From positions 248,001-312,000 of the forward strand of contig CAIXAE010000008.1 in NCBI GenBank assembly GCA_903917345.1: a DNA stretch of 64,000 bases, read 5' to 3'. Within the stretch, counting starts at the first letter, position 1, and every line of letters begins with the position of its first letter. The notes beneath the pieces were generated by a model. That model worked only from the letters and a program-made list of their open reading frames with translations, did not search any database and was not told the origin of the DNA. This DNA comes from an uncultured Methylococcaceae bacterium. GTDB lineage: Bacteria > Pseudomonadota > Gammaproteobacteria > Methylococcales > Methylomonadaceae. The position numbers and the translations under genes were made by a program. This document shows positions 1 to 64,000 of this stretch, in pieces.

Positions 1-1
1 T

Positions 2-106
2 CCATTTGATAGAATATTAATTGCACAAGCGTTAGTTGAGCCAATGCGCTTGATGACCCACGATCAACTGGTAGCCCTATACAGCGATACTATTATAAAA
101 ATTTAA
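2..106 (+). CDS. PIN-domain protein, C-terminal fragment (VapC-like toxin family)
   Basis: The window opens inside a plus-strand reading frame whose last 34 codons end at TAA 104-106. The residues around LIAQALVEPMRLMTHD, followed by a short LxxY segment, match the C-terminal end of PIN ribonuclease domains, where an acidic residue after an L-[LMT]-T/S stretch closes the metal site. PIN proteins of this size class are usually the toxins of VapBC toxin-antitoxin pairs and cleave RNA. The start and any antitoxin lie outside the window, so family membership rests on a short match. It converges on the nuclease gene on the opposite strand. Confidence 0.65.
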   Translation, partial: PFDRILIAQALVEPMRLMTHDQLVALYSDTIIKI

Positions 107-145
107 TTATTAGCCAACATAGCGACTATTAAGAATAGTTTCTAA

Positions 146-682
146 CTATGACCAATCAAACCACGCACGTTTAGCTTTCTTACCGGCATGCCTAAACTCC
201 CAAGGGGGTGTCGGATTATTCTCAGACCATAAACCCACCTTTAAGCGTTGCGCGTCTTCTTCTATTTGAATCAATGACTGATCATGTAAGTAATGTCGAT
301 ACGCCCAGGCCATGCCTCGCTTAATCTGCTCTTTGTTGGCATCGACACCATTCACGATGATGGTGCCCACTGTTCTTCCGTATCGATCGGTCGTTTCTTT
401 ATTGATGTGTACGGTTTTATTAAAGACCAGTTCTGACAACGATTGCTGTGAGCGTTGTCCAAAGGCTTGTGATACTTCTGGCGCATCTATTTGTGCCAGT
501 CTGATTTTCATGCGTTGCCGGCCGTTGACTAATAATGTAACTGTATCGCCATCATGCACGCCCACTACCCTTCCCTCTATAATCTCAGCGGCATAGGAAG
601 AGGTTTTAATACTGATCAGTAGAATGATTAATGCAATGGAGAATCTTAGTGGGTGTTTCATAAAATGGCTGTGTGCAAACAT
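146..682 (-). CDS. Secreted thermonuclease-family (SNase-like) protein
   Basis: A 178-residue protein with an N-terminal hydrophobic signal segment (about residues 13-31, ending in an SYAA-type cleavage site) followed by one staphylococcal-nuclease-like OB-fold domain. Visible family motifs are VxDGDTVTL near residue 44, the RLAQIDAPE block (Arg and Asp of the active site) near residue 62, and TDRYGRTVG near residue 98, which supplies the second catalytic Arg region. Such enzymes hydrolyse DNA and RNA with calcium and act in the periplasm or outside the cell. The ATG at 682 has an AAAAGG ribosome site overlapping the stop of the upstream Hsp70 gene, only 11 bp away, so the two are probably co-transcribed. 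A second ATG at 661 would give a tighter signal peptide but has no ribosome site. Confidence 0.85.
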   Translation of the reverse strand: MFAHSHFMKHPLRFSIALIILLISIKTSSYAAEIIEGRVVGVHDGDTVTLLVNGRQRMKIRLAQIDAPEVSQAFGQRSQQSLSELVFNKTVHINKETTDRYGRTVGTIIVNGVDANKEQIKRGMAWAYRHYLHDQSLIQIEEDAQRLKVGLWSENNPTPPWEFRHAGKKAKRAWFDWS

Positions 683-693
683 ATTTATACCTT

Positions 694-3480
694 TTAACCT
701 ACAGAATTAATCAATTTTAAGCCGGGGGGTAAGGCCTCACCGAACATTTGTTTTTCAGCTTTTTCATCGAGCTCTTGGTATTGCTCTACCATCTCTATCC
801 AAGAAGTCGGCGCTTTGCTTTGTTTTAATTTTGCGATGATTTGCGTGCGCATGTCCTCATCAATATCTTGATCACGATCACCACTCATTCTAGCTATCAG
901 TGTGGCTGCAAAGGCTGCCTGCTGATTCTTTTTCCAATCTTCTGTAAGTATCTGCGTTAACCAGCGCTGTGCGACAATGACCGAAATGACATTATGTTGA
1001 CTGCCATAAAAAGGCACGCGTGCACCGATTCTACCAACCGCCCACCAAGTTTGTTTTGACTCTGATGACTTTTGTAAGCGGGTTAAGAGCCAATCACCAA
1101 GCTGGGTCTTTTTATCTATTGGCAGCTTCTCTAACACGGCAGCTAATCGCACAATATCATCGTAGCTACGGGTTTTAATTTGCTTAGCAACATTTACTTG
1201 TCTTGCGGCTGCGGGATTGATGTATTTACTGATATCGGCAAATATTTGTTCTTGTGCCGCTAATGATAAGCCACCGGCAATACGTCGCCACAGTGTCCAC
1301 CATTCTGTCCAATTCTGTGTTTCATTTACATACTGTATACCATGCGCATAATGCTTCCATAATTGCTCTATCCGCCAATCATCCAGCGCATCCCCTAGCC
1401 CCGGTCGTAGACAAAAGCCAACTAAACTCAACCAGACACGTTCATGATTATCTGTGCGACGATGTGATTTTGAATTATCAATTAATACCGTAAATAAGGC
1501 ACGTAATAGTGGTAGCGCCCATTCTGATCGATCTGTGCCTATTTGCTTTTCTAATTCTGCCCTTAGGTTCTTTACCGCATTGGCTTCTATCTGTTTTGAT
1601 TTAGATCCAAATATGGCTTCAACTTTATTAACTGCGCCAGCAAATTGTGGTGGTAATCGATAGTCTTCTGTTTGTTGGGCAGCAGCTGATTTTTTACGTA
1701 ATTGAAATTCTACATTCCAGCGTTGGGTGTCATTATCAACAGAGACACATTCTATTTTTAAGACACCCATTTCGGTTTGCGTAACCGCTAGTTTTACGAT
1801 GACTTCATCGGTTGCCTGTTCGGTATGTTTATCAAAGGCGGCAATTAAGGGCGGTAAGAAATTAAAGGCTTCAGTTAAATTAATAATTTCACCGGCTTTA
1901 AATTCAACATCACCCGTGGTGGATGCTAAATGAAATCTAACGGGGGCGCCTAAGCGTAAGGCGAAGTGTTTATCTTTTAAGATGACTTCATCCCCTTCTT
2001 CACTGCCTTTGGGTAAGACGCAGATGCCTTGTTGTGCATCGGTATTACCCGTGTCTAACACCAGAAAATAACTGCGGGCCGCACCGCCGCCAATTTTAAG
2101 TTTATTATTTCGTTTGGCTAGTGCATAACTCACGGCACCGTAGGCTACGGATAGATCAGGATGCTGATTTTCTAATAATGTGACAGGTTTTGTGCCCCAA
2201 GTATTAATCAACTCTTGGACGCGTTGGCTAATTAACGGACTGCGAAATACGCCACCGTTCATTAACAGCGCATCGGGCACTATGCCATCACCTTGCATGG
2301 CTTCAAGTGAAGCATGACTATGATGTTTTAAAAAGCCAGCCAAATGTTTACTGATGGCAGGATCAGATGCATACGGCAAACCAAACTCAACGACACCACT
2401 GCGTTTTACATTAGGAAGTTCGTCCGGTGCTGATAAGGGGAAGAATCCATCTAACGCTAATGCGCGCACTTCCTCTCGTGTAAATTGCACACTGCGTGAA
2501 CCACCAATTAACCGTGAACCACCGCCCAATAAGGTGACTGTCACTTGCTCGGGCGCATCAACGGCTAATAATTGTTCTTTTGCTAACCGACATTGCTCTA
2601 ATAACTGGGATAAGTCTGCTTGGGATAAGCGTTTTTGACCATCGACCAAGCGACTCTCTGCTAAATGCGCTAAGGCAAGATCGATATTATCGCCGCCTAG
2701 CATTAAATGATCACCTACCCCGATACGTGTTAATTTAGGTTCGTTTACACCTGGCTCAACTTTGATTAGGGTTAAATCGGTCGTACCTCCACCCACATCG
2801 CAGACTAATAATAGATGCACGTCGTTTAAGGCAGTCTTTATGTGCGCCGCGTTGAGTCTTAGCCAGTCATAACAGACGGCTTGAGGTTCTTCTAAAAAGC
2901 GCACCTGAGTTAAGCCCGCCATTTTTGCAGCTTCTAAGGTTAAGGAGCGCGCTGCTTCATCAAAAGAGGCGGGAACCGTAATAACAATATCTTGGTGTTC
3001 TAATGGCGATTGCGGAAACTTATGTCCCCATACGGTGCGAATATGCGCTAAATAGCTGGCGCTAGCTTCGATGGGTGAGACCTTTGTAACATCGTCATGA
3101 CTACCCCATGGCAATATGTCGGCAGTATGATCTACCCCAGGATGAGATAACCAACTTTTTGCACTGCTTACAAATCGACCTTTTGATTTTGAGCCTAATA
3201 AACGAGCTGCTTCGCCAATAACCACTGGCATGTCTGAGAAGTTTGATGCTTTGTTGTAACTGTAAAAAGCAATGTCATTGCTGTTAAGTTCTTCGGGTGC
3301 TGGATGATAGCGTACGGAAGGCAATAAGGTTCTTTCTGCTACGTGTCCGGGCGCTATGAGTTGTTCGACATTAAATAGCTGTATCTGTTGTTGATTGGCA
3401 TCTGTACTTGCGTATGCGACGACGGTATGAGTGGTACCTAAATCTATGCCAACTATGTAATGTGGTGATTGCGTTTTCAC
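694..3480 (-). CDS. Hsp70-family protein with DUF3731 C-terminal region
   Basis: About 928 residues. The N-terminal Hsp70 ATPase fold shows phosphate-1 motif GIDLGTTHT (residues 12-20) and phosphate-2 motif DVGGGTTDL (about residue 230), with the LEEPQAVCYDWL adenosine-contact region. The last 300 residues (from about LPPQFAGAVNKVE) do not resemble the DnaK lid but the DUF3731 region of long Hsp70 homologues. ATP-driven chaperone activity is expected, but substrates are unknown. In many gammaproteobacteria such a protein is encoded beside a shorter Hsp70 and a DUF2760 membrane protein. Here those two lie at 29.7-32.2 kb instead. There is no ATG before the ATPase motif, so translation starts at GTG 3480 or TTG 3486. 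Neither has a clear ribosome site. Confidence 0.85.
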   Translation of the reverse strand: MKTQSPHYIVGIDLGTTHTVVAYASTDANQQQIQLFNVEQLIAPGHVAERTLLPSVRYHPAPEELNSNDIAFYSYNKASNFSDMPVVIGEAARLLGSKSKGRFVSSAKSWLSHPGVDHTADILPWGSHDDVTKVSPIEASASYLAHIRTVWGHKFPQSPLEHQDIVITVPASFDEAARSLTLEAAKMAGLTQVRFLEEPQAVCYDWLRLNAAHIKTALNDVHLLLVCDVGGGTTDLTLIKVEPGVNEPKLTRIGVGDHLMLGGDNIDLALAHLAESRLVDGQKRLSQADLSQLLEQCRLAKEQLLAVDAPEQVTVTLLGGGSRLIGGSRSVQFTREEVRALALDGFFPLSAPDELPNVKRSGVVEFGLPYASDPAISKHLAGFLKHHSHASLEAMQGDGIVPDALLMNGGVFRSPLISQRVQELINTWGTKPVTLLENQHPDLSVAYGAVSYALAKRNNKLKIGGGAARSYFLVLDTGNTDAQQGICVLPKGSEEGDEVILKDKHFALRLGAPVRFHLASTTGDVEFKAGEIINLTEAFNFLPPLIAAFDKHTEQATDEVIVKLAVTQTEMGVLKIECVSVDNDTQRWNVEFQLRKKSAAAQQTEDYRLPPQFAGAVNKVEAIFGSKSKQIEANAVKNLRAELEKQIGTDRSEWALPLLRALFTVLIDNSKSHRRTDNHERVWLSLVGFCLRPGLGDALDDWRIEQLWKHYAHGIQYVNETQNWTEWWTLWRRIAGGLSLAAQEQIFADISKYINPAAARQVNVAKQIKTRSYDDIVRLAAVLEKLPIDKKTQLGDWLLTRLQKSSESKQTWWAVGRIGARVPFYGSQHNVISVIVAQRWLTQILTEDWKKNQQAAFAATLIARMSGDRDQDIDEDMRTQIIAKLKQSKAPTSWIEMVEQYQELDEKAEKQMFGEALPPGLKLINSVG

Positions 3481-3725
3481 GAGCAAAGGGTATATATGTC
3501 TAATTAAACCCGCTAAGTTAACGACATCTGATTATCAATGCAACAATAATCTGTGCGTTTACCTAGTATCGCACTCCGTTCTTATTGAACAATAAATTAA
3601 AAATATTCACATTAGAATTGAGGCAATTAAGACTTACAACAAATAATCAGTTAAAATGAGAGTAATAATAAAAAGCCAATTATATGGTTTATCGTTTCTT
3701 AAATCAGCATTTCAGGGGTCGTTGT

Positions 3726-5495
3726 ATGCGTAAAACACTTATTACTTTTACTGGGGGCGTCGCATTTGCCCTTATGCACACATTTTCTCATGCGGCGACT
3801 GAACTACCTCCTTCTGCTAAAGTTGACTTAGGTCCTGTTGAGGAAGTCTGTTCTGAGTTTACTGATCCAGCTTGGCGTAAAGAACAAACCGTCGATGGCG
3901 TTAAAATTCAAGAATCAAAATTATGTAATCCTGATAATCCTGCTGATATTGCCGCCTTTGTAAAAGGCACTAATGGCATATCGATGGATACGCTAATGTC
4001 TACGCAATTAGCGGCGGATGCGATTACTTTATCTGATGATACTGACGGTGACGGTGACCCTGACAAAATTGTTATTAAGCTAGAAGTTGTTGAGCTTAAC
4101 GGTCATTCGCCAGATATGAAAGATCAAACCACTACTTTCGACATTGCCCCTGGCATTCAACCTACTTTTTGGGTGTATGCGCCAAAAACACGTGACATGT
4201 CGACTAAAAGCCTCTACGAGTTAGAAGCGAATCCTTTATTAAGAGCTCCCTCACCTGTTATCCGTGTTGAACAAGACGACGTGGTGTGGATAGTGTTAGA
4301 AAATACACATTATTTACCGCACTCTATTCATTTACACGGTATCGACCATCCGTTTATGAATCATGCGGGTAATGGTAATGATGGTGTAGGCCAAACCAGT
4401 AACATGGACACCATGCCAGGTGAAAGCAAAACCTACGTAATTAAACCGCGTCAACCCGGCACTATGTATTACCACTGCCACGTACAGCCACATACGCATA
4501 TTCCTATGGGCTTACAAGGCATCTTTATCGTTGAAGAAAACCGTCCAAACAACTGGGTACAAACGTTAAACGTGGGTGCGGGTCAAGTGCGTCATCCTTC
4601 TGTGGCTGTGTTAGAAAAATATGCCCGTGAATACGACTTACATTACCAATCTGCAGATAAAGAATTACATGAAGTGGTAGCAAGATCAGCAAATGATCCG
4701 CGTTTAATTGCTAAACACATGAACACTGAGTACGACACTACGGATGCGACTGACGATTACTTTATGCTCAATGGCCGATCATTCCCTTATACGTTAAGAG
4801 AATCATTGATCCACATGGAAGAGAATCAACAAGTTAAATTGCGCGTATTGAATGGTCATACTGAATCATTAGCGTTGCATATTCATGGTCACAAACCTAC
4901 TGTCACTCACTATGATGGGGTTGATAATGGGCCAAGTTCTTACATCCAACGTGATGTTCATGGCATGGTACCCGCACAACGTATTGACTTGTCTTTAAGT
5001 GGCGTTGACGATGGTTTAAACAGTTTTGGTCAAGGTATTTGGATGTTCCATGACCACGTTGAAAAATCATTTACAACCGATGGTCACGGTGAAGGCGGTG
5101 ATATCAGCTTAGTCGTTTATAAAGGCTTTGTTGATGAGAAAGGGATTCCATCAGCACACGGAATGAGCTTAGCACCTTACTTCGCTAAATCTATGTGGAA
5201 AGGTAAATACCCTATCTGGCAAGATTATGATGCGTGGAGAAGCTTAGGTTTACCTGACTTAAATGCTGAAATTAAACCCGCTAAAGTGGCTGTACAAACA
5301 CCCGCTGTTAAAGAATCAGAAGTACAAGCGGCTGCAGCTTTAGCCGAACAACAAGATGAATCATCTGTCTTTGAGAAATTATTATTCGGGGTGATTTTAG
5401 GATTATTAGCTTATGCAGCCGTGCTTAAACGTAAATTAATTATTGCTGCCGTCACTAAGTTTATCCATTCTAAAGGTCCTAATATTCCGCAGTAA
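3726..5495 (+). CDS. Membrane-anchored multicopper oxidase
   Basis: A 589-residue exported copper protein. The ATG at 3726 is preceded by AGGGG at 7 bp and gives a clean signal peptide (MRKTLITF...FSHA); the in-frame ATG at 3684 has no such site. Copper motifs, in order: HLHG (about residue 200), HCHVQPH followed by IPM (about 249; type-1 Cys, His and Met plus type-3 ligands), HIHGH (about 385) and FHDH (about 441). The second HCH-type motif is missing its Cys, so the only type-1 copper site is in the first cupredoxin half. A C-terminal membrane helix (about 550-572) anchors it to the inner membrane. Substrate cannot be read from sequence: it could oxidise metal ions or phenols, or act on nitrogen or methylotrophic electron-transfer substrates. 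It has its own upstream region and is followed by a long inverted repeat. Confidence 0.85.
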   Translation: MRKTLITFTGGVAFALMHTFSHAATELPPSAKVDLGPVEEVCSEFTDPAWRKEQTVDGVKIQESKLCNPDNPADIAAFVKGTNGISMDTLMSTQLAADAITLSDDTDGDGDPDKIVIKLEVVELNGHSPDMKDQTTTFDIAPGIQPTFWVYAPKTRDMSTKSLYELEANPLLRAPSPVIRVEQDDVVWIVLENTHYLPHSIHLHGIDHPFMNHAGNGNDGVGQTSNMDTMPGESKTYVIKPRQPGTMYYHCHVQPHTHIPMGLQGIFIVEENRPNNWVQTLNVGAGQVRHPSVAVLEKYAREYDLHYQSADKELHEVVARSANDPRLIAKHMNTEYDTTDATDDYFMLNGRSFPYTLRESLIHMEENQQVKLRVLNGHTESLALHIHGHKPTVTHYDGVDNGPSSYIQRDVHGMVPAQRIDLSLSGVDDGLNSFGQGIWMFHDHVEKSFTTDGHGEGGDISLVVYKGFVDEKGIPSAHGMSLAPYFAKSMWKGKYPIWQDYDAWRSLGLPDLNAEIKPAKVAVQTPAVKESEVQAAAALAEQQDESSVFEKLLFGVILGLLAYAAVLKRKLIIAAVTKFIHSKGPNIPQ

Positions 5496-5508
5496 TTAGG
5501 ATAAGCAC

Positions 5509-5560
5509 TTCGACAAGCTCAGCACGAACGGTTTCGTCCGTTCACGCTGAGCTTGTCGAA
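5509..5560. repeat. Long imperfect palindrome, dispersed-repeat type
   Basis: Arms 5509-5531 and 5538-5560 are 23 nt each and pair at 21 positions around a 6-nt loop (TTTCGT). The arm begins TTCGACAAGCTCAGC, a sequence I recognise from memory as a dispersed repeat found between genes in many proteobacteria. It sits exactly between two converging genes (multicopper oxidase and alpha/beta hydrolase). It could therefore act as a bidirectional transcription stop or mRNA 3'-end stabiliser, but it has no T-tract. I saw no second copy in this window. Confidence 0.8.
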
Positions 5561-5569
5561 CCACTCGGA

Positions 5570-6346
5570 TCAAGCCAAAAAAACGTCCACTAGTCTTAAA
5601 AACTCAACCGGTTGTTGCACATGCAACCAATGCCCTGCATTAACAATCACATTTAATTTAGCCTTTGGGAACAGCTCACTAATCTGTTCTGCACTGACAT
5701 AGTTAGAATCCCCGCCCGCTAAAAACAGCGCTTTCCCTTGATAAGGTTTTACGGCGGTCACATCTGGGAAGCCAATAATGTTATCCCCCGTTGCATAGAA
5801 GATATCTAAATCAACGCGCCAACTGTATTCACCCTCTACTAATACTAAATTTTGTAATAAAAACTGTCGATAACTTAATTCCGGTATTTCAGTCTCTAGC
5901 CATAACTCAGCTTGTTTACGATTCTTTAGGGTCTCTAAAGGTAATGACTTTAATGCGGTAATTAGATTATTAAAGGAATGCTGATACGTGACAGGCGCAA
6001 TATCGGCAATGAGCAAGTTATCGACTCGCTGAGGATGGTTTAATGCAAACCACATGGCGGCTTTACCCCCCATGCTATGCCCTAGTAGATTAGCGGTTTT
6101 AATGCTATGCGCATCCATAAAAGCCAAGACATCAGCCGCCATAGCGGGATAATCCATAGTTGTATGATGCGTCGATGCCCCATGGTTACGCATATCTAAA
6201 ACATAGACATGATGCGTAGCTGATAACTTTTCAGCTACTTGTCGCCAGTTACGTGATGAAGCAAAGAAACCATGCAGGATAATTAAAGGGCTGGACGCTG
6301 CATTGGCCTGCCCTAATACTTCATAAGCTAAAGCAACGGTTTCCAT
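5570..6346 (-). CDS. Alpha/beta hydrolase, YbfF-type esterase
   Basis: A 258-residue cytoplasmic alpha/beta hydrolase. The oxyanion-hole motif HGFFASSRNW lies near residue 24, the nucleophile elbow GHSMGG near residue 90, and the catalytic His in NAGHWLHVQQP near the C-terminus, with an Asp-containing strand (LAGGDSNYV) before it. This pattern is that of the YbfF/acyl-CoA esterase group. The natural substrate is unknown. The chosen ATG (6346) shares its A with the TAA of the upstream DUF445 gene (TAATG), a classical translational-coupling arrangement. The longer frame starting at 6409 would add 21 residues translated from the other gene and is less likely. Confidence 0.85.
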   Translation of the reverse strand: METVALAYEVLGQANAASSPLIILHGFFASSRNWRQVAEKLSATHHVYVLDMRNHGASTHHTTMDYPAMAADVLAFMDAHSIKTANLLGHSMGGKAAMWFALNHPQRVDNLLIADIAPVTYQHSFNNLITALKSLPLETLKNRKQAELWLETEIPELSYRQFLLQNLVLVEGEYSWRVDLDIFYATGDNIIGFPDVTAVKPYQGKALFLAGGDSNYVSAEQISELFPKAKLNVIVNAGHWLHVQQPVEFLRLVDVFLA

Positions 6347-7068
6347 TAGGCGAAAACGAACATCGCACCCATTAAGGCGCCAAAAATACCTCCCCACACA
6401 ACCAACCAACCTAAATGCTGTCTAATGATGGCTTGTACCATTTCTTTAACCATTAATGGCGTTAATTCACTCAAGCGTTTATCAATGACACTTTCAATTT
6501 TATCGATGATATCAACGCCAATTTTATGCGCATCCAAACCTTCTTTAAGTGCCGTTTTAAAACGATCTGACTCAATCATTTCAACTAAGGTCAGACGCAT
6601 TTTTTCGGTAAAGGGTTCTTTTAAAGGGGCTAGTGCTTCTTGCCCCCCCATCATCATTAACATGCCACCGAAAGAAGATTCCATAATGGAAGCCACTAAA
6701 CTCTCAAATATTCTGTCGTAATCTACTGCATTTAAGAAAGGATCAAGATTAAGCATCTTGCTACCTTGTTGCTCTTCTTTTTGTATGAACTGTTCAATAT
6801 TTTCAGCGGTAAAAAACTGATGCATCATCAGTTGTTTAATCGATAATTTAAACTCTTCAAATCGTGCAGGAATAACACCCGAACCATATAAGAAAGGCAC
6901 TTTCTCGAATAACATATAAATGGCTAACCAATTAGTAATTGCGCCTGAGAGAGCAAAGAAACCAATCGATTTGATTAATTCAGGTTGAACAGGACTGATA
7001 TAACCAACACCAATGACCACTACTGAAAGTAAATTAGTCACCGAACTTTTATTAAATAGATTTTTCAT
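6346..7068 (-). CDS. DUF445-family membrane protein
   Basis: A 240-residue protein with a hydrophobic helix pair at the N-terminus (about residues 10-55, including the FALSGAITNWLAIYMLF segment typical of DUF445) and a final membrane helix (about 218-238). Between them lies an amphipathic helical middle. DUF445 proteins are conserved inner-membrane proteins without an established biochemical function. The stop codon overlaps the start of the downstream hydrolase by one base. The flavoprotein gene upstream lies 87 bp away on the same strand, so the three may form one transcription unit. Confidence 0.8.
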   Translation of the reverse strand: MKNLFNKSSVTNLLSVVVIGVGYISPVQPELIKSIGFFALSGAITNWLAIYMLFEKVPFLYGSGVIPARFEEFKLSIKQLMMHQFFTAENIEQFIQKEEQQGSKMLNLDPFLNAVDYDRIFESLVASIMESSFGGMLMMMGGQEALAPLKEPFTEKMRLTLVEMIESDRFKTALKEGLDAHKIGVDIIDKIESVIDKRLSELTPLMVKEMVQAIIRQHLGWLVVWGGIFGALMGAMFVFA

Positions 7069-7155
7069 TGAATATAGATGTACTCAGTAAGATAGTAAAC
7101 AAACGCGTATTATAAAACATCATCAGCGTTTTTATTTTTGCATACAGCTGTTCAG

Positions 7156-8334
7156 CTAGACATACTGCCCTGCGCACCATCCAGACGCCCAAGCCCACTG
7201 AAAGTTATAACCTCCCAGCCAACCACTGACATCCACGACTTCACCAATAAAATATAAACCTGCTTGAGTTTTGCATTCCATGGTTTTAGATGACAAAGCA
7301 TCACAATCAACGCCACCGAGTGTAACTTCTGCCGTTCTGTAGCCTTCTGTACCGTTCGGTTTTATAGTCCATTGATGTAATTGTTGAGTAACCGTTGCAA
7401 TATGTTGATCTGACAGATTTGCGATAGATATATTAAGGAGTGCTTCAGGTAATAAGCAATTCACTAGACGTTTGGGTAAATAATCGTCTAACACCGTTTT
7501 TATTAACCGCTTTTCGCCTTGTTGTCGGTGTTCTTTTAAGACACTATCGATGTCTGTAGCTGGGAGAAGATCAATGATAATGTCTTCTCCTGTTAGCCAA
7601 TAAGATGATATTTGCAATACCGCTGGGCCACTTAAGCCACGATGGGTAAATAATAGATTCTCGGTAAATTGCTGACGCGTATTGCTGATGGTTGATTTAA
7701 CGGCAATGCCTGATAACTCAGCAAACTTATCTTTATCTGCGGGTTGTAAGGTAAAAGGTACTAAGCCGGCACGGGGTTTATCCACAGGAACATTAAACTG
7801 TTCTGCAATTTTGTAGCCAAACGGTGTGGCGCCCATTTTGGGTATCGATAGACCACCGGTAGCCACCACTAAAGAGTTACACGCTATTTCACCTTGGGAT
7901 GTTTTGAGGATATATTGACCAGACGTGTAAGTAATCTCGTTAATAGTGGTCGATAATTTAATCTCCACGTCATAACGCATAGCCTCATTTAGCAACAGAT
8001 TTAAAATATCTTTAGCACTGTCATTACAGAACAATTGACCGTGTTCACGTTCATGATAGGGAATCTGATAGCGCGTCACTAACTCGATAAAATCCCATTG
8101 CGTATAACGACTTAAGGCAGACTTACAAAAATGTTTGTTATGAGAGAGATAGTGACTGGCATCGACCGTGTAATTGGTAAAGTTGCAACGACCACCACCT
8201 GACATGAGTATTTTTTTGCCCGCTTTATTAGCATGATCGAGTACTAAGGTTTTACGCCCGCGTTTACCGGCTTCTATTGCGCACATTAACCCAGATGCGC
8301 CTGCACCTATAATGACTACATCAATCTCTAACAT
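7156..8334 (-). CDS. HI0933/BaiN-like FAD-dependent oxidoreductase
   Basis: A 392-residue flavoprotein. The N-terminal dinucleotide-binding motif is IIGAGASGLMCAIEAGKRG (GxGxxG, from about residue 8), followed by the family signature KAGKKILMSGGGRCNFTN near residue 41. The C-terminal FAD contact block GEVVDVSGWLGGYNFQWAWASG is also characteristic. Members of this family are annotated as NAD(P)/FAD-dependent oxidoreductases, and the in vivo substrate is generally unknown. The ATG at 8334 is taken as start (a GTG lies immediately before it at 8337). It diverges from nadK across a 150-bp gap. Confidence 0.85.
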   Translation of the reverse strand: MLEIDVVIIGAGASGLMCAIEAGKRGRKTLVLDHANKAGKKILMSGGGRCNFTNYTVDASHYLSHNKHFCKSALSRYTQWDFIELVTRYQIPYHEREHGQLFCNDSAKDILNLLLNEAMRYDVEIKLSTTINEITYTSGQYILKTSQGEIACNSLVVATGGLSIPKMGATPFGYKIAEQFNVPVDKPRAGLVPFTLQPADKDKFAELSGIAVKSTISNTRQQFTENLLFTHRGLSGPAVLQISSYWLTGEDIIIDLLPATDIDSVLKEHRQQGEKRLIKTVLDDYLPKRLVNCLLPEALLNISIANLSDQHIATVTQQLHQWTIKPNGTEGYRTAEVTLGGVDCDALSSKTMECKTQAGLYFIGEVVDVSGWLGGYNFQWAWASGWCAGQYV

Positions 8335-8430
8335 CACGCCTATTCCAATCGCTTAACAGGTGTTAATTATAATGGCTTTGTAGATTTTATGAGTCCTTAG
8401 CCTTTAATTATCCTGAGAAAACACTAAAAC

Positions 8431-8460
8431 TTAACAGTGAAAAGTTAATTTTTGTATAAT
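8431..8460 (+). promoter_or_regulatory. Sigma-70-type promoter for nadK-recN
   Basis: TTAACA at 8431-8436, an 18-bp spacer, and a perfect TATAAT at 8455-8460. Transcription would begin near 8467, downstream of the TTG that opens the long reading frame at 8452 and about 20 nt before the ATG at 8488. This supports the shorter NadK start. Confidence 0.6.
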
Positions 8461-8487
8461 CGAGTTTTTACTCAACTTCATATCATC

Positions 8488-9372
8488 ATGAAAGCACCTT
8501 TTAAAACCATAGGTATCATAGGTAAGCCAAGTGATCCTATGATTGCTGAGACATTAACGGCGCTTTATAAATACCTCATGGAGGAACGATATGCGGTGTA
8601 TGTCGTTGAAGACAGCGTGCAGTTTATTGACGCCTCAAATATAAATGCCTGTACTATTGATAGATTAGCGACGTATTGTGATTTAGTGATTGCAGTGGGC
8701 GGTGACGGTACTTTTTTAGCGGCTGCCCGTGCTATTGTTGAATATAACATTCCTTTAATTGGTATTAACTTAGGCCGTCTAGGCTTTTTAGTGGATATCT
8801 CGCCTAATGAATTGCCCGCTAAACTGCATCGCATTCTGCAAGGCCATTTTGCAGAAGAAAATCGTTATTTACTCCGCGCTAAGATTATTCGTGATGAGCA
8901 AGTGATTCATGAAGAAACTGCGGTGAATGAGGTCACTATCTTACGTTGGGTAACACCGAGTATGATTGAGATTGTGACTAAAATAGACGGTGTGTTTTTA
9001 AACTCGCAACGCTCAGATGGTTTAATTATATCGACTCCCACAGGTTCAACGGCTTACTCTTTATCTGCCGGTGGCCCTATTCTTTATCCTTCTTTAAATG
9101 CTTTAGTCTTGGTACCACTGAATCCACATACGCTTTCAAATCGGCCAATTGTTGTGCATGACTCTGCGGAAATCGAAATTAGTTTTTTACAAACCAAACA
9201 GATTAATGCCCTGGTTACGTGTGACCACATTGAGATTCCAGACGTTTTAATTAGTGATAAAATTCTGATTAAGAAAGACCCAATGCCTATACGTATTCTG
9301 CATCCTGAAGGTCATGATTTCTTCCAGATTCTACGGAATAAATTGAACTGGAGCAGTGGTTACCACATTTAG
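8488..9372 (+). CDS. nadK: NAD kinase
   Basis: A 294-residue enzyme that phosphorylates NAD to NADP in the cytoplasm. The catalytic GGDGT motif is at residues 71-75, followed by the family's NLGRLGFLVDI block, the NAD-site NE(V)TI segment, and the TPTGSTAYSLSAGGPI signature in the C-terminal half. Length matches the usual 290-300. The ATG at 8488 is preferred over a TTG 36 bp upstream because the likely promoter overlaps the latter. recN begins 5 bp after the stop, an order common in gammaproteobacteria. Confidence 0.95.
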   Translation: MKAPFKTIGIIGKPSDPMIAETLTALYKYLMEERYAVYVVEDSVQFIDASNINACTIDRLATYCDLVIAVGGDGTFLAAARAIVEYNIPLIGINLGRLGFLVDISPNELPAKLHRILQGHFAEENRYLLRAKIIRDEQVIHEETAVNEVTILRWVTPSMIEIVTKIDGVFLNSQRSDGLIISTPTGSTAYSLSAGGPILYPSLNALVLVPLNPHTLSNRPIVVHDSAEIEISFLQTKQINALVTCDHIEIPDVLISDKILIKKDPMPIRILHPEGHDFFQILRNKLNWSSGYHI

Positions 9373-9377
9373 AAACT

Positions 9378-11069
9378 ATGCTATTAAATCTTAATATTAT
9401 TGACCTTGCCGTTGTTAAGTCGCTAGATCTGGATTTAGAAAAAGGCATGTCAGTACTCACCGGTGAAACGGGCGCAGGTAAATCAATTTTGTTGACGGCC
9501 TTAGGTTTAGCTTTGGGCGATAGAGCGGATTCAGGTTATGTTCGTCCTGAAAGCAAACGTGCAGAAGTTAATCTAGAGTTTGACTTAAGTGATGCGCCTA
9601 ATGCCTATCAATGGTTGATTGATAACGAATTAGATGACGATAAACACTGTTTAATTCGCCGCGTCATTAATCAAGATGGTCGTTCTAAAGCGTACATTAA
9701 TGATCGTCCTGTTACGCTACAATCCTTACAAGAGCTCAGTGAACAATTAGTCGAAATTCACGGTCAACATGCGCATCTCACTTTATTGAACAGTGATGAA
9801 CAACGTCGCTTGTTAGATAATTATGCTAAAAACACGGACCTCATCGAGCAACTTAATGCGTGTTACAAACAATGGCATTCCACACATAAAGAGCTTGAGC
9901 GTTGCCTAAAAGCCAATACTGATCAATCTGATAGAGAAGAGTTTCTCACTTACCAAATTGCTGAACTCGAGCAGTTAGATTTAGTAAATTACAATTACGC
10001 GGCCTTAACTGAAGAACACAGTAAGATTGCTAATTTAGGTCAAATATTAGCCACAGGTCAAAAACAGGTCTATATTCTTTATGAGAGTGATCAACTGTCT
10101 GTTAATCAACTACTCAACAGAAGTGTCATTGACTTAAGTGGCCTGACGCAATATGCGCCTGAATTAAATGAGATATGTGCATTACTGACAGAGGCACAGA
10201 TACAAACTGAAGAAGCGGCCATCCAATTACGTCGTTTTTTAGAGTCTCAAGAAGCAGACCCCCACTATCTTGATAGTCTTGAATCTAAATTGGGTGTCAT
10301 TCAAAATCTGAGTAGAAAGCATCATGTCAACCCCGACGAATTGCCACAACTAGTCAACACCTTACAAACTGAATTACATAACTTAACACACAGTGGGGAG
10401 CGTATTGAAGTCTTACAAAAAGAGGTCGTTGAGTTACGGGCAAAGTACAACAAATTAGCTGTTCAGCTCACTGAGCATAGAAAAACCGGCGCGCAGAAAT
10501 TACAAAAACATATCTCTGATATGATTAAAGAACTGGGTATGCCTCAAGGTGAATTTATTGTGTCTATTACGGCTTTAGATACGGATACGCCAAAATTGAA
10601 TGGCCTCGATAAGATTGAATATTTAATCAGCGCTAACCCGGGGTTACCCCCCAAATCATTGGCTAAAGTTGCATCTGGCGGCGAGTTATCACGCATCAGT
10701 TTGGCGATTCAGGTAACGACCTCAAATGATAAAACTACCCCTACCCTTATCTTTGATGAAGTGGACTCTGGCATTGGTGGCGGTGTCGCTGAAATTGTTG
10801 GGCAAAAATTGCGGACGCTCAGTAGCAATCGACAAGTCATGTGCGTTACCCATTTACCGCAAGTGGCAGCACAAGCGCATCAACATTTATATGTAGAAAA
10901 GAATAACAAAACTGACATAACCTCTTCAAATGTACGACTGTTAAGCACTGATGAACGCGTAGAAGAAATCGCCCGTATGTTAGGCGGCGTTACTATCACT
11001 GCGAATACCTTAGCCCATGCGAAAGAGATGTTATTTCACACCACTTCTAGCAGTCCGCTAGAAGGCTAA
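9378..11069 (+). CDS. recN: DNA repair protein RecN
   Basis: A 563-residue SMC-like ATPase of double-strand-break repair. Walker A GETGAGKS is at residues 29-36. A long helical coiled-coil middle (about 160-370) follows, then the ABC-type signature LAKVASGGELSRISLA and Walker B/D-loop TLIFDEVDSGIGGGVAE, with the switch His in VTHLPQVAAQA. Family length is about 550-560. It follows nadK by 5 bp and is almost certainly co-transcribed. I looked for but did not identify a LexA box in front of recN. Confidence 0.95.
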   Translation: MLLNLNIIDLAVVKSLDLDLEKGMSVLTGETGAGKSILLTALGLALGDRADSGYVRPESKRAEVNLEFDLSDAPNAYQWLIDNELDDDKHCLIRRVINQDGRSKAYINDRPVTLQSLQELSEQLVEIHGQHAHLTLLNSDEQRRLLDNYAKNTDLIEQLNACYKQWHSTHKELERCLKANTDQSDREEFLTYQIAELEQLDLVNYNYAALTEEHSKIANLGQILATGQKQVYILYESDQLSVNQLLNRSVIDLSGLTQYAPELNEICALLTEAQIQTEEAAIQLRRFLESQEADPHYLDSLESKLGVIQNLSRKHHVNPDELPQLVNTLQTELHNLTHSGERIEVLQKEVVELRAKYNKLAVQLTEHRKTGAQKLQKHISDMIKELGMPQGEFIVSITALDTDTPKLNGLDKIEYLISANPGLPPKSLAKVASGGELSRISLAIQVTTSNDKTTPTLIFDEVDSGIGGGVAEIVGQKLRTLSSNRQVMCVTHLPQVAAQAHQHLYVEKNNKTDITSSNVRLLSTDERVEEIARMLGGVTITANTLAHAKEMLFHTTSSSPLEG

Positions 11070-11087
11070 CCACAGGAAGATAATAAT

Positions 11088-12110
11088 ATGAATCGATTTC
11101 CAGCAGAATGGGAAAAACAATCCGCTGTCTTAATTGCTTGGCCACATAAAACAGGAGACTTTAGTAATCGATTAGAATCTGTTGAACAAACTTACAGCAT
11201 CATTGCTGACACTATTACGCAATATCAACCACTGATTATCGTGTGCCGCGATGACAGTCATCAACAACACATCCAGAAGCTAATCAGTAAACCTGACGCT
11301 ATCGAATTTGTTCAAGCGCCTGTTAATGATATTTGGGTGCGAGATACCGTATTTTTAAGCGTCGAAAAAGATAAAACGATTACGCATTTAAACTTTCTAT
11401 TTAATGGTTGGGGCGAAAAGTATCAACATGATAATGATAATGCCCTTAACCATAAATTATTAAACACCAAACTGTTTAAAGGCAAAGCCCATAAAGATGT
11501 CGATTTTATTTTGGAAGGCGGCAGTGTAGAAAGCGACGGTATTGATACCATTTTAACAACTAAACAATGCCTGCTTAATCCCAATAGAAATAAAGGCCTA
11601 AGCCAACAAGAGATTGAGCAACAACTTTTAGCCTGTTTTGGCGCACAACGCGTCTTATGGTTAGATCAAGAGAACTTATCCGGTGACGATACGGATGCAC
11701 ACATTGATACGCTTGCTAGATTTTGTTCGGCCAATACGATTGCTTATACCAGTTGTGATGACACTGATGATATGCATTACACGAGCCTTAAGTACATGGA
11801 AAGACAATTACAAGATTTTAGAAATCAAGACAATGAGCCGTATCACTTAGTGGCTTTACCTTTACCGAAACCTATTTTTGATGAAGACGGTCAACAATTA
11901 CCGGCTAACTATTCAAACTTTTTGATTATCAATCACGCGGTGATGGTACCTGTTTATGGTGACCCACAAGATAAAGTGGCTTTAAAACGCATTGCTGAAT
12001 GCTTCCCTAAACATGAAATATTACCTATTCCATGCAGACCTTTAGTGCATCAATACGGTAGCTTACATTGTATGACAATGCAGTTCCCTGCTGGAGAAGT
12101 AGCACTTTAA
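11088..12110 (+). CDS. Agmatine deiminase-family (porphyromonas-type PAD) protein
   Basis: A 340-residue guanidine-modifying enzyme. An N-terminal FPAEWEKQSAVLIAWPH block, the substrate motif NDIWVRDT (acidic residues, about residue 80), the EGGSVESDG block (about 143), the catalytic HIDTLARF region (about 205) and the C-terminal nucleophile Cys in GSLHCMTMQFP all match. These enzymes hydrolyse agmatine to N-carbamoylputrescine in putrescine synthesis, although related members use other guanidines. No N-carbamoylputrescine amidase gene is adjacent. A clear AGGAAG ribosome site precedes the ATG, 18 bp after recN, and a strong terminator follows. Confidence 0.85.
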   Translation: MNRFPAEWEKQSAVLIAWPHKTGDFSNRLESVEQTYSIIADTITQYQPLIIVCRDDSHQQHIQKLISKPDAIEFVQAPVNDIWVRDTVFLSVEKDKTITHLNFLFNGWGEKYQHDNDNALNHKLLNTKLFKGKAHKDVDFILEGGSVESDGIDTILTTKQCLLNPNRNKGLSQQEIEQQLLACFGAQRVLWLDQENLSGDDTDAHIDTLARFCSANTIAYTSCDDTDDMHYTSLKYMERQLQDFRNQDNEPYHLVALPLPKPIFDEDGQQLPANYSNFLIINHAVMVPVYGDPQDKVALKRIAECFPKHEILPIPCRPLVHQYGSLHCMTMQFPAGEVAL

Positions 12111-12163
12111 ATCACATGGGCTTCTGAGTCCTATATTCAGTAGAAAATAGCAGACAAAAAAAA

Positions 12164-12195
12164 GGCCGAGTAGCAAAACTACTCGGCCTTTTTTA
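12164..12195. terminator. Bidirectional intrinsic terminator
   Basis: Perfect 10-bp GC-rich stem GGCCGAGTAG (12164-12173) / CTACTCGGCC (12179-12188) with a 5-nt loop, a run of A before it and six T after it. It serves the convergent agmatine-deiminase-like and fusA genes in both directions. Confidence 0.9.
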
Positions 12196-12206
12196 TTCAG
12201 ACTAAC

Positions 12207-14294
12207 TTAGCCTTTTTTAGCGTTACGCTCATTTACTTCTTTAATCACTTCGTCCGCTACGTTTTTAGGACATGGCATGTAGTGTGAGAACTCCATAGAG
12301 AACTGACCACGGCCTGATGTCATAGTACGTAAGTCACCGATGTAACCAAACATTTCACTTAATGGTACGTCAGATTTAATACGCACACCTGTGATACCAG
12401 CGTCTTGAGATTTGATCATGCCACGACGACGGTTAAGGTCACCGATAACGTCACCTACGTGATCAGATGGCGTAAATGTATCTACCGCCATAATAGGCTC
12501 GATCAATTGTGGAGCTGCTTTTGGAATCGATTGACGGAACGCTGCTTTCGCTGCAATTTCGAACGCGATAGCTGATGAGTCAACTGCGTGGAAACCACCG
12601 TCAGTTAAGATTACTTTAAAGTCTAAACATGGGAAGCCCGCCAGCACACCCTTGTCCAACATACTCTTAAAGCCCTTCTCAACAGCTGGCCAGTATTCAC
12701 GGGGTACGTTACCACCGGTAACCGCTGATTCAAATACGAAACCTGTACCTGGCTCACCTGGTTCGATGATGTAGTTGATTTTACCGTATTGACCAGAACC
12801 ACCTGATTGCTTTTTGTGGGTGTATTCGTCTTCAACAGAACGTGTAATGGTTTCGCGGTAAGCTACTTGAGGTTTACCAACGATAACGTCAACACCATGA
12901 GTACGTCTTAAGATATCAACTTTAATATCTAAATGTAACTCACCCATACCTTTTAAGATTGTTTCGCCACTATCTTCATCAGTTTCAACGTGGAATGATG
13001 GATCTTCTTGGATCATTTTACCTAAGGCAATACCCATTTTTTCTGATGCGCTTTTATCTTTTGGTGTAATAGCCAATGAGATAACGGGATCAGGGAATAC
13101 CATCGGCTCTAATGTAGCAGGGAATTTAGGATCACATAATGTGTGACCTGTTTGTACATTTTTCATACCTAATACAGCAACGATGTCACCTGCTTGAGCA
13201 GATTCTAATTCGTTACGCGTGTCAGCGTGCATTTCAACGATACGGCCAATACGCTCTGTTTTACCAGTATATGTATTTAATACAGAAGTACCTTTTTCTA
13301 ATTTACCAGAGTAAATACGTAAGAAAGTTAAAGCTCCAAAACGGTCATCCATGATTTTAAACGCTAATGCGCGTAATGGCTTATCAGCATCAACGATTGC
13401 GAAATTACCTGTTGGATTACCTTCTAAATCGACTTCTGGTTGTGGGTTAACTTCAGTTGGTGAAGGTAAATAATCGATAACACCATCAAGAACTAACTGT
13501 ACACCTTTGTTTTTGAAAGATGAACCACAGAAAGTTGGGAAGAAATCTAGGTTGATAGTACCTTTACGTAAACAACGTTTTAAAGTTTCTACATCAGGTG
13601 TTTCACCTTCAAGATACGCTTCCATAACGTCATCAAATTGATCAGCAACTTGATCAATTAATTTTTCGCGCCATTCTTTAGCTAACTCAACCATATCCGC
13701 AGGGATATCTTCAATAACATAATTCATTGGGTCACCAGAGTTGTCCCAAATCCATGCTTTTTCAGTTAATAAATCTACTACACCTGTAAATTCGTCTTCT
13801 CTACCAATAGGTAAAGTCATAACAACAGGAACCGCACCTAATACGTCTTCTACTTGTTTTACAACTCGGTAGAAATCTGCACCAATACGATCTAATTTAT
13901 TGATGTAGATAACACGAGCAACTTTAGAGTCATTCGCATAACGCCAGTTAGTTTCTGATTGTGGTTCTACCCCACCTGACCCACAGAATACACCAACACC
14001 ACCATCAAGTACTTTTAATGAACGATATACTTCAATTGTAAAGTCAACGTGGCCTGGAGTATCAATGATGTTAAAACGGTGATCTTTCCAGAAACATGTT
14101 GTTGCCGCTGATTGAATGGTAATACCACGTTCACGTTCTTGATCCATGAAGTCAGTAGTCGTTTCACCATCATGTACTTCACCGATTTTATGAATTTTAC
14201 CGGTAAGCTTTAAAATACGCTCGGTGGTCGTTGTTTTACCAGCATCAACGTGCGCGAAGATACCAATGTTTCTGTATTGCGTTAAATCTGTCAT
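12207..14294 (-). CDS. fusA: Elongation factor G, second-type (FusA2-like)
   Basis: A 695-residue translational GTPase. GTPase motifs: G1 [11 protein letters not shown] (residues 14-24), the switch-I region with RGITIQSA, G3 DTPGHVDF, and G4 NKLD. The remaining four domains of EF-G follow in full length, with a C-terminal domain ending [11 protein letters not shown]. The wording (for example [26 protein letters not shown] and [18 protein letters not shown]) resembles the second EF-G copy of Vibrio and Shewanella rather than the str-operon copy, as I recall those sequences. The gene stands alone, without rpsL, rpsG or tuf. It has a strong promoter and a leader of about 155 nt. Confidence 0.9.
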
Positions 14295-14355
14295 GAATTT
14301 ACTCTAAAGTTGGACATTAAAAATCTTTTTATGGTGCCCTCACTGCCATAATTAC

Positions 14356-14406
14356 TCAGGAGGGTTCGTTCTGGGGCTGTGTGATAGGTTGCAGTAAAAC
14401 CACCAT
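14356..14406 (-). CDS. Possible 16-residue leader peptide of fusA
   Basis: Inside the fusA leader an ATG-to-TGA frame encodes MVVLLQPITQPQNEPS. It lies about 45 nt downstream of the predicted transcription start and 60 nt before the fusA ATG. Only a weak GGACC-like ribosome site precedes it, so translation is speculative. A second mini-frame of six codons follows at 14329-14349 and coincides with a small TATGG/CCATA hairpin. Confidence 0.2.
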   Translation of the reverse strand: MVVLLQPITQPQNEPS

Positions 14407-14456
14407 CACGGGTCCAGCTTCGAAAGTCGACTATTTTAACCTACAAAGGGGGTAAA

Positions 14457-14485
14457 AATATAGAAAAACACATGTTTTATCTCAA
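14457..14485 (-). promoter_or_regulatory. Sigma-70-type promoter for fusA
   Basis: On the minus strand, TTGAGA (14485-14480), a 17-bp spacer and TATATT (14462-14457), each one mismatch from consensus. Transcription would start near 14450, leaving a leader of about 155 nt before the fusA ATG. The rest of the 288-bp gap (14486-14582) shows nothing I can assign. Confidence 0.6.
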
Positions 14486-14582
14486 GAATTAATAAAATTA
14501 ATCCATTTTAGCGGATTCACATTACAAAATAATGTCGATTACGCGTATGCATCGCACTCAATTCTTTCTTATTTACAGTTTT

Positions 14583-15347
14583 TTACATGTATGAAAGGAT
14601 TTGGCTCAATATTAAACCGTTAGTCACTAATATTTGTTTAGGATAGATCCCTGCATTTCCTGAAAAGTCAGTGACTGATGCGCCCGCCTCTTTTGCAATT
14701 AAAGCGCCAGCCGCAACATCATATAAATTAAGCTCTTGTTCCCAAAAGGCATCCACTTGACCATCCGCTACTAAGCATAAATCCATAGCGGCTGAACCAA
14801 ACCGACGCTGTCCTGATGTATGCTGAGCAATACGCGAGAAACGCGCTAAATTATTATCTGTTAAATAGGATCTAAGACAAGCAAAGCCGGTAGCAATCAT
14901 GCCATTTTCTAAATTATCTTCTGTAGAGACCCTAATAGACTCTCCATTTTTAAAAGCACCCTTACCTTTTTCTGCGCAATAGTAATCATTTAATGCAGGA
15001 GCAAACACCGCGCCCATGACTAACTCGCCATCAATTTCTAATGCCACACTAATTGACCAAAAATATTGCCCTCTGGAAAACGAATGCGTGCCATCAATTG
15101 GATCTACTATCCAACGATTGGTTTGGTTAGCAGTTTGACCACTTTCCTCTCCCCAGAACCCGTATTCGGGGTAACGATGAGTCAGCACCTCTTTTAAATA
15201 CGCCTCAACGGCAATATCAGCTGCAGTGACATAATCTCTTGGGCTTTTTTGATTGATTTCCGCATTTTTTAAATCTTTAAAATGCGCTAACGCGATATCA
15301 CCGGAAGCACGGATAATTGCTTCTAGTTCTGGTAATGAAATAGACAT
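14583..15347 (-). CDS. Inositol monophosphatase-family phosphatase
   Basis: A 254-residue magnesium-dependent phosphatase of the IMPase/HisN/CysQ fold. Metal-binding motifs are clear: GEES (about residue 66), WIVDPIDGTHSF (about 83) and the C-terminal LYDVAAGALIAKEAGA block (about 211) corresponding to WDxAAG. Substrate could be inositol phosphate, histidinol phosphate or a sugar bisphosphate; sequence alone does not decide, and HisN-like is as plausible as SuhB-like. An AGGGTT site precedes the ATG. It lies 54 bp downstream of holA on the same strand. Confidence 0.85.
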   Translation of the reverse strand: MSISLPELEAIIRASGDIALAHFKDLKNAEINQKSPRDYVTAADIAVEAYLKEVLTHRYPEYGFWGEESGQTANQTNRWIVDPIDGTHSFSRGQYFWSISVALEIDGELVMGAVFAPALNDYYCAEKGKGAFKNGESIRVSTEDNLENGMIATGFACLRSYLTDNNLARFSRIAQHTSGQRRFGSAAMDLCLVADGQVDAFWEQELNLYDVAAGALIAKEAGASVTDFSGNAGIYPKQILVTNGLILSQILSYM

Positions 15348-15401
15348 TGATAGTAACCCTTGAGGTTTATAAGAATATTGTTAGTGTGTTAACGGCGTGA
15401 T

Positions 15402-16427
15402 TTAACTTAAAGCCATATTGAGCGCAGGATTACAGAATAATAAAGAAATAGCTAATAGCGTTTCCCAAGCATCTCCCAATTCTTGACCTTTAATTTGCCT
15501 ATCTGCTTTTGCTGATGCAACCAGTATTTTATTTAATTGATTGTCACTCAGTCTATTCATTGCTTGGGTTATGAGTTGTTTGCGCCTATCCCATACACCA
15601 TGATTTCTTAAAACCAAGTCCGTATTTTGTCCTTTAGCTATGGCCAATTTAACTTGAATTATTAAGCGAGCATCTCGTGTTAAAGCCCAGAGCACAACTG
15701 GGGCAGCAATACTTTCTGCTTTTAATCCCGATAATATTTTGATTACTTTATTGATATCAGTCGCCAGCACAGCGTCCATCAACTTAAACACGTCATATCG
15801 AGAACTATCTGCAACAACATCATAAATTTGATCAACACTGATAAAGCCCGAGCCATATAAGACATATAGCTTTTCAATTTCTTGCGCCGCGGCTAGTAAA
15901 TTTCCTTCAACTCTTGCTGCGAGCACGACTAGCCCTTGGGCATCAGTTTGCAATCCACGTTTTTGGAATCTCTGTTGTAACCACCGATTTAAATCTGCTC
16001 CCTCTAGAGGCCAAACTTGAATGATGACACCGATTTTATCAAGCGCTTCGAACCAGCGGGATTTAGTTGACTTACTATCTATTTTGCCAGCGGTGATAAG
16101 TAAAATAGTATCTTCTGGAGGACGATTACAATAGTTAGTCACCGCCTTTGCACCATCAACACCTAATGCCCCTGTGGGTATTTTTAGCTCAATAATTCTT
16201 TTATCAGAAAAAATTGATAAAGAGTCAGACGCAAAGGCTAATTCATTCCAATTAAAGTTCTTATCGACCGATATGATTTCACGATGATGATAATCATTTA
16301 TTTTCCCAGCTTTTCTAATGGCATCGGCTAATTCACCTAACTGCAAAGGCTCATCACCGCTTAAAAAATAAACCGGAGATAAGCCCTTTTGAAGAGCACT
16401 ATCTAATTGCTCAACTTTGAGTCGCAT
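15402..16427 (-). CDS. holA: DNA polymerase III delta subunit
   Basis: A 341-residue clamp-loader subunit that opens the beta sliding clamp. The N-terminal LSPVYFLSGDEPLQLGELADAIRK is the family signature, followed by a AAA-like domain without a Walker A motif, as expected for delta. The KAESIAAPVVLWALTRDARL segment marks the third domain. It begins 2 bp after lptE, giving the conserved gammaproteobacterial order leuS-lptE-holA. Confidence 0.93.
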   Translation of the reverse strand: MRLKVEQLDSALQKGLSPVYFLSGDEPLQLGELADAIRKAGKINDYHHREIISVDKNFNWNELAFASDSLSIFSDKRIIELKIPTGALGVDGAKAVTNYCNRPPEDTILLITAGKIDSKSTKSRWFEALDKIGVIIQVWPLEGADLNRWLQQRFQKRGLQTDAQGLVVLAARVEGNLLAAAQEIEKLYVLYGSGFISVDQIYDVVADSSRYDVFKLMDAVLATDINKVIKILSGLKAESIAAPVVLWALTRDARLIIQVKLAIAKGQNTDLVLRNHGVWDRRKQLITQAMNRLSDNQLNKILVASAKADRQIKGQELGDAWETLLAISLLFCNPALNMALS

Positions 16428-16429
16428 AG

Positions 16430-16927
16430 CTACTTATTCTTATCCAACGCTACTTTAACCCCATTCAAGATTGAACCTACAGCTTGTCTATACATTTCAC
16501 CTTTAATGACAAGCTCTTCGTTATCTTTAGCTATTACAGCTTGTTGGTTATTGTAATATTCACGCTTGATTGAAACGACCTGATTCTGCACAAGCACATT
16601 GTTTTTAGCATCTAAGACGTCGTAATTAAAATCATAATGTAATTCAAAGCTATTTGCAGAACCACCCGCGCTCAGTGAAAGTATTCTGCGATCACTGTGC
16701 TCGTTATAGACTTTAACAATCAATCCCGCATTTTCGGCTGTATCAGCGAATGTTACTTCTGTGCCACTTCCAAAAGATTTTTTGAATTGATCGCGCAATT
16801 CAAATGTAGCTCCCTCTAAATAAATACTTTTTAAGCCTGTAGGTAATGTAATGGAGCCCCTTAGATGATATCCACAGGCACTGAGTAAGCCAATTAAAAG
16901 AAAAACATATAATTTTTTAAATACCAC
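16430..16927 (-). CDS. lptE: LPS-assembly lipoprotein LptE
   Basis: A 165-residue outer-membrane lipoprotein that plugs the LptD barrel during lipopolysaccharide export. It has a type-II signal peptide with lipobox LLSACG (lipidated Cys18), immediately followed by the family hallmark GYHLRG and TLPTGLKSIYLEG. Length is within the normal range. Position between leuS and holA is diagnostic. Confidence 0.93.
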   Translation of the reverse strand: MVFKKLYVFLLIGLLSACGYHLRGSITLPTGLKSIYLEGATFELRDQFKKSFGSGTEVTFADTAENAGLIVKVYNEHSDRRILSLSAGGSANSFELHYDFNYDVLDAKNNVLVQNQVVSIKREYYNNQQAVIAKDNEELVIKGEMYRQAVGSILNGVKVALDKNK

Positions 16928-16975
16928 TTACCTGATCCTCTAATGAAATAGACGTGAATAAACCTAAATTATTAA

Positions 16976-19447
<2,472 letters not shown>

Positions 19448-19518
19448 TTACCAGTTAAAAGCGTTAGAATACCGCACAGTTGCTTAAATCTAAAGCGTCA
19501 ATTTTTAGGAGTTATCCC

Positions 19519-20004
19519 ATGAACACCCATAAACTAGTTACTGCCTACGCTGATTTCATGAAGCATCTTCATGAAACTATGGAAGATACAATACATTCTT
19601 TCGCTGAAGCCCTTGAGATTTCGAAAGAAAAAACAGCTCAGTCTAGTGACCTTAATGCAGAAGAGCTAAATAAACTAAGTTCAAACGTTAAACGTGATAT
19701 CGAACACGCAGCGCAAACACTCACTCATCAATCAGACGCTAATTCATTATCAGAATGGTTAAAATTTGATATCGATTTAGTTGAAAACTTTACCCTTGAT
19801 GCTTTTTTAAGTGTAGCTGATAAAACGCGTCTAGAACTGGCAAAAATTGAACAATTGGCCATCACACATAAATATAAAAGTGGCGATATCACTGCACCTG
19901 GCACTTTTATTTGTGATGCTTGTGGCAAAGAAATTTCTTTTAAAACCACGAGTGAAATACCTGTGTGCCCTGCATGTCAAGCAGAAACTTTTATCAGAAT
20001 TTGA
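19519..20004 (+). CDS. YbeL-like zinc-ribbon protein (DUF1451)
   Basis: A 161-residue protein with a helical N-terminal two-thirds and a C-terminal zinc ribbon (CDACGKEI ... CPACQ) preceded by the GDITAPGTFICDACG block typical of DUF1451. Function is unknown in the family. The ATG at 19519 has a strong AGGAG site, whereas the longer frame from 19480 starts with TTG and would add 13 residues. Divergent placement next to leuS is the same as for ybeL in Escherichia coli, which supports vertical descent. Confidence 0.85.
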   Translation: MNTHKLVTAYADFMKHLHETMEDTIHSFAEALEISKEKTAQSSDLNAEELNKLSSNVKRDIEHAAQTLTHQSDANSLSEWLKFDIDLVENFTLDAFLSVADKTRLELAKIEQLAITHKYKSGDITAPGTFICDACGKEISFKTTSEIPVCPACQAETFIRI

Positions 20005-20066
20005 TATTAAGTTTCTAGCGCTTATAATAAGGTTTTTTTATATTAATCGTTTAACGAGGAAATATT

Positions 20067-20843
20067 ATGCGTAGAGTGGTCTTTAATCAGAAAGGCGGTG
20101 TGGGTAAGTCTACCATTACCTGTAATTTAGCTGCCATCAGCGCGATGGAAGGCAAACGTACGCTAGTAATAGATCTAGATGTGCAAGGAAACTCTACACA
20201 ATACTTGTTGGGTGAAAAAGTAACTGATAGCGATAAAACTATCGCCTTCTTCTTTAAAGAAACTTTAAGTATCTCTTTATTCGGAAATGATAAAGGCTCT
20301 GGACTTGAAACTCTCATCCATGAAACACCTTTTCCTAATCTTTACGTTTTAGCATCTCATCCAGATCTAGAACCGTTACAAGCACGGTTAGAATCACGTT
20401 TTAAAATTTTTAAGTTGAAAGAAGCGCTAGAAAAACTTCAAGGCTTTGATGCTATTTATATGGACACACCTCCAGTATTAAACTTCTACAGCCAATCTGC
20501 TTTAATTGCCGCTCAAAAATGTTTAATTCCGTTTGATTGCGATACATTCGCAAGAGAAGCCTTATATACATTAATGAATTCAGTTGCTGAAGTTAAGGCT
20601 GATCATAATCAAACATTAGAGATTGAAGGCATCATTGTTAACCAATTCCAAAAACAGGCTAATTTACCTCGCTTACTCGTTGAAGAACTTATCGCCGAAG
20701 GGCTACCCGTTTTAGAATCAATGCTTTCGCCATCTATCAAAGTTAGAGAGTCGCATACAGTATCTCAACCATTAATTCATTACGCACCTAGTCACAAGTT
20801 GACTGATGAATTCCGTGCTTTATACGCAGAAATTCATAAATAG
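20067..20843 (+). CDS. Orphan ParA-family ATPase
   Basis: A 258-residue P-loop ATPase of the ParA/Soj/MinD group. The deviant Walker A KGGVGKST is at residues 9-16, Walker A' VIDLDVQGNST follows near 39 and Walker B YMDTPPVL near 133. Such proteins form ATP-dependent dimers and position chromosomes, plasmids or protein clusters. No parB or other cargo gene is adjacent, so the cargo is unknown. A GAGGAAA ribosome site precedes the ATG. The zinc-ribbon gene is 62 bp upstream on the same strand. Confidence 0.85.
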   Translation: MRRVVFNQKGGVGKSTITCNLAAISAMEGKRTLVIDLDVQGNSTQYLLGEKVTDSDKTIAFFFKETLSISLFGNDKGSGLETLIHETPFPNLYVLASHPDLEPLQARLESRFKIFKLKEALEKLQGFDAIYMDTPPVLNFYSQSALIAAQKCLIPFDCDTFAREALYTLMNSVAEVKADHNQTLEIEGIIVNQFQKQANLPRLLVEELIAEGLPVLESMLSPSIKVRESHTVSQPLIHYAPSHKLTDEFRALYAEIHK

Positions 20844-20912
20844 TCTAAATATCTTAGTTAATTATTTGCCGTGTATATGTTTATACGGCATTGATGCCTC
20901 AATATTAAAACC

Positions 20913-20940
20913 AAAAAAATAGCCGCTATAGTAGCGGCTA
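20913..20940 (-). terminator. Intrinsic terminator reading leftward
   Basis: Perfect 9-bp stem TAGCCGCTA (20920-20928) / TAGCGGCTA (20932-20940) with a 3-nt loop. On the minus strand it is followed by seven T (20919-20913); on the plus strand there is no T-tract. No minus-strand protein gene lies upstream of it, which points to a non-coding transcript. Confidence 0.75.
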
Positions 20941-21022
20941 ATGAGATTACAACAACTAGAACTAATTTAATCTAGAAAACAGAGCATTTACATACGTAAA
21001 ACCCCGTTAACACTTTAATTTT
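20913..21022 (-). ncRNA. Candidate phosphate-responsive small RNA
   Basis: Between parA and lnt, and antisense to neither, the minus strand carries a complete small transcription unit: three PhoB-like repeats (21073-21045), a TAGTAT -10 candidate 10 bp after the last repeat (21034-21029), and about 110 nt without a usable reading frame. This contains two small hairpins (TTTAC/GTAAA, 20987-21000; CTAGA/TCTAG, 20956-20975) and ends in a perfect 9-bp terminator stem with seven T. The start position is estimated from promoter spacing. Target and conservation are unknown. I do not recognise the RNA. Confidence 0.45.
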
Positions 21023-21044
21023 AACTAAATACTATTAAATACTG

Positions 21045-21073
21045 TTTACAGTTTGATGACTGTTACATGACAG
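21045..21073 (-). promoter_or_regulatory. Pho-box-like array, three units
   Basis: On the minus strand: CTGTCAT (21073-21067), CAGTCAT (21062-21056) and CTGTAAA (21051-21045), each separated by 4 bp (GTAA, CAAA), an exact 11-bp period. The first unit is identical to the PhoB half-site consensus and the second differs at one position. Orientation is leftward, away from lnt. Apart from this site and the small RNA, the 349-bp gap between parA and lnt holds nothing else I can assign. Confidence 0.55.
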
Positions 21074-21192
21074 TTATTAATATAGATTTTAATATTCTTG
21101 TAATCAGCGCGTAATCAATCAATCGTATTGTTATATCACTATACTCATCATCAACTGTTTCTCAATTAAAACTTCTAGCACCCTAAAAATTC

Positions 21193-22785
21193 ATGAAAAA
21201 TATAGCTTATAAGTACTTAACTGAGGAATCTAAAACTTGGTTATTACCCATATTGTCAGGTGTTTTTATAGGCACTAGTTATATTCCATTCCCACCTTGG
21301 GCTTCTTTATTTTGCTTTGTTCCGTTATGGATCTTCTGGCAAAAACAATCGCGTTTAAAACCAGTCATTTTAGGTGGATTGCTAACAGCCTTTGTATTTA
21401 CTCTAATTGGTTTTAATTGGGTTGCACTCACACTACATGAATTTGCTCATTTAGATTGGCCTTTCGCAATATTAGGCGTGATTATCTATGCACTCATTGC
21501 ACATTTATATGTACCGCTAGCAGGACTCATCTGGTTTTTAGCTCAACAAAAGCTCAGAATGACACATTATTTGTCTTTAAGTTTATTGACTTTAATAACA
21601 ATACTTTGTGAAACTTATTCCTTAACACTTTTTGATTGGAACTTTGGTTACTCTTGGTACGGTGCCAATTTACCACTATTTCATTGGGCAGAATATATCG
21701 GTTTTAGCGGTCTGAGTGCGGCGACTTTGCTCTGCAATTTACCTCTCTATATTGCATGGCAACAACGAAAACGACTAAAAGGTAAACTCATATTTGCTAG
21801 CGTGTTAATAGGATTCATTATTTTGAATATGGGTGGAATGGCTCTAAAAGCGAGAATTCCACAACCAGATGCTTTCGCAACAACTTTATTAGTACAAGCA
21901 AGTACTGAGAACTCAGAAAAACTAGCCGCTGAACTAGGTAAAGGTTATAGCCAAGAAATTCTTAATCGATACGCAAGACTGACTGATGAAGCGCTTAAAT
22001 CGCATAGCGATACCCATATAGATTTCGCTGTATGGCCGGAAACGGCTTTTCCTGCATTATTAGGCCCGCAATTTAAACAAAATAGATTACCAGCTGCACT
22101 TACAAAATTTCTGCAAGAAAGACAACTACCCTTGATTACAGGTGCATACAGTATTGATAATAAATCACAACTGATCACTAATTCTTTATTTGTGTTGGAT
22201 AAAGAAGGTGAAATTGTATCGCCACATTACAGTAAAACAATATTATTGGCTTTTGGTGAATACATACCAGGAGAACAATACTTTCCCCAAATTAGAGATT
22301 GGTTACCTGCGACCGGACATTTTGCAAGAGGCTCAGGCCCGAATCAACTGCTCGAATGGAATGGGTTTAAAATGGGCGCTCAAATATGTTATGAAAGTTT
22401 GTTCCCAGCATTTTCTAGATCACTTGCACAACTGGGCGCACAATTTATTGTTAATGTAACAAATGATTCGTGGTACGGCACATGGCAAGAACCCTATCAG
22501 CACTTCTATATGACATTAGCTCGAGGAATAGAATTTCGTAGACCCGTGTTGAGAGTTACAAATACAGGCATATCAACAGTTAGCTTGGCCTCTGGTGAAA
22601 TCCTAGAAAGATCACCTATTCATGAACCTTGGACAGGTATTTATCAAATACCCTACTTAAAAAATCCACCCATCACTTTTTACCAAACGTACTTCTGGTT
22701 AGTACCGGTTTTATTATGGGTTTGTTTGTTTTCGTTGTTGGGTATAGGAATCAAAAATAGACGCATCATAAGTAACTTCAAGTGA
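21193..22785 (+). CDS. lnt: Apolipoprotein N-acyltransferase
   Basis: A 530-residue inner-membrane enzyme that adds the third acyl chain to lipoproteins. The N-terminal half holds about six membrane helices (residues 15-220), followed by a periplasmic nitrilase-like domain. The catalytic triad is visible with correct spacing: Glu283 in WPETAFP, Lys348 in HYSKTILLAFGEYIPGE and Cys399 in GAQICYESLFP. A final helix lies near residue 500. It is complete and of normal length, but it is not next to the corC/ybeX gene that usually precedes it, and no good ribosome site precedes the ATG. Confidence 0.93.
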   Translation: MKNIAYKYLTEESKTWLLPILSGVFIGTSYIPFPPWASLFCFVPLWIFWQKQSRLKPVILGGLLTAFVFTLIGFNWVALTLHEFAHLDWPFAILGVIIYALIAHLYVPLAGLIWFLAQQKLRMTHYLSLSLLTLITILCETYSLTLFDWNFGYSWYGANLPLFHWAEYIGFSGLSAATLLCNLPLYIAWQQRKRLKGKLIFASVLIGFIILNMGGMALKARIPQPDAFATTLLVQASTENSEKLAAELGKGYSQEILNRYARLTDEALKSHSDTHIDFAVWPETAFPALLGPQFKQNRLPAALTKFLQERQLPLITGAYSIDNKSQLITNSLFVLDKEGEIVSPHYSKTILLAFGEYIPGEQYFPQIRDWLPATGHFARGSGPNQLLEWNGFKMGAQICYESLFPAFSRSLAQLGAQFIVNVTNDSWYGTWQEPYQHFYMTLARGIEFRRPVLRVTNTGISTVSLASGEILERSPIHEPWTGIYQIPYLKNPPITFYQTYFWLVPVLLWVCLFSLLGIGIKNRRIISNFK

Positions 22786-22800
22786 GCTTGATAAATACCA

Positions 22801-22830
22801 GTCTTCTTTTATATTTATTTAAAAGTAGAC
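22801..22830. terminator. Weak hairpin between convergent lnt and csgG
   Basis: GTCTTCTTTT (22801-22810) pairs with AAAAGTAGAC (22821-22830) with one mismatch. It is AT-rich and lies midway in a 64-bp convergent gap. Terminator function is possible in both directions but not strong. Confidence 0.35.
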
Positions 22831-22849
22831 TTTGAAAGTTTAATAACGA

Positions 22850-23761
22850 CTAGTCATTTTTTATTTGTTTTTGCGTACCATAATCTAGTAATTCAGTTTT
22901 ATAGTAATTGATATCCAAGTACTTTTCTAACAACAAGGGTTTTTTACCAGGATCAGCTAATTCCCACGTATTTTTTATCAAACCCTCCATTATCAAAGCA
23001 TAGACACATGCTTCAATAGACTCAAGCACTGCCATTTGTGGAGGCTCATTACTAGTGATACCTGCTTCCAGCTCAAGCAATCTTTGATAACTTACAAAAC
23101 GATACAACCCAGAGTCCAATTGCATTGATAAAATAGTTTTCCTACTGTCCACATGATTGAGTACTTCACCATTACTGACAGAAACCGCTCGTAACATTGT
23201 TGTAACTGTGTCCCGTCTAAATTCTGTTGACCCACCCACACCAAAATATTTAGCACCAACTCCGCCTGTCAGTAAATTAGTCTCATAGGCTATAACGCCA
23301 CCCTCTAATATAACAGGGGCATATAGCATGGGAGGTAAGTTAAATATTTTGTGCTCCGCTCGCTCTTTTTCAGATACGTAAGCCTCTCGAGTTTGATTAA
23401 TTATTTTTCTTTCGTTTAATAAATCAGTTAAACCTTCTCGTTCAAGTACTGTAAACCACTTTCCATTACCTGCTTCCATTAATGCACGCATTAACATGGA
23501 GGTACCACCCTGTGTTACAGCTGTAGAATATTGAGTTATCGTATCATTACTTTTATATTGCCCTGTTTGATCACGGAACTTATAAATAGCAACGATAATT
23601 GGTTTTTTTGGAGCCGGTAAAGATCTTAAAATATCCGAAATTTGAGATCGATAATCAACTGTTGCCTTATCTGAACTAATTGGTTGAATATCTGTAGAGC
23701 AAGATATTATAGAAGTACTGATAAAAGCGCTAAAGACTACTATAAAAAAAATATTATTCAT
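22850..23761 (-). CDS. csgG: Curli secretion pore lipoprotein CsgG
   Basis: A 303-residue outer-membrane lipoprotein forming the nonameric pore through which curli subunits leave the cell. The lipobox is SIISC (lipidated Cys about residue 21). Strongly conserved CsgG blocks are present: WFTVLEREGLTDLLNERKII (about residue 102), APVILEGGVIAYETN and GGVGAKYFGVGGSTEFRRD (about 147-185; this region contributes the barrel and periplasmic vestibule). It is slightly longer than the E. coli protein (277), with an acidic and lysine-rich C-terminal extension. It overlaps csgF by 4 bp (ATGA). Confidence 0.95.
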   Translation of the reverse strand: MNNIFFIVVFSAFISTSIISCSTDIQPISSDKATVDYRSQISDILRSLPAPKKPIIVAIYKFRDQTGQYKSNDTITQYSTAVTQGGTSMLMRALMEAGNGKWFTVLEREGLTDLLNERKIINQTREAYVSEKERAEHKIFNLPPMLYAPVILEGGVIAYETNLLTGGVGAKYFGVGGSTEFRRDTVTTMLRAVSVSNGEVLNHVDSRKTILSMQLDSGLYRFVSYQRLLELEAGITSNEPPQMAVLESIEACVYALIMEGLIKNTWELADPGKKPLLLEKYLDINYYKTELLDYGTQKQIKND

Positions 23762-24195
23762 GGTGCAACTAAATAAGGTACAGAAAAAACGGTATTTGAT
23801 ATCCCATCTGAAATGGTGATCGTCATATTGCCACTTGAATCAGGACTAGACGTAGACAAAGTGTAACCACCTGAAAGTGGGACTGTAACATTCGGTATTA
23901 TGTAACCGTTAGCATCAATATAAGAGGCGTTTATAGCTTTTGCCTCTGCCGTACTTAAAGCGGAAAGTATTGCAGTTTGCACTTTACTAGCGAACAATTG
24001 TAAAGGAGTTTGTGTTGCTGATGGTATAACTGGAGCTTTGTAACCATTTTGAGCATTAGCTTCATTTAGCAATACAACACCTTTATTAGCATCACCTCCG
24101 ATAAAACTGGGATTTGCAAATCGATGCGTCAATTGGTCTGCCAATACAGCAACAGAAAATGCCATCAAAATAATAAAACTTAACAGAAACTTCAA
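23758..24195 (-). CDS. csgF: Curli assembly factor CsgF
   Basis: A 145-residue secreted protein with a signal peptide ending VLA-D. The mature N-terminus carries the pore-binding motif LTHRFANPSFIGG, corresponding to FRNPNFGG of E. coli CsgF, then LNEANAQNGYKAP. In E. coli CsgF caps the CsgG pore and links nucleation to the cell surface. The C-terminal half is variable, as usual. It overlaps csgE and csgG by 4 bp each, so the three are translationally coupled. Confidence 0.92.
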   Translation of the reverse strand: MKFLLSFIILMAFSVAVLADQLTHRFANPSFIGGDANKGVVLLNEANAQNGYKAPVIPSATQTPLQLFASKVQTAILSALSTAEAKAINASYIDANGYIIPNVTVPLSGGYTLSTSSPDSSGNMTITISDGISNTVFSVPYLVAP

Positions 24196-24572
24196 TTGAT
24201 TCCCTCCAGACCTTTTAATGCTTCTTTGTTTTCGAATATATAACTTTCAATTTTTTCTCTTGCATCTAAGGCTTTAGCATCAATTGCATTAGCCACGAAC
24301 CCAACTCTATCTTCAAAAACAACATCGTTATCGATTTCTATCCACACTACATTGCCTGAAATATTATCAGGTCTTTCTCTAACAGAGATATTGCCCGGAA
24401 AGTATGGTGGCTCCCAGCCATTGAGTAATTCATCGTAAAATAATTGACCTACACGTGAAATAACTTGATCAGTAATTAACCCATCTATTAAAACATCTTG
24501 ATCTGCCGCAACAACATTAGGAATACGTAAAAGCGAAATCAAAATTAATAAATAAACTTTAACAATGCGCAT
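24192..24572 (-). CDS. csgE: Curli periplasmic adaptor CsgE
   Basis: A 126-residue protein with a signal peptide (cleaved near VAA-DQ). The family pattern is clear: GLITDQVISRVGQLFYDELLNGW, then GNISVRERPDNISGNVVWIEIDNDVVF, matching the E. coli CsgE core. CsgE forms a ring that gates the CsgG channel and delivers subunits. There is no good ribosome site at the ATG. A separate promoter-like TATAAT lies 50 bp upstream. First gene of csgEFG. Confidence 0.9.
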   Translation of the reverse strand: MRIVKVYLLILISLLRIPNVVAADQDVLIDGLITDQVISRVGQLFYDELLNGWEPPYFPGNISVRERPDNISGNVVWIEIDNDVVFEDRVGFVANAIDAKALDAREKIESYIFENKEALKGLEGIN

Positions 24573-24621
24573 CTAAAAGATATATCAATTTTGATTATGT
24601 GGGACTTTAAATCTTAAAATT

Positions 24622-24649
24622 ATTATATCCTTCCAATACAGGTTTGTAT
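24622..24649 (-). promoter_or_regulatory. -10 element and palindrome in front of csgEFG
   Basis: On the minus strand a perfect TATAAT (24627-24622) lies 50 bp before csgE. Upstream of it, where a -35 box would be, is the palindrome ATACA-N4-TGTAT (24636-24649). There is no recognisable -35. The combination suggests a regulated promoter separate from that of the curlin gene. Confidence 0.4.
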
Positions 24650-24698
24650 ATTTTTGAATATTTAATTTAACCTAAAAAAAACAAAAAACTGAGTTCCA

Positions 24699-24733
24699 AA
24701 AAACCTCAACTCTAAATTAAAGCTGAGGTTTTT
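24699..24733 (-). terminator. Intrinsic terminator after the curlin gene
   Basis: AAAAACCTCA (24699-24708) pairs perfectly with TGAGGTTTTT (24724-24733) around a 15-nt loop. On the minus strand it ends in a T-run and lies 24 nt after the stop of the curlin-like gene. It may limit read-through into csgEFG so that the structural subunit is made in excess. Confidence 0.65.
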
Positions 24734-24757
24734 GATAATGATCAATTTAAAGATCCA

Positions 24758-25378
24758 TTACTGAGCAATACTGTATACCAGATTTTCACCGTGTGTTGCT
24801 AAGTTCATAATCGATCCTGCTACAGATTGTGTCAGAATTAGATTGTTATAATTTCCATCATTACTAACATTTGCAACAGCACTAGTAGTCGTTTGTGTCA
24901 GAGAAACCATATTATTGGATCCCAAAACAGAAATTGTAGCTACATCATTATTCCCTATTTGAGAAACGTTAATTGTATTTTTAGTAGTAGTTGCTGATGT
25001 TGTTGCTAATGCTTGAGTTAAATCTGCAAAACTCCCAACATTAACTCCATTAATATCATGAGAACTACCATGCTGCCCATTAGCTATATTGTTCCCAGGC
25101 ATAGTTGCGTTTATAACCACATTTGCCGAGTTACCCGTACCTGTTTGAGTGATTGTGTTGTAATTATCAGAAACATCACCTTGCACTAGGCTTATTAAGT
25201 TGGCAGAACTGCCTCCATCCTGCTGAATCATTAAACTACTCGATGTACTGCTAGTATTGGTCTCTTGGGTACCTGCAATCTGATAAAGATCAATTCTTGA
25301 TACTAAAGTAGCATTGTCAGCGTTTACAACACCGCAAAAACTGGTAAGTACAGCAACAGCTAATATACTTTTTTTCAT
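24758..25378 (-). CDS. Curlin-like fibre subunit (CsgA/CsgB family)
   Basis: A 206-residue secreted protein with a signal peptide ending VNA-D (residue 20/21). The mature chain is rich in Asn, Ser, Thr, Gln and Gly and carries curlin-type repeats with the spaced pattern N-x-I-x-x-x-Q-x-G-x-N-x-x-x-x: MIQQDGGSSANLISLVQ (about 50-66), NYNTITQTGTGNSANVVI (about 72-89), NTINVSQIGNNDVATISV (about 133-150) and NYNNLILTQS (about 176-185). Two linkers rich in Thr and Ser interrupt them. Whether it nucleates like CsgB or builds the fibre like CsgA cannot be decided, since only one such gene is present here. A strong AGGAAAG site precedes the ATG. Confidence 0.8.
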   Translation of the reverse strand: MKKSILAVAVLTSFCGVVNADNATLVSRIDLYQIAGTQETNTSSTSSSLMIQQDGGSSANLISLVQGDVSDNYNTITQTGTGNSANVVINATMPGNNIANGQHGSSHDINGVNVGSFADLTQALATTSATTTKNTINVSQIGNNDVATISVLGSNNMVSLTQTTTSAVANVSNDGNYNNLILTQSVAGSIMNLATHGENLVYSIAQ

Positions 25379-25749
25379 TTTACTTTCCTATTTTAAATTA
25401 ATTAAAAATAACTTCTTATGTGAAGCTACCCTTGTTAAAAAACTATCTTTCTTATTGAAACAAACTAATACGTACTAATATTTTTTCCGATCTTTAACTG
25501 AGCCTTATAAATAAACACTAGCGTTTCATCTAAAAAGCTTAAGCACGGTTAAATATTAATCGAGAAAAAATAAATGTCAATAAGTTTTTTAACAAAAAAT
25601 TTAAATTAATTTAACTTTTATATTTTGCAATCCTAAGAAATTAAACAAACATAAATTCAATCATATATAAAAATAATCAAAAAATTAAAAAATTAAAAAA
25701 TTAAATATAACAACAAATAAATAAATAAAACAAAAAACCATAAGTATCA
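25379..25749. other. Very AT-rich upstream region of the curlin gene
   Basis: This 371-bp gap between hrpA and the curlin gene has no convincing gene. It contains a direct repeat ACTAATA-CGT-ACTAATA (25464-25480, 10-bp period) about 90 bp before the curlin ATG, and three exact tandem copies of AAAAAATT (25679-25702) followed by AAAT repeats. Such AT-rich, possibly bent DNA is usual upstream of curli genes, where nucleoid proteins bind. No clear -35/-10 pair could be assigned. Confidence 0.5.
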
Positions 25750-28700
25750 TTAAGTTAATAAATCATCCCAGAATCCATCCATACGCTTGTCAGACACAGG
25801 AAAGGTCGTTTTTAATGATTGAGCATAAAGAGATACCCTATACTCTTCGAGAGCCCATCGGTAAAAAATTTTCTCGGGAATGATGTAGTTTTTTCTAGAA
25901 ACCCCCTCAATATGAACCCAAAATCTTTTAGAACATCGATTAATATCCTGAGATTTCTGCTGATTTGTGTCGCGTTTATCAATTCGATGTTGAATTGCCT
26001 TTAAATAACGCGGAATTTGTTTCATTGATTGATAGGGGGTATGCCTAATAAATCCAACATAAACCAGTAAGTCTAGTTGCTGATTAACATCAATAACTAA
26101 TGGATCATTGGATTTAAAGCTTTTCTCAAGAATTTTCTTAATCTCCCCGTACTCTTTCATGATATCTAAAGCGAGTTGACCGACCTCATTAACAATAGAC
26201 AATAATTTAGGTTTATTTTCCTTAATAGTTTTGTCAAAGGCTTGTTGAGTTCGTATGACTTTACCCTCAATAAAAACACCATAGAAAATCAAAAACAACA
26301 TATCTTCTTTATAAGACGCTATTTCCGTTAATTGCCCCTGCGATAAACGAGTGATTAAAGGATGTTTAGGTAGACGATTATAAGTTAACTCAGCGACTGC
26401 AGATTGCGGCATATTTTTAAGAATATAAGTACAATCTTTTCTAAGTTGCAATTGCAATAAACGCATCAAGCCTAACTGATGATGTAAATCAGCTTTTTGT
26501 TGGGTATCAAATATCCGCACACCTACCGCATCGCCCTCATCAATAATGGCCGGATACCCAATAAAGCTTTGGCCCTTCTGAATAAATTGATAGGTCTCAG
26601 GTAGATCATCAAATCCCCACTGAACGTAACCTGTAAAATTCAACTCATCCGTGGCAATTTGATCAAAACTATGTTCGGCTTTGACTGCATGTTTGGTTTG
26701 TAGTTGCTTTAAGTCACGTCCATAATCTAGTAACTGTCCTTGATCATCAACAACTCTAAAATTCATTTTTAAATGATCAGTTAAGGTTTCGAAACTCCAC
26801 TCATTAAGTGGTATAGCCTCACCGGTCAATTTTCTTAAACGATTGCCTAGCCACTCTTGTAATAAACCTTTATAGTCCGGCTCTATGTCTAAACACTGTT
26901 TAACCATTTGAGGCACAGGCACAAAATGCTTTCTAATATTTTTAGGTAGGGCTTTAACCAAAGCAATACACTTTTCTTCTAATAATCCTGGCACCAACCA
27001 GTCAAAAGGAATGGAGGTTAATTGGTTTAATTGATGAACCGGGATAATTGCGGTAACCCCATCTTCATCATGTCCAGGTTCAAATCGATATTGCAAACTA
27101 ATAGTTAGATTACCAATCTTTTTACTATCCGGAAAATCCCATTCATTAACATACCCAGCATCCTTTTCTCGAGTTAAATCTTCTTTAGTTAAAAACAAAA
27201 ACTTTGGATTAGTGCGCTCAACCGTTTTACGCCAGGTATCTAAAGTGACACCGCTGATAATTTCTGCAGGTAATTTCTGATCATAAAATTGATACAGCCA
27301 TTGCTCATCCTCAACCAAATCAACGCGCCGACCTTTATGCTGAATCATACCCACTTCTTCTAAAAGCTTCTGATTCTCTCTATAAAATGGTGCATTACTA
27401 TGATATTCATGATCAACTAACGCAGACCTTATAAATATCTCCCTAGCTGCTTTAGGGTCAACATGATCATAAGGAATCTTTCGTCCAGCTTGCAGGGTTA
27501 AACCGTATAACAACGTTCTAGCTGACACCATAGAACGCGCAGATTTCTTTTCCCAATGCGGATCATAGTAATTATGCTTTACTAAATGTCCCGCACAATG
27601 CTCAATCCATTCGGGCTCAATGCGAGCGACATTACGAGCATAGACTTTACTGGTTTCGACTTGTTCAGCCGCCATAATCCATTTCGGCTTTAACTTGTGT
27701 AAGCCAGAACCGGGAAAAATAAAAAATTTAAGCCCCCTAGCACCTAAATATTCATACTGCTCATGCCTAAATCCAATGTTAGATAATAAGCCTGTTAATA
27801 AGGCCCGATGAATCTTTTCATATCCGGCATCTTCAGTATTGGGGTGCAACTTTAGATCACTTTTAATCACCTGCATAATCTGAGCATGAATATCAAACCA
27901 CTCACGCATTCGAATATATGATAAAAAATTATCCGTACAATACTTTCGGAGTTTATTGTTCGATAAATGCTTCTTTTGTTGCTCAAAAGTATTCCAGATA
28001 TTAAGCATCGTTAAGAAATCAGATTCTGGATGTCTAAAAACCGCGTGCTTCGCTTCTGCTTGCGCCATCTTATCCGCAGGCTTTTCTCGAGGATCTTGCA
28101 CACTCAAGACAGAAACAATGATCGCCACTTCCATCAAGCAATGTTCTTCGGCAGCAGCTAGTAACATACGAGCTAACTTGGGATCAGTCGGCAATTTGGC
28201 TAATTGTTTGCCAACTTCAGTTAATTTTCCGGACTTATCTAAAGCATTAACTTCGTGTAGAACATTTTTACCATCTCGGATCATCTTATCATCCGGTGGC
28301 TCTATAAAAGGGAATGCCTCAATATCACCCAAATTTAAAGCAATCATTTGTAAGATGACCGCTGATAAATTAGTGCGCATAATTTCCGGTTCGGTAAACT
28401 CGGGTCTCGCTAAATAATCCTCATGTGAATATAAACGAATACAAATCCCTTCAGCGACACGACCACAACGCCCTGCCCTTTGATTAGCACTTGATTGAGA
28501 AATACGCTCGATCGGTAAGCGTTGGATTTTACTTCGATGACTATACCGACTAATTCTAGCGTGTCCCGTATCAATCACACAGCGAATACCAGGCACAGTT
28601 AATGATGTTTCCGCCACGTTAGTTGCTAAAACAATACGAACTTTACCGCCCTTAGGATTAAATACCCGCTCTTGTTCACTCACACTCAATTTAGAATATA

Positions 28701-29682
28701 AGGGTAAAATTTCGTATTGAGTCGGATGATGTTTCTTTAAAGATTCCGTGGTCTCTCTAATTTCACGCTCACCACTTAAAAAAATCAAAATATCACCGCG
28801 CATATCTCGATACAACTCATCTACCGCATCTAAAATAGCATGCTGTAACTCATCTATCGTTTCATCAACTTCTTCACCCTCCAAAGGTTCTTTAGTGATA
28901 ATAGGTCGATAACGCATATCTACTGGATAGGTTCTACCAGACACTTCAATAATAGGCGCATCATTAAAATGCGTAGAAAAGCGCTGAGTATCAATGGTTG
29001 CAGAAGTGACGATAACTTTTAAATCAGGGCGTTTGGGCAATAACCACTTTAAATAACCCAACAAAAAATCGATATTTAAACTACGCTCATGGGCCTCATC
29101 AATAATAATAACTTCATACTGGCTTAAATAAGGATCATTTTGAGATTCCGCCAGTAAGATACCGTCGGTCATCAACTTAACTAAAGAGTCGGTGTGCGTT
29201 TTATCATTAAACCGGATTTTATAACCAACAGATTTGCCCATCGGTTCACCCAGTTCTTCAGCAATTCGATCAGCAACCGTCCGAGCAGCAATTCTTCTGG
29301 GTTGAGTATGACCAATAAAACCACCGGCACCTAAACCAATTGATAAACAAATCTTCGGTAATTGCGTAGTTTTACCCGACCCTGTTTCACCACAGACAAT
29401 AACCACTTGATTGGATTTAATGAGCTGAGCTATATCATCCTTTTTACCCGTGACCGGTAAATCAGGAAAATTAAGCGGAGGAATACTAGAAAGACGCTTG
29501 TTTCTATTAGCAACGGAGCGTTCAATTCGTCCAGCTAAAATACTTAATGGTGACGAACAGTCTTTATTTTTTTTAAGTTCGTTTCTTAAACGATCGAGTT
29601 GCCTTTTAAGACTATGTCTATCTTGATTAAGACAGAGAGAAATTTGCTGGGTGAGTTGCTTGAAAAGTTCTAAAGAGGCCAT
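25750..29682 (-). CDS. hrpA: ATP-dependent RNA helicase HrpA
   Basis: A 1310-residue DEAH-box helicase; E. coli HrpA is about 1300. Walker A is GETGSGKTTQ (about residue 98), DEAH follows near 195, motif III SAT near 227, and motif VI is QRAGRCGR near 390. HA2 and OB-fold regions follow, and the long C-terminal DUF3418 part is complete. HrpA has been linked to mRNA processing and ribosome rescue. The ATG at 29682 is preferred to a TTG one codon upstream. It lies 51 bp after the short Hsp70 gene on the same strand. Confidence 0.95.
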   Translation of the reverse strand: MASLELFKQLTQQISLCLNQDRHSLKRQLDRLRNELKKNKDCSSPLSILAGRIERSVANRNKRLSSIPPLNFPDLPVTGKKDDIAQLIKSNQVVIVCGETGSGKTTQLPKICLSIGLGAGGFIGHTQPRRIAARTVADRIAEELGEPMGKSVGYKIRFNDKTHTDSLVKLMTDGILLAESQNDPYLSQYEVIIIDEAHERSLNIDFLLGYLKWLLPKRPDLKVIVTSATIDTQRFSTHFNDAPIIEVSGRTYPVDMRYRPIITKEPLEGEEVDETIDELQHAILDAVDELYRDMRGDILIFLSGEREIRETTESLKKHHPTQYEILPLYSKLSVSEQERVFNPKGGKVRIVLATNVAETSLTVPGIRCVIDTGHARISRYSHRSKIQRLPIERISQSSANQRAGRCGRVAEGICIRLYSHEDYLARPEFTEPEIMRTNLSAVILQMIALNLGDIEAFPFIEPPDDKMIRDGKNVLHEVNALDKSGKLTEVGKQLAKLPTDPKLARMLLAAAEEHCLMEVAIIVSVLSVQDPREKPADKMAQAEAKHAVFRHPESDFLTMLNIWNTFEQQKKHLSNNKLRKYCTDNFLSYIRMREWFDIHAQIMQVIKSDLKLHPNTEDAGYEKIHRALLTGLLSNIGFRHEQYEYLGARGLKFFIFPGSGLHKLKPKWIMAAEQVETSKVYARNVARIEPEWIEHCAGHLVKHNYYDPHWEKKSARSMVSARTLLYGLTLQAGRKIPYDHVDPKAAREIFIRSALVDHEYHSNAPFYRENQKLLEEVGMIQHKGRRVDLVEDEQWLYQFYDQKLPAEIISGVTLDTWRKTVERTNPKFLFLTKEDLTREKDAGYVNEWDFPDSKKIGNLTISLQYRFEPGHDEDGVTAIIPVHQLNQLTSIPFDWLVPGLLEEKCIALVKALPKNIRKHFVPVPQMVKQCLDIEPDYKGLLQEWLGNRLRKLTGEAIPLNEWSFETLTDHLKMNFRVVDDQGQLLDYGRDLKQLQTKHAVKAEHSFDQIATDELNFTGYVQWGFDDLPETYQFIQKGQSFIGYPAIIDEGDAVGVRIFDTQQKADLHHQLGLMRLLQLQLRKDCTYILKNMPQSAVAELTYNRLPKHPLITRLSQGQLTEIASYKEDMLFLIFYGVFIEGKVIRTQQAFDKTIKENKPKLLSIVNEVGQLALDIMKEYGEIKKILEKSFKSNDPLVIDVNQQLDLLVYVGFIRHTPYQSMKQIPRYLKAIQHRIDKRDTNQQKSQDINRCSKRFWVHIEGVSRKNYIIPEKIFYRWALEEYRVSLYAQSLKTTFPVSDKRMDGFWDDLLT

Positions 29683-29733
29683 CAAATACAGGATATAAAA
29701 ATGAAAGATTATATCCTATATGATCTAATGACT

Positions 29734-31599
29734 TTATTCGCCAGCTCTTACATCGAATTCAATTTTCCATTGGCTATGATCTTTTTGAGAGATGGCATGT
29801 AATTCTAAAGTACCTACTTCTGTAATTGCCGAACACAAATGTACAGGCACAACCATACCAGCACTTCTACCCTCTTCAGGTAGAGTAATATCAAGTTCTG
29901 TTAGCTCGTCTAACTCATCATTAGACCAATACTCTAAACGCGATCCCACTTTGTCTTCACGACGCGTAGTAGACGCAAAAAATCGGAAGCGGACCGGTTC
30001 ACCCACAACTAAGCCAAACTCATCACTGGGTAGTTCTTCACGCGTACCTTCTTCCATACCAAACGGCGCCACGCACAAGGCTACAACTTCAGGAGCAAAG
30101 CCCGGAACTGCCGGCATAGCACTTTCAATACCTACATAATAAGCTGCAGCAGTTCCCCCTTTAATCCGTATACCTTTACCTTGCCTAACATGTCCGTAAT
30201 AAGCCGCACCTCGTGCCACAGCCAAATCTAGATCTGCACCTGACAATAGTCGAGCCGAGGGTGCTTGTTCCGCACTTAACCAAGAATTTAACACAGCCAT
30301 TAAACGTTCAGCTAAAGGATGAGCTTTTAAGACCCCTCCGTTAAATAACACGGCTGTAGGATGAATAAAACTAGCATTTTGAGGGGGAATTATCCCACTT
30401 ATCTCTTGAGCCGCTTGAGACTGTTTAGATAAAAATCCCGCCAAATGCCGAGTGATTGCAGCATCCTGTGCATAAGGTAAACCCGCAGTCCTTAAACCCG
30501 TTCTAGGACGGCTAATAGGACGATCTGCACTTGAAACCCATGGAAAAAACCCTTCAACCAAAACATTAGCCAATTCTGTACGAGTCAATTCGGTACGAAT
30601 GTTTCCAGCCATTAAAGAGGAACCACGATTAGCTATCACTAAAGGTACAGACTCTAATTCTGTGTTAGTAAACAATTTTTCTTTAGCGTCACGGCAACTA
30701 TGCGTTAAAGCTTGCAACTGCCAAGGCTCAATACGCTTAGCTTCTTGATCTAGCTTTACTTTAACCGTATAGGCTAGAGCTAAATCCATATTATCCCCAC
30801 CCAGTAAAATATGATCACCCACAGCAATACGTGTCAGTGTCAAACTACCTTGATCTTCAATCACCGCGATTAATGATAAATCCGTAGTGCCACCACCCAC
30901 GTCAACCACTAATATTACATCACCGCATTGTACTTGTTTACGCCAATCACCCTGACTACTTTCAATCCAACTATATAAAGCCGCTTGCGGTTCTTCTAAT
31001 AAAATGGCTTGCCCTAAACCTACAGATCGAGCCGCTTCCATCGTTAAATCACGGGCAGCAGGATCAAACGATGCAGGAACAGTAATGACTAAATCTTGAT
31101 TTTCTAGAGGGGCATCCGGATTTAAACTTAACCAAGCCTCTTTCAAATGTGCCAAATAAGCCGTAGTAGCCTGAAAAGGAGAAATACGCGCTACTTCCTC
31201 AGGTGCTTCAGCGGGTAATATTGGAGCTTTACAATCCACACCTGCATGACACAACCAACTTTTAGCACTGGATACCAGTCTAATAGGCGTTTTACTACCT
31301 AAACTACGCGCAACTTCACCTAACAAATACTGTGGCTTTAACGTCCAAGGAAGACTAGTCGATCCTTCCGCTAGTTCAGAAGGATGTGCTTGATAAATAA
31401 AAGAAGGTAACTGAAAACTATTTTCAACTAAGCCAGGGCTAAATAATTGTGGAATAGCCATCACTTGCTGAACAAACTCGTCATCAGTACCATTAGTAAT
31501 AGGTGCATAAGACAACACACAATGAGTAGTACCTAAATCAATACCTACAGAATATCGTTGAGTGTTAATAGACGTAAATTGTTGGTCTCCAAAATTCAC
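29734..31599 (-). CDS. Short Hsp70-family protein
   Basis: A 621-residue Hsp70 homologue. Phosphate-1 motif GIDLGTTHC is at about residues 19-27 and phosphate-2 DVGGGTTDL near 233. The AVARGAAYYG segment (about 462) ends the nucleotide-binding domain. A short beta-rich substrate-binding region of about 120 residues follows, but there is no helical lid. Its ATPase half is clearly paralogous to the long Hsp70 at 694-3480. It overlaps the DUF2760 gene by 4 bp (ATGA), implying a shared function. Clients are unknown. Confidence 0.85.
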   Translation of the reverse strand: MNFGDQQFTSINTQRYSVGIDLGTTHCVLSYAPITNGTDDEFVQQVMAIPQLFSPGLVENSFQLPSFIYQAHPSELAEGSTSLPWTLKPQYLLGEVARSLGSKTPIRLVSSAKSWLCHAGVDCKAPILPAEAPEEVARISPFQATTAYLAHLKEAWLSLNPDAPLENQDLVITVPASFDPAARDLTMEAARSVGLGQAILLEEPQAALYSWIESSQGDWRKQVQCGDVILVVDVGGGTTDLSLIAVIEDQGSLTLTRIAVGDHILLGGDNMDLALAYTVKVKLDQEAKRIEPWQLQALTHSCRDAKEKLFTNTELESVPLVIANRGSSLMAGNIRTELTRTELANVLVEGFFPWVSSADRPISRPRTGLRTAGLPYAQDAAITRHLAGFLSKQSQAAQEISGIIPPQNASFIHPTAVLFNGGVLKAHPLAERLMAVLNSWLSAEQAPSARLLSGADLDLAVARGAAYYGHVRQGKGIRIKGGTAAAYYVGIESAMPAVPGFAPEVVALCVAPFGMEEGTREELPSDEFGLVVGEPVRFRFFASTTRREDKVGSRLEYWSNDELDELTELDITLPEEGRSAGMVVPVHLCSAITEVGTLELHAISQKDHSQWKIEFDVRAGE

Positions 31600-32249
31600 A
31601 GTTCAACCTCAGCAGGTGCGATAATATTAGCATTATGTGTCTGGGTTAGTTTTGCTAAACGCACATCAGTGACTTGCCAACCTTTATGTACCAAAGTACC
31701 TGTAAATGGTGCGGACCCGACTATATTACCTGTTAACCTAACGGATGCGGCATCAAAACCGGCTGGTAAAGTGACTTTATTTCCTTCTAATTCGGTACGA
31801 ATAGGAGTCAATGTGAAGTGTTCATGCACTGCTTTTTTACAGCCTTCGTGTACCACTCTAGCAGCAACACCCACATCAACATCACTATAAGACGCAATAT
31901 CTTCTTGGATAAAATCAATAAATCGTGCGTTTTTTTGTAATAAACCCAATAATTGTAAAGCGGCGTCAGGCGTAGCTTCTTTCAAAATGACAGGCTCTGG
32001 AATTGGCGCAGGAACCAATTTCTCTACTTCCACAATTTTCTCTATCACTTTAACTATGGGCTCTGCCGCTACTAGATTTGCAGGTCTAAATTGTGAAGAA
32101 TGATTTTTATTACAACGCATCATTGCAAATAAAACACTTAGCAAAACTGTTAATAAAATTAAAGCTAGGACCACAACAGTACCCGCCAGGCATACATGCC
32201 ATAAATCAAAAGTAGTCGGTTTTAAAGATAAATCGATTGTATAGTTCAT
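31596..32249 (-). CDS. DUF2760 membrane protein, Hsp70 partner
   Basis: A 217-residue protein with one N-terminal membrane helix (about residues 18-44) and a Pro/Glu/Val-rich linker. The conserved DUF2760 domain starts at about residue 92 (AALQLLGLLQKNARFIDFIQEDI, VHEGCKKAVHEH). The family has no known biochemical role but recurs next to Hsp70 genes of the type found downstream. I infer that it tethers that chaperone to the membrane. It has a CAGGT ribosome site and overlaps the Hsp70 start by 4 bp. Confidence 0.8.
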   Translation of the reverse strand: MNYTIDLSLKPTTFDLWHVCLAGTVVVLALILLTVLLSVLFAMMRCNKNHSSQFRPANLVAAEPIVKVIEKIVEVEKLVPAPIPEPVILKEATPDAALQLLGLLQKNARFIDFIQEDIASYSDVDVGVAARVVHEGCKKAVHEHFTLTPIRTELEGNKVTLPAGFDAASVRLTGNIVGSAPFTGTLVHKGWQVTDVRLAKLTQTHNANIIAPAEVEL

Positions 32250-32270
32250 AGAGACCTGTCGTTATAGTTA

Positions 32271-32651
32271 TTATTTTTGTCCCGATTTACGGGTTGCCTC
32301 AGAAAACATCATGCCTTGTAACACTTCTCGAGTTGTTTGCATGCGTAATTGCTTTAAATGTCTATCAGAAATAACACCCGGCACCTTAGCATCTAAATAA
32401 ACATCACGAATCTTTGCAAGTATGGGTTCACATTGTTTGATAATAGTCTCTGTTGCGTTGCGGGTATCTTGCTGTTGATAAGTGGATTTTTGCATTTCAT
32501 CGCTAACACATTTCTTATAGGCGTACTTTGCTGTTTGAACCTTCTCTATAGTGCCATCGGTCAAGGTTGTATTTATCCATTCGTTTTTTGTATCTTCCGC
32601 CATTGCTGTTGTTGCCGACAATAACAGCAAACTACATAAAAAATTTTTCAT
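32271..32651 (-). CDS. Unknown secreted protein, 126 residues
   Basis: I do not recognise a family. There is a clear signal peptide (MKNFLCSLLLLSATTAMA), followed by about 108 charged, mainly helical residues. Two Cys (in YKKCVSDE and IKQCEPIL) are separated by 25 residues and could form a disulfide in the periplasm. An AGAGGC ribosome site precedes the ATG. It lies between htpX and the DUF2760/Hsp70 pair, all on the same strand with short gaps, so it may belong to an envelope-stress or chaperone unit. Confidence 0.7.
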   Translation of the reverse strand: MKNFLCSLLLLSATTAMAEDTKNEWINTTLTDGTIEKVQTAKYAYKKCVSDEMQKSTYQQQDTRNATETIIKQCEPILAKIRDVYLDAKVPGVISDRHLKQLRMQTTREVLQGMMFSEATRKSGQK

Positions 32652-32685
32652 AAAGCCTCTGGTTATATTTCTAATATTTGTAGTG

Positions 32686-33558
32686 TTAATTATTTTGTAA
32701 AGCGGCTATACGCTCTTCTAAAGGCGGGTGGCTCATAAATAAACGTGACACACCACTACCATTAATACCAAATGCTGCTAATTGGCCCGGTAAATCGGGT
32801 ACTTCATTGGCTCTTTGTAATGCACGTAAAGCGCCGATCATATTTTGACTACCCGCCAATTGAGCACCACCTGCATCGGCCTTAAATTCTCTATAACGTG
32901 AGAACCACATGACCAACATGGATGCTAAGAAACCTAACGCAATTTGAGCCACCATCTGGGTAATATAGTATGCAGGGCCATTTCCACGTTCGGTTTTAAA
33001 GACGACTCTATCTACAAAGTGACCCAAAATAGTAGCGAAGAAAAATACAAAAGTGTTTACTACACCCTGCATCAACGCCATTGTCACCATGTCACCATTA
33101 GCTACATGAGAAATCTCATGCCCCACTACAGCCTCAACTTCAGCAGCAGACATTGCATTTAGTAAACCCGTACTCACAGCCACTAACGCACTATTTCGGC
33201 TCATGCCTGTAGCAAAAGCATTCGCTTCTGGTGCTTGAAAAATACCTACTTCAGGCATACCAATACCGGCTAGCTGCGCTTGCTTAGCAACCACTTCCAT
33301 TAACCATTGTTCTGTTTGATTTTGAGGATAAGTAATTACATGCACTCCCATCGATTGTTTTGCTGACCATTTAGACATTGCTAATGAAATTAATGATCCG
33401 GTCATACCAATGACCGCGGACATTACTAATAAAGCATTTAAGTTAAGATCCACACCTTGTGCGTCAAGTGTACTATTCAAACCCAGTACACTAAAAATAA
33501 TACTGACCACGACCATAATGGCAACGTTGGTCGCTAAAAACAAAAGAATCCTAAGCAT
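32686..33558 (-). CDS. htpX: Protease HtpX
   Basis: A 290-residue zinc metalloprotease of the inner membrane that degrades damaged membrane proteins together with FtsH. Membrane helices are at about residues 4-25, 33-55, 155-178 and 190-215. The zinc site is HEISH (about residue 140) with the third ligand Glu in REFKADAGGAQLAG. The start at 33558 has an AGAGGG site and gives the family's normal N-terminus (MLRILLFLATN). A longer frame beginning at 33642 lacks such support. Confidence 0.93.
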   Translation of the reverse strand: MLRILLFLATNVAIMVVVSIIFSVLGLNSTLDAQGVDLNLNALLVMSAVIGMTGSLISLAMSKWSAKQSMGVHVITYPQNQTEQWLMEVVAKQAQLAGIGMPEVGIFQAPEANAFATGMSRNSALVAVSTGLLNAMSAAEVEAVVGHEISHVANGDMVTMALMQGVVNTFVFFFATILGHFVDRVVFKTERGNGPAYYITQMVAQIALGFLASMLVMWFSRYREFKADAGGAQLAGSQNMIGALRALQRANEVPDLPGQLAAFGINGSGVSRLFMSHPPLEERIAALQNN

Positions 33559-33687
33559 GGTAATACCCTCTAGTTTAATGAGTGACCAATATGGAGATGA
33601 ATTTGAAAAATCCAATATTTGCCAAATAAAATATCTAAACAAATATTATAAAGATGAAACAGCGTAAACAGAATTGAATTTAGCAGA

Positions 33688-34362
33688 TCAGTTGATACTC
33701 ATTTTCAAAGCGGCCGCCGTTGGCCAAGGTGCTAAGAACACGGCCATAATTAAAAATGAAATTAAGATATTTAACTGGGCTTGAATGGGTAAACCCGCGC
33801 CGGCCATTTCTACCGCATTACTAGCAAAAATCAATACTGGGACATACAATGGCAAAACTAATAGGGATAAAATCATCCCTCCCCGTCTTAATCCTACCGT
33901 TAAAGCAACACCTATTGCACCAATCAAACTTAATACGGGCGTACCTAATAGCAACGTCAACAATAACACGCCTAATGAGCTAGTCGGCATTCCCAAAAAC
34001 ACCGCTAATAATGGGGCTACTATTAACAAAGGAAAACCCGTCACTAGCCAATGTGCAATAACTTTTGCTAAAACTAATAGTGAAGCTGGATGCGCACTTA
34101 ATAAAATTTGTTCTAATGAACCATCATCAAAATCTGAGCGAAATAGACTATCTAATGACAACATCGCTGCTAATAAAGCCGACACCCAAATGATACCCGG
34201 CGCTATAGACTGTAATAAATGCGGTTGCGCCCCAATGCCTAAAGGGAAAAGCGTAATCACCAGAATAAAAAATAACAAGGGATTAGCAACTTCAGAGCGT
34301 CTGCGTAAAGCCAAGACCAAGTCTCTTTTAATAATAGCAAAAAAGGCGGTAGATAAAGACAT
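33688..34362 (-). CDS. ccmB: Heme exporter protein CcmB
   Basis: A 224-residue polytopic permease with about six membrane helices. The family motifs RRRSEVANPLLFF (residue 20 onward), the DSLFRSDFDDGSLEQILLSAHP block (about 71-92) and the C-terminal GLPIQAQLNILISF segment are present. With CcmA it forms the ABC part of cytochrome c maturation system I. It overlaps ccmA by one base (TAATG). The expected next gene, ccmC, is absent: a 130-bp gap and htpX follow. Confidence 0.93.
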   Translation of the reverse strand: MSLSTAFFAIIKRDLVLALRRRSEVANPLLFFILVITLFPLGIGAQPHLLQSIAPGIIWVSALLAAMLSLDSLFRSDFDDGSLEQILLSAHPASLLVLAKVIAHWLVTGFPLLIVAPLLAVFLGMPTSSLGVLLLTLLLGTPVLSLIGAIGVALTVGLRRGGMILSLLVLPLYVPVLIFASNAVEMAGAGLPIQAQLNILISFLIMAVFLAPWPTAAALKMSIN

Positions 34363-34985
34363 TAAGAGAGCATAACGCGTTGAACATTAACACCTTGCAA
34401 ACTTAGGTCTTGATGTGAGGTTAAGACAATCATGCCCCCCTGGGCACAATGTTCAGACATTAATGTTTCTATTAGCGTAATCCCTTGCCTATCCAAAGAA
34501 GTAAAAGGCTCATCTAATATCCACAAAACATTTTTAGTCATTAATAAGCGGGCTAAAGATAAACGCCTTTTTTGACCGGCAGATAAAGCACCTACTAACA
34601 TATCGTCAAAATCTTCTAAATTGACTCGAGTGAGCGCTTCAGTAATGCTGTAATTTCCGGCTTGACCCAAAGCCAAAGCCACTTTGAGATTCTCATAAAC
34701 CGTCAATTCTTTTTTAACACCCTCTAGATGTCCCACATAAGCTAAATCTGAATAGTAAGAACTGTCAGATAGCGCATCACTACACCAGCTTAAGTCACCC
34801 GCATCGGGTTCACGAAAACCACATAAAATACGTAATAATGAAGTTTTACCACTACCGTTTTTACCTTCTAGCAATAACACCTGGCCGGCATTGACAGTAA
34901 ATGACAAGTCCTCAAACAAGACCCGATCATCTCGAATACAACTTAGCGAATTAGCCTGTAATGAATAATTCACGTACCCTGACAT
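34362..34985 (-). CDS. ccmA: Heme exporter ATP-binding protein CcmA
   Basis: A 207-residue ABC ATPase. Walker A is GKNGSGKTS (about residues 40-48), the signature is LSAGQKRRLSLARLL (about 128) and Walker B LWILDEPFTSLD (about 150), with the H-loop His in LTSHQDL. It powers release of heme-loaded CcmE in cytochrome c biogenesis. One-base overlaps (TAATG) with both rlmB upstream and ccmB downstream indicate translational coupling, an unusual link of cytochrome maturation to an rRNA methylase operon. Confidence 0.92.
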   Translation of the reverse strand: MSGYVNYSLQANSLSCIRDDRVLFEDLSFTVNAGQVLLLEGKNGSGKTSLLRILCGFREPDAGDLSWCSDALSDSSYYSDLAYVGHLEGVKKELTVYENLKVALALGQAGNYSITEALTRVNLEDFDDMLVGALSAGQKRRLSLARLLMTKNVLWILDEPFTSLDRQGITLIETLMSEHCAQGGMIVLTSHQDLSLQGVNVQRVMLS

Positions 34986-35734
34986 TACTTAGCGACCAAT
35001 GATCTCTGTCTTACTGCTTCAAATAACAAAACACCAGTAGCGACCGACAAATTTAAACTTTCAACACGCCCTAACATAGGAATTGAAACCAACATATCGC
35101 ACTGTTCTTTGGTTAAGCGCCTTAAGCCTTTGCCTTCTGCGCCGACAACGATGGCCATTGGCGCTGTAAAATCCGTCTTATAAAGTGTTTGAGTTGTTTC
35201 CCCATCTGCACCGGCAACCCACAAACCTTGATCTTTCAGCCAACGTAAAGTTCTCGCCAAATTGGTTACTTGATAAACAGGAACAGTTTCTGCAGCACCA
35301 CTCGCCACTTTACACACCGTCGGAGTAATGCCTGTTGCATTATCTTTAGTAATGATGACACCATGCACGCCTGTAGCATCAGCCGTTCTTAAGCAAGCAC
35401 CCAAATTATGGGGATCTTGAACGTTATCTAACACTAAAAACAAAGCGGTTTCTGTTAAGTTCTCAACGGCAGACTTTAAATCACTTTCTGATAACTCACC
35501 TGGCATATCGACTTCAATCACAATGCCTTGATGATTATTACTATCCGACAAACGATCAAGTCTTTTTCTATCAACTTTTTCTGGCTTTATGCCAAGATCT
35601 AATAGATCCTCTATAGCTTTAGTTAATCTTATATCTTGTCTAGCTGTATCTACCCAGGCTTGTTGAATATTTTTAGGGGAATAATCAAGCGCGGCTTGCA
35701 CTGAATGTAGGCCGAATAGTTTAGTTAATTTCAT
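34985..35734 (-). CDS. rlmB: 23S rRNA (guanosine-2'-O)-methyltransferase RlmB
   Basis: A 249-residue SpoU/TrmH-family methyltransferase modifying G2251 of 23S rRNA in E. coli. The N-terminal L30e-like substrate domain covers about residues 1-75 (FGLHSVQAAL, NNHQGIVIEV). The knotted SPOUT domain shows motif 1 LDNVQDPHNLGACLRTADA, motif 2 VVGAEGKGLRRL and motif 3 IPMLGRVESLNLSVATGVLLFEA. It overlaps rnr by 4 bp, the conserved rnr-rlmB order. Confidence 0.95.
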   Translation of the reverse strand: MKLTKLFGLHSVQAALDYSPKNIQQAWVDTARQDIRLTKAIEDLLDLGIKPEKVDRKRLDRLSDSNNHQGIVIEVDMPGELSESDLKSAVENLTETALFLVLDNVQDPHNLGACLRTADATGVHGVIITKDNATGITPTVCKVASGAAETVPVYQVTNLARTLRWLKDQGLWVAGADGETTQTLYKTDFTAPMAIVVGAEGKGLRRLTKEQCDMLVSIPMLGRVESLNLSVATGVLLFEAVRQRSLVAK

Positions 35735-37998
35735 TTTGTTGTTTTTTTCTTACGACGTTTCTTTTTAGGCTTATCACTATCGGTTACTTTTTTTACTGAG
35801 CCTTCTTTATTAATTAGCTCAAAATCCATTTTCTTTTCATCTAAATCTACGCGTACAACCCTAATGTTGACGGTATCACCCAAACGATAATTAGTATTAG
35901 TCCGTTCACCTTTCAATTGATGACTCGTTGGATCAAAATGGAAATAATCCTGCCCCAAATTACTGATATGTACTAAACCTTCAACATAAATATCAGCCAA
36001 CTCAACAAAGAAACCAAATGAAGTCACTGCAGAGATGATACCGGAGAACTCTTCTCCGATTTTATCCATCATGTATTCACATTTTAACCAACTAACTACA
36101 TCACGCGTTGCATCATCCGCTCTTCGTTCATTTGCAGAACAATGTTCACCCAACATAATCATCTCAGGCATACCATAGACGAAAGTTTCGGGCGATTTAC
36201 CCGCTAAACAATGTCGGATAGCACGATGGACTAATAGATCAGGATAACGCCTAATGGGGGAAGTGAAATGGGCATAAGCTTCTAAAGCTAAACCAAAGTG
36301 ACCTTTAAGATCAGGACTGTAAACTGCCTGAGACATCGATCTTAATAATACGGTTTGAATCAAATGAGCATCCGGTCTGTCCTTAACCGAATCCACTAAA
36401 TGCATATAATCAAGAGGTGTAGGGCTCACGCCACCGCCAAACTTTAGACCTAACTCACCTAAAAAAGTTTTTAAATTAAGTAATTTATCTGAGGACGGGC
36501 CTTCATGAATACGCAATAACTTAGGGATTTTTTTAGCATTTAGATACTTAGCCGCCGCGCTATTCGCAGTAATCATAAACTCTTCAATCAGTTTATGCGC
36601 ATCGTTACGAACCACAGGAACAATTTTTTCAATCTTACGATCAGCACCAAACATGATTCGCGTTTCTTGCGTATCAAAATCCATGGCACCACGTTTTTCA
36701 CGACTAATTCGCATCACTTTATATAAGGCGTAAAGTTCACGCAAATGGGGTAAGACAGCTTCATAGTTATCAGCTAAGGTCTCATCACCATCCACTAAGA
36801 TCTTAGCAACCTCTGTGTACGTTAAACGCGCATGAGAGCGCATCACTGCATCATAAAATCGACTTCTAGAAACAGACCCTTCTTCGTCTATGAAAAGTTC
36901 ACAGACCATACACAAACGATCCACATGCGGATTAAGTGAACACAATCCGTTAGACAATATCTCCGGCAACATCGGAATGACTTGTTCTGGAAAGTAAACT
37001 GAAGTACTACGATTTTTAGCTTCTTTATCTAACTCGGTATCTACTTGTACATAATGAGAAACGTCTGCAATGGCAACTAATAACTTCCAACCCTTAGGCG
37101 TTTTCTTACAATAAACAGCATCATCAAAGTCTCGTGCATCTTCACCATCAATCGTAACTAAAGGGGTGCTACGTAAATCGACTCGGCCTTCTTTAGCTGA
37201 TTCAGGGACTTCAGCAGATAAAGATTTAATTTCTTCGAGTAACTCAGTAGGCCAAACATTGGGAAGTTCGTATGACCGTATCGCCATCTCTATTTCCATA
37301 CCAGGGGCTAAATGATCGCCCAATACATCAATAATTCTGCCGATAGGTTGGTGTAATTTAGTTGGTTGTTCAGTGACTTCTGCAACAACGATTTGCCCAT
37401 GCAGAGCATCACCTACGCCGTCCGCTTCCACAAGGAGCGTTTGAGCGATATTTTTGTTATCGGGTACTACATAAGTGAAGCCATCCTCTTCATAAAGTCT
37501 ACCAACTATCTGATGCGTATTTCGCTCTAAGATCTCAACGACGGCACCTTCTCTTCGGCCTTTCTTATCGATCCCAGCAACCCTAAGCATGGCTCTATCA
37601 TTGTGCAATAGAGGATTCATTTCTCTGGGGGATAAATATAAATCATCCGATCCATCATCCGGTCTTAAGAACCCGAAGCCATCTGGATGACCAATGATAC
37701 GACCTACAATTAAATCTTTATTATTAACTAAACAATATTGTTGACCACGATTGTAAAGTACCTGACCATCGCGCTCCATAGCTCTTAGGCGTCGCCTTAA
37801 AGCCTCAAGATCATCTTCACTTTCAAGTTTAAATAGATTAGCTATCTCACTACGCGATAAAGTTTTACCGGCATGCTCTAAAGCAGCCAGAATAAGCTCT
37901 CTACTTGGAATGGGATTTTCATACTTTTCAGCTTCGCGCTGAGCATATGGATCTTTTGTTGAATTAAAATCAACGTCTTTTTTAGACTTAGATGTCAT
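35731..37998 (-). CDS. rnr: Ribonuclease R
   Basis: A 755-residue 3'-to-5' exoribonuclease. In order it has an N-terminal helix-turn-helix region (about residues 30-95), cold-shock domains (RIIGHPDGFGFLRPDD, about 99), the RNB catalytic domain with acidic active site TIDGEDARDFDDAVY (about 282-296), an S1 domain near residue 645 (GEEFSGIISAVTSFGFFVEL) and a strongly basic Lys/Arg tail. It degrades structured RNA and takes part in rRNA quality control and trans-translation. First gene of rnr-rlmB-ccmA-ccmB. Confidence 0.96.
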   Translation of the reverse strand: MTSKSKKDVDFNSTKDPYAQREAEKYENPIPSRELILAALEHAGKTLSRSEIANLFKLESEDDLEALRRRLRAMERDGQVLYNRGQQYCLVNNKDLIVGRIIGHPDGFGFLRPDDGSDDLYLSPREMNPLLHNDRAMLRVAGIDKKGRREGAVVEILERNTHQIVGRLYEEDGFTYVVPDNKNIAQTLLVEADGVGDALHGQIVVAEVTEQPTKLHQPIGRIIDVLGDHLAPGMEIEMAIRSYELPNVWPTELLEEIKSLSAEVPESAKEGRVDLRSTPLVTIDGEDARDFDDAVYCKKTPKGWKLLVAIADVSHYVQVDTELDKEAKNRSTSVYFPEQVIPMLPEILSNGLCSLNPHVDRLCMVCELFIDEEGSVSRSRFYDAVMRSHARLTYTEVAKILVDGDETLADNYEAVLPHLRELYALYKVMRISREKRGAMDFDTQETRIMFGADRKIEKIVPVVRNDAHKLIEEFMITANSAAAKYLNAKKIPKLLRIHEGPSSDKLLNLKTFLGELGLKFGGGVSPTPLDYMHLVDSVKDRPDAHLIQTVLLRSMSQAVYSPDLKGHFGLALEAYAHFTSPIRRYPDLLVHRAIRHCLAGKSPETFVYGMPEMIMLGEHCSANERRADDATRDVVSWLKCEYMMDKIGEEFSGIISAVTSFGFFVELADIYVEGLVHISNLGQDYFHFDPTSHQLKGERTNTNYRLGDTVNIRVVRVDLDEKKMDFELINKEGSVKKVTDSDKPKKKRRKKKTTK

Positions 37999-38147
37999 TT
38001 AATAATTAAATTCAATTGGATTGGTACAATTAATTGATAGGCTTATATCATACATGCTTAACCTATCGATTAGAATTGAAAATAACAAATCCTATTAAAA
38101 TAACATTATAAATTGCGCATAAAACAAGGTGCCGTTGTTTAAACGGC

Positions 38148-38191
38148 AAAAAAATAGGTCATAGTTGTGAAAATAATAAGGATAACCTATT
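38148..38191 (-). terminator. Intrinsic terminator of the 35-residue gene
   Basis: On the minus strand AATAGGTTAT (38191-38182) pairs with ATGACCTATT (38162-38153) over 10 bp with one G-U pair and a 19-nt loop, and runs into seven T (38154-38148). The stem begins inside the stop codon of the small gene. A further GCCGTT/AACGGC hairpin at 38131-38147 follows directly. Confidence 0.7.
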
Positions 38192-38297
38192 AGTACTCAG
38201 GCAATAATTGCAAACCTAACCAAGCGACAACGACAACAACAAATAACAGTGTCATTTTGATTTTTGTTAACACGTCTTTATCTATTCTATTAAACAT
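38190..38297 (-). CDS. Small single-helix membrane protein, 35 residues
   Basis: A complete frame too short for usual gene finders. A GAGG ribosome site lies 9 bp before the ATG at 38297. The protein begins MFNRIDKDVLTKIK, with a net positive N-terminus, continues into one hydrophobic helix of about 19 residues containing five consecutive Val, and ends LLPEY. An intrinsic terminator starts at its stop codon. I recognise no family. The positive-inside rule predicts a cytoplasmic N-terminus. It lies alone between rnr and ilvD. Small subunits of respiratory or transport complexes look like this, but no partner is indicated. The remaining parts of the 486-bp gap (37999-38147 and 38298-38427) show no other gene; a long-loop inverted repeat ATTGATAGG/CCTATCGAT lies at 38033-38070. 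Confidence 0.6.
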   Translation of the reverse strand: MFNRIDKDVLTKIKMTLLFVVVVVAWLGLQLLPEY

Positions 38298-38427
38298 AAC
38301 CTTCACCTCTATACAAAACGTAATAACTATAAAAACAGATTATTTCTATAACTTGATATGTAACCGAAATAAGAACAAAAGCAACCCTGCTTTACTTTCA
38401 AGTTTTAAGGCTAGCCTCTCGTTCGTA

Positions 38428-38433
38428 TATAAT
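38428..38433 (+). promoter_or_regulatory. -10 element for ilvD
   Basis: A perfect TATAAT about 50 bp before the ilvD ATG. No convincing -35 box lies at the proper distance, so the promoter may be activator-dependent or the match incidental. Confidence 0.35.
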
Positions 38434-38484
38434 AAGCCTACTTAAATCGATTTTTTATATCCAAACCCTTAGGAGCTGTACATC

Positions 38485-40341
38485 ATGCCTGTTTATCGTT
38501 CTAAAACTTCAACCGGTGGTCGTAATATGGCGGGAGCTCGCTCTTTATGGCGCGCCACAGGCATGAAGGATGACGACTTCAGTAAGCCTATCATTGCGAT
38601 TGCAAATTCATTTACCCAATTTGTACCGGGTCATGTGCACTTAAAAGACTTAGGTCAATTAGTGGCACGTGAAATAGAAGCCGCAGGTGGCGTTGCAAAA
38701 GAATTTAATACCATAGCCGTGGATGACGGTATTGCCATGGGTCACGACGGCATGTTGTATTCATTACCGAGCCGCGACATTATTGCAGACTCAGTAGAAT
38801 ATATGGTTAATGCGCATTGTGCCGATGCTATCGTCTGTATTTCTAACTGTGACAAAATCACCCCGGGTATGTTAATGGCAGCCATGCGCCTTAACATCCC
38901 TGTGATTTTTGTCTCAGGCGGCCCTATGGAAGCCGGTAAAGTCCGTTTAGCCAACCCTGAAACAAACACATTTGATATTAAAAAACTCGACTTAATTGAT
39001 GCCATGGTCATGGCAGCAGATAGCAATGTATCTGACGCTGATCTTGCAGAAGTAGAACGCTCAGCCTGCCCTACCTGTGGATCTTGTTCAGGTATGTTTA
39101 CTGCTAACTCAATGAACTGCTTAACTGAAGCATTGGGCTTATCTTTACCCGGTAATGGCACTGTAGTCGCTACGCATGCAGACCGCGAAGCTTTATTTAA
39201 GCAAGCAGGCCGAACCATAGTCGAGTTATGTAAACAATACTACGAAAATGACGACGCCTCTATATTACCCCGTTCTATTGGCTTTAAAGCATTTGAAAAC
39301 GCGATAGCTTTAGACATCGCCATGGGTGGATCAACTAATACCATCTTACACATATTAGCCATCGCTCAAGAAGCAGAAATTGACTTTACCATGGCAGACA
39401 TCGATCGCATGTCTAAAATCGTGCCTCAATTGTGTAAAGTAGCGCCTAACACCAATAAATATCATATAGAAGACGTCCACCGTGCCGGTGGCATTATGGC
39501 CATCTTAGGCGAATTGGATCGTGCAGGTAAATTACATACAGACGTACCCACCGTACACGCTAAAACCATGAAAGATGCACTTGATCTATGGGATATTGCG
39601 CGTAATCCAAATGATGCAGTAAAAACTTTCTATATGGCAGGCCCTGCGGGTATCCCCTCACAAGTGGCCTTTAGTCAAAACACACGTTGGCCTAGCTTAG
39701 ATACTGACCGTGCCGAAGGCTGTATTCGCTCTTTAGAACATGCCTTTAGCCAAGAAGGTGGCTTAGCCGTTTTACATGGCAACATCGCTATAGACGGTTG
39801 TGTAGTGAAGACTGCGGGAGTTGATGACAGTTTATTGGTTTTTGAAGGCCCTGCCCATGTCGTAGAAAGCCAAGACGAAGCCGTAGAAAACATCTTAGCG
39901 GACAAAGTTAAGGCCGGTGATGTTGTGGTGGTTCGCTACGAAGGCCCTAAAGGAGGCCCAGGTATGCAAGAAATGTTATACCCCACCAGCTATATCAAGT
40001 CTAAAGGCTTGGGTAAAGCGTGCGCACTATTAACTGACGGTCGTTTCTCTGGTGGTACATCTGGGCTATCCATTGGACACTGCTCACCCGAAGCCGCCGC
40101 AGGAGGCAATATCGGCTTGGTACAAAATGGTGATCGAATCCGTATCGATATCCCTAACCGCACTATCGATGTGTTACTGAGTGATGAAGAACTAACAAAG
40201 CGCCGAGCAGAGCAAGATAAATTAGGTTGGAAACCTGCTAAAGCACGGCCTCGAAAAGTTTCTGCGGCCCTTAAAGCCTATGCCATGTTAGCAACCAGTG
40301 CAGATAAAGGTGCAGTTAGAAACTTAGAATTATTAGACTAA
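38485..40341 (+). CDS. ilvD: Dihydroxy-acid dehydratase
   Basis: A 618-residue iron-sulfur dehydratase making the 2-oxo acid precursors of valine and isoleucine. Cluster ligands are visible: Cys122 in [10 protein letters not shown] and Cys195 in [22 protein letters not shown]. Other family blocks are the N-terminal [22 protein letters not shown] and C-terminal [19 protein letters not shown]. Length matches the long E. coli-like type. An AGGAGC site precedes the ATG. It stands alone, with no other ilv gene nearby. Confidence 0.97.
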
Positions 40342-40386
40342 AGATAGCGTTTTTATACAACTCTAATTACCCTTAAAAACATAGTA

Positions 40387-40414
40387 TTGAAACTAAAAAT
40401 AAAACTGATACAGT
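40387..40414 (+). promoter_or_regulatory. Possible promoter of the rubredoxin gene
   Basis: TTGAAA (40387-40392), a 16-bp spacer and TACAGT (40409-40414), about 50 bp before the ATG. Both boxes are imperfect. Confidence 0.35.
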
Positions 40415-40462
40415 CATACTACTAAACACACGTTTAGCCTTTATTAACTTTAAGGAAACACG

Positions 40463-40633
40463 ATGGCTGATTACAAAAAATATATCTGTGATGCTTGTGA
40501 ACACATTTACGATGAAGCAGTCGGTGATGCCGATTCTGATATCGCCCCAGGCACTTTATGGGCAGATGTACCAGAAGATTGGCGTTGCCCAGACTGTGGT
40601 GTAAGCAAAGATGATTTTGTTTTATTAGATTAA
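40463..40633 (+). CDS. Rubredoxin
   Basis: A 56-residue electron carrier with a single iron bound by four Cys: CDAC at the N-terminal knuckle (Cys9 and Cys12) and CPDCG at the second (Cys42 and Cys45 region). The aromatic core typical of rubredoxins is present (KYICDACEHIYDEA, GTLWADVPEDWRCPDCG). An AAGGAA site precedes the ATG. It is followed by a strong terminator and is 120 bp from ilvD, so it is probably its own unit. In aerobes such proteins feed electrons to oxygenases or oxidative-stress enzymes. Confidence 0.95.
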   Translation: MADYKKYICDACEHIYDEAVGDADSDIAPGTLWADVPEDWRCPDCGVSKDDFVLLD

Positions 40634-40651
40634 GACAGCTTAATCAAAAAG

Positions 40652-40674
40652 AAAGGGGCTTCACGCCCCTTTTT
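40652..40674. terminator. Intrinsic terminator after rubredoxin
   Basis: AAAGGGGC (40652-40659) pairs with GCCCCTTT (40665-40672) around a 5-nt loop, with T following and A preceding. It lies between the convergent rubredoxin and acyltransferase genes and can act in both directions. Confidence 0.85.
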
Positions 40675-40675
40675 A

Positions 40676-41449
40676 TTATTCGTTAACGCTTGATTCTCTA
40701 TCAGGATGTATCTGGTTAACGATTGACGCTCTCGCCTCATGGCTTATAGCGTTTCTATCTCGACCTGCACTTGTAATAAGGGGTAAAAATGTAATCAGCA
40801 CTTCAATTTTATCCATCTTCAACATGCTGATTAAGTGTGAGACAAAGTCATCTTCACCTACAAACGGGGCTAATTCTTTTGATGCACCGATATATTCAAG
40901 GGCTATCGGTTGAATAAGGGCTTTTGTGAGTAATGCGGGTTGAAATAATGAGGCATGAAAGCCTAACACATCATCACCCTGAGTAGTCGTACCTTCAGGA
41001 AAAGCAATGATATTAGAGTGTTGTTTTAACAACCAAATCATGCGCTCATTGATTTCTCTAATGTGTTTTTTATCGCCACGACGGATAAAGAGTGTACCCG
41101 CTTGTCTGGCTAAAAACCCAACAACAGGCCAAGCAGAAATATCACTTTTTGCGACAAAATAAGCCGGTAAGAACTTACCAATCACCACAATATCTAACCA
41201 TGATATATGATTGCTAACCAATAACGTGCCATCATGAGGCACTGAACCTATCTGAGTAATATGTAGTTTAAGAATCGAACTAAAACTATCTAGCCAATTC
41301 TGTTTTATCGCATCACGTCTTATTTTAGCTTTATTAGCAGACCTCAAAACGCCTAATACAGGAAACACGAGCCCCGCTAATACTAAACCATAGGCAAATA
41401 AAACAATGACAGCACTTAATCTATAAACTAGCCGCAGTTTCAATTTCAT
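40676..41449 (-). CDS. Lysophospholipid/ornithine-lipid O-acyltransferase (PlsC/OlsA-like)
   Basis: A 257-residue membrane-bound acyltransferase of the PlsC family. There is an N-terminal membrane helix (about residues 8-35). The catalytic HxxxxD is in SNHISWLDIVVIG (about residue 90), and the acyl-acceptor motif FPEGTTTQGDDV lies near 150. Alone it could make phosphatidic acid. However, it overlaps the upstream OlsB-like gene by 29 bp and shares its promoter, so second-step acylation of lyso-ornithine lipid (OlsA role) is the better reading. The ATG has an AGGCG site. A general PlsC role is not excluded. Confidence 0.8.
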   Translation of the reverse strand: MKLKLRLVYRLSAVIVLFAYGLVLAGLVFPVLGVLRSANKAKIRRDAIKQNWLDSFSSILKLHITQIGSVPHDGTLLVSNHISWLDIVVIGKFLPAYFVAKSDISAWPVVGFLARQAGTLFIRRGDKKHIREINERMIWLLKQHSNIIAFPEGTTTQGDDVLGFHASLFQPALLTKALIQPIALEYIGASKELAPFVGEDDFVSHLISMLKMDKIEVLITFLPLITSAGRDRNAISHEARASIVNQIHPDRESSVNE

Positions 41450-42212
41450 TATTCGCCTGATAACCTTTCATATAGTGTTTGCTGTAACGCTCTTTTAACT
41501 GATCTAAGGGTAATAAAACAAATAGATCCATACAGTTAAAATCTTCATCCCAATACGGTTCGCCACAGATCAACGCCCCAAAACGTAAATAGGCTTTTAA
41601 TAAAGGTGGAATACCTGATTCGTCACGTAGACATCTTAATTCAGCCGGTACCTTAATACGTGGAGTCACTTGAATGTCAGTCGTTGCAATATTTTTCTCA
41701 TCAATATTTCTAAATACCGCATCTATAGCGTAACCACTAGGGCCCGGTGTAATACTCGCACAGCCGATTAAGTAGTTATATTGACCTTCTAAGGCATACT
41801 GCACTAACGAAGACCACAATGTCGTTAATACGGCGCCACCACGATAATCAGGATCTACACAGGTTCTACCCACTTCTAAAAAGCGTCCTGGTAACGCTAA
41901 TATAGGGGTCATATCAAATTCATCTTGAGAATAATAACGCCCTAAACTTTTTGCTTGATCTTGATTCAATAAACGTGTGTAACCTACGATCTTTTTATTA
42001 ATGTTGTCATACACCACCAAATGATCACAGTAGCTATCCACTTCATCGTAATCTAACCCTTCTGCTTCTGTCTTTAACTTAGCACCCATTTCTCTACCGA
42101 ACACGCGGTATCTAAGGGCTTGCGCTTCTTTTATTAATTCGTCTGTATCAGCTAAAAAACATTCTAGTTTTTTAGTGGCGTTGATAAGTTTTTCTGTCGC
42201 TGTGTTTTTCAT
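41421..42212 (-). CDS. OlsB-like ornithine N-acyltransferase (GNAT fold)
   Basis: A 263-residue protein of the hemolysin-like acyl-ACP N-acyltransferase family (PF13444). Characteristic blocks are EAQALRYRVFGREMG (about residue 29), DEVDSYCDHLVVYD (about 55), GRFLEVGRTCVDPDYRGGAVLTTLW (about 109-133) and LIGCASITP. OlsB joins a 3-hydroxy fatty acid to the amino group of ornithine, the first step to ornithine lipids, which replace phospholipids in phosphate starvation in several bacteria. The adjacent PlsC-type gene and the Pho-box array upstream fit this role. An AGGTGG ribosome site precedes the ATG. Confidence 0.8.
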   Translation of the reverse strand: MKNTATEKLINATKKLECFLADTDELIKEAQALRYRVFGREMGAKLKTEAEGLDYDEVDSYCDHLVVYDNINKKIVGYTRLLNQDQAKSLGRYYSQDEFDMTPILALPGRFLEVGRTCVDPDYRGGAVLTTLWSSLVQYALEGQYNYLIGCASITPGPSGYAIDAVFRNIDEKNIATTDIQVTPRIKVPAELRCLRDESGIPPLLKAYLRFGALICGEPYWDEDFNCMDLFVLLPLDQLKERYSKHYMKGYQANNEIETAASL

Positions 42213-42257
42213 AAGTTGCCACCTAGCTCAAATTAAATTCGATATAGATTAAGCAAC

Positions 42258-42323
42258 GCAGGTGACAGGTTAATGTCAAATTGGTTAAAGAAACGTGACA
42301 ATCCGATGACGAAATGATGACAA
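42258..42323 (-). promoter_or_regulatory. Pho-box-like array, six 11-bp units, before the olsB-like gene
   Basis: Read on the minus strand, six consecutive 11-mers begin TTGTCAT (42323), TCGTCAT (42312), TTGTCAC (42301), CTTTAAC (42290), TTGACAT (42279) and CTGTCAC (42268). Five of six match the PhoB half-site CTGTCAT/C at 5 or more of 7 positions, in one orientation toward the olsB-like gene, whose ATG lies 46 bp downstream. A TATATC -10 candidate follows the array. The divergent pepA lies on the other side. Confidence 0.65.
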
Positions 42324-42474
42324 TTTAGGTGTTTGCTTTTTTATAATAAAACGCCATGCTTATTTAAGTAGCGATGCTATTGGTTGTATAATTCAACTCA
42401 GCTACAATCGTGCGTTGTTTCACTTTGTGAACCGTCACGCTTCAACACTAACCGCCACCATTATGAGTTACGCT

Positions 42475-43962
42475 ATGGAATATGCTTTAGAAACAACCTC
42501 CTTAGATGCATTGCAAGCAGATTGCTTGATTATCGGGGTCTATCAAGACCAACAATTAACTGATTCTGCTGCCTCACTCCCAGAAAGCACACGTAATGTC
42601 ATCAGTAAAGTGCTTGCTAGAGGTGACAATAAAGGCGCCATTGGCACTACTCTTTTAATAAACGCTTTACCTGACAGTGGTATCGAACGCGTTTTATTAG
42701 CCGGTCTGGGCGAGCATAAAGCATTGACAGGTAAAAACTTTAGAAAAGCACTCCAAGCGGTGTTTGCCAGCTTAAAAAAATCTCAAATTAAAACGGTGAC
42801 ATGTACTTTAGCCGATGTAGATGTGATTAACGGCGACCGTCAATGGAAAACTCGCCAAATTATAGAAATAGTAAACGATACGGCTTATCAATTTACGGCT
42901 TATAAATCGAATAAAGACCTAGACTTTACTATTGAGAAAATCAGCATTACAGCACCCACATCTGAATTAACTCAAGCACAGCTCGGTTTATCTCAAGGCA
43001 CTGCGATTGCTGATGGCATCAATTTAACCAAATTATTAGGCGACTTACCCGGCAACATCTGTACACCCACATACTTAGCAGAACAAGCCATTGAATTAGG
43101 CAGTCAATATGACAAATTGAGTATTAACGTTCTTGAAGAAGCCGATATGGAACAACTCGGCATGGGCGCTTTGTTATCAGTATCTCGTGGCAGCAGACAA
43201 CCGGCTAAATTAATTACGCTGGATTATCAAGGTGGTGATAAAAACGCTAAGCCTATCGTGTTAATTGGTAAAGGCCTTACCTTTGATGCGGGTGGTATTT
43301 CTTTAAAGCCTGGCTTAGGCATGGATGAAATGAAATACGATATGTGCGGTGGTGCTACTGTCTTAGGCACTTTAAAGGCCGCTGCAGAAATGAAACTACC
43401 ACTCAATATCATCGGCTTAATTCCGGCTTCCGAGAACTTACCCGATGGTGATGCCAACAAACCCGGTGATGTGCTTATTAGTATGTCTGGTAAAACCATT
43501 GAAGTATTAAATACGGATGCAGAAGGTCGCTTACTATTATGTGACACTTTAACGTATGCAGAACGTTTCAACCCAGACGTAGTGATCGACATGGCAACCT
43601 TAACAGGCGCATGTTTAGTGGCATTAGGTCGAGTGCCTAGTGGTTTATTAGGCAACAATGACGAACTATGTAACGCTTTACTCGCTGCCGGTGAAGTAGC
43701 CAATGACAGCTTATGGCGCTTGCCGTTATGGGAAGAATATCAAGAACAACTTAAATCAAACTTTGCTGATTTAGCGAATATTGGCGGCAAAGATGCAGGC
43801 ACTATTACTGCCGCATGCTTCTTATCACATTTTGCTGAAAAATTTAACTGGGCTCATTTAGATATTGCAGGTACTGCATGGCGCACAGGCCAAAACAAAG
43901 GGGCAACAGGTAGACCTGTACCTTTATTGACGCAATATTTATTAAATAGGGCTTATGGCTGA
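42475..43962 (+). CDS. pepA: Cytosol aminopeptidase (leucyl aminopeptidase, M17)
   Basis: A 495-residue two-metal aminopeptidase. The C-terminal catalytic domain shows GKGLTFDAGGISLKPG (metal-binding Lys and Asp), DMCGGATVLG, and the M17 signature NTDAEGRLLLCD. The frame stretches back to a TTG at 42415; the ATG at 42475 (MEYALETTSL) best matches the family N-terminus and length, with an ATG at 42463 as the alternative. A TATAAT at 42387-42392 is a likely -10. In E. coli PepA also binds DNA at carAB and recombination sites. It overlaps holC by 8 bp. Confidence 0.93.
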   Translation: MEYALETTSLDALQADCLIIGVYQDQQLTDSAASLPESTRNVISKVLARGDNKGAIGTTLLINALPDSGIERVLLAGLGEHKALTGKNFRKALQAVFASLKKSQIKTVTCTLADVDVINGDRQWKTRQIIEIVNDTAYQFTAYKSNKDLDFTIEKISITAPTSELTQAQLGLSQGTAIADGINLTKLLGDLPGNICTPTYLAEQAIELGSQYDKLSINVLEEADMEQLGMGALLSVSRGSRQPAKLITLDYQGGDKNAKPIVLIGKGLTFDAGGISLKPGLGMDEMKYDMCGGATVLGTLKAAAEMKLPLNIIGLIPASENLPDGDANKPGDVLISMSGKTIEVLNTDAEGRLLLCDTLTYAERFNPDVVIDMATLTGACLVALGRVPSGLLGNNDELCNALLAAGEVANDSLWRLPLWEEYQEQLKSNFADLANIGGKDAGTITAACFLSHFAEKFNWAHLDIAGTAWRTGQNKGATGRPVPLLTQYLLNRAYG

Positions 43963-44389
43963 AGTTAGCTTTTATGTGCTGTCATCTAACTCGATAGATA
44001 AACGCGATGAGTTTGCTTGCAAACTCATCGAAAAAGCTTATCGTAGCGAATGCTTCTGTTATGTATTAACCGATAATGACGCACAAAGCCATAAGATCAA
44101 TGAGTTACTATGGACTTTTAGAGCCAGTAGCTTTGTACCACACCAATTATTTGACGGCACAGTACCTGAGTTTAAAAAAGTCATTTTGATTGGCTCTGAA
44201 TCTGTGCCTACAGACTGGCAACACACAGTCGTTAATCTATCGACAAACTGCCCCGTTAACTTTAGTCATATAGCGCGGATTCTTGAGATCTTAGATAATA
44301 ATGAATCGACTAAAATACCGGGTAGACAGCGCTATAATCAATACCAAAAAGCCGGTATACCGATCACTACACATCATATAAATAATTAA
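43955..44389 (+). CDS. holC: DNA polymerase III chi subunit
   Basis: A 144-residue protein linking the clamp loader to single-strand-binding protein. Family traits: N-terminal VSFYVLSS, the [24 protein letters not shown] block, [15 protein letters not shown], and C-terminal [11 protein letters not shown]. Start within the end of pepA (8-bp overlap) and valS 12 bp downstream give the conserved pepA-holC-valS order. Confidence 0.93.
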
Positions 44390-44400
44390 ATTACGCACAC

Positions 44401-47211
44401 ATGGAAAAAACTTACGCCCCGCATTCTATCGAACAACGCTGGTACCAAACTTGGGAAGAAAAAGGCTATTTTGCCGCCCAAACAGAAGGTGAATCTTATT
44501 GTATTATGATTCCACCACCCAATGTCACAGGTAGTTTGCACATGGGTCACGCGTTTCAAGACACCATTATGGACGCTCTCACCCGTTATCATCGCATGAA
44601 AGGTTACAGCACCTTATGGCAACCCGGCACAGATCACGCTGGGATTGCTACTCAAATGGTAGTAGAGCGATTGTGTAATGCTGAAGGCAAAACTCGCCAT
44701 GATTATGGCCGTGAAAAATTCTTAGAAAAAGTTTGGCAATGGAAGGATGAGTCAGGCGGCACTATCACCCGTCAATTACGTCGCATGGGTTCGTCTTTAG
44801 ATTGGGAAAAAGAACGCTTTACCATGGATGATGGCATGTCAGATGCCGTACAAGAAGTTTTTATTCAATTATATGAAGAAGGTTTAATTTACCGTGGCAA
44901 ACGCTTAGTTAACTGGGACCCTGTCTTACACACCGCCGTATCTGATTTAGAAGTGTTATCAGAAGAAGAAAATGGTTCTATGTGGCATTTGCGTTACCCC
45001 TTATCAAACGGTCAAGGCCATTTAATTGTTGCCACCACCCGTCCTGAAACACTGTTAGGTGATGCCGCTGTAGCTATCCATCCTGATGATGAACGTTATA
45101 AACACTTATTGGGCGAGTTTGTCGTATTACCTTTAAGTGGGCGTTTAATCCCGATTATTGCAGATGAGTATGTTGACCCAGAATTTGGTACCGGCTGTGT
45201 AAAAATCACCCCAGCTCATGATTTTAATGATTACGAAGTATGGACTCGTCACCGGAATACCTCTGTTATTCAAGCCTTACCGCATGGCGGTTTAATTAAT
45301 ATCTTGACCGTTGATGCGGCTATTCGTTGCAACACTGCCGATGAAGATAACTTAATCCCCAGCAAATATGTAGGCCTAGATCGCTTTGAAGCGCGTAAAC
45401 AAATGGTCGCTGATATTGATGCCGCGGGCTTATTAGAAAAAATCGTTGATCATAAGTTGATGGTGCCACGTGGTGATAGAACCAACAGCGTCATTGAGCC
45501 TTTATTAACCGATCAATGGTATGTCAAAGTAGCGCCTTTAGCAGAACCTGCCATTGCAGCTGTTGAAAATGGTGATATTAAATTTGTCCCTGACAATTGG
45601 AAAAATACCTATTACGAATGGATGCGTAACATTCAAGACTGGTGTATCTCTCGACAAATCTGGTGGGGCCATAGAATCCCGGCTTGGTATGATGATTTAG
45701 GCAATATCTATGTTGGTAATTCTGAAGCCGCTATCCGCGCCAAACATAATTTAGCGGCGGACTATCCGCTTAAACAAGATGAAGATGTATTAGATACCTG
45801 GTTCTCTTCGGCTTTGTGGCCGTTCTCAACCTTAGGTTGGCCAGAAAAAACACCTGAACTGGCAAAGCATTACCCCACCAGCGTATTAGTCACTGGCTTT
45901 GACATCATCTTCTTCTGGGTCGCTAGAATGATTATGATGGGACTTAAGTTTCAAGGTGAAGTGCCTTTTAAAGAAGTTTACATTCATGGTTTAGTGCGTG
46001 ATGCAGAAGGCCAAAAAATGTCTAAATCTAAAGGTAATGTATTAGATCCGATTGATATTATCGATGGTATTGAATTAGAAGCCTTAGTCGAAAAACGTAT
46101 ATCGGGCATGATGCAACCGCATTTAGCTAAGAAAATTGAGCAAGATACCCGTAAGCATTTCCCTGATGGGATTCAATCTTACGGCACCGATGCGTTACGC
46201 TTTACTTTTGCATCGCTAGCCTCAACGGGCCGTGATATCCGTTTCGACTTAGCTAGAACCGAGGGTTATCGTAACTTCTGTAATAAACTCTGGAATGCCG
46301 CACGTTACGTATTAATGAATACGGAAGAATTTGATAACGGTTTTTCTGGGGCACCTGTGTCATACACTCAAGTCGATCTTTGGATTACTTCCAGACTGCA
46401 TCAAGTGATTGCGACCACTAGCCATGCCATAGATAACTATCGATTTGATTTAGCAGCACAAGCGATTTATGAATTTACGTGGAATGAATACTGTGACTGG
46501 TATTTAGAATTAGCCAAGATCTCTTTGCAATCAGAAGATGAAAATCTACAACGCGGCACCCGTCATACTTTAGTCACGGTATTAGAAACTATCTTACGTT
46601 TAGCGCATCCGATTATGCCGTTCATCACTGAAGAGATCTGGCAACGTGTCGCACCGTTAGCAGGTATCACAGCTGAAACCATTATGTTGCAAGCTTACCC
46701 TATCAGTGATGATGCACAGATCAAACTCGATGCGATTGAAGAAACCAACTGGGTAATGAACTTTATCTTAGGTGTGCGTCGTATCCGTGGTGAGATGAAT
46801 ATTGCACCGGGCAAACCTTTACCGATTTTATTACAACATGGCTCTGCTAATGACCAACAATGCTTAGCGAACAACTTGGCTTACCTTAAAAGGCTGGGTC
46901 GTTTAGAAGAAATCACTTGGTTAGAAGCAAGTGAATCAGCGCCAGAATCTGCGATAGCGTTAGTCGGGGAATTGAATATTTTAATCCCTATGGCAGGCTT
47001 AATTGATAAAGAAGCTGAATTAGCTCGTTTGGATAAAGAGATTCAAAAAATATTGAATGATCTACCTCGTGTGGAAGGCAAATTAAGCAACCCTACTTTT
47101 ATTGATAAAGCGCCTGCTGATGTTATCGATAAAGAAAAAGCTAAATTAGCGGATTTACGCTCGACTTTAAATAATCTAGAGCAACAAAAAACTAAAATAC
47201 TAGCCTTATAA
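44401..47211 (+). CDS. valS: Valine--tRNA ligase
   Basis: A 936-residue class-I synthetase. HIGH-equivalent HMGH is in [15 protein letters not shown] (about residue 47), the editing domain includes [18 protein letters not shown], and KMSKS is in [16 protein letters not shown] (about 540). The C-terminal tRNA-binding coiled coil (about 870-935) is present. Complete and normal in length. Terminator follows directly. Confidence 0.97.
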
Positions 47212-47218
47212 CAAAGAA

Positions 47219-47246
47219 AGGGAGCGTTATCTTATTAGCGCTCCCT
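47219..47246 (+). terminator. Intrinsic terminator after valS
   Basis: AGGGAGCG (47219-47226) pairs perfectly with CGCTCCCT (47239-47246) around a 12-nt loop and is followed by a T-rich stretch. Confidence 0.75.
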
Positions 47247-47294
47247 ATCTTTATCTTTTCTTTTATGGTCCAGTCTCAATATATAGCGAATGGA

Positions 47295-47324
47295 TTGACA
47301 TAAATAGCCTATACTCCATATACC
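47295..47324 (+). promoter_or_regulatory. Possible promoter of pilBCD
   Basis: A perfect TTGACA (47295-47300), an 18-bp spacer and TATACC (47319-47324). Transcription would begin near 47331, before both candidate PilB starts. Confidence 0.45.
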
Positions 47325-47402
47325 GATCTCAGTTTACTTAAAACCCGCCTCGCGTTATTTTAAGTGCACCTGTTGATATCCTCAGCTACCCCAGATGATC
47401 TT

Positions 47403-49112
47403 ATGCCCACTGTTGCGACGCCTGATCATCAAGCTCATGGCTTTATTAGCTTTATAATTGCGACCCAAGGCATTAATGAAGCGTCTATCAATAGCTATAT
47501 TCTAGCGGCAAAAAAGGCGAACCTATCTCTCGTCAGTTACTTAGCAATTAATAATATAATTAATAGTGAACAATTAGCCGCCGATGCATCAGAATACTTT
47601 GGCCTACCCTATTTAGATATAAACGCAGTTGATCTTATCTCACTTCCACTTAAAACTTTAAACGAATCACTCATTCGCAAACACAACACGTTGCCACTTT
47701 TTGTGAGAGGTAAAACCCTATTTCTTGCGTTTTCTGATCCATGCCAACCAGTTGCCTTAGATGAAATCCAATTTCATAGCCAACTACATCCAGAAATCAT
47801 CATAGTAGAAGAAAGCAAACTGGCGAAAGCCATAGAAATTTGTCTTGAAGCATCCGATACTTCAATGGCAGAGCTCATAGAAGTGCGAGCTGACGACTAT
47901 GATGAATCAACTCACTATGCGGATATTGCGACCAATAACTCAGAAATAGATGATGCGCCAATCGTGCGCTTTGTGAATAAGATCTTATCGGATGCTATAA
48001 AGAAAGGCGCCTCTGATATCCATTTGGAGCCGTATGAAAAAGAATTTCGAATTCGATTTAGAACGGATGGCATGCTCTATCAGATTCCCAGCCCCCCTTC
48101 AGCTATGGCTAATAGGATTATCTCTAGACTAAAAGTCATGGCTAAAATGGACATTTCGGAACATAGAATTCCCCAAGATGGGCGTATCAAAATTACATTA
48201 ACTAAAACCAATCCTATCGATTTTAGGGTAAATTGCTGCCCCACTCTCTTTGGCGAAAAAATGGTCTTGAGAATACTGGACTCTAACAATGCTCAGATAG
48301 GTATTGAAAAACTAGGCTTTGAGAAGGAGCAAGAAGAATTATTTAACTCTGCTATTAACAAGCCCTATGGCATGATCTTAGTCACTGGCCCCACCGGTAG
48401 TGGCAAAACAGTCACTTTGTATACAGCTCTCAATATATTGAATCGTATTGAGCAAAATATTTGTACTGCCGAAGATCCCGTGGAGATTTTAGTCAATGGT
48501 ATCAACCAAGTGAATATTAACGTAAAAACGGGCTTAACCTTTGCCACGGCCTTAAGATCCTTTTTACGCCAAGACCCTGATATTATCATGGTCGGTGAAA
48601 TACGAGACCTAGAAACAGCAGACATTGCTGTCAAAGCCGCACAAACAGGCCATTTAGTACTATCTACTTTACATACAAACGATGCGCCGCAAACTTTAAA
48701 TCGACTCATGCAAATGGGCATAGAACCGTACAACATTGCCTCGGCAATTATATTAATTATTGCCCAACGCTTAGCAAGACGCTTGTGTCCCTTATGCAAA
48801 AAACAAGTTAATTACCCTAAGTCTCTGTTAATTTCGGCTGGCTTTGCGCTTGAAGACATTGAGACGCTTAAACTCTATGAGGCTATCGGTTGTGATAATT
48901 GTATCGCTGGCTATAAAGGTCGTATTGGCATCTATCAAACAATGACTCTGAGTGACCCCATGCGAAACTTGATATTAGAAGGCGGTAATGCAGAACAAAT
49001 AACAAACCTTGCTGATCAAGAAGGCATAAAGGATTTACGTGCATCGGGTTTATACAAAGTTAAATCGGGCATTACTAGTCTGGAGGAAATTGATCGAGTG
49101 ACTAAGGAATAA
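47403..49112 (+). CDS. pilB: Type IV pilus extension ATPase PilB
   Basis: A 569-residue secretion ATPase that powers pilus assembly. An N-terminal MshE-like domain (about 20-140) is followed by RFRTDGMLY, Walker A GPTGSGKTVTLY (about 325), the Asp box DPDIIMVGEIRD, the His box LSTLHTNDAPQT, and a zinc site CPLC ... CDNC near residue 462. The ATG at 47403 gives the usual family N-terminus and length; a GTG at 47364 would add 13 residues. There is no good ribosome site at either. pilC starts 2 bp after the stop. Confidence 0.94.
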   Translation: MPTVATPDHQAHGFISFIIATQGINEASINSYILAAKKANLSLVSYLAINNIINSEQLAADASEYFGLPYLDINAVDLISLPLKTLNESLIRKHNTLPLFVRGKTLFLAFSDPCQPVALDEIQFHSQLHPEIIIVEESKLAKAIEICLEASDTSMAELIEVRADDYDESTHYADIATNNSEIDDAPIVRFVNKILSDAIKKGASDIHLEPYEKEFRIRFRTDGMLYQIPSPPSAMANRIISRLKVMAKMDISEHRIPQDGRIKITLTKTNPIDFRVNCCPTLFGEKMVLRILDSNNAQIGIEKLGFEKEQEELFNSAINKPYGMILVTGPTGSGKTVTLYTALNILNRIEQNICTAEDPVEILVNGINQVNINVKTGLTFATALRSFLRQDPDIIMVGEIRDLETADIAVKAAQTGHLVLSTLHTNDAPQTLNRLMQMGIEPYNIASAIILIIAQRLARRLCPLCKKQVNYPKSLLISAGFALEDIETLKLYEAIGCDNCIAGYKGRIGIYQTMTLSDPMRNLILEGGNAEQITNLADQEGIKDLRASGLYKVKSGITSLEEIDRVTKE

Positions 49113-49114
49113 GT

Positions 49115-50341
49115 ATGATCAATTCCTCTGAAACACTTAGCCTAGATTATATATGGAAAGGAATAGATCAACTAGGCAAGCATCATGAAGGCATCATCTC
49201 AGCTAAAAGCCTACTCCTTGCAAAAGTGAGTTTAAGAGCACAAGGCTATACACTGAGTCATATCGCTTTAAAGACAAAGCCGCTACTGAATATAAAACGT
49301 AAGCAAATCTCAAAAATTGAAATAACTATTTTTATCCGACAATTATCTACCTTATTCAATGCAGGCATTCCCTTAGTACAAGCGATCACTATTATTAGTC
49401 ATGGTCATGACAATGCAAGTATGCGCACTTTATTATCTAGCATTAAAGATGATCTTGAAAAGGGCGAAACCTTTGCAGAAACCCTAAAGAAATCCCCGCA
49501 ATATTTCGATACATTATTTTGTAATCTTATAGAAGTGGGGGAGCATGCGGGTGTCTTAGAAACATTACTCGATAAAATAGCCAGTTATCAAGAAAAGTCA
49601 GATTTGCTTAAAAAGAAAGCGCTCAAAGCGTTGACCTACCCTTTAGCTGTAATGACCACTGCATTAATTGTTACCTCAATATTATTAATCTTTGTAGTAC
49701 CTATCTTTAAGGATATGTTCAAAAGTTTTGGCGCAGAGTTACCCGTATTTACACAATGGATAGTGGATCTATCAGAAATTATTATTAATGACGGCTGGAT
49801 ACTTTTATTGCTTATACTGATTAGTGCGTATGCGTTTAACTATTTTAAAAAACACTCTGAGGCCTTTAATTACTTCATCGATAAAAGCTTGCTTAAGTTA
49901 CCAATTATAAAACTATTAATTAATAAAGCATTTATTGCTCGATTCGCCCGTACCTTAGCGACCTTATCTGCGGCCGGCGTCCCAATAGTCGATGCCTTAC
50001 AATTAGTTGCCGGCACTTGTGGCAATCGTGTCTATTACAATGCCCTATTAGCCATTAGAGAAGATGTGGCAACGGGGCAGCAACTCCAATATGCCTTACA
50101 AAAAACCCATCTCTTTCCCCACTTAGTACAACAAATGATCGCTATTGGTGAAGAATCTGGAGAACTCGATTATATGCTCAGCAAAATTGCCGAATTTTAC
50201 GAGGCAGAGGTTGATAACTTTACTGACAACTTAAGCGCCTTAATGGAGCCCATTATTATGATTATATTAGGCTTATTAATTGGAGGATTAGTGGTCGCCA
50301 TGTACCTACCTATATTTAAGATGGGATCAGCCATCAACTAA
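49115..50341 (+). CDS. pilC: Type IV pilus inner-membrane platform protein PilC
   Basis: A 408-residue integral membrane protein with two GspF repeats. The first (about 72-195) contains FIRQLSTLFNAGIPLVQAI, the second (about 275-400) ARFARTLATLSAAGVPIVDALQ. Three membrane helices are at about 176-198, 224-244 and 380-402. It connects the PilB motor to the growing pilus. Member of pilBCD. The 99-bp gap before pilD shows no clear signal. Confidence 0.94.
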   Translation: MINSSETLSLDYIWKGIDQLGKHHEGIISAKSLLLAKVSLRAQGYTLSHIALKTKPLLNIKRKQISKIEITIFIRQLSTLFNAGIPLVQAITIISHGHDNASMRTLLSSIKDDLEKGETFAETLKKSPQYFDTLFCNLIEVGEHAGVLETLLDKIASYQEKSDLLKKKALKALTYPLAVMTTALIVTSILLIFVVPIFKDMFKSFGAELPVFTQWIVDLSEIIINDGWILLLLILISAYAFNYFKKHSEAFNYFIDKSLLKLPIIKLLINKAFIARFARTLATLSAAGVPIVDALQLVAGTCGNRVYYNALLAIREDVATGQQLQYALQKTHLFPHLVQQMIAIGEESGELDYMLSKIAEFYEAEVDNFTDNLSALMEPIIMIILGLLIGGLVVAMYLPIFKMGSAIN

Positions 50342-50440
50342 TCTATCAGAGCCTATTCCTAGCCACATAACACCCTTTATTAAAGTTCTACGTGCTATAC
50401 TTTTATGTATAAACAGCTATAACTCTATCTAAAATACCCC

Positions 50441-51328
50441 ATGCTCACCTTATTACAAGAACTTGATAGTTCACTCAATAATACTTACTTTTTATATTTT
50501 GTAGTTGGCACCATTGGTTTAATAGTGGGCAGTTTTCTTAATGTGGTTATTTACCGTTTACCCATAATGCTTCAAACAAGTTGGCGAGAAGAATGCCAGA
50601 TCTTTTTAGACATTAAATCTGAAATATCCACGCCCAAAACTGTCTTTAATTTAGCATTACCCCATTCACATTGTCCTACTTGTAAATGCCCTATTAAGCC
50701 TCATCAAAATATACCTGTTTTAAGCTATCTATTTTTAAAAGGCCGTTGTGCAAATTGCTCAGCAGCCATTTCCATGCGCTATCCAGTCATTGAAGTGTTA
50801 ACGGCTTTATTATCCATTTTAATGGCCTTACATTTTGGGTATTCAATTCAAACTTTATTTGCTCTGATACTTATTTGGTCACTGATTTGTTTGAGCTTTA
50901 TTGATATAGACCACCAACTATTGCCCGACAACATCACCCAACCTCTGCTTTGGATCGGCTTATTATTAAGCGTATTTCATATTTTTAGTGATGCTTCATC
51001 GAGTATCTTTGGCGCTATTTTCGGTTACTTAAGTCTATGGACTGTTTTTAAAGTATTTAAGCGTCTAACCGGTAAAGACGGCATGGGTTATGGTGATTTT
51101 AAATTACTCGCTGTGTTTGGCGCTTGGTTAGGCTGGCAAACTTTACCGCTGATCATATTATTATCTTCATTGGTGGGTACCGTTATCGGTCTCATCATGA
51201 TATCTCTGGGTAAAAGAGAACATTCAACCCCTTTCCCATTTGGCCCCTACTTGGCAATTGCGGGATTATTAGCGCTTTTATGGGGCCCTGAACTGAATCA
51301 ATTTTATTTTTCCTCATTTGGTTTGTAG
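50441..51328 (+). CDS. pilD: Prepilin peptidase/N-methyltransferase PilD
   Basis: A 295-residue bifunctional membrane enzyme that cleaves and methylates type IV prepilins. The N-terminal GSFLNVVIYRLPIML and a four-Cys zinc motif (CPTCKCPI ... CANC, about residues 76-104) belong to the methylase part. The two catalytic Asp residues are in FIDIDHQLLPD and GMGYGDFKLLA (GxGD, about residue 212). About seven membrane helices follow the zinc loop. coaE starts 4 bp after the stop. Confidence 0.95.
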   Translation: MLTLLQELDSSLNNTYFLYFVVGTIGLIVGSFLNVVIYRLPIMLQTSWREECQIFLDIKSEISTPKTVFNLALPHSHCPTCKCPIKPHQNIPVLSYLFLKGRCANCSAAISMRYPVIEVLTALLSILMALHFGYSIQTLFALILIWSLICLSFIDIDHQLLPDNITQPLLWIGLLLSVFHIFSDASSSIFGAIFGYLSLWTVFKVFKRLTGKDGMGYGDFKLLAVFGAWLGWQTLPLIILLSSLVGTVIGLIMISLGKREHSTPFPFGPYLAIAGLLALLWGPELNQFYFSSFGL

Positions 51329-51332
51329 ACAG

Positions 51333-51929
51333 ATGTTAAAGATTGGCTTAACCGGTGGCATTGCTTGTGGTAAAACTACCGTTACCCTTTTATTTCAAGA
51401 ACACAACGTGCCTATTATTGACGCCGATGTTATAGCGCATGAATTAGTGACTGTTGGTCAACCTGCACTAAGTTCAATCAGTGAACTTTTTGGAGAGCGT
51501 GTCATCAAAAGTGACGGCTCTTTAAACAGGACTATTTTAAGAGATATTATTTTTAATAACAGTGAAGAAAAACATAAACTAGAGCGCTTACTTCACCCAC
51601 TTATTCACCAAACTATACTAAACCAAGTCAGTTTATTAACCAGCCCTTATTGTATTATTTGCATCCCTTTATTATTTGAAACGAAATGGTCACATCTTGT
51701 TGATAGAGTACTCGTTATTGACTGCCCGATTGAAACTCAAGTGAGTAGACTTCAACAGCGAGATGGCATGTCTCTTGAGGTCATAAATAGTATTATTAGT
51801 AGTCAAGTATCCAGAAGCTATAGACTTGATCATGCAGATGATCTTATAAATAATACAAATACGCAGGATGTGCTTGCGGAAGATGTTAAAAAACTGCACA
51901 ATTTATATGTTACTAAAAGCAATTGCTAG
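51333..51929 (+). CDS. coaE: Dephospho-CoA kinase
   Basis: A 198-residue P-loop kinase for the last step of coenzyme A synthesis. Walker A is GLTGGIACGKTTV (from residue 4), the CoA-site DADVIAHELV lies near 31 and PLLFET near 110. The ATG at 51333 gives the usual N-terminus MLKIGLTGG; a TTG at 51318 lies inside pilD. The pilD-coaE-zapD-yacG order is conserved in gammaproteobacteria. Confidence 0.95.
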   Translation: MLKIGLTGGIACGKTTVTLLFQEHNVPIIDADVIAHELVTVGQPALSSISELFGERVIKSDGSLNRTILRDIIFNNSEEKHKLERLLHPLIHQTILNQVSLLTSPYCIICIPLLFETKWSHLVDRVLVIDCPIETQVSRLQQRDGMSLEVINSIISSQVSRSYRLDHADDLINNTNTQDVLAEDVKKLHNLYVTKSNC

Positions 51930-51941
51930 GATAAATTTTTT

Positions 51942-52712
51942 GTGAATACCGCCATAACTTATGAATTTCCACTCAATGAAAAAATACGTGTTTTCATAAG
52001 ACTCGAACACCTGTTCAATCAATTTATCTACTTCTCAGCTAACCCTAATATGAATGACAAGCGCGCAGCCATTAGCGTGCTATTAGACATTATGTCTATC
52101 TTCAAACGCACTGATATAAGATCTGAAGTTTTAAAAGAACTGACGCGTCAAAATACAATTCTTAAAAAGATTGCGAACAGCGAAGGCGTGAATAAAGTCA
52201 AACTTCAATCAATTCTTGACCAATTAGATGAAATAACTAAAAAGTTGCACGGCTTAAGTGAAAAAATGAGCGTTTCTAGTCCAAAAAACAATCTTCTTCA
52301 GAATATTGCTCAACGCAGCTCGATACCTGGCGGAAGTTGTTCATTTGACGTCCCCGAATATCATTACTGGCTAAGCCAAAACGATGCCATTTGTATCAAG
52401 GATCTTGAAGCTTGGAGCAAACCGTTTATGAAAATCAATACGGCTATCGAGTATATATTGAACTTTATTCGCAACAGTTGTTCACCGGAACCCCAAACAG
52501 CTGTGGCGGGGGTCTTCCAAATTGCCTTAGATCAAAATCAGCCTTTTCAACTTATCAGTGTAGAGATTGATCAATCTTTGCCTTATTATGCGGAGATAAG
52601 TGGAGGCAAACACCGATGCAATATTCGTTTTATGGAAATCAGTCCAGAAAATGGCTCACCCACTCAAAGTGTACAAGATATACCTTTTAGTCTAACGCGC
52701 TGTTTATTCTAA
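51942..52712 (+). CDS. zapD: Cell division protein ZapD
   Basis: A 256-residue FtsZ-binding protein that bundles division-ring filaments. Family features: N-terminal [22 protein letters not shown], and the C-terminal beta domain with [10 protein letters not shown] and [13 protein letters not shown]. The start is GTG at 51942 with AGGAT upstream. It ends in TAATG, sharing a base with yacG. Confidence 0.93.
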
Positions 52713-52918
52713 TGACCTCTCTAAAAGCGCCCCTCACCGTTAAATGCCCAACTTGCAAATGCGATGTTGTTTGGAGACCAGAAAGCTTGTTCAAACCTTT
52801 CTGTAGCGATCGTTGCCGCTTAATCGATTTAGGCGAATGGATTATGGAAGATAAAAGAATCCCTGGTGAAACGCTAGAAATAGATATCAATGAAACTGAT
52901 GATTTCTTCTACCAATAA
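52712..52918 (+). CDS. yacG: DNA gyrase inhibitor YacG
   Basis: A 68-residue zinc protein that in E. coli binds GyrB and blocks DNA binding by gyrase. The four Cys ligands are in [10 protein letters not shown] and [14 protein letters not shown], followed by an acidic tail. It is translationally coupled to zapD by a one-base overlap. Confidence 0.93.
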
Positions 52919-52973
52919 TTAATTTACTGAGGCGACTCACTATCACGTCGATTACAATTCGAAGGTAATAACT

Positions 52974-53210
52974 ATGTGTCTAGCCTTACCCATGCAAATT
53001 ACCAAGATTGAAGCCAATACCGCTCAATGTATGACGCATGGCGTTATGAGAGACGTGAGTTTAACTTTATTACAAGACGACGATATCCAAATTGGAGACT
53101 ATGTATTAATTCATGTGGGCTACGCCATACAAAAGATATCCGAAGCCGAGGCCTTGTCTACTTGGGAATTAATTGACCAAATGCAAGCTGAGGATGACCT
53201 TCATGCATGA
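52974..53210 (+). CDS. hypC: Hydrogenase maturation chaperone HypC
   Basis: A 78-residue protein starting MCLALPMQI; the N-terminal Cys2 is the ligand used in HypC-HypD and HypC-hydrogenase contacts. The OB-fold core DYVLIHVGYAIQKISEAEA is typical. An AAGG ribosome site precedes the ATG. It opens the hypCABDF operon and overlaps hypA by 8 bp. Confidence 0.94.
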   Translation: MCLALPMQITKIEANTAQCMTHGVMRDVSLTLLQDDDIQIGDYVLIHVGYAIQKISEAEALSTWELIDQMQAEDDLHA

Positions 53211-53553
53211 ACTGTCTTTATGTGAAAACTTGTTGGACCAAGTCATAAAAATAGCTCAGCAACATCAAGCAAAAAACATAGAATCTATTACGCTTAATCT
53301 AGGGCCATTAGCGGGTATTGAACCGCTATTACTTGACAATGCCTTTAAGATTCTCAAAATAGATACAGTCGTCGCAAACGCTCAACTCATTATAAACAGC
53401 ACCCCCATCATAATTCAGTGCCAACAATGTGGTGAACAATCAAGCGCTACCAACAATTACTTAGTATGCCCATCGTGTCAGAGTAATGATACGCAATTGA
53501 TCAGTGGCGACGAATTAACACTAGCCAGTGTGGCTTTATATACTGCAACTTAA
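53203..53553 (+). CDS. hypA: Hydrogenase nickel incorporation protein HypA
   Basis: A 116-residue nickel metallochaperone. The N-terminal MHELSLC supplies the nickel-binding His2. The zinc loop has two CxxC motifs (CQQCG near residue 73 and CPSC near 93). The ATG at 53203 has a GAGGA site; the longer frame starts with TTG at 53173 and is unlikely. With HypB it inserts nickel into NiFe-hydrogenase large subunits. Confidence 0.94.
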   Translation: MHELSLCENLLDQVIKIAQQHQAKNIESITLNLGPLAGIEPLLLDNAFKILKIDTVVANAQLIINSTPIIIQCQQCGEQSSATNNYLVCPSCQSNDTQLISGDELTLASVALYTAT

Positions 53554-53579
53554 TGAATCATTTATTATAAGGTAACTCT

Positions 53580-54425
53580 ATGTGCAATACCTGTGGTTGT
53601 AATGTTACGCCGGGCAATCGATCGTTAATCCAGAACGAAAAGCCAAAAGAAGGATTAACGACTATTTCTGTATTACAAAATCTACTCACGCACAACAATA
53701 CTCAAGCAGACCATAACCGTGTGCACTTTGACGCCGAGAAAGTATTGGTCATTAACTTAATGTCCTCCCCAGGTTCTGGTAAAACATCTTTGCTAGAATC
53801 TACCATCAAACAGCTAAAAGAGTCATTATCCATTGCTGTGATTGAAGGTGATCTTGAAACTGAGAATGACGCACAACGTATCCAGGCACAAGGTGTTCCT
53901 GCCTATCAAATTACGACAGGGACGGCCTGTCATCTTGATGCGCATTTGATTCATAACGTTTTACATCACATGCCTCTAAAAGGTTTGGATTTATTGTTCA
54001 TAGAGAATGTAGGCAACTTAGTCTGCCCTGCTAGCTTTGATTTAGGTCATCATCGTAATGTCGTCTTATTATCAGTTACTGAAGGTGATGATAAACCTTC
54101 AAAATACCCCGTCATGTTTAAAGCAGCAGATCTAGTGCTTATTACTAAGACAGACTTATTACCCTATTTGGATGATTTCTCAATCGATAACGCGAAGCAA
54201 AATGTGCATAATCTTGCAAATAATGCACCTACTCTTACTGTCAGTGCAAAAAATAATCAAGGGATGGATGAGTGGATATCATGGTTAAAATCAGAAATAA
54301 ACCAGCACCAAGTACTATTAAGTAACCATCAAACCCAAAAGCCCAAGGTGCAACAAGACGGCGCTTTACTACACGCAAAGGCGACGCCCCATAAGTTTTA
54401 CCCTGTTAAAACGCATCAACAATAA
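53580..54425 (+). CDS. hypB: Hydrogenase nickel incorporation GTPase HypB
   Basis: A 281-residue SIMIBI GTPase. The N-terminal CNTCGC motif gives high-affinity nickel binding, but there is no histidine-rich storage stretch. GTPase motifs: Walker A SSPGSGKTS (about residue 62), EGDLETENDA (switch I), ENVGNLVCPASFDLG (metal site Cys) and TKTD (G4). Unlike most homologues it has a 30-residue Gln/Lys/His-containing tail. hypD starts 6 bp later. Confidence 0.94.
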   Translation: MCNTCGCNVTPGNRSLIQNEKPKEGLTTISVLQNLLTHNNTQADHNRVHFDAEKVLVINLMSSPGSGKTSLLESTIKQLKESLSIAVIEGDLETENDAQRIQAQGVPAYQITTGTACHLDAHLIHNVLHHMPLKGLDLLFIENVGNLVCPASFDLGHHRNVVLLSVTEGDDKPSKYPVMFKAADLVLITKTDLLPYLDDFSIDNAKQNVHNLANNAPTLTVSAKNNQGMDEWISWLKSEINQHQVLLSNHQTQKPKVQQDGALLHAKATPHKFYPVKTHQQ

Positions 54426-54431
54426 TTCAGT

Positions 54432-55526
54432 ATGGCAACGGATGCAAAACAGTTACTGCAACGTATTAATGACTTAGCCATCACAAAAAAGGTACGTATC
54501 ATTAATGTGTGTGGCGGCCATGAACGTTCCATCACTCACGCAGGTTTACGCTCACTTTTACCCAACACAATAGAGCTAATACCCGGACCCGGTTGTCCAG
54601 TATGCATTTGTCCCGAAGAGGACATTTATCAAGCTATTCAAATTGCTCTGAACGAAGCCGTTGTTTTACTCGCATTCGGTGATTTATTTAGAGTGCCCGT
54701 TAATACAGCTATCAATAATATTCGCACCTTAGAGCAAGCTAAAGCATCTGGGGCAGACATTAGGCCCATAGCCTCACCTACCGAGGCTGTTGCCATTGCA
54801 CGGGCAAATCCAGACCAAACGATCGTCTTCTTTGTTGCGGGTTTTGAAACTACTTGTGCGCCTGTCGCGGCCATGCTTTTTGATGGTATTCCCAGCAATT
54901 TATTATTACTTATGAGTGGTCGATTAACATGGCCGGCCGTTGCTTTATTACTCAACTCAGATAATGTTACTTTTGATGCACTCATTGCCCCTGGACATGT
55001 AGCGACCATTATGGGATCTAATCAATGGAATTTCGTTTCCCATCAACATCATATTCCAACCGCTGTGGCGGGCTTTACACCTGAGAGTTTGCTCATGGCT
55101 ATTTACTCAGTCTTACGACAACACATTGAAGGTAAAGTATTTATAGATAATTGCTATCCGCAAGTTGTTAATGCAGCCGGTAATCCAAAGGCACAACAAT
55201 TATTAGCATCCTGTTTTAGGGTTATTGATGCGCCGTGGCGTGGCATAGGGTGCATTCCAAATTCAGGTTATGAGCTGAGTGCTGAATTTGATGCTCATAA
55301 TGCAAGACTTCACTTTCCAAGTTATGCGGATGAGGCCCGTAAAAAAGCCGGCATTATGCCTCCCGGTTGTGATTGTGCAAAAGTTATACTGGGACAAATA
55401 AAGCCCAACGAATGTCGTTTATATGGGGAAAGCTGTGTGCCTAGAAACCCTATTGGGCCATGCATGGTTTCTGAGGAAGGTGCGTGTCGAATATGGTGGT
55501 CTTCTGGTGTAAAAGGGGCAAGATGA
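54432..55526 (+). CDS. hypD: Hydrogenase iron-cyanide assembly protein HypD
   Basis: A 364-residue iron-sulfur protein that, with HypC, carries the Fe(CN)2CO unit. Conserved Cys motifs: NVCGGHE (about residue 26), GPGCPVCICP (about 54) and FETTC. The C-terminal [4Fe-4S] region is CDCAKVILG ... PNECRLYGESCVPRNPIGPC. It overlaps hypF by 4 bp (ATGA). hypE, which often follows hypD, is not here. Confidence 0.94.
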   Translation: MATDAKQLLQRINDLAITKKVRIINVCGGHERSITHAGLRSLLPNTIELIPGPGCPVCICPEEDIYQAIQIALNEAVVLLAFGDLFRVPVNTAINNIRTLEQAKASGADIRPIASPTEAVAIARANPDQTIVFFVAGFETTCAPVAAMLFDGIPSNLLLLMSGRLTWPAVALLLNSDNVTFDALIAPGHVATIMGSNQWNFVSHQHHIPTAVAGFTPESLLMAIYSVLRQHIEGKVFIDNCYPQVVNAAGNPKAQQLLASCFRVIDAPWRGIGCIPNSGYELSAEFDAHNARLHFPSYADEARKKAGIMPPGCDCAKVILGQIKPNECRLYGESCVPRNPIGPCMVSEEGACRIWWSSGVKGAR

Positions 55527-57793
55527 CTCATATACCCCAAGAGGCTATACACCTAAAAATACTCGGTAGAGTTCAAGGTGTAGGATTTAGACCTTTTGTA
55601 AAGCAGTTAGCCCAGCAACACAATATCACTGGCTGGGTTAGAAACCAAGGCAGTGCAGTTGAAATAGTGGCAGAAGGTAGCGATAAAGAGTTGTCTACCT
55701 TTAAAGAACAATTAGTCACTAAAGCGCCCACCAATGCGCGCATCAAAGAATTGACTACCGCACAACTCCCTACTCAGCACTATACTGAATTTACTGTACT
55801 CACTAGTCAAAATATCCCCCTCACAGCCGCACATATTCCACCGGATTACAGCCTCTGTGATGTCTGTTTATTAGAATTGAAGTCACCCACTAATCGTCGA
55901 TATCTGCATCCATTTATTAATTGCACGCAATGCGGCCCTAGATACACGATCATGCATCAACTTCCCTATGATCGTAAAGCAACCAGCATGGAAAACTTTG
56001 AGATGTGTCAAAACTGTCTCCAAGAATATACCGACCCCACTGATCGTCGCTACCATGCTCAAGCTTTATCTTGTCCAGAATGTGGTCCTATACTGAGTTT
56101 TTATCAAAATGATCTCATTAACAAAGGGAATGAACCTGCTTTATCAGCTACGATTACAGCATTGAAAGCAGGCTCAATTTTGGCGATAAAAGGCATTGGC
56201 GGCTACCATTTATGTTGTTTAGCTAGCTCCGCGTCAGCTGTATCGACATTACGCGAACGGAAACGCCGCCCTTCTAAACCCTTCGCTGTTATGATCCCCG
56301 TAAAGGATAACAATGACATAGATGCTATTCATCACTATGCCAATCCTACACCCCTTGAAATACAACAATTGACATCCCCTGAAAAGCCCATCGTACTAAT
56401 TAGAAAACGAAACAACACACGCATAGTTGAACAAGTAGCTCCGTGTCTGGGTGAAATAGGCTTTATGCTGCCCTATTCACCTTTACATCATCTACTACTA
56501 GCGGGGGTGGCAGAACCCTTAGTTATGACCTCAGCTAATATCAGCGGCGAACCTGTATTACTTAACACCTCAGAAGTTGAACAACGCTTAGGCCATATTG
56601 CGGATGCATTTTTACACCATGAGCGTCCCATATTAAGACCCGCAGAGGACAGTGTTTACAGAATCATCGCTAACCAACCACAACCCATTCGGTTAGGACG
56701 CGGCATTGCTCCTTTAGAATTTGAACTAAACTTTACATTGCCAAAGCCACTCCTTGCCGTGGGTGGCGAGTTTAAAAACACCATTGCGCTCGCATGGGAC
56801 AATCGTGTCGTTATTTCACCTCACATTGGTGACCTAAGTTCACCCAGAAGTCTTGAAGTATTTGAAGCGACCATCGCAGACCTTAGTCAGCTGTATGGCA
56901 TAGCAATCACAGAGATCATCTGTGATGCTCACCCAAACTATATCTCTAGTCGATGGGCGCATCAATCGGGGCTGAACGTTTACCCCGTATTTCACCATCA
57001 TGCGCACGCGTCTGCCTTAGTTGCAGAACATTCTGTCAATGAAGACCTGTTAGTTTTCACCTGGGATGGCACGGGATATGGACCTGATAAAACCTTTTGG
57101 GGGGGCGAAGGCTTATTTGGACAACCCGGAAATTGGCAACGTGTCAGCTCCTTTAAACCGTTTCGTTTACTTGGCGGGGAAAAAGCCGCGCTGGAACCAT
57201 GGCGAACTGCACTGAGTGTGTGTTGGGAAATCGATCAAGACTGGTCTGACTGCCCTTATGAATCTAATTTACTAAAACAAAGTTGGCAGAAACAAATAAA
57301 TTGCCCTGTGTCCACTTCAGTGGGGCGATTATTTGACGCCGCCAGCGCGATCTTACAGCAAGTGTATAAAGCTGACTTTGAAGGTCATGCCCCTATGTAT
57401 TTAGAAGCCCGTGCTAATAACACCATGGGAATGAGTATCGAATTACCTTTAACGAATGCGTCACGAAATCTTTGGGAATGTGATTGGTCACCTTTAATTG
57501 CGTTATTACAAGACACAAACTTAAGCGTCCAAGAAAAAGCGAGTGCCTTTCATACCAGTCTTGCCAATGCATTAGTTAAACAAGTTGAGCAGATCAATAA
57601 AGACAGGGATTTTAAAGCGGTAGGTTTAACAGGTGGGGTATTCCAAAATCGCTTACTAACAGAACAAGTACAACGATTATTATCAGAAGCAGGATATACG
57701 GTGTATTTACCCCAACATATACCCGGCAATGATGCAGGCTTAAGCTACGGGCAAATAATTGAGGCGGGATATAGAGGCTCAAAGCAAAAGTAG
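55523..57793 (+). CDS. hypF: Carbamoyltransferase HypF
   Basis: A 756-residue enzyme converting carbamoyl phosphate to the cyanide precursor of NiFe-hydrogenase. In order: acylphosphatase domain (GRVQGVGFRPF, about residue 15), two zinc fingers (CDVC ... CTQCGPRY and CQNC ... CPECGP, about 110-185), a YrdC-like domain (LRERKRRPSKPFAVM), and a carbamoyltransferase domain with HHHAHASALVAEH and LTGGVFQN. The ATG at 55523 overlaps hypD's stop; the longer frame from 55484 is excluded by this. Last gene of the operon. Confidence 0.94.
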   Translation: MTHIPQEAIHLKILGRVQGVGFRPFVKQLAQQHNITGWVRNQGSAVEIVAEGSDKELSTFKEQLVTKAPTNARIKELTTAQLPTQHYTEFTVLTSQNIPLTAAHIPPDYSLCDVCLLELKSPTNRRYLHPFINCTQCGPRYTIMHQLPYDRKATSMENFEMCQNCLQEYTDPTDRRYHAQALSCPECGPILSFYQNDLINKGNEPALSATITALKAGSILAIKGIGGYHLCCLASSASAVSTLRERKRRPSKPFAVMIPVKDNNDIDAIHHYANPTPLEIQQLTSPEKPIVLIRKRNNTRIVEQVAPCLGEIGFMLPYSPLHHLLLAGVAEPLVMTSANISGEPVLLNTSEVEQRLGHIADAFLHHERPILRPAEDSVYRIIANQPQPIRLGRGIAPLEFELNFTLPKPLLAVGGEFKNTIALAWDNRVVISPHIGDLSSPRSLEVFEATIADLSQLYGIAITEIICDAHPNYISSRWAHQSGLNVYPVFHHHAHASALVAEHSVNEDLLVFTWDGTGYGPDKTFWGGEGLFGQPGNWQRVSSFKPFRLLGGEKAALEPWRTALSVCWEIDQDWSDCPYESNLLKQSWQKQINCPVSTSVGRLFDAASAILQQVYKADFEGHAPMYLEARANNTMGMSIELPLTNASRNLWECDWSPLIALLQDTNLSVQEKASAFHTSLANALVKQVEQINKDRDFKAVGLTGGVFQNRLLTEQVQRLLSEAGYTVYLPQHIPGNDAGLSYGQIIEAGYRGSKQK

Positions 57794-57815
57794 CAACCGT
57801 AGATAGATTGCTACT
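57785..57815 (-). terminator. Probable terminator of the pst-phoU operon
   Basis: AGTAGCAA (57789-57796) pairs perfectly with TTGCTACT (57808-57815) around an 11-nt loop. On the minus strand it is followed by TTTT. It overlaps the end of hypF, with which phoU converges. Confidence 0.5.
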
Positions 57816-57844
57816 TCGTAAATTGACTTACTCTTTAAACGCAA

Positions 57845-58555
57845 TTAAATATTAACGCGTTTTTCTAACTCTTCTTGAGTCAAATGGCGAACATCTTCAC
57901 CTTTGATCATAAACACTAAATGTTCACAAATGTAACACGCATGATCACCGATACGCTCTAAGGCACGTACTGTCCAAAGGACATCCAACGTACGCGTAAT
58001 GTTTCTTGGATCTTCCATCATTTTAGTGATTAATTGACGCAGTATACTGTCGTACTCGCGGTCGACATTGATATCTAAAGCGGTAATAGTAGCTACAGTA
58101 TCAACAGACATTCTTGCGAATGCATCTAATGAATCATGTAACATACCTTTCACTAAAACGGCCATGTGCTCTAATTCATAAGGTGAAATTCTAGAATCAG
58201 AATCATTCAATTTGATGGCCAATTCAGCGATTTTTTCAGCTTTATCGCCAACTCTTTCAATCTCATGAATGATCTTGATCACTGTAATCAACAATCTTAA
58301 GTCAAATGCAGTGGGCTGTCTTAACGCTAAAATCTGCGTACATTCGTGATCGATAGCACTCTCAAGCGCATCCACATCGTTATCTTGTTTAATGACTAAT
58401 TCAGCTAATTCAATGTTACCTGTTGTGTACGCTTCAATAGCTAATTCTATTTGGCGCTCAACAAGCCCACCCATGATTAATACTTTGTTACGAATATCTT
58501 CTAGCTCGTTATTAAAGCGTTCGGATATGTGATGACCTATTTTAGTATTGTCCAT
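57845..58555 (-). CDS. phoU: Phosphate transport regulator PhoU
   Basis: A 236-residue, all-helical protein of two three-helix bundles. The repeated metal-binding signatures are visible (ERVGDKAEKIAELA near residue 97 and ALERIGDHACYICEHLVF near 200). PhoU couples the Pst transporter to the PhoR-PhoB two-component system and keeps the Pho regulon off when phosphate is ample. An AGGAG site overlaps the pstB stop, 14 bp upstream. Confidence 0.95.
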   Translation of the reverse strand: MDNTKIGHHISERFNNELEDIRNKVLIMGGLVERQIELAIEAYTTGNIELAELVIKQDNDVDALESAIDHECTQILALRQPTAFDLRLLITVIKIIHEIERVGDKAEKIAELAIKLNDSDSRISPYELEHMAVLVKGMLHDSLDAFARMSVDTVATITALDINVDREYDSILRQLITKMMEDPRNITRTLDVLWTVRALERIGDHACYICEHLVFMIKGEDVRHLTQEELEKRVNI

Positions 58556-58569
58556 TGCTTACTCCTAAA

Positions 58570-59400
58570 TTAACCATACCGACCGGTAATGTAATCTTCT
58601 GTTTGTTTTTTTACAGGATTAGTGAAAAGCTCGCTGGTTGTACCCATTTCGATCAAATCACCCATATACATAAATGCTGTGTAATCAGACACACGAGCGG
58701 CCTGTTGCATATTATGTGTCACGATAACAATGGTATATTTTTCTTTCAACTCATTGATCAACTCTTCAATCTTTAAAGTTGATATGGGATCAAGCGCAGA
58801 AGCAGGTTCATCTAATAATAAAACTTCTGGCTCGATAGCAATCGCACGTGCAATCACTAACCGTTGTTGTTGACCACCCGACATGCCCAAGGCATTATCA
58901 TTCAGACGATCTTTCATTTCGTCCCATAATGCCGCGCCTCTTAAAGAATTCTCAACGGTTTCCTCTAAGACTTGCTTATCGTTAATCCCTTGAATTCTTA
59001 AGCCGTAGGCCACGTTTTCAAAGATTGATTTAGGAAACGGATTTGGCTTCTGAAACACCATACCCACGCGTCTACGTAAAGCCGCTACATTAACAGACTT
59101 ATCATAGATGTTTTCGCCGTCAAGTAGAATCTTGCCTTCAATTCTAGCGCTATCAACCAAATCATTCATGCGGTTGATGCAACGTAATAAAGTTGATTTA
59201 CCACAACCACTGGGGCCAATGAATGCGGTTACTTTTTTCTTTGGCATTTCCATATTAATGCCATGTAACGCTTGTTTTTCACCGTAAAAAAGATTGAGAT
59301 TCTCAACTTTTAGACAAGTTTCATTAGACTCGTCCTGGGTGCCTTTGTTACGAATAACAGAGCTCATATCAATTGCGTGTGTACGTATTTGTTCTGACAT
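58570..59400 (-). CDS. pstB: Phosphate ABC transporter ATP-binding protein PstB
   Basis: A 276-residue ABC ATPase. Walker A is GPSGCGKST (about residue 61), the signature is [17 protein letters not shown] (about 172), Walker B is [13 protein letters not shown] and the H-loop is VTHNMQQA. The [23 protein letters not shown] segment is PstB-specific. The N-terminal 25 residues are an extension common in the Pseudomonas-like type. A GGAAGG site precedes the ATG, 4 bp after pstA. Confidence 0.96.
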
Positions 59401-59404
59401 TTGA

Positions 59405-61060
59405 TTAACCTTCCAAAGCGCGATATTTTTCTCGCAAGTTATTTCTTATCACAATTGCAGCCAAATTAAGACCTACAATAACTAAAACCAACAATAATGC
59501 TGTTGCGTAAACCAACGGTCTAGCGGCTTCAACGTTAGGACTCTGAAATCCAACGTCATAGATATGAAAGCCTAAGTGCATAAACTTTCTATCTAAATGT
59601 AAAAAGGGGAAATTACCATCTAACGGTAAAGTCGGTGCCAGTTTAACCACACCCACCAACATCAGCGGTGCTACTTCCCCTGCGGCTCTTGCTACCGCTA
59701 AAATCAAACCCGTCATCATGGCTGGGCTCGCCATAGGTAAAACCGTCAACCACAAGGTTTCTAATTTTGTTGCCCCTAAGGCTAAACTACCTTCACGAAT
59801 CGAACTGGGGATACGTGCTAAACCTTCTTCAGTCGATACAATAACCACCGGTAACGTCAGTAGAGCTAAGGTAATCGAGGCCCACAATAAACCGGGAGTA
59901 CCATAGACAGGCGCAGGTAAAGATTCTGGGAAGAATAAACGATCGATGTTACCGCCAAGAATATAAACAAAGAATCCTAAACCGAACACCCCGTAAACCA
60001 CTGATGGCACACCGGCTAAGTTATTAACCGCAATTCTAATTAAACGAGTCACAAAACCTTGCTTTGCATACTCGCGTAAATACACCGCAGCAATAACACC
60101 AAAAGGCGTCACGATAACTGACATCATCATGACCATCAATACGGTACCGAAGATGGCAGGGAAAATACCGCCCTCAGTATTCGCTTCTCTAGGATCATCC
60201 GTTAAAAACTCAATCACCTTAACAACATAGTGCTTCATCTTAGCAAACACAGACATTGAATTAGGCTGATAAACACGCACTATCTTAGCTAAAGATATTT
60301 TAACTTGCGTGCCGTTTTCAGTCTCAGCCACCAGAGAGGCTTTTCTGATTCTTTGATATAAATCCGCTAACGTAACTTGATAAGCTTTATAAGAAACATC
60401 ATAAGCCGCTTTATCATCGGCAATGCTTTGTTTAGCCGCATCATCAAAACGATTTTCTAATTCTAACTTACGTTGCTTAAGTCTTAATTTCTCAAGACCG
60501 TAGTTAATAGCACCAATTTCTTTTTTCTCTAAATGAGCAATCTCTTTAAATAAATCACTCGCTTCTTGTAATTTAGCTTGTAGTACGGGCATAGCGTCAG
60601 CACCCGAAGCCAATACTTGACCTGATTCTTTAACCTCAACCAAATGCCCGTAAAAGTTACCCCACTCACGGCGCTCAACCACAATTAAGTCGTCAGGCTC
60701 TGTTTGTTCTTTTACGTTACGCTCTTCTATCCACATAAAGTCTGTACCCGTGATATCACGGTTACCGACTTTAACTAAATATTGCACTAAGGTATCTTCA
60801 TTATCAGCCATTTTATGGCCAGTTGATTTAGCCATTGCCGCAGGCGTTATGCTGGTATCAACCTTCTCACCGATAATGACACGTTCTGGCTTATTTTCTT
60901 CTTGATAAAGAAACTTCACAACTTGTGATGGCCAGAAATGCCCAATACCTCTAGCGGTTACTAATCCTAAAATACCCACCACCATCAGCATACACACACT
61001 GACAGCTGCAGCATTTAGCCATATCCAAGGGGTACCACTTTTAAACCATGTCTTAATCAT
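59405..61060 (-). CDS. pstA: Phosphate ABC transporter permease PstA (long type)
   Basis: A 551-residue permease, nearly twice the E. coli length (296). After the first membrane helix (about 14-37) there is an insert of about 260 residues with a predicted coiled coil (about 175-225, rich in Lys/Glu/Leu). The usual permease domain follows ([31 protein letters not shown], from about residue 300) with the EAA-type loop [20 protein letters not shown]. It overlaps pstC by 4 bp. Confidence 0.93.
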
Positions 61061-63357
61061 AATGAGCTATATTTTTCACGTAGACGCTGACGAATAATTT
61101 CAGCTAAAGTATTAAAAACAAAGGTGAAGGTAAACAACACCAATGCAGCTAAAAACAACACGCGGTAATGAGTACTATCTACAGCAGATTCAGGCATTTC
61201 AACCGCAATGTTTGCCGCTAATGTTCTTAAACCTTGAAACACACTGAGATCCATTACAGGGGTATTACCCGTTGCCATCAATACAATCATCGTTTCACCG
61301 ACAGCACGACCCAAACCAATCATAACGGCAGAGAAAATACCGGGACTGGCCGTTAATAAAACGACCTTCGTCATAGTTTGCCAAGTAGTTGCACCTAAGG
61401 CTAAAGAGCCCACGGTAAGATGTTTAGGCACACTAAAAATAGCATCTTCAGCAATCGAATAAATAGTAGGAATTACAGCGAATCCCATGGCTATACCCAC
61501 GACTAAAGCATTTCTTTGATCGTAGCCAATACCCAATTCTGTTTTAAACCAATCACGCAACGTGCCATGGAACAAATACGCTTCTAAAGGGATACTGATA
61601 GTCACTGCCAGCCAACCACTCATAAGAATAACGGGGACTAAAATAGCAGACTCATACCCTTCTGGGATTTGCTCTAAGATGGACTTGGGTAAAAATTGCC
61701 ACGCATACGAGAACGCAATAACAGCAATCGGTACGAATATTAAGATAGAGAATAAGCCGGCTAAATACTCTTCAATAATAGGTGCCAACCATAAACCCGC
61801 TAAGAAACCTAAAATAACAGTGGGTAAAGCCCCCATTAATTCAATAGTCGGTTTTACATATTGACGCATTTTAGGCGTCATAAAATACGCCGTATAAATA
61901 GCGCCCATTAAAGCCAATGGCATCGCGACTAACATCGCATAAAACGCGGCTTTTAAGGTACCGAACACTAAAGGGGTTAAGCTGTATTTAGGCTCAAAAT
62001 CAGAGTTAGCAGAAGAGGACTGCCAAATGTAATCCGGTTTAGCATAACTTTCGTACCAAACCTCTTGCCACAATGACTGTATAGACACTTCAGGATGTTT
62101 ATTCTCAACATTCCAAGACTTCATTTGTCCGTCAGCTTCTTCAACTAACACCGCATTCGCTCTAGGCGATAAAGCCGCAGCAGTCGGTGTGCTATCACCG
62201 AGTGACTCTTTAATTAACTGTCTTTCAGAGGTTGAATGATAAACACCTAATACATTAGAGGCATCAACCGTAGAAAAACCCTTACGACGCTGTTCTGGGT
62301 TGATATAAAGCACCGCTTTATCGGAGACTTTAAACGCTCTTATTTTTTCTAACTTAAAGCTGTTACTTGCACTTCTGACTTTACTCCATTGCGTCACTAA
62401 GCCAGAAGAATCACCTACCATCAACGATAAATCACCGTTTAAAAAGGCACTGCTTGTAACTGATTGACCCGACTCTACCATCGATTGTTCGTTGATTAAG
62501 ACCGGCGCCGTTTTTTCAGTAATATTAATAACCGCTAAAATACCGTCAGAATTAAACAGATAAAGATTAGCTTCGTCTTTATCGATTAAAATCTTATTCA
62601 CTTTCTGGGCAGAAACCGCATCAACAATGGCATCTGTGCGTGTTAAGGTCGCTTCATCTGAGAATAATGATTGCTCTTTCTCAAAATGAGCTAAGCGAAT
62701 TTTTGAATTTCCTGCCGCATCAGCAACTGTTTTAGCAACGATGGTGCTGGATTTGTCACCGATTTTAACGGCCACATTTTCTAAACTGGCCCCTGTATCA
62801 TCAATCACCAGCGGGGCTTCACCCATGGGGTACGATAAAGACGGCGTAATAACGCGTACATTATTAGGATAAGACACTTTATATTGATGCTTTACGATTA
62901 CGACTTTACCATCTGATAAACCGTATATCACCGCACCTTCATCAATAGGACTACCCTGTGAAAAGCTCACAATTTTAGAACCTTCAGGGATTTTTACAGA
63001 TTCGCTAAGAATCGTTTGACCGGTTGCAAGGGTAAAGAACACCACCTGCCCCGCATCAGTAAATCGGGCACCGACTTCATTTTGCTCTTCAATTTCGAGT
63101 AATACGGTTTTACCTAACTTAGATTCAGGCACACTGTATTGAGCAATCGGCTCTGCAGACGCAGATATAAAAAGTGGATAAACCACATACAGTAAATAAA
63201 AGAATATGAGTGCAATCGCAAAAATGATGCCTAAACCACCTGCAATCACCCCGTAGCGGGCCCCTAAATCTTTAAAAAGCCGCCATCTCTCATGAACACT
63301 ACCCGAAGATAGCAACAAAGTAGAGGAAGTATTATTTTGATTATTCATTTTAGACAT
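61057..63357 (-). CDS. pstC: Phosphate ABC transporter permease PstC (long type)
   Basis: A 766-residue permease; E. coli PstC has 319. The first helix (about 36-60) is followed by a beta-rich extramembrane insert of about 380 residues that reads like repeated strands (IYGLSDGKVVIV, LYLFNSDGILAVI, SLMVGDSSGLVTQW), suggestive of a propeller. The permease domain begins near residue 450 (PLVFGTLKAAFYAMLVAMPLALMGA) and ends with the [18 protein letters not shown] coupling loop and final helices. Pseudomonas-type PstC proteins have the same layout. The start is ATG 63357, or possibly 63348. Confidence 0.92.
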   Translation of the reverse strand: MSKMNNQNNTSSTLLLSSGSVHERWRLFKDLGARYGVIAGGLGIIFAIALIFFYLLYVVYPLFISASAEPIAQYSVPESKLGKTVLLEIEEQNEVGARFTDAGQVVFFTLATGQTILSESVKIPEGSKIVSFSQGSPIDEGAVIYGLSDGKVVIVKHQYKVSYPNNVRVITPSLSYPMGEAPLVIDDTGASLENVAVKIGDKSSTIVAKTVADAAGNSKIRLAHFEKEQSLFSDEATLTRTDAIVDAVSAQKVNKILIDKDEANLYLFNSDGILAVINITEKTAPVLINEQSMVESGQSVTSSAFLNGDLSLMVGDSSGLVTQWSKVRSASNSFKLEKIRAFKVSDKAVLYINPEQRRKGFSTVDASNVLGVYHSTSERQLIKESLGDSTPTAAALSPRANAVLVEEADGQMKSWNVENKHPEVSIQSLWQEVWYESYAKPDYIWQSSSANSDFEPKYSLTPLVFGTLKAAFYAMLVAMPLALMGAIYTAYFMTPKMRQYVKPTIELMGALPTVILGFLAGLWLAPIIEEYLAGLFSILIFVPIAVIAFSYAWQFLPKSILEQIPEGYESAILVPVILMSGWLAVTISIPLEAYLFHGTLRDWFKTELGIGYDQRNALVVGIAMGFAVIPTIYSIAEDAIFSVPKHLTVGSLALGATTWQTMTKVVLLTASPGIFSAVMIGLGRAVGETMIVLMATGNTPVMDLSVFQGLRTLAANIAVEMPESAVDSTHYRVLFLAALVLFTFTFVFNTLAEIIRQRLREKYSSL

Positions 63358-63400
63358 GCAAATTTATGATATTGATATGTGACGCTATTAAATTTCACAC

Positions 63401-63443
63401 AAAAAAATGGCCAAGCTATGTATTTATTCATCAGTCTTGGCCA
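63401..63443 (-). terminator. Intrinsic terminator between pstS and pstC
   Basis: TGGCCAAG (63408-63415) pairs perfectly with CTTGGCCA (63436-63443) with a 20-nt loop. On the minus strand seven T (63407-63401) follow. Partial termination here would give more PstS than permease. Confidence 0.7.
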
Positions 63444-63471
63444 GTTTTATAATTATAACAACTTAAAGTGT

Positions 63472-63501
63472 CATTGAGATGCTCATAAAAACATCTCAAT
63501 G
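63472..63501. repeat. Perfect hairpin in the pstS-pstC spacer
   Basis: CATTGAGATG (63472-63481) pairs with CATCTCAATG (63492-63501), 10 bp without mismatch, 10-nt loop, no T-tract. It lies between the pstS stop and the terminator and may protect the 3' end of pstS mRNA. Confidence 0.7.
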
Positions 63502-63558
63502 CGCAGTGCATCCTTGCAACCCTACATCCAACTATTCAGTATTGCTATTATCGTAGAA

Positions 63559-64000
63559 TTACTTAATTGAGCTAAGCGCTTTTTCTACAACTTTAGCAGG
63601 TAATGGAATATATCCATCTTTAATAACCACTTGTTGACCTGATTTAGATAACACTAATTTGATAAATTCGTTTTCTAAAGGAGCTAAAGGTTGGTTTGGT
63701 TTTTTGTTTACGTAAACGTACAAATAACGTGTTAATGGGTAAGAACCATTTAAAGCGTTTTCTGGAGTTGCTTCAACATACGCTTGGCCTTCTTTCTTAG
63801 CTAAAGGCACCATACGTACGCCAGAAGTTGTGTAACCCATACCTGAGTAACCAATACCGTTAACTGATGAAGTTACAGATTGAACCACAGAAGCAGAACC
63901 TGGTTGCTCGTTTACGTTGCTTTTAAAGTCGCCTTTACATAAAGCGTGTTCTTTAAAGTAACCGTAAGTACCTGATACAGAGTTACGACCGTATAATTGG
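63559..64000 (-). CDS. pstS: Phosphate-binding protein PstS, C-terminal part
   Basis: The frame runs off the right edge; 146 C-terminal residues are visible. From the edge inward it reads [17 protein letters not shown], the phosphate-binding Arg/Ser/Gly segment of PstS, then [16 protein letters not shown], and the [13 protein letters not shown] and [22 protein letters not shown] blocks common to PstS proteins. An internal Met at 63888 is not the start. PstS is the periplasmic binding protein of the high-affinity phosphate transporter. The operon promoter, and any Pho box in front of it, lies outside the window. Confidence 0.92.

Follow-up and report, generated by a model that had tools for sequence, protein, structure and literature searches.

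The olsB- and olsA-like genes of an uncultured Methylococcaceae bacterium are preceded by a predicted array of six PhoB half-sites, and we consider it very likely, from the architecture and the conservation of this region, that the array is part of the promoter of an olsB-olsA-like operon that is turned on by phosphorylated PhoB under phosphate starvation. In its phosphorylated form, PhoB is bound head to tail on 11-bp units, of which each box has two, and brings the sigma-70 RNA polymerase to the −10 element. Control of the olsB-like operon by PhoB is strongly supported, because arrays of this type were found in all the distinct olsB upstream regions that were compared, the spacing to a −10 element is 10 bp, the geometry is that of known E. 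coli promoters, the genome encodes high-scoring PhoB and PhoR proteins, and the same motif is present at other Pho genes. The role of the operon would very probably be the remodelling of lipids during phosphate starvation, with ornithine lipid as the probable product. The analysis was carried out on a stretch of 64,000 nucleotides, hereafter the window, from a genome that is 99.8% complete.

Results

Architecture of the olsB upstream region

The minus strand from 42323 to 42258 divides exactly into six 11-mers (TTGTCATcatt, TCGTCATcgga, TTGTCACgttt, CTTTAACcaat, TTGACATtaac and CTGTCACctgc), all of them directed to the OlsB-like gene, as a preliminary description of this DNA had pointed out (Table 1). 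Tandem CTGTCAT-like heptamers with 4 bp between them, two units or more, define the Pho boxes of the E. coli type, and the six units have this form. When compared with the heptamer [CT]TGTCA[CT], units 1 to 6 match at 7, 6, 7, 5, 6 and 7 of 7 positions (38/42 in sum), the fourth being the weak one (5/7). The neighbouring in-register 11-mers score just 1 before the array and 3 after it; therefore, the array consists of six units.

Table 1 Features of the olsB upstream region and of related genes in the window
Feature	Position	Strand	Remarks
Six-unit PhoB-box array (three tandem 22-bp Pho boxes)	42258..42323	-	predicted from sequence
5' ends of the array units	42323, 42312, 42301, 42290, 42279, 42268	-	
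10-bp spacer from last unit to −10 element, CTGCGTTGCT	42252..42261	-	sequence; spacing kept in 62/63 regions
Predicted −10 element, TAATCT	42246..42251	-	TANNNT 10 bp past last unit
Probable ribosome-binding site, AGGTGG	42219..42224	-	sequence, inferred
olsB-like gene, 263 aa, GNAT N-acyltransferase	41421..42212 (ATG at 42212)	-	Pfam Acetyltransf_5, 1e-33
olsA-like gene, 257 aa, PlsC-type O-acyltransferase	40676..41449, overlapping olsB end	-	Pfam Acyltransferase, 8e-21
phoU, pstB, pstA, pstC	57845..63357	-	pstS crosses the right end of the window

Such a score is not expected by chance: the window was simulated 100 times with a first-order Markov model, and on both strands the top six-unit score was 30 as compared with the observed 38. 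Under the assumption of independent positions, 2e-10 sites per window and 8e-9 per genome are expected to score at least 38. The region was also scored with a weight matrix, a check that had been proposed beforehand, built from 12 E. coli half-sites (two from phoA, two from phoB, four from pstS and four from ugpB). The array reached 44.5, against 5.2 for the next six-unit site in the window once the array's own shifted registers were excluded. With two units, the top site of the window is the one at 21073 (19.4), and the best pair of the array obtains 16.1. When a four-unit pattern was allowed 3 mismatches or fewer, the array was its sole match in the entire 2.48-Mb genome (2 overlapping places; control, 0). 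The two-unit pattern, with 164 places in the genome and 162 in the control, is not in excess and, in consequence, weak boxes are not callable by sequence alone. A search of Rfam over positions 41900-42600 returned nothing at gathering score.

Conservation of the array and of its distance to the −10 element

For the comparison with relatives, 74 olsB-like loci were collected, 21 from the genus of the window's genome and 53 from named organisms; after removing 9 duplicates and 2 loci without upstream sequence, 63 distinct upstream regions were obtained, which include the window's own and are not all independent. The named loci belong to Methylococcaceae, Methylobacter, Methylovulum, Methyloglobulus, Methylomagnum, Crenothrix sp. 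D3 and other Methylococcales, with Methylohalobius and Methylothermaceae among the more distant ones. The preliminary description had considered that the 11-bp repeats might be absent from relatives, and the opposite was observed: an in-register array of 4-8 units in the orientation of the gene is present in 63/63 regions. With four units read in the sense direction at period 11, every one of them scores 21-26 of 28. Other periods (8, 9, 10, 12, 13 and 14) were evaluated in the 62 regions that are 200 bp or longer and gave maxima of 18-21 of 28; after shuffling, a score of 21 was reached once in 1240 regions. Counted by one rule, there are 4 units in 18 regions, 5 in 2, 6 in 35, 7 in 5 and 8 in 3 (n=63); these counts depend on the rule, given that six units are found in 32/63 or 35/63, and a few of them are inflated, e.g. 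L065 and L092. Antisense four-unit scores of 21-23 were found in 3/63 regions (L066, L085 and L089), thus orientation alone is not absolute. A PlcP-like phosphoesterase gene is the divergent neighbour in L066, L071 and L080, and in L066 it lies on the side of the antisense array.

In 62/63 olsB upstream regions a TANNNT sequence begins exactly 10 bp beyond the last unit, and in none of the 63 was it found at 8, 9, 11 or 12 bp; in the sole exception, L065, the counting rule misplaced the anchor. It should be mentioned that this figure was 57/63 under the initial rule for defining the last unit, and 62/63 under a rule that was revised after weak registers were seen to have shifted the anchor. 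From the last unit to the ATG there are 46-51 bp in 61/63 regions. In E. coli, the −10 sequences of phoA (TATAGT), phoB (CATAAT) and pstS (TATTTT) are at the same 10-bp distance, a Pho box 10 bp upstream of the −10 has been given as a rule (PMC1906773), and the spacing between the pho box and the core promoter has been called strict (PMC10294691). The array, in the orientation of olsB and 10 bp upstream of a −10 element, has the layout of an E. coli-type PhoB promoter.

In a tree of OlsB proteins, regions with short and with long arrays cluster; 8 changes of length are needed, of which 5 are forced by well-supported branches, in a tree that is silent on the ancestral array length and whose bootstrap is not settled. 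The OlsB of Crenothrix sp. D3 groups beside that of a member of the genus, so this genus seems to include Crenothrix sp. D3. The gene is not universal in the genus, since a strong olsB match was obtained for 21/35 genomes, 6 carry an OlsF-like gene and 8 have neither.

The olsB-olsA-like gene pair

A gene for an Acetyltransf_5 GNAT protein followed by one for a PlsC-type acyltransferase is the arrangement of an OlsB/OlsA pair, and the olsA-like gene follows olsB in 51/53 named loci; the other two (L057 and L075) are truncated by contig ends. Among the NCBIfam models, the top match of the OlsB-like protein is OlsB (3e-47, 161.3 bits, below the equivalog cut-off of 320), with a second OlsB model at 1e-46, OlsF at 1e-14 and the exosortase acyltransferase at 2e-9; the top match of the OlsA-like protein is OlsA (8e-33, 113.5 bits, below the equivalog cut-off of 300). 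Both proteins being under these cut-offs, they are named here OlsB-like and OlsA-like. The earlier designation of the genes as an ornithine-lipid pair is thus probable: OlsB and OlsA are indeed the best models, but both scores fall well short of the equivalog level. A search of solved-structure sequences with OlsB gave no useful match (top E 0.15).

PhoB, PhoR and the pst operon

Just one protein of the genome exceeds the curated cut-off for PhoB (329 bits vs 296), and the product of the adjacent gene, at L102:3972-5249, exceeds that for PhoR (413 bits vs 334). This PhoB is 59% identical to that of E. coli and shares with it R193, T194, D196, V197, H198, R200, R201, R203, T217 and R219, which we take to be DNA-contact and recognition-helix positions. 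The genome has, therefore, a cognate PhoB and PhoR, and these residues are conserved in the former. Three more full-length regulators of the PhoB family score 158-249 bits, below the PhoB cut-off. A pst-phoU operon had been noticed about 16 kb away, and phoU does start ~15.5 kb from the array. The expectation that the gene pair is under PhoB control is strongly supported by the arrays in 63/63 regions, the −10 spacing in 62/63 and a PhoB and PhoR over their curated cut-offs.

Pho boxes at other genes of the genus

A search for the four-unit pattern in the 35 genomes of the genus identified 24 places in 13/35 genomes (control, 0). Eleven of these are at olsB, 3 at pstS and 10 elsewhere; these last precede Porin_O_P-type genes, a type I phosphodiesterase gene, an operon for a probable Na/Pi cotransporter (Na_Pi_cotrans) and the gene for a PKD-domain protein, two of the four porin-type genes having been identified by their N-terminus only. 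The motif before olsB is, in this manner, shared with undisputed Pho genes, namely pstS and those for the phosphate porin and the Na/Pi transporter. A perfect four-unit array (28/28) was observed at L201:628-831 (minus strand) in genome G010, with a second array ~160 bp upstream; the N-terminus of the product encoded behind it resembles those of the Porin_O_P genes of L203 and L207.

The pstS gene was found at 33 places in 32/35 genomes, and 30 loci were scored. The four-unit score is at least 21 of 28 in 27/30 loci, and the best pair starts 81-86 bp ahead of the position homologous to the start codon in 28/30. The pstS array of the window's own genome is among the 3/30 below 21 of 28: at L100:3128-3111 (minus strand) it has two good units, with TATGAT 10 bp past the second, and most loci of the genus have four, as if its two proximal units had decayed. 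Upstream of phoB there is a weak pair (11-12 of 14) whose sense score is not above the antisense one (30 loci, 33 genomes), and in the window's own genome the two-unit scores are weak at phoB (11/14) and at plcP (10/14). In the case of the PlcP-like gene, for which 33 genomes had a match, TANNNT lies 10 bp past the best pair in 23/30 loci; in the other 7/30, which correspond to the six olsF-type genomes and G009, GAAAAT is found there, and no olsF was found in G009.

The olsF-type genomes are G008, G025, G027, G029, G032 and G033 (loci L195-L200). In these, OlsB finds at best a weak match (2e-7 to 4e-6), inside a frame of 578-581 aa; the G008 copy, which was the one scanned, passes the OlsF cut-off (781 vs 620). 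In these genomes olsF is back to back with the PlcP-like gene, there is a two-unit Pho box on each side, and TAAAAT is present 10 bp past the olsF box in 6/6 genomes. In L198, 395 bp separate this box from the ATG, and in L199 the olsF copy is broken by a stop.

On contig C15 of the window's own genome, a three-unit Pho-like array (19/21) was observed at L101:2240-2268 (minus strand). Control of a gene by Pho is unsupported at this place, where the downstream sequence has, on the strand of the array, just a 37-aa open frame and no TANNNT at 10 bp.

Discussion

Alternative explanations of the array

The explanations that may compete with PhoB activation of the olsB-olsA-like operon differ in what they question. 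If the periodicity were a product of chance or of low complexity, without function, one would count in its favor that Tandem Repeats Finder did not report the array, there being nothing else of weight; the simulations, the expectation and the −10 spacing in 62/63 regions are against it, the conservation across relatives refutes it, and we regard its probability as negligible. A different question is which gene is served, because the array sits in an intergenic region common to olsB and the divergent pepA, and it could act on pepA or on both genes. Nevertheless, the repeats are directed to olsB, they are 10 bp from the −10 on that side, and pepA was found next to olsB in 3 (L041, L042 and L075) of the 51 named loci for which upstream sequence exists, the array being kept in the other 48, which makes service to pepA highly improbable. 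There is a slim chance that the protein bound to the repeats is another regulator of the OmpR/PhoB family, three further members of which are encoded in the genome; these are below the PhoB cut-off, the best-scoring regulator retains the recognition-helix residues, the motif is the E. coli Pho-box consensus, and it is also present at pst, phosphate-porin and Na/Pi-transport genes.

More room is left for a PhoB site that is real and an operon whose product is a lysine, glutamine or other N-acyl amino acid lipid instead of ornithine lipid. The OlsB and OlsA scores beneath the equivalog cut-offs would allow this, and in Acinetobacter OlsB has been reported to be necessary for both ornithine and lysine lipids (PMC11828411). 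On the other hand, the OlsB models are far ahead of all other NCBIfam matches, and six genomes of the genus without a strong olsB match have an OlsF-like frame behind a two-unit Pho box, as if one gene had been swapped for another with the same task. We consider such a product unlikely, and ornithine lipid remains the probable one.

Proposed mechanism

For the PhoB-activated operon the following sequence of events can be proposed. PhoB dimers would occupy head to tail three consecutive 22-bp boxes, i.e. six 11-bp half-sites, and the protein on the promoter-proximal unit, placed 10 bp upstream of the −10, would replace the −35 contact and recruit the sigma-70 RNA polymerase. Low phosphate would in this way induce the operon, whose products would N-acylate an amino acid, most likely ornithine, and then O-acylate the product. 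The resulting phosphorus-free lipid would substitute for phospholipid, which the PlcP-like protein, a putative phospholipase, would meanwhile break down. The additional boxes may raise occupancy, cooperativity or steepness; the constant anchor on the promoter side, together with a number of units that varies on the far side, fits activation from the proximal box.

In the window's own genome there are six PhoB units at olsB, two good ones at pstS (mostly four in the genus) and two weak ones at phoB. A tentative and rather doubtful extension of the proposal is that the number of half-sites ranks the Pho regulon, with olsB above pstS and phoB, that array length sets the threshold or the steepness of the lipid switch, and that the candidate Pho-linked small RNA described below joins this regulon.

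Comparison with known systems

The E. coli pstS promoter, with two Pho boxes formed by four 11-bp units, is similar to the array in heptamer, 11-bp period, orientation and 10-bp distance to the −10. It has four good units (26/28) and, unlike the array, drives phosphate transport; its best stretch of six registers reaches 35/42 but runs over the −10 element. Multiple PHO boxes have been reported for E. coli ugpB (PMC4415409), and we found there seven in-register units from −147 (scores of 6, 7, 6, 5, 5, 4 and 6). It is likewise long, but it belongs to a different gene and its units are more degenerate, the best six adding up to 33/42 versus 38 in the array. The array was originally described as unusually long, which is right beside pstS, phoB and plcP of the genus but not beside ugpB: given the seven degenerate registers of the latter, a length of six units is not unprecedented. 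Considering that Pho boxes before olsB and the multiple boxes of ugpB are already known, the array is located at the long end of the known range.

A Pho box before olsB and the formation of aminolipids in low phosphate have been reported in Acinetobacter (PMC11828411) and in Burkholderia sensu lato (PMC7814305). As these reports present it, the former has one CTGTCATNNNNCTGTCAT-type box, versus six units here, and a link to PhoR based on mutants, and the boxes of the latter are matrix predictions. Methylosinus trichosporium OB3b, likewise a methanotroph but an α-proteobacterium, carries out PlcP and ornithine lipid remodelling in low phosphate, and the presence of olsA, olsB, olsF, plcP and phoB/phoR has been charted across methanotrophs (PMC9239053); the term 'pho box' is absent from the main text of this article. 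The principle of Pho-controlled aminolipids has, in consequence, already been described in other bacteria, and the formation of ornithine lipid in low phosphate has been reported in one methanotroph. Among the matches listed for the ornithine-lipid and Pho-regulon literature, titles and abstract openings contain no report of Pho arrays before olsB in Methylococcaceae.

What the present analysis contributes is that aminolipid synthesis of gammaproteobacterial methanotrophs is assigned to the Pho regulon, on the basis of sequence, through 63 distinct loci. The arrays, which share a constant promoter anchor and have from four to six or more units, constitute a natural series in which the number of half-sites could be related to the PhoB response. 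If the induction is true, the growth of methane oxidisers in phosphorus-poor water would be tied to membrane remodelling. The understanding of Pho control itself is unchanged.

A candidate Pho-linked small RNA

A candidate Pho-linked small RNA was observed at 20910-21073 (minus strand), flanked by ParA-like and lnt-like genes, and it is a fresher find than the olsB array. In this stretch, a three-unit Pho-like array occupies 21073-21045 on the same strand, and it is followed by ~110 nt, in which no minus-strand open frame of at least 20 aa was found, and then by a hairpin like that of an intrinsic terminator. These features suggest that the candidate may be a small RNA controlled by PhoB. In E. 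coli, EsrL is a phosphate-induced small RNA, at which binding of PhoB was reportedly not seen (PMC10294691).

A DNA search with the candidate gave strong matches (E < 1e-12) in 6/35 genomes of the genus, its own included, and two further genomes had short weak matches only. A covariance model made from the six copies recovered the same genomes, 6/237 of the family, and the candidate had no Rfam match at gathering score. It folds better than shuffled sequences (z −2.96). The six copies share an invariant 20-nt core, TGTTTTCTAGATTAAATTAG, and the hairpin shows no covariation because its stem is identical in all of them. Ten bp past the third unit of the array there is a TA in 6/6 loci, with the final T of TANNNT present in the window only. 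L244 and L245 have a weaker second unit.
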